From Bacteroidales bacterium (GTDB taxonomy: Bacteria; Bacteroidota; Bacteroidia; Bacteroidales; UBA932), in assembly GCA_018433265.1 (NCBI GenBank), contig JAHDRO010000336.1, positions 1 through 7,630 of the forward strand: a stretch of 7,630 nt of DNA, in the 5' to 3' direction. The notes below the pieces were generated by a model. The model was not told the DNA's origin. It did not search any database and saw only the letters and a program-made list of their open reading frames with translations. Made by a program: the position numbers and the translations under genes. Positions within the stretch are counted from its first letter, which is position 1, and every line of letters starts with the position of its first letter. Below, one piece after another: positions 1-7,630 of this stretch.

Positions 1-746
1 GCTACAGAAATATAGTAATTAAAGAAAAAGATAATTATTACAGCGATGGCAAGAGTAATTCCCAGTGCCAAAAATTTAAAAGGCAACAGAAGAAAAGGTA
101 AAATTAGAAGAATAACTGTTATTAAATATGCAACCCCTGTATAAATTGCTGATTTTGCAGCTGTAGGATCTCCTTCTGCTTTAGTGGACAGATAATCTGA
201 TGCTGTCATTGAAAGAGCTGCCGATATTCCTGTAACAAGACCAGCAAGACTGATAAGATTAGTTTCCCCAAGGGCAAGAGTAAAGCCTGCCAAAGCGCCT
301 GTCAATTCAACAAGTGCATCATTGAGACCGAGAACTATTGATCCGACATATTGTAGTTTCTCTTCATGAATCATATTTAGAATTTGCTGTTCATGGATTC
401 TTTCTTCTTCGGCAAATTGAGCAGTCTCTGGGAATATTGAGCAGAGTTGGTTATAATTTTTTGAGCCTGTTCCTTCTCGTTTTTCCATTTGTTTAAGCAC
501 GAATGTAGGGCCAAGAATGCGTGCCATAAATATTCTTTTCCGTATGGTCCATTTGTTTGGTTTGACCTCAACTCCTGTTTTCTTCTGCCAGTAAGCTGAG
601 TGTCCTTTCTCCTGCTGTCCGATTTTTCGTAATACATCTGCATTATTTTGATCTTTACTTCGTTCAGCAAGGCGCATGTAAATATGATGTTCTGTAAGTT
701 CGACTCTTTGCAGATTGATCATTGTTTTATAAAGTCTTTTATCCAT
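1..746 (-). CDS. VIT1/CCC1-family metal transporter with N-terminal ferritin-like domain (3' end outside window)
   Basis: The first 248 codons are present, reading from an ATG at 746 and running open off the left edge. Residues 1-127 look like a ferritin/rubrerythrin-like four-helix di-iron domain: candidate ligands are E16/E19, E46-x-x-H49, E88/E91 and E115-x-x-H118, the repeated E...ExxH pattern of that fold. From about residue 128 the sequence is typical of VIT1/CCC1 vacuolar iron transporters: HEEKLQYVGSIVLGLNDALVE followed by TGALAGFTLAL, a small-residue-rich helix ending MTASDYLSTKAEGD, then two more hydrophobic helices (about 200-222 and 225-247). Family knowledge: these proteins move Fe2+ or Mn2+ across membranes, and the ferritin-like domain is thought to bind or sense iron. 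Export from the cytoplasm is inferred. The C-terminal end is not visible. No convincing Shine-Dalgarno precedes the ATG. The gene is divergent from the trp leader unit. Confidence 0.87.
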   Translation of the reverse strand, partial: MDKRLYKTMINLQRVELTEHHIYMRLAERSKDQNNADVLRKIGQQEKGHSAYWQKKTGVEVKPNKWTIRKRIFMARILGPTFVLKQMEKREGTGSKNYNQLCSIFPETAQFAEEERIHEQQILNMIHEEKLQYVGSIVLGLNDALVELTGALAGFTLALGETNLISLAGLVTGISAALSMTASDYLSTKAEGDPTAAKSAIYTGVAYLITVILLILPFLLLPFKFLALGITLAIAVIIIFFFNYYISV

Positions 747-792
747 AAATAATAGAAATATGTCTTTTTTAACCCGATGAAGTGATATTATG

Positions 793-800
793 CAAAATTA
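793..800 (-). promoter_or_regulatory. Candidate -7 promoter element for the VIT1-like gene
   Basis: Read on the minus strand this is TAATTTTG, a match to the Bacteroidetes TAnnTTTG -7 box. It lies about 47 bp upstream of the ATG at 746 and would give a short 5' UTR of roughly 40 nt. No matching TTTG is seen 19-20 bp further upstream, and an 8-mer this loose can occur by chance in AT-rich DNA, so support is modest. Confidence 0.35.
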
Positions 801-1004
801 ACATAATAATTTAGGTTATAATTGGAGTAGTAATTTTAAGTTAATTTGTATGTTTCACCAGTAAATGGTACTTATAAAGGTCAACCTGAAAAGAGGTCAT
901 ATATATTTAAATTGCTTGCTATAAACAGGATTAAGTCATTGAAAGTAAATAATAGATGGTATGAAGCGTCAGTTAATGTTGAGATAGCATTTTTTGAATA
1001 ATTT
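801..1004. other. Intergenic stretch without recognisable genes
   Basis: This AT-rich spacer between the divergent metal-transporter and trp units has only very short open frames on both strands. I see no tRNA-like fold, no strong inverted repeat and no T-tract terminator in it. It may hold upstream regulatory sites for either flanking unit, but none can be named from the sequence. Confidence 0.5.
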
Positions 1005-1035
1005 TTTGTTCATTTTGGATAAATATTTACTTTTG
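1005..1035 (+). promoter_or_regulatory. Bacteroidetes-type promoter of the trp leader
   Basis: TTTG at 1005-1008 is followed by exactly 19 bp and then TACTTTTG at 1028-1035. This matches the Bacteroidetes primary-sigma consensus TTTG-N19/20-TAnnTTTG at every fixed position. With the usual geometry, transcription should start only a few bases after 1035, about 1038-1041, so the leader-peptide ATG at 1041 would have almost no 5' UTR. This is the best promoter match in the window and the strongest single clue to the host phylum. Confidence 0.72.
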
Positions 1036-1040
1036 CACAA

Positions 1041-1115
1041 ATGAAAGCGATTTTTACACAAAGTTGGTGGTGGCACGGCACTTTTAGGGCTGTGAGCTGC
1101 GCTTTTCGTGTATAA
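1041..1115 (+). CDS. trpL: trp operon-type leader peptide, 24 aa
   Basis: A 24-codon frame ends in TAA at 1113-1115. It begins MKAIFTQSWWWHG and has three consecutive Trp codons (TGG at 1065-1073), followed by a Thr-Phe-Arg-Ala-Val-Ser-Cys-Ala-Phe-Arg-Val tail. Runs of Trp codons in a short peptide just ahead of an intrinsic terminator and a tryptophan synthase gene are the hallmark of ribosome-mediated transcription attenuation. The peptide is a charged tRNA-Trp sensor and probably has no function as a protein. The region 1061-1110 is clearly more GC-rich than its flanks, as expected for structured leader RNA. There is no Shine-Dalgarno before the ATG, and the promoter position suggests translation from a nearly leaderless transcript. 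Known trp leaders often start MKAIF, which supports the identification. Confidence 0.85.
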   Translation: MKAIFTQSWWWHGTFRAVSCAFRV

Positions 1116-1180
1116 CCTGTTTTTATAATTTAATTGATGTATACAAGCCCAATGCTCACGCGTCGGGCTTTTTTATTTTA
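1065..1180 (+). promoter_or_regulatory. Tryptophan attenuator (alternative leader RNA structures)
   Basis: Competing pairings can be drawn by eye. Terminator: AAGCCC at 1145-1150 with GGGCTT at 1165-1170, followed by a T-tract. Antiterminator candidates: GGGCT at 1087-1091 with AGCCC at 1146-1150, extendable past one bulged A, and GTGAGC at 1092-1097 with GCTCAC at 1154-1159 (plus a G-U pair). Both use the terminator's 5' arm or loop and would exclude it. A proximal hairpin, CACG at 1074-1077 with CGTG at 1107-1110, could sequester the antiterminator strand. Expected logic: a ribosome stalled on the Trp codons (1065-1073) blocks the proximal hairpin, frees 1087-1097 for antitermination, and transcription enters trpB2. 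With ample charged tRNA-Trp the terminator forms. The regulatory direction is inferred from the well-known trp mechanism. Confidence 0.75.
1145..1179 (+). terminator. Intrinsic terminator of the trp attenuator
   Basis: A 6-bp GC-containing stem (AAGCCC at 1145-1150, GGGCTT at 1165-1170) encloses a 14-nt loop. It is followed directly by a T-rich run, TTTT at 1171-1174, then A and TTTT at 1176-1179. It lies 30 nt past the leader stop codon and 31 nt before the trpB2 ATG, the position expected for a regulated terminator. It is the only convincing intrinsic terminator in the window. Confidence 0.8.
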
Positions 1181-1209
1181 GTTTTTAACACATTTTAAAC
1201 TTATTATCG

Positions 1210-2496
1210 ATGGAAGCAAAAAAAATTATCATGCTACCGGAAAACGAAATGCCTCGACAATGGTATAACATTGTTCCTGACATGTTGGTACAACCTAAAC
1301 CGATGTTGAATCCTAAAACAAGAGAGCCTCTTCTTCCTGAGGAGATGGAAGGCCTTTTTGCAAAGGCTCTGGTTGAACAGGAGTTTTCACAGAAACGATG
1401 GCATGATATCCCTGATGAGGTCTTAGAGCTGTATAAAAGTTATAGACCTACGCCTCTTGTCAGGGCGAATTTACTTGAAAAAGCTTTGGATACCCCTGCG
1501 AAAATTTATTTCAAGAACGAAAGTGTTAGTCCGGTAGGGTCTCATAAACTAAATTCAGCATTGCCGCAGGCATATTACAATTATATTCAGGGAATTAAAG
1601 CTATTACAACAGAGACAGGAGCTGGTCAGTGGGGATCTGCAATGAGTCTTGCCTGCAGACATTTTGGCCTTAAGCTTGAGGTATTTATGGTAAAAAATAG
1701 TTATAATGCAAAGCCTTATCGAAAGGTAGTAATGAAAACTTATGGTGCTGATATTTACGCCTCACCATCAAATATTACACAATATGGACTGCAAATTTTA
1801 GCTGATGATCCCAACAATGACGGAACTCTGGGAATTGCCATATCTGAGGCTGTTGAAAGGGCAGTTACCAGACCAAATACCAGATATACTCTTGGTAGCG
1901 TTTTGAGTCATGTGATTATGCATCAAACCATTATTGGTCTTGAAGCTGAGAAACAGATGGAAATGGCAGGAGACTATCCTGACAAAGTCATTGGATGTTT
2001 TGGAGGTGGGTCAAATTTCTCAGGGATTTCGTTTCCGTTTTTAAGACATAAATTGACAGAAGGGCGTAGCATTAAATTAATTGCAGCAGAGCCTGCAGCT
2101 TGCCCAAAACTCACTACAGGTAAGCTGGAGTATGATTTTGGGGACACAGCTGGATTAACTCCCTTGATCCCAATGTATACTCTCGGGCATGATTTTCAAC
2201 CGGAGCAGATTCATGCAGCTGGTCTTCGTTATCATGGTGGTGGCAGAATAGTGAGTCAACTTAAACAGGATGGCTTTGTTGAGAGTTGTGCCATAGATCA
2301 AAAGGAGGCTTTTACTGCAGGAATATTATTTGCTCGAACAGAGGGAATTATTCCTGCTCCGGAGTCAACTCATGCAATTGCGGCAACCATCAGAGAAGCC
2401 TTGAAATGCAGGGAGAGTGGAAAGAGAGAAGTAATTTTGTTCAACTTGTCAGGACACGGTTTTCTTGATTTAGGAGCCTATGAGCAGTATGTTTAA
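1210..2496 (+). CDS. trpB: Tryptophan synthase beta chain, TrpB2 type
   Basis: This 428-residue, PLP-dependent fold-type II enzyme condenses indole with L-serine to give L-tryptophan. Visible motifs: YRPTPLVRA near 78-86 (substrate domain entry), GSHKLNSA with K113 as the Schiff-base lysine, TETGAGQWG with E135 in the position of the catalytic glutamate, GGGSN at 265-269 for the PLP phosphate, PAPESTHA at 382-389, and LSGHGFLDLGAY near the C terminus. TrpB2 rather than TrpB1 is indicated by the extra N-terminal region (PRQWYNIVPD), the length of about 430 against about 400, and Trp in GAGQWG where TrpB1 has His. TrpB2 enzymes usually lack the tight TrpA interaction and often act in indole salvage or with a distant TrpA. 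No trpA is adjacent. The gene follows the trp attenuator, so tryptophan-responsive control is well supported. No Shine-Dalgarno is evident before the ATG. Confidence 0.95.
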   Translation: MEAKKIIMLPENEMPRQWYNIVPDMLVQPKPMLNPKTREPLLPEEMEGLFAKALVEQEFSQKRWHDIPDEVLELYKSYRPTPLVRANLLEKALDTPAKIYFKNESVSPVGSHKLNSALPQAYYNYIQGIKAITTETGAGQWGSAMSLACRHFGLKLEVFMVKNSYNAKPYRKVVMKTYGADIYASPSNITQYGLQILADDPNNDGTLGIAISEAVERAVTRPNTRYTLGSVLSHVIMHQTIIGLEAEKQMEMAGDYPDKVIGCFGGGSNFSGISFPFLRHKLTEGRSIKLIAAEPAACPKLTTGKLEYDFGDTAGLTPLIPMYTLGHDFQPEQIHAAGLRYHGGGRIVSQLKQDGFVESCAIDQKEAFTAGILFARTEGIIPAPESTHAIAATIREALKCRESGKREVILFNLSGHGFLDLGAYEQYV

Positions 2497-2525
2497 GTGT
2501 TAGGCTGACCTCTAAAATTAATTAG

Positions 2526-2533
2526 TAGCTTTG
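2526..2533 (+). promoter_or_regulatory. Candidate -7 promoter element for the GT51 gene
   Basis: TAGCTTTG matches TAnnTTTG and lies 24 bp before the ATG at 2558, within the 61-bp gap after trpB. No good TTTG is found 19-20 bp upstream. If used, it would give the downstream gene its own transcript with a 5' UTR of about 20 nt that includes the GAGGG ribosome-binding site. It could equally be chance, with the gene cotranscribed from the trp promoter. Confidence 0.4.
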
Positions 2534-2557
2534 CCAAAATTATACGAGGGTTGTTGC

Positions 2558-4516
2558 ATGCTAAGGGATAAGAAAATAATTATTGGCTCAGTCATAATTT
2601 TTTTACTGATCAGCCTTTTGCTTTTAAGAGGAGCTATTGTCAGAGGGTTTGTATCTAAGAAAATTGAGAATGTTGAAAGGAGATATTCTCTAATCATTGA
2701 TTATGAAAAACTTACGATAAACGGCTTTGCCGGTGTGTCATTGAAAGGGCTTTTTGTAAAGCCTTTGGATGATGATACTCTATTGATGGCTAAAGAGATA
2801 AATTTAAAATTAAACCCCTTTAAATTATTAATATCGAGGTTTGACATAAAAAGCCTTATTGCAGATAATATTCAATTCTCTTTTGTTAAAAGAGACTCTT
2901 CTTCCAACTATGACTTTTTTTATAACGTTGCTATCCGTTCGATAGCGAATGGTACTGAAACATCTAAGAAACTCAAACAAAACTATTCTAGAAATTTAGA
3001 CAATCTACTTTCAATGATTTTTGGTTTTATACCCAAAAATGCACAGATAAGAAATTTTCTAGTGGATTATCGTTATGATGAATATTTTTTAACAGTCTCA
3101 ACACCTGAAATTAAAGTGGCGAACAATTTTTTTTCGTCTACTATTATTACTAATGAGTGTGGACACTCGGAACAGCTGTTATTAAAAGGCTATCTTAACG
3201 ACAATGAGAGAAAAATCTCTGCAAAGATTTATAGTGCAAGCAACAAAGAGAGATTTTCTGTTCCTTTTATTAATTTTAAATGGGGTGCAGCCTTGCAGTT
3301 TAATTCTCTTGCTTTTGATTTTGTGAGTTCTCAAAGAAAGAATGGTATCGTAGATATTGAGGGACTTACATCGATAGAAGGGCTCTCCCTGTTTCATGAA
3401 AAAATTTCTCCTGAATATGTTCGACTGGAGGAGGGGTATTTGGATTTCAGGATGAAAATAGGCGAGAATTATATAGAATTAGATTCCTCTTCTGTGGTTA
3501 AAATTAATGAGTTGATATTTTCACCTTTTCTTAAGGCAGTAAAGCATGAAAAATGGCATGTTACGGCATCAGTAGATAAGCGTGGCTTTCCTGCGCAACA
3601 GCTGTTTACTTCTCTTCCTAAAGGGTTATTTCATAATTTGGAAGGCATGGAAGTGACCGGTAATTTGGATTACCATTTTTTACTTGACATTGATTTTGCA
3701 AATATTGACAGTTTGAAATTGGAATCTAATCTTATTCCTCATGATTTTAAAATAATAAAATTTGGTAAGACGGATTTGAGGCGTATGAATGGTGAATTTG
3801 AATATGTTGCATACGAGCAAGGTATACCTGTAAGAAGATTCATGGTGGGGCCTTCAAATCTCAGTTTTCGCCGGTTAGACCAAATTTCTCCAATTCTTCA
3901 AATGGCAGTCTTGCAATCTGAAGATGGTGGCTTCTTTTATCATAATGGTTTTCTGCCGGAAGCAATTCGCGGAGCCCTTGTAACTAATATCAAAGATAAA
4001 AGATTTAGACGAGGGGGAAGTACTATCAGTATGCAACTTGTCAAAAATGTTTTTTTGAGAAGAAATAAAACTCTGGCAAGAAAAGTGGAGGAGATGTTAA
4101 TTGTCTGGCTGATTGAAAACAACAGACTTACAACTAAAGAGAGAATGTTTGAGGTATATTTAAATATTATAGAATGGGGTCCTATGGTTTATGGTGCAAG
4201 CGAAGCGTCCCGTTTTTATTTCGATAAAGATGTACGGGATATTAACATAAATGAAGCAATTTTCCTCGCAGGGATCATTCCTTCACCTAAGAGATCTTTG
4301 AATAATTTTAATGCCGATGGTACTTTGATTTCTGAGAAGATGGATGGTTACTTCAGACTGCTTGCTGAAAGACTCAGAGTAAAGGGTGTTATTTCCACGA
4401 GTGAAGAGGAGTCTGTTAAGCCTGAGATCAAACTTGCAGGAGAGTCTTTTAAAATTGTCAGACAAAGGGAGATGGAGAAAGATAGTAGTTATGTTTTCCA
4501 ATGGAGGCTCAAATGA
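2558..4516 (+). CDS. Membrane-anchored GT51 peptidoglycan glycosyltransferase with long N-terminal periplasmic region
   Basis: The protein has 652 residues from the ATG at 2558, chosen over an upstream in-frame TTG at 2531 because CGAGGG ends 7 nt before it and the TTG overlaps the putative promoter. Residues 7-23 form one transmembrane anchor. Residues about 35-420 are beta-rich in character and resemble AsmA-like envelope proteins (for example LTINGFAGVSLKGLFVKP); that assignment is tentative. Residues about 435-610 are a GT51 domain: SEDGGFFYHNGF with catalytic E455, GGSTISMQLVKN at 486-497, RKVEEMLIVWLIE from 508, EVYLNIIEWG at 532-541, and a final NEAIFLAGIIPSP segment. GT51 enzymes polymerise lipid II into glycan strands in the periplasm. 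No transpeptidase domain follows, so this is a monofunctional enzyme far longer than MtgA (about 230 residues). Motif II has Ser-Met where Thr-Gln is usual. All core catalytic motifs are otherwise intact. Confidence 0.88.
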   Translation: MLRDKKIIIGSVIIFLLISLLLLRGAIVRGFVSKKIENVERRYSLIIDYEKLTINGFAGVSLKGLFVKPLDDDTLLMAKEINLKLNPFKLLISRFDIKSLIADNIQFSFVKRDSSSNYDFFYNVAIRSIANGTETSKKLKQNYSRNLDNLLSMIFGFIPKNAQIRNFLVDYRYDEYFLTVSTPEIKVANNFFSSTIITNECGHSEQLLLKGYLNDNERKISAKIYSASNKERFSVPFINFKWGAALQFNSLAFDFVSSQRKNGIVDIEGLTSIEGLSLFHEKISPEYVRLEEGYLDFRMKIGENYIELDSSSVVKINELIFSPFLKAVKHEKWHVTASVDKRGFPAQQLFTSLPKGLFHNLEGMEVTGNLDYHFLLDIDFANIDSLKLESNLIPHDFKIIKFGKTDLRRMNGEFEYVAYEQGIPVRRFMVGPSNLSFRRLDQISPILQMAVLQSEDGGFFYHNGFLPEAIRGALVTNIKDKRFRRGGSTISMQLVKNVFLRRNKTLARKVEEMLIVWLIENNRLTTKERMFEVYLNIIEWGPMVYGASEASRFYFDKDVRDININEAIFLAGIIPSPKRSLNNFNADGTLISEKMDGYFRLLAERLRVKGVISTSEEESVKPEIKLAGESFKIVRQREMEKDSSYVFQWRLK

Positions 4517-4527
4517 AGGTTTCCTGA

Positions 4528-4817
4528 CTGAAATGGGAGGAGAGCTATTCTTTTGACAAATGCAATACCTTCAGGATTGATTTTTATTCCAAGAACAATG
4601 AACTGATGCGTACGGCTGATTGTGTAACTTATTTTCAGAGTAAGGGAAAAGATTTTGCCACTTTTATTGATTATCATGGCAAGGGGAATAACATGATAAC
4701 TGTTTTTGATCTTAAAAATGAAATCGCTGTTCAAGTTATCGGGACAATACACTCTCTGCCGATGGTTTTGTTATTGAGATGACTACTGAAGATTCCAAGG
4801 GGGAAAGACTGTCATGA
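4528..4817 (+). pseudogene. Decayed gene remnant, no start codon and one frameshift
   Basis: Two adjoining frames read as one continuous soluble-protein sequence. From 4528 the frame gives LKWEESYSFDKCNTF, then SKNNELMRTADCVTYF, KGKDFATFIDYHGKGNN, MITVFDLKNEIAVQVIG up to about 4743. That frame then turns to nonsense and stops at 4780, but the -1 frame continues sensibly from GAC at 4743 as DNTLSADGFVIEMTTEDSKG and stops at TGA 4815-4817. A single-base loss at the G run at 4741-4743 would explain this. At the 5' end an in-frame TGA at 4525-4527 cuts the reading frame off from the ATG at 4513, so a signal peptide and N terminus are missing. The family is not recognised with certainty; the style recalls small periplasmic DUF4412-like proteins of Bacteroidota. 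A sequencing error could account for the frameshift but not for the missing N terminus. Confidence 0.6.
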
Positions 4818-4969
4818 AAACACTTTTCATTGGACAAGATGCAAATCATACAGTTAATTTTTAAAATGTGGATATGGGTGTTGCTATTAATACTTTGAGC
4901 TATTATTCCTTCTAATATTTTTAGCATATTTTTTGCATAAGCGGTGTCGATTTTTAGGGAAAGAAGCTA
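4818..4969. other. Gap before the MFS exporter gene
   Basis: The only frames here are a 16-codon one starting at 4814 and a 19-codon hydrophobic one at 4839-4898, neither convincing. An imperfect -7-like TATTTTTTG occurs at 4927-4935 (one base longer than TAnnTTTG) without a partner TTTG at the right distance. The stretch may carry the MFS promoter and debris from the preceding broken gene. Confidence 0.4.
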
Positions 4970-6202
4970 ATGACATTTCTTATTTCAGAACAATCTACAT
5001 TAAAACAGATATTTTCTTCACTCAGATCAAAAAATTACAGACTTTATTTTTATGGCCAGGGAGTCTCGCTAATTGGCACATGGATTCAAAATATTGCTTT
5101 AAGTTGGCTAGTTTATAGACTTACCGGTTCCGTTTTTTTGTTAGGTCTGATAGGATTCACAACACAAATTCCTACATTTATCCTTACACCGTTTACCGGC
5201 GTCATTATTGACAGGCATGATCGTCTTAAAATAATGAGAGGCGCTCAGGTGCTATTTATGATTCATGCATTTGTCATGGCATTTCTTGTTTTGTCAGGGC
5301 TTATTGAAGTTTGGCATATAATAGCGTTAAGTATAATTTTTGGAGTGATAAATGCGTTTGATGCACCTTCGCGCCAGTCTCTTGTAATTGATTTAATTGA
5401 TGATCCTTCAAATCTGAGTAATGCTATAGCTCTAAATTCTGCAATTTTTAATGGGGCAAGACTTGTGGGTCCGGCCATTGCAGGAATGGTGATAGCTTTA
5501 GTAGGTGAAGGAATTTGTTTTTTAATAAATGCTCTTAGTTTTGTTTTTGTTATTATTGCTCTGTACAATATTAAAATTATTAGAAGAAAAAATGTGCCTT
5601 CTGAGGATGATTTTAAAAAGAGCTTTATGGATGGTCTTAGATACACTTTTGGCAATAAGGACATAAGAAATTTAATTCTTTTACTTAGTACCATGAGTTT
5701 TTCTGTATTTCCTGCAATAGTTTTACTTCCGGCTTATGCAAAAGGTGTTTTAGGAGGTGGTGCAGATACTCTGGGTTTTTTGATGTCTGCGCTTGGCGCC
5801 GGAGCACTTGTAGGTGCGTTATATATGGCTTCAAGAAAAAGTACCAAAGGTTTGGATAAGATTATATCGTTTTCATCCCTTATTTTAGCTTTAATGATAG
5901 CCATAACAGGTGTTACTAAATATTTTTATTTATCCCTTTTAACACTGGCTATCGCCGGTGTTACCATGATTCTTACACTTTCTTCTATTAACACACTGAT
6001 ACAAACCTCAACAGAAGAAAAAATGAGAGGTAGAGTAATGAGCTTTTATGCCATGGCTCTTATGGGAACACAGCCTATTGGGAATCTGATTTTAGGAGCT
6101 GTTGCAAGTGGAATAGGCGTACCAGTTACAATACTGCTCGGTGGGGCTGTTACCTTTATAGGAGGAATAATATGGAGATATTTTTCTCAGAATAATCTTT
6201 AA
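4970..6202 (+). CDS. MFS_3-family exporter (EntS-like), 12 TM
   Basis: This 410-residue inner-membrane protein has about twelve hydrophobic helices and belongs to the major facilitator superfamily, in the MFS_3 / DHA3 group that includes the enterobactin exporter EntS. Diagnostic pieces: KNYRLYFYGQGVSLIGTWIQ at 21-40, ALSWLVYRLTGS at 43-54, the motif-A loop GVIIDRHDRLKIM at 77-89 with D81, R82 and R85, NAFDAPSRQS at 128-137, and GARLVGPAIAG at 162-172. A second-half loop reads SASRK-like residues before helix 8, and STEEKMRGRVMS before helix 10. The start fits the family, which has about 20 residues before the R/KNYRLYF block, and AGGGA-like purines at 4956-4960 can serve as ribosome-binding site. 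Members export small molecules such as siderophores or drugs by proton antiport. The substrate here cannot be told, and there is no siderophore cluster nearby. Confidence 0.9.
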   Translation: MTFLISEQSTLKQIFSSLRSKNYRLYFYGQGVSLIGTWIQNIALSWLVYRLTGSVFLLGLIGFTTQIPTFILTPFTGVIIDRHDRLKIMRGAQVLFMIHAFVMAFLVLSGLIEVWHIIALSIIFGVINAFDAPSRQSLVIDLIDDPSNLSNAIALNSAIFNGARLVGPAIAGMVIALVGEGICFLINALSFVFVIIALYNIKIIRRKNVPSEDDFKKSFMDGLRYTFGNKDIRNLILLLSTMSFSVFPAIVLLPAYAKGVLGGGADTLGFLMSALGAGALVGALYMASRKSTKGLDKIISFSSLILALMIAITGVTKYFYLSLLTLAIAGVTMILTLSSINTLIQTSTEEKMRGRVMSFYAMALMGTQPIGNLILGAVASGIGVPVTILLGGAVTFIGGIIWRYFSQNNL

Positions 6203-6232
6203 ATCTTTATAGGAATTATTCATTAGTTTTAT

Positions 6233-6240
6233 TATATTTG
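6233..6240 (+). promoter_or_regulatory. Candidate -7 promoter element for the small membrane protein gene
   Basis: TATATTTG matches TAnnTTTG and ends 19 bp before the ATG at 6260. Expected transcription start is about 6243-6247, giving a 5' UTR of roughly 15 nt. No TTTG lies 19-20 bp upstream, so this may need an activator or may be coincidental. It overlaps the inverted repeat at 6235-6259. Confidence 0.42.
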
Positions 6241-6259
6241 GATATAGAATATCCAAATA
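6235..6259. repeat. 11-bp perfect inverted repeat abutting a start codon
   Basis: TATTTGGATAT (6235-6245) and ATATCCAAATA (6249-6259) are perfect reverse complements separated by AGA. The right arm ends exactly one base before the ATG of the next gene, and the left arm covers six bases of the putative -7 box. There is no T-tract, so it is not a standard terminator for the MFS gene. The position suits an operator for a dimeric regulator. If transcription instead starts upstream, it would be an mRNA hairpin hiding the start codon. No regulator gene is adjacent. Confidence 0.7.
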
Positions 6260-6679
6260 ATGAAGAAACTGGATATATACATCGCCATTGTGGTTGTCCT
6301 GATTCTGCTTCTTATATTCTTCACAGATCCGCAGAATCTGCTGAGGATTGTAATTTATCTTGCTATTGTTTTTGGTCTTTATTTTGCTGCTTACTTTAAA
6401 AGGTTGAGAGAAAGAAGAAAAGATTGGGACATATCCAATCGAGGACTCATCTTTTTAATATGTGGTCATGTTTTCATCACAATGCTTTTTATTGCATCAA
6501 GGGGACTTGACAAAACTGATGACTGGGTAGTCTCTGTCGGAGAATTCATCCTTTATATATCTTTGATGGTAGTCTTTTCAATGCTGGTCATTTGCAAGTG
6601 CGTTGAACGTCATTATTACAATGAAAGCAACAAGAATAGTGATGAAGCTATCCGAAGTGATGAGAAAGATCAGAAATAA
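6260..6679 (+). CDS. Small four-TM membrane protein of unknown function
   Basis: The 139-residue product is not recognised. Hydrophobic segments lie at about 5-22, 27-45, 62-79 and 92-112, suggesting four membrane helices. A short basic loop (KRLRERRKDW, 47-56) follows helix 2, which by the positive-inside rule places the loop and both termini in the cytoplasm. The C-terminal tail from about 115 is hydrophilic and rich in Asn, Ser, Asp, Glu and Lys, ending KDQK. There is no enzyme motif, no clear metal site and no signal peptide beyond helix 1. The gap to the MFS gene is 57 bp and contains a dyad and a promoter-like box, so independent expression is plausible. It converges with the GH20 gene 45 bp downstream, with no terminator seen between them. 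A real gene is likely given its coherent topology and clean start. Confidence 0.72.
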   Translation: MKKLDIYIAIVVVLILLLIFFTDPQNLLRIVIYLAIVFGLYFAAYFKRLRERRKDWDISNRGLIFLICGHVFITMLFIASRGLDKTDDWVVSVGEFILYISLMVVFSMLVICKCVERHYYNESNKNSDEAIRSDEKDQK

Positions 6680-6724
6680 TTACTATAAAAGAACAGAAAG
6701 CGGGACCTTACCTGATTACTTAAG

Positions 6725-7630
6725 TCATCTTGCTGGCTTAATAAATTCGTTACGGCAATAATTCAACCCAATAGCGTCATATCTTTTGATCATGATTTTC
6801 ATGCGGTTCATAAATGAGGTATAGTCTCTGGATTCTTTTGGTGACCAGAGGACTTCTGATAAAGCAGCTGCTCGAGGATATGCCATATATTCAACATGTT
6901 CCGGTGTGGCTATATATTCTGTCCAGACATTCCCTTGACCACCGAGGATGAACTTGGTGTTTTCCGGTTTTATAGAAGCAGGGACAGGCTCAAACTCATA
7001 AACCTTTTTAAGAGACACATATCCACCAATTGCAATTGGTTCTGTAGCTCTGTCTCCCTGGTAATAATCCAGGTAGCAGTAACTTGTAGGGGCCATGACA
7101 ACATAATGTTGCTGATTAGCAGCAGCTATGCCACCCTCTTCTCCTCTCCATGACATTACTGCCGCATTTGGAGCGAGTCCACCTTCAAGAATTTCGTCCC
7201 AGCCTATAATTTTTCTCCCTTTGCCGTTTATATACTTTTCAATTCGCTGTGTGAAATAACTTTGCAGTTGATGCTCGTTCAAAAGACCTTCTTCTTTGAT
7301 GCGTTGCTGACATAATGGGCATTTTTGCCATTTAGTTTTTGGGCATTCATCGCCACCTATATGAATATAACTTGAAGGGAAAAGCTCTATGACCTCTTCA
7401 AGTACACCTTCAAGAAATTTAAAAGTACTATCTTTACCTGCACACATTACATCATCAAAAATCCCCCACGTGGTTGCAGTTTTATATGGGCCTCCGGTAC
7501 AACCCAAAAATGGATAAGCTGCAAGTGCTGCCAGGGCATGACCTGGCATTTCAATTTCAGGGACAACTGTAATATATCTATCTGCTGCATATTTGACGAT
7601 TTCTCTTATATCATCTTGAGTAAAATATCC
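6725..7630 (-). CDS. GH20 beta-N-acetylhexosaminidase, C-terminal part (5' end outside window)
   Basis: The final 301 codons are present, open to the right edge and ending in TGA at 6725-6727. An internal Met at 7549 is not the real start, since YFTQDDIREIVKYAADRY and PEIEMPGH upstream of and across it are typical GH20 barrel sequence. The catalytic pair sits in YIHIGGDECPK (Asp-Glu at residues 94-95 of the visible part): Asp positions the substrate 2-acetamido group and Glu is the acid/base. Aromatic pocket residues appear in GWDEILEGG, VMSWRG, YLDYYQ and GNVWTEY. GH20 enzymes remove terminal GlcNAc or GalNAc from chitin oligomers, glycoproteins or glycosphingolipids, and in Bacteroidota are usually periplasmic or surface-attached. 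The signal sequence and N-terminal GH20b domain would lie off the window. Two CxxC-like cysteines follow the active site (KCPLCQQ). Substrate and partners cannot be inferred here. Confidence 0.93.
   Translation of the reverse strand, partial: GYFTQDDIREIVKYAADRYITVVPEIEMPGHALAALAAYPFLGCTGGPYKTATTWGIFDDVMCAGKDSTFKFLEGVLEEVIELFPSSYIHIGGDECPKTKWQKCPLCQQRIKEEGLLNEHQLQSYFTQRIEKYINGKGRKIIGWDEILEGGLAPNAAVMSWRGEEGGIAAANQQHYVVMAPTSYCYLDYYQGDRATEPIAIGGYVSLKKVYEFEPVPASIKPENTKFILGGQGNVWTEYIATPEHVEYMAYPRAAALSEVLWSPKESRDYTSFMNRMKIMIKRYDAIGLNYCRNEFIKPAR

What the first reader, a model, noticed from the sequence alone, without database searches (positions are those of the whole stretch)
1041..1209. Triple-Trp leader peptide and attenuator controlling an orphan TrpB2 gene
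The sequence shows a 24-codon peptide with three adjacent TGG codons, mutually exclusive RNA pairings and an intrinsic terminator just ahead of a lone TrpB2 gene. Trp attenuators are best known in front of full trp operons in Proteobacteria. Here one appears to govern only trpB2, with no trpA or other trp genes beside it, suggesting TrpB2 is a tryptophan-starvation response gene (for example indole salvage) and not a general PLP enzyme.
Basis: partly seen in the sequence, partly recalled or inferred. Interest (0 to 1): 0.72.

Follow-up and report, generated by a model that had tools for sequence, protein, structure and literature searches.

The report
Tryptophan attenuator on lone trpB2 gene
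A short switch in front of a lone tryptophan-synthase gene appears to turn the gene on only when the cell runs out of tryptophan, and the nearest known relatives seem to have lost the rest of the tryptophan pathway, so the gene probably lets them make tryptophan from indole.

Summary
A 24-codon ORF with UGG-UGG-UGG, a protector hairpin (P1), an alternative antiterminator pairing and an intrinsic terminator with a U-tract lie directly before a lone trpB2. It is conserved: 32 of 79 examinable relatives carry a Trp-codon leader plus terminator upstream of trpB2, and the antiterminator changes letters on both sides between clades. Rfam's Trp_leader spans the element below its cut-off (27.9 bits, E 6.5e-4). 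A covariance model built only from trpB2 leaders also finds attenuators before trp operons: of 68 classified hits in an order-wide sample, 60 precede trp genes. The 16 genomes with the closest leaders lack trpA and trpC, TrpB1 and any full-length TrpE match, the complete genome of Bacteroidales bacterium CF among them. The mechanism is known; I saw no report of this target in the searches I could run. Trp-dependent read-through and indole use are untested, and the window's own genome is not held.

The parts
1005..1035 (+). Bacteroidota-type promoter: TTTG (1005-1008), 19 nt, TACTTTTG (1028-1035, TAnnTTTG -7 box)
   Evidence: consensus as stated in PMC7366714 (passage). TAnnTTTG lies within 110 nt upstream of the Trp codons in 25 of 32 leaders (window and 31 loci), against 7.4% of shuffled regions. 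The box ends 5 nt before the leader ATG, so the leader ORF is probably (near-)leaderless; inferred.
1041..1115 (+). leader peptide ORF, 24 codons, MKAIFTQSWWWHGTFRAVSCAFRV
   Evidence: Of 32 leaders examined (window and 31 loci, without L001) all have an in-frame ATG upstream of the Trp codons, 31 of them with one 8-10 codons away, L026 with one at 11.
1065..1073 (+). three tandem UGG (Trp) codons, the predicted stall site
   Evidence: Of the 32 loci with a leader (window not counted), 25 have three or more adjacent Trp codons and 7 have WW or WxW.
1074..1094 (+). protector hairpin P1 (1:2), CACGGC 1074-1079 / GCUGUG 1089-1094
   Evidence: 3 of 8 P1 pairs show changes on both sides in the 16-sequence alignment A1.
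1092..1159 (+). antiterminator (2:3), GUGAGC 1092-1097 / GCUCAC 1154-1159, extended in the predicted fold by further pairs between
   Evidence: overlaps both P1 and the terminator; the helix differs in sequence between clades.
1145..1174 (+). intrinsic terminator (3:4): arms 1145-1155 and 1160-1170, loop UCAC, U-run 1169-1174
1210..2496 (+). trpB2 (TrpB-like PLP enzyme, 428 aa)
   Evidence: NF009057 682 bits (cut-off 366) and TIGR01415 612.3 bits (cut-off 518.85); best solved relatives by sequence 6hul, 4qys, 6hte.
2526..2533 (+). TAGCTTTG, a -7-like box before the next gene, suggesting that trpB2 is transcribed alone
   Evidence: pattern match only (the same pattern occurs at seven places on the + strand of the window); in L001 and L002 the relative of the next window gene lies about 4 kb downstream of trpB2 and not next to it.

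Best explanation
It is a classical ribosome-mediated tryptophan attenuator that controls a stand-alone TrpB2. Shown by sequence: leader ORF, Trp codons, three helices that exclude each other, terminator, conservation, and absence of the rest of the pathway in the nearest relatives. Inferred: with enough Trp-tRNA the ribosome runs through UGG-UGG-UGG to the stop; segment 2 is covered by the ribosome or held in P1, the terminator forms and transcription stops near 1174. When Trp-tRNA is short the ribosome stalls on the UGG codons and its front covers the 5' strand of P1, so GUGAGC is free to pair with GCUCAC; the terminator cannot form and trpB2 is transcribed. TrpB2 then joins indole, taken up from neighbours or released by tryptophanase, with serine (or phosphoserine) to make Trp. 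The organism is probably a Trp auxotroph whose kin run full trp operons by the same kind of attenuator.
For: Anatomy. Conservation and covariation. Independent model: RF00513 Trp_leader has the highest bit score of the 13 Rfam matches, full length, E 6.5e-4. Same element before trp operons: of 68 classified hits 31 precede trpE, 21 trpB1, 7 trpB2, 1 trpD, and 8 no trp gene. Pathway loss: 27 of the 32 leader-bearing genomes lack trpA and trpC; 0 of those 27 has TrpB1 over cut-off. Complete genome G002 has TrpB2 and a TnaA (881.3 bits, cut-off 750) and no match for trpA, trpC or TrpE and no TrpB1 over cut-off. Stepwise cases: Dysgonomonas PF1-14 has trpB2 inside a leader-led trp operon, Dysgonomonas sp. 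520 has leader-trpB2 and no trpA or trpC. A Bacteroides TrpB2 gave an E. coli trpA mutant a growth benefit only beside wild-type E. coli, which the authors ascribe to secreted indole (PMC11535334, passage).
Against: No transcript or growth data. The window's own genome is not held, so its auxotrophy is inferred from relatives whose TrpB2 is 89% identical. 18 pathway-less genomes have trpB2 without such a leader, and 5 genomes with the pathway have it (the association is not corrected for kinship). Most genomes are MAGs by their titles and the tool gives no completeness. In the window alone the antiterminator and P1 do not beat shuffles. RF00513 is below its gathering score, and RF01687, which covers only the hairpin, has a lower E-value (2.8e-4). 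In about eight of the 32 leaders the contiguous antiterminator test is poor or inconsistent.
Confidence: 0.88

Rival explanations
1. The attenuator is real but TrpB2 is not for indole salvage: it is a general PLP enzyme (for example a serine or phosphoserine deaminase or a beta-replacement enzyme) that happens to sit behind a Trp-responsive leader.
For: The NCBIfam name is only TrpB-like PLP-dependent enzyme; TrpB2 also occurs without the leader and beside a complete pathway (66 of 104 TrpB2-bearing genomes in the order sample have trpA).
Against: A starvation switch for Trp on an enzyme unrelated to Trp is unlikely; TrpB2 sits inside the trp operon in Dysgonomonas PF1-14; it is the only TrpB found in 27 of 27 leader-bearing pathway-less genomes; a Bacteroides TrpB2 gave a growth benefit that its authors ascribe to use of secreted indole (PMC11535334, passage).
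Confidence: 0.1
2. The hairpin is an ordinary terminator of an upstream or antisense transcript and the WWW ORF is coincidental.
For: Terminators are common between genes; three trpB2 loci (L070, L073, L074) show a hairpin with a T-run upstream of trpB2 but no Trp leader (read by eye).
Against: A -7 box lies directly before the ORF; the Trp codons, their 16-19 nt distance to GTGAGC in the closest group, and the matching terminator loop are conserved together; 60 of 68 model hits precede trp genes, all 60 with a short ORF holding clustered Trp codons, while the 8 others have none.
Confidence: 0.03
3. The leader works by another route: uncharged-tRNA sensing (T-box), a Trp-binding RNA or protein (TRAP), or control of translation only.
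For: Such Trp controls exist in Firmicutes (established knowledge).
Against: No T-box or Trp riboswitch family is among the matches; the element has tandem UGG codons in frame and a terminator whose U-run ends 35 nt before the trpB2 start.
Confidence: 0.03

Closest known systems
E. coli trp operon leader (trpL; Rfam RF00513 Trp_leader)
   Same: Leader peptide with tandem Trp codons, 1:2, 2:3 and 3:4 pairings, terminator with U-tract; RF00513 aligns over its full length (27.9 bits, E 6.5e-4). The layout of trpL itself is established knowledge.
   Different: Below the family's gathering score (41); controls one trpB2 gene and not trpEDCBA; Bacteroidota-type promoter box ending 5 nt before the start codon.
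Actinobacterial trp attenuators (PMC1262725, passages seen)
   Same: Double or triple UGG leader, GC-rich terminator; in C. diphtheriae candidate attenuators before trpB1EDGC and before trpB2A (the paper's own gene names).
   Different: There trpA follows trpB2 and the pathway genes are present; here trpB2 stands alone.
Chlamydia trachomatis trpRBA (PMC7755916, PMC9378776, passages seen)
   Same: Tryptophan-starvation control of a tryptophan synthase used for indole salvage.
   Different: Control is by TrpR and by YtgR, whose level depends on a WWW motif in the YtgCR precursor; its proposed cis trpL has non-consecutive Trp codons and is not validated according to PMC7755916. Here the control is a cis leader with WWW and the enzyme is TrpB2 without TrpA.
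trp-operon attenuators of the same order and class (found here)
   Same: Found by the model built from trpB2 leaders; leader ORF with clustered Trp codons.
   Different: They precede trpE, trpB1 or trpD.
Flavobacterium psychrophilum amino-acid operon leaders (PMC9723704, passage seen)
   Same: Clues for leader-peptide attenuation in the same phylum.
   Different: The words trp and tryptophan do not occur in that paper's main text.

Membership tests
ribosome-mediated trp attenuator | short ORF with tandem Trp codons near the 5' end of the transcript | tested here: met
   the 5' end itself is predicted from a promoter box, not mapped.
ribosome-mediated trp attenuator | protector, antiterminator and terminator helices that exclude each other | tested here: met
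   by conservation and covariation across relatives, not significant in the window alone for P1 and antiterminator.
ribosome-mediated trp attenuator | intrinsic terminator with U-tract before the structural gene | tested here: met
   1145-1174, gene start 1210.
ribosome-mediated trp attenuator | controls a gene of Trp synthesis | tested here: met
   trpB2 by NF009057 and TIGR01415; related leaders before trpE, trpB1 and trpD. Control itself was not measured.
ribosome-mediated trp attenuator | read-through rises under Trp starvation and depends on leader translation | not testable with these tools
   Needs RNA work.
Rfam RF00513 Trp_leader | score at or above the gathering threshold (41 bits) | tested here: not met
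   No match at gathering; 27.9 bits, E 6.5e-4 at the permissive setting.
TrpB2 (TIGR01415, trpB_rel) | score over the curated cut-off | tested here: met
   612.3 bits, cut-off 518.85.
TrpB2 (TIGR01415, trpB_rel) | forms Trp from indole | not testable with these tools
   Literature on relatives only (PMC11535334, passage).
stand-alone indole salvage in a Trp auxotroph | rest of the trp pathway absent from the genome | tested here: inconclusive
   Absent in relatives incl. complete G002; the window's genome is not held.

The most novel reading that the evidence does not exclude
The regulator outlived its pathway. As lineages of this order lost the trp operon, the trp attenuator was kept on, or reattached to, the one remaining enzyme (trpB2, sometimes trpB1), turning biosynthetic control into an indole-capture switch. 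In genomes that also carry tryptophanase it decides whether the Trp/indole step runs towards indole or back to Trp, so that a Trp auxotroph lives on community indole only when starved.
Probability: 0.5. Interest if true: 0.68.

Novelty: new member of a known kind. Interest (0 to 1): 0.55.

Why it matters
What stand-alone TrpB2 does in bacteria that cannot make Trp is a matter of inference; a Trp-starvation switch in front of it gives a direct, testable reading: indole salvage. The element also yields a covariance model that finds trp attenuators through the order and class of the nearest relative, a group in which Rfam's Trp_leader did not reach its threshold for this member, and it offers a case of regulation that appears to be retained after pathway loss, relevant to cross-feeding of indole in gut and anaerobic communities.

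Tried and rejected
Rfam at gathering gave nothing. The sigma-70 and terminator pattern scan found neither promoter nor terminator here: Bacteroidota promoters differ, and mismatches in the stem probably break its rule. The MAFFT alignment A1 misplaces the terminator's 3' arm in a few rows, and the model-fitted alignment A2 (32 matches, among them two on the minus strand and two trp-operon leaders) misplaces the antiterminator in diverged rows, so the antiterminator was compared sequence by sequence; no pair count was run for it. Weak model hits without a Trp leader were treated as false: 8 of 68, 5 of 27 had no trp gene downstream, of which 4 lack a leader and L238 has a WWW leader but its contig ends. 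One hit (G171:C46) was not fetched, and weak secondary hits were followed only in part. Loci dropped before the count of 32: L032, L048, L072 and L078 list short ORFs with scattered W codons; on checking, L032 and L072 have no terminator nearby, L048 and L078 have a hairpin candidate but no Trp cluster. L060 has a one-Trp ORF with a terminator like that of L061 and its genome has the pathway, L077 a terminator without a Trp ORF; neither was counted. In one search the hairpin printed for L040 is not its terminator; one search finds the right one. The idea that trpB2 is co-transcribed with the next gene was set aside: that gene has its own -7-like box and is not next to trpB2 in L001 and L002. 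Vitreschak 2004 on attenuators, recalled, is not held; I saw only its citation in PMC1262725.

Full report
OBSERVATION. The window holds an ORF at 1041-1115, MKAIFTQSWWWHGTFRAVSCAFRV, with TGG at 1065, 1068 and 1071. A hairpin at 1145-1170 with a UCAC loop and a T-run follows, and trpB2 starts at 1210. For the 172-nt leader 2 of 200 shuffles fold at least as well, for the hairpin 0 of 200. CACGGC just after the Trp codons pairs with GCTGTG (P1); the overlapping GTGAGC can instead pair with GCTCAC in the terminator's 5' arm and loop. With the 5' strand of P1 left out, as a stalled ribosome would hide it, 1090-1160 folds into an extended antiterminator of -16.3 kcal/mol (6 of 200 shuffles as good) against -13.6 for the terminator piece; but a longer piece, 1075-1165, is not unusual (56 of 200), nor is P1 with its flanks, 1065-1105 (21 of 200). 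By helix score the window's antiterminator and P1 are within the range of shuffles (20 and 29 of 200; 43 of 300 by duplex energy).

THE GENE. The downstream protein is TrpB2: NF009057 682 bits and TIGR01415 612.3 bits, both over cut-off; TrpB (TIGR00263) 155.3 bits, far below its cut-off of 392.45. Its closest solved relatives by sequence are 6hul, 4qys and 6hte, named tryptophan synthase beta chains. No other trp gene was recognised in the window.

CONSERVATION. One genome scan with TrpB2 kept the best 80 of 580 relatives; the titles name members of Bacteroidota, mostly Bacteroidales, and in one case only an uncultured bacterium. L034 has no upstream sequence; L001 starts 29 nt before trpB2, but an overlapping contig of its genome carries the leader and a terminator. 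Of the 79 examinable, 32 have a Trp-codon leader followed by a terminator: 16 of the WWW type closest to the window (alignment A1 holds 15 of them, without L001, plus the window) and 16 others, nine of these with three or four adjacent Trp codons and seven with WW or WxW. Searches use a different set of 32: the window and 31 loci, without L001. Random 500-nt stretches of the same loci hold a WWW ORF in 65 of 19,905 cases (a few may be true leaders).

COVARIATION. In A1 (16 sequences), P1 plus terminator have 86.2% of cells paired, 20 cells with changes on both sides (shuffled mean 6.7, 0 of 500 as high) and a covariation score of 0.274 (shuffled 0.182, 0 of 500); sliding the partner by 1-3 columns drops the pairing to 23.5-50.9%. 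The terminator is misaligned in a few rows. Within the 16 the antiterminator core is nearly invariant and says little by itself, but other clades use different letters on both sides: CTTGTGGG/CCCACAAG in L005, TCGTGAACAATG/CGTTGTTTACGA in L054, L058 and L069, TAGTAAACAATG/TGTTGTTTATTA in L061, GGGTACC/GGTATCC in L040. Against: in L024, L025, L030, L035, L036 and L044 the contiguous test finds no significant helix (45 to 192 of 200 shuffles as high), and in L015 and L019 it picks a different place. Combined over 32 sequences the shuffle ranks are very low for antiterminator and P1, but the sequences are related, so that number is not a probability.

INDEPENDENT MODEL. At a permissive setting 13 Rfam matches appear on 980-1230; the highest bit score is RF00513 Trp_leader, positions 1-100 of 100, 27.9 bits, E 6.5e-4, below its gathering score of 41. 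RF01687, an unrelated short family over the hairpin, has 26.3 bits and E 2.8e-4. At gathering nothing matches the window.

PROMOTER. TTTG, 19 nt and TACTTTTG (1005-1035) match the Bacteroides consensus given in PMC7366714 (passage). The TAnnTTTG box lies within 110 nt upstream of the Trp codons in 25 of 32 leaders, against 7.4% of shuffled regions. In the window it ends 5 nt before the ATG, so the leader probably starts at or next to the RNA's 5' end; inferred.

THE SAME ELEMENT BEFORE OPERONS. Model R1 was built from trpB2 leaders only. In the 79 genomes it also hits upstream of trpB1 in genomes with the pathway, for example L118, L119, L121, L124, L126 and L127. In 295 genomes of the order of G002 (taken to be Bacteroidales from its title), 66 have a hit at E <= 0.01, 71 hits in all. 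Of these, 68 were fetched and classified by the best trp reference downstream: trpE 31, trpB1 21, trpB2 7, trpD 1, none 8; all 60 with a trp gene have a short ORF with clustered Trp codons and none of the 8 has one. Two more, G002 and G014, are trpB2 leaders already in hand; one was not fetched. In a sample of the class 29 of 295 genomes have a hit at E <= 0.001; of 27 newly classified hits trpE 19, trpD 2, trpB1 1, none 5, one of the five (L238) having a WWW leader at a contig end.

PATHWAY LOSS. 79 of the 80 loci lie in genomes that could be searched (L065 does not). trpA is over cut-off in 14 of 49 and 20 of 30, trpC in 33 of 79. Leaving out L034: leader and neither trpA nor trpC 27, leader with pathway 5, no leader and no pathway 18, no leader with pathway 28 (from, whose own table counts L034 as no leader; Fisher p 6e-5 there, not corrected for kinship). 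All 16 genomes with the closest leader type lack trpA over cut-off (G003 and G014 have stray matches of 19-21 bits) and any trpC match. TrpE was looked for in 32 genomes, among them all 27 leader-bearing pathway-less ones: no match reaches the curated cut-off of 517.7, full-length matches of 411-432 bits occur only in G005 and G015, which have the pathway, and ten others, nine of them among the 27, have partial matches of 44-126 bits, which I take for PabB- or MenF-like relatives without having scanned them. TrpB1 is over cut-off in 0 of the 27. The complete genome G002 (Bacteroidales bacterium CF) has TrpB2, the leader, a TnaA (881.3 bits, cut-off 750), no match for trpA, trpC or TrpE, and no TrpB1 over cut-off. 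Order sample: 104 of 295 genomes have TrpB2 over cut-off and 107 have trpA; a model hit on trpB2 occurs in 9 of the 104, 7 of them without trpA, against 31 of the other 95 without trpA (Fisher p 0.011; the fast filters lose weak leaders, and kinship is not corrected).

A SNAPSHOT OF THE CHANGE. Dysgonomonas PF1-14 has one WWW leader before trpB1-trpE-trpG, a 141-codon ORF, trpB2 and trpD, then after three other ORFs trpC-trpF-trpA; Dysgonomonas sp. 520, its neighbour in the TrpB2 tree, has a leader directly before trpB2 and no trpA or trpC (trpF was placed by position and first residues, not scanned). Parabacteroides PFB2-10 has the leader before a trpB1 (567.6 bits, cut-off 392.45) and lacks trpA and trpC. 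In the tree the 16 closest leader types need at least 4 gains or losses, so the label has changed more than once. Whether the attenuator was kept in place or acquired anew is not settled.

LITERATURE. Ten searches of one open-access library. A Bacteroides TrpB2 gave an E. coli trpA mutant a growth benefit only beside wild-type E. coli, ascribed by the authors to indole (PMC11535334, passage). PMC2965389 (passages) says in 2010 that, to its authors' knowledge, leader-peptide systems had been shown only in Proteobacteria and Actinobacteria; PMC9723704 (passage) reports clues in a Flavobacterium. The gut-genome survey PMC9026213 (passages) lists 14 genomes with TrpAB alone as needing Trp or indole precursors. 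In the listings of searches, and in the passages of papers opened from them, I saw no report of an attenuator on a lone trpB2; subscription papers are largely missing from that library.

VERDICT. A classical trp attenuator by anatomy, covariation and genomic company, on a salvage-type target, in a lineage that has probably lost the pathway. Mechanism known, deployment apparently new; function untested.

Noticed in passing
L142 (G040, Parabacteroides sp. PFB2-10), 664-1848: A WWW leader before a trpB1 in a genome without trpA or trpC, the same pattern with the other beta subunit. In the order sample 9 of 21 genomes with a leader on trpB1 have no trpA over cut-off; operon content there was not checked.
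   Followed up: partly
L135 and L138 (Dysgonomonas): trpB2 lies inside the trp operon, between trpG and trpD, so one leader seems to govern both beta subunits (genes of L135 named, apart from trpF, those of L138 only by resemblance of position and first residues).
   Followed up: partly
G002:C1:2550134-2551489 (L137 1126-2544): A tryptophanase coexists with TrpB2 behind an attenuator in a pathway-less genome. In the 79-genome search 10 of the 16 closest leader genomes have a TIGR02617 match above 500 bits, all below that model's cut-off of 825.8; only the one of G002 was scanned and named TnaA by another model.
   Followed up: partly
L215 and L240 (G620), L218 (G409): WWW leaders directly before trpD in G620 and G409, and G620 has a second leader before trpE: apparently split operons with one attenuator each.
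   Followed up: no
L070, L073, L074 upstream of trpB2: These trpB2 genes, two of them from Barnesiella by title, have a shared hairpin with a GTGAGC motif and a T-run upstream but no Trp leader (read by eye).
   Followed up: no
window about 4528-4780: An 84-codon stretch open on the + strand without a usual start codon between the transglycosylase-like gene and the MFS gene: looks like a decayed gene.
   Followed up: no
window 1028-1041 and L002, L004, L008, L011, L012, L014, L035: The -7 box ends 4-6 nt before a leader ATG, suggesting (near-)leaderless leader peptides; PMC7366714 found only about 3.7% of B. thetaiotaomicron 5' UTRs shorter than 10 nt.
   Followed up: partly
L060 upstream of trpB2: A one-Trp short ORF followed by a terminator like that of L061, in a genome with trpA and trpC: perhaps a decaying attenuator.
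   Followed up: no
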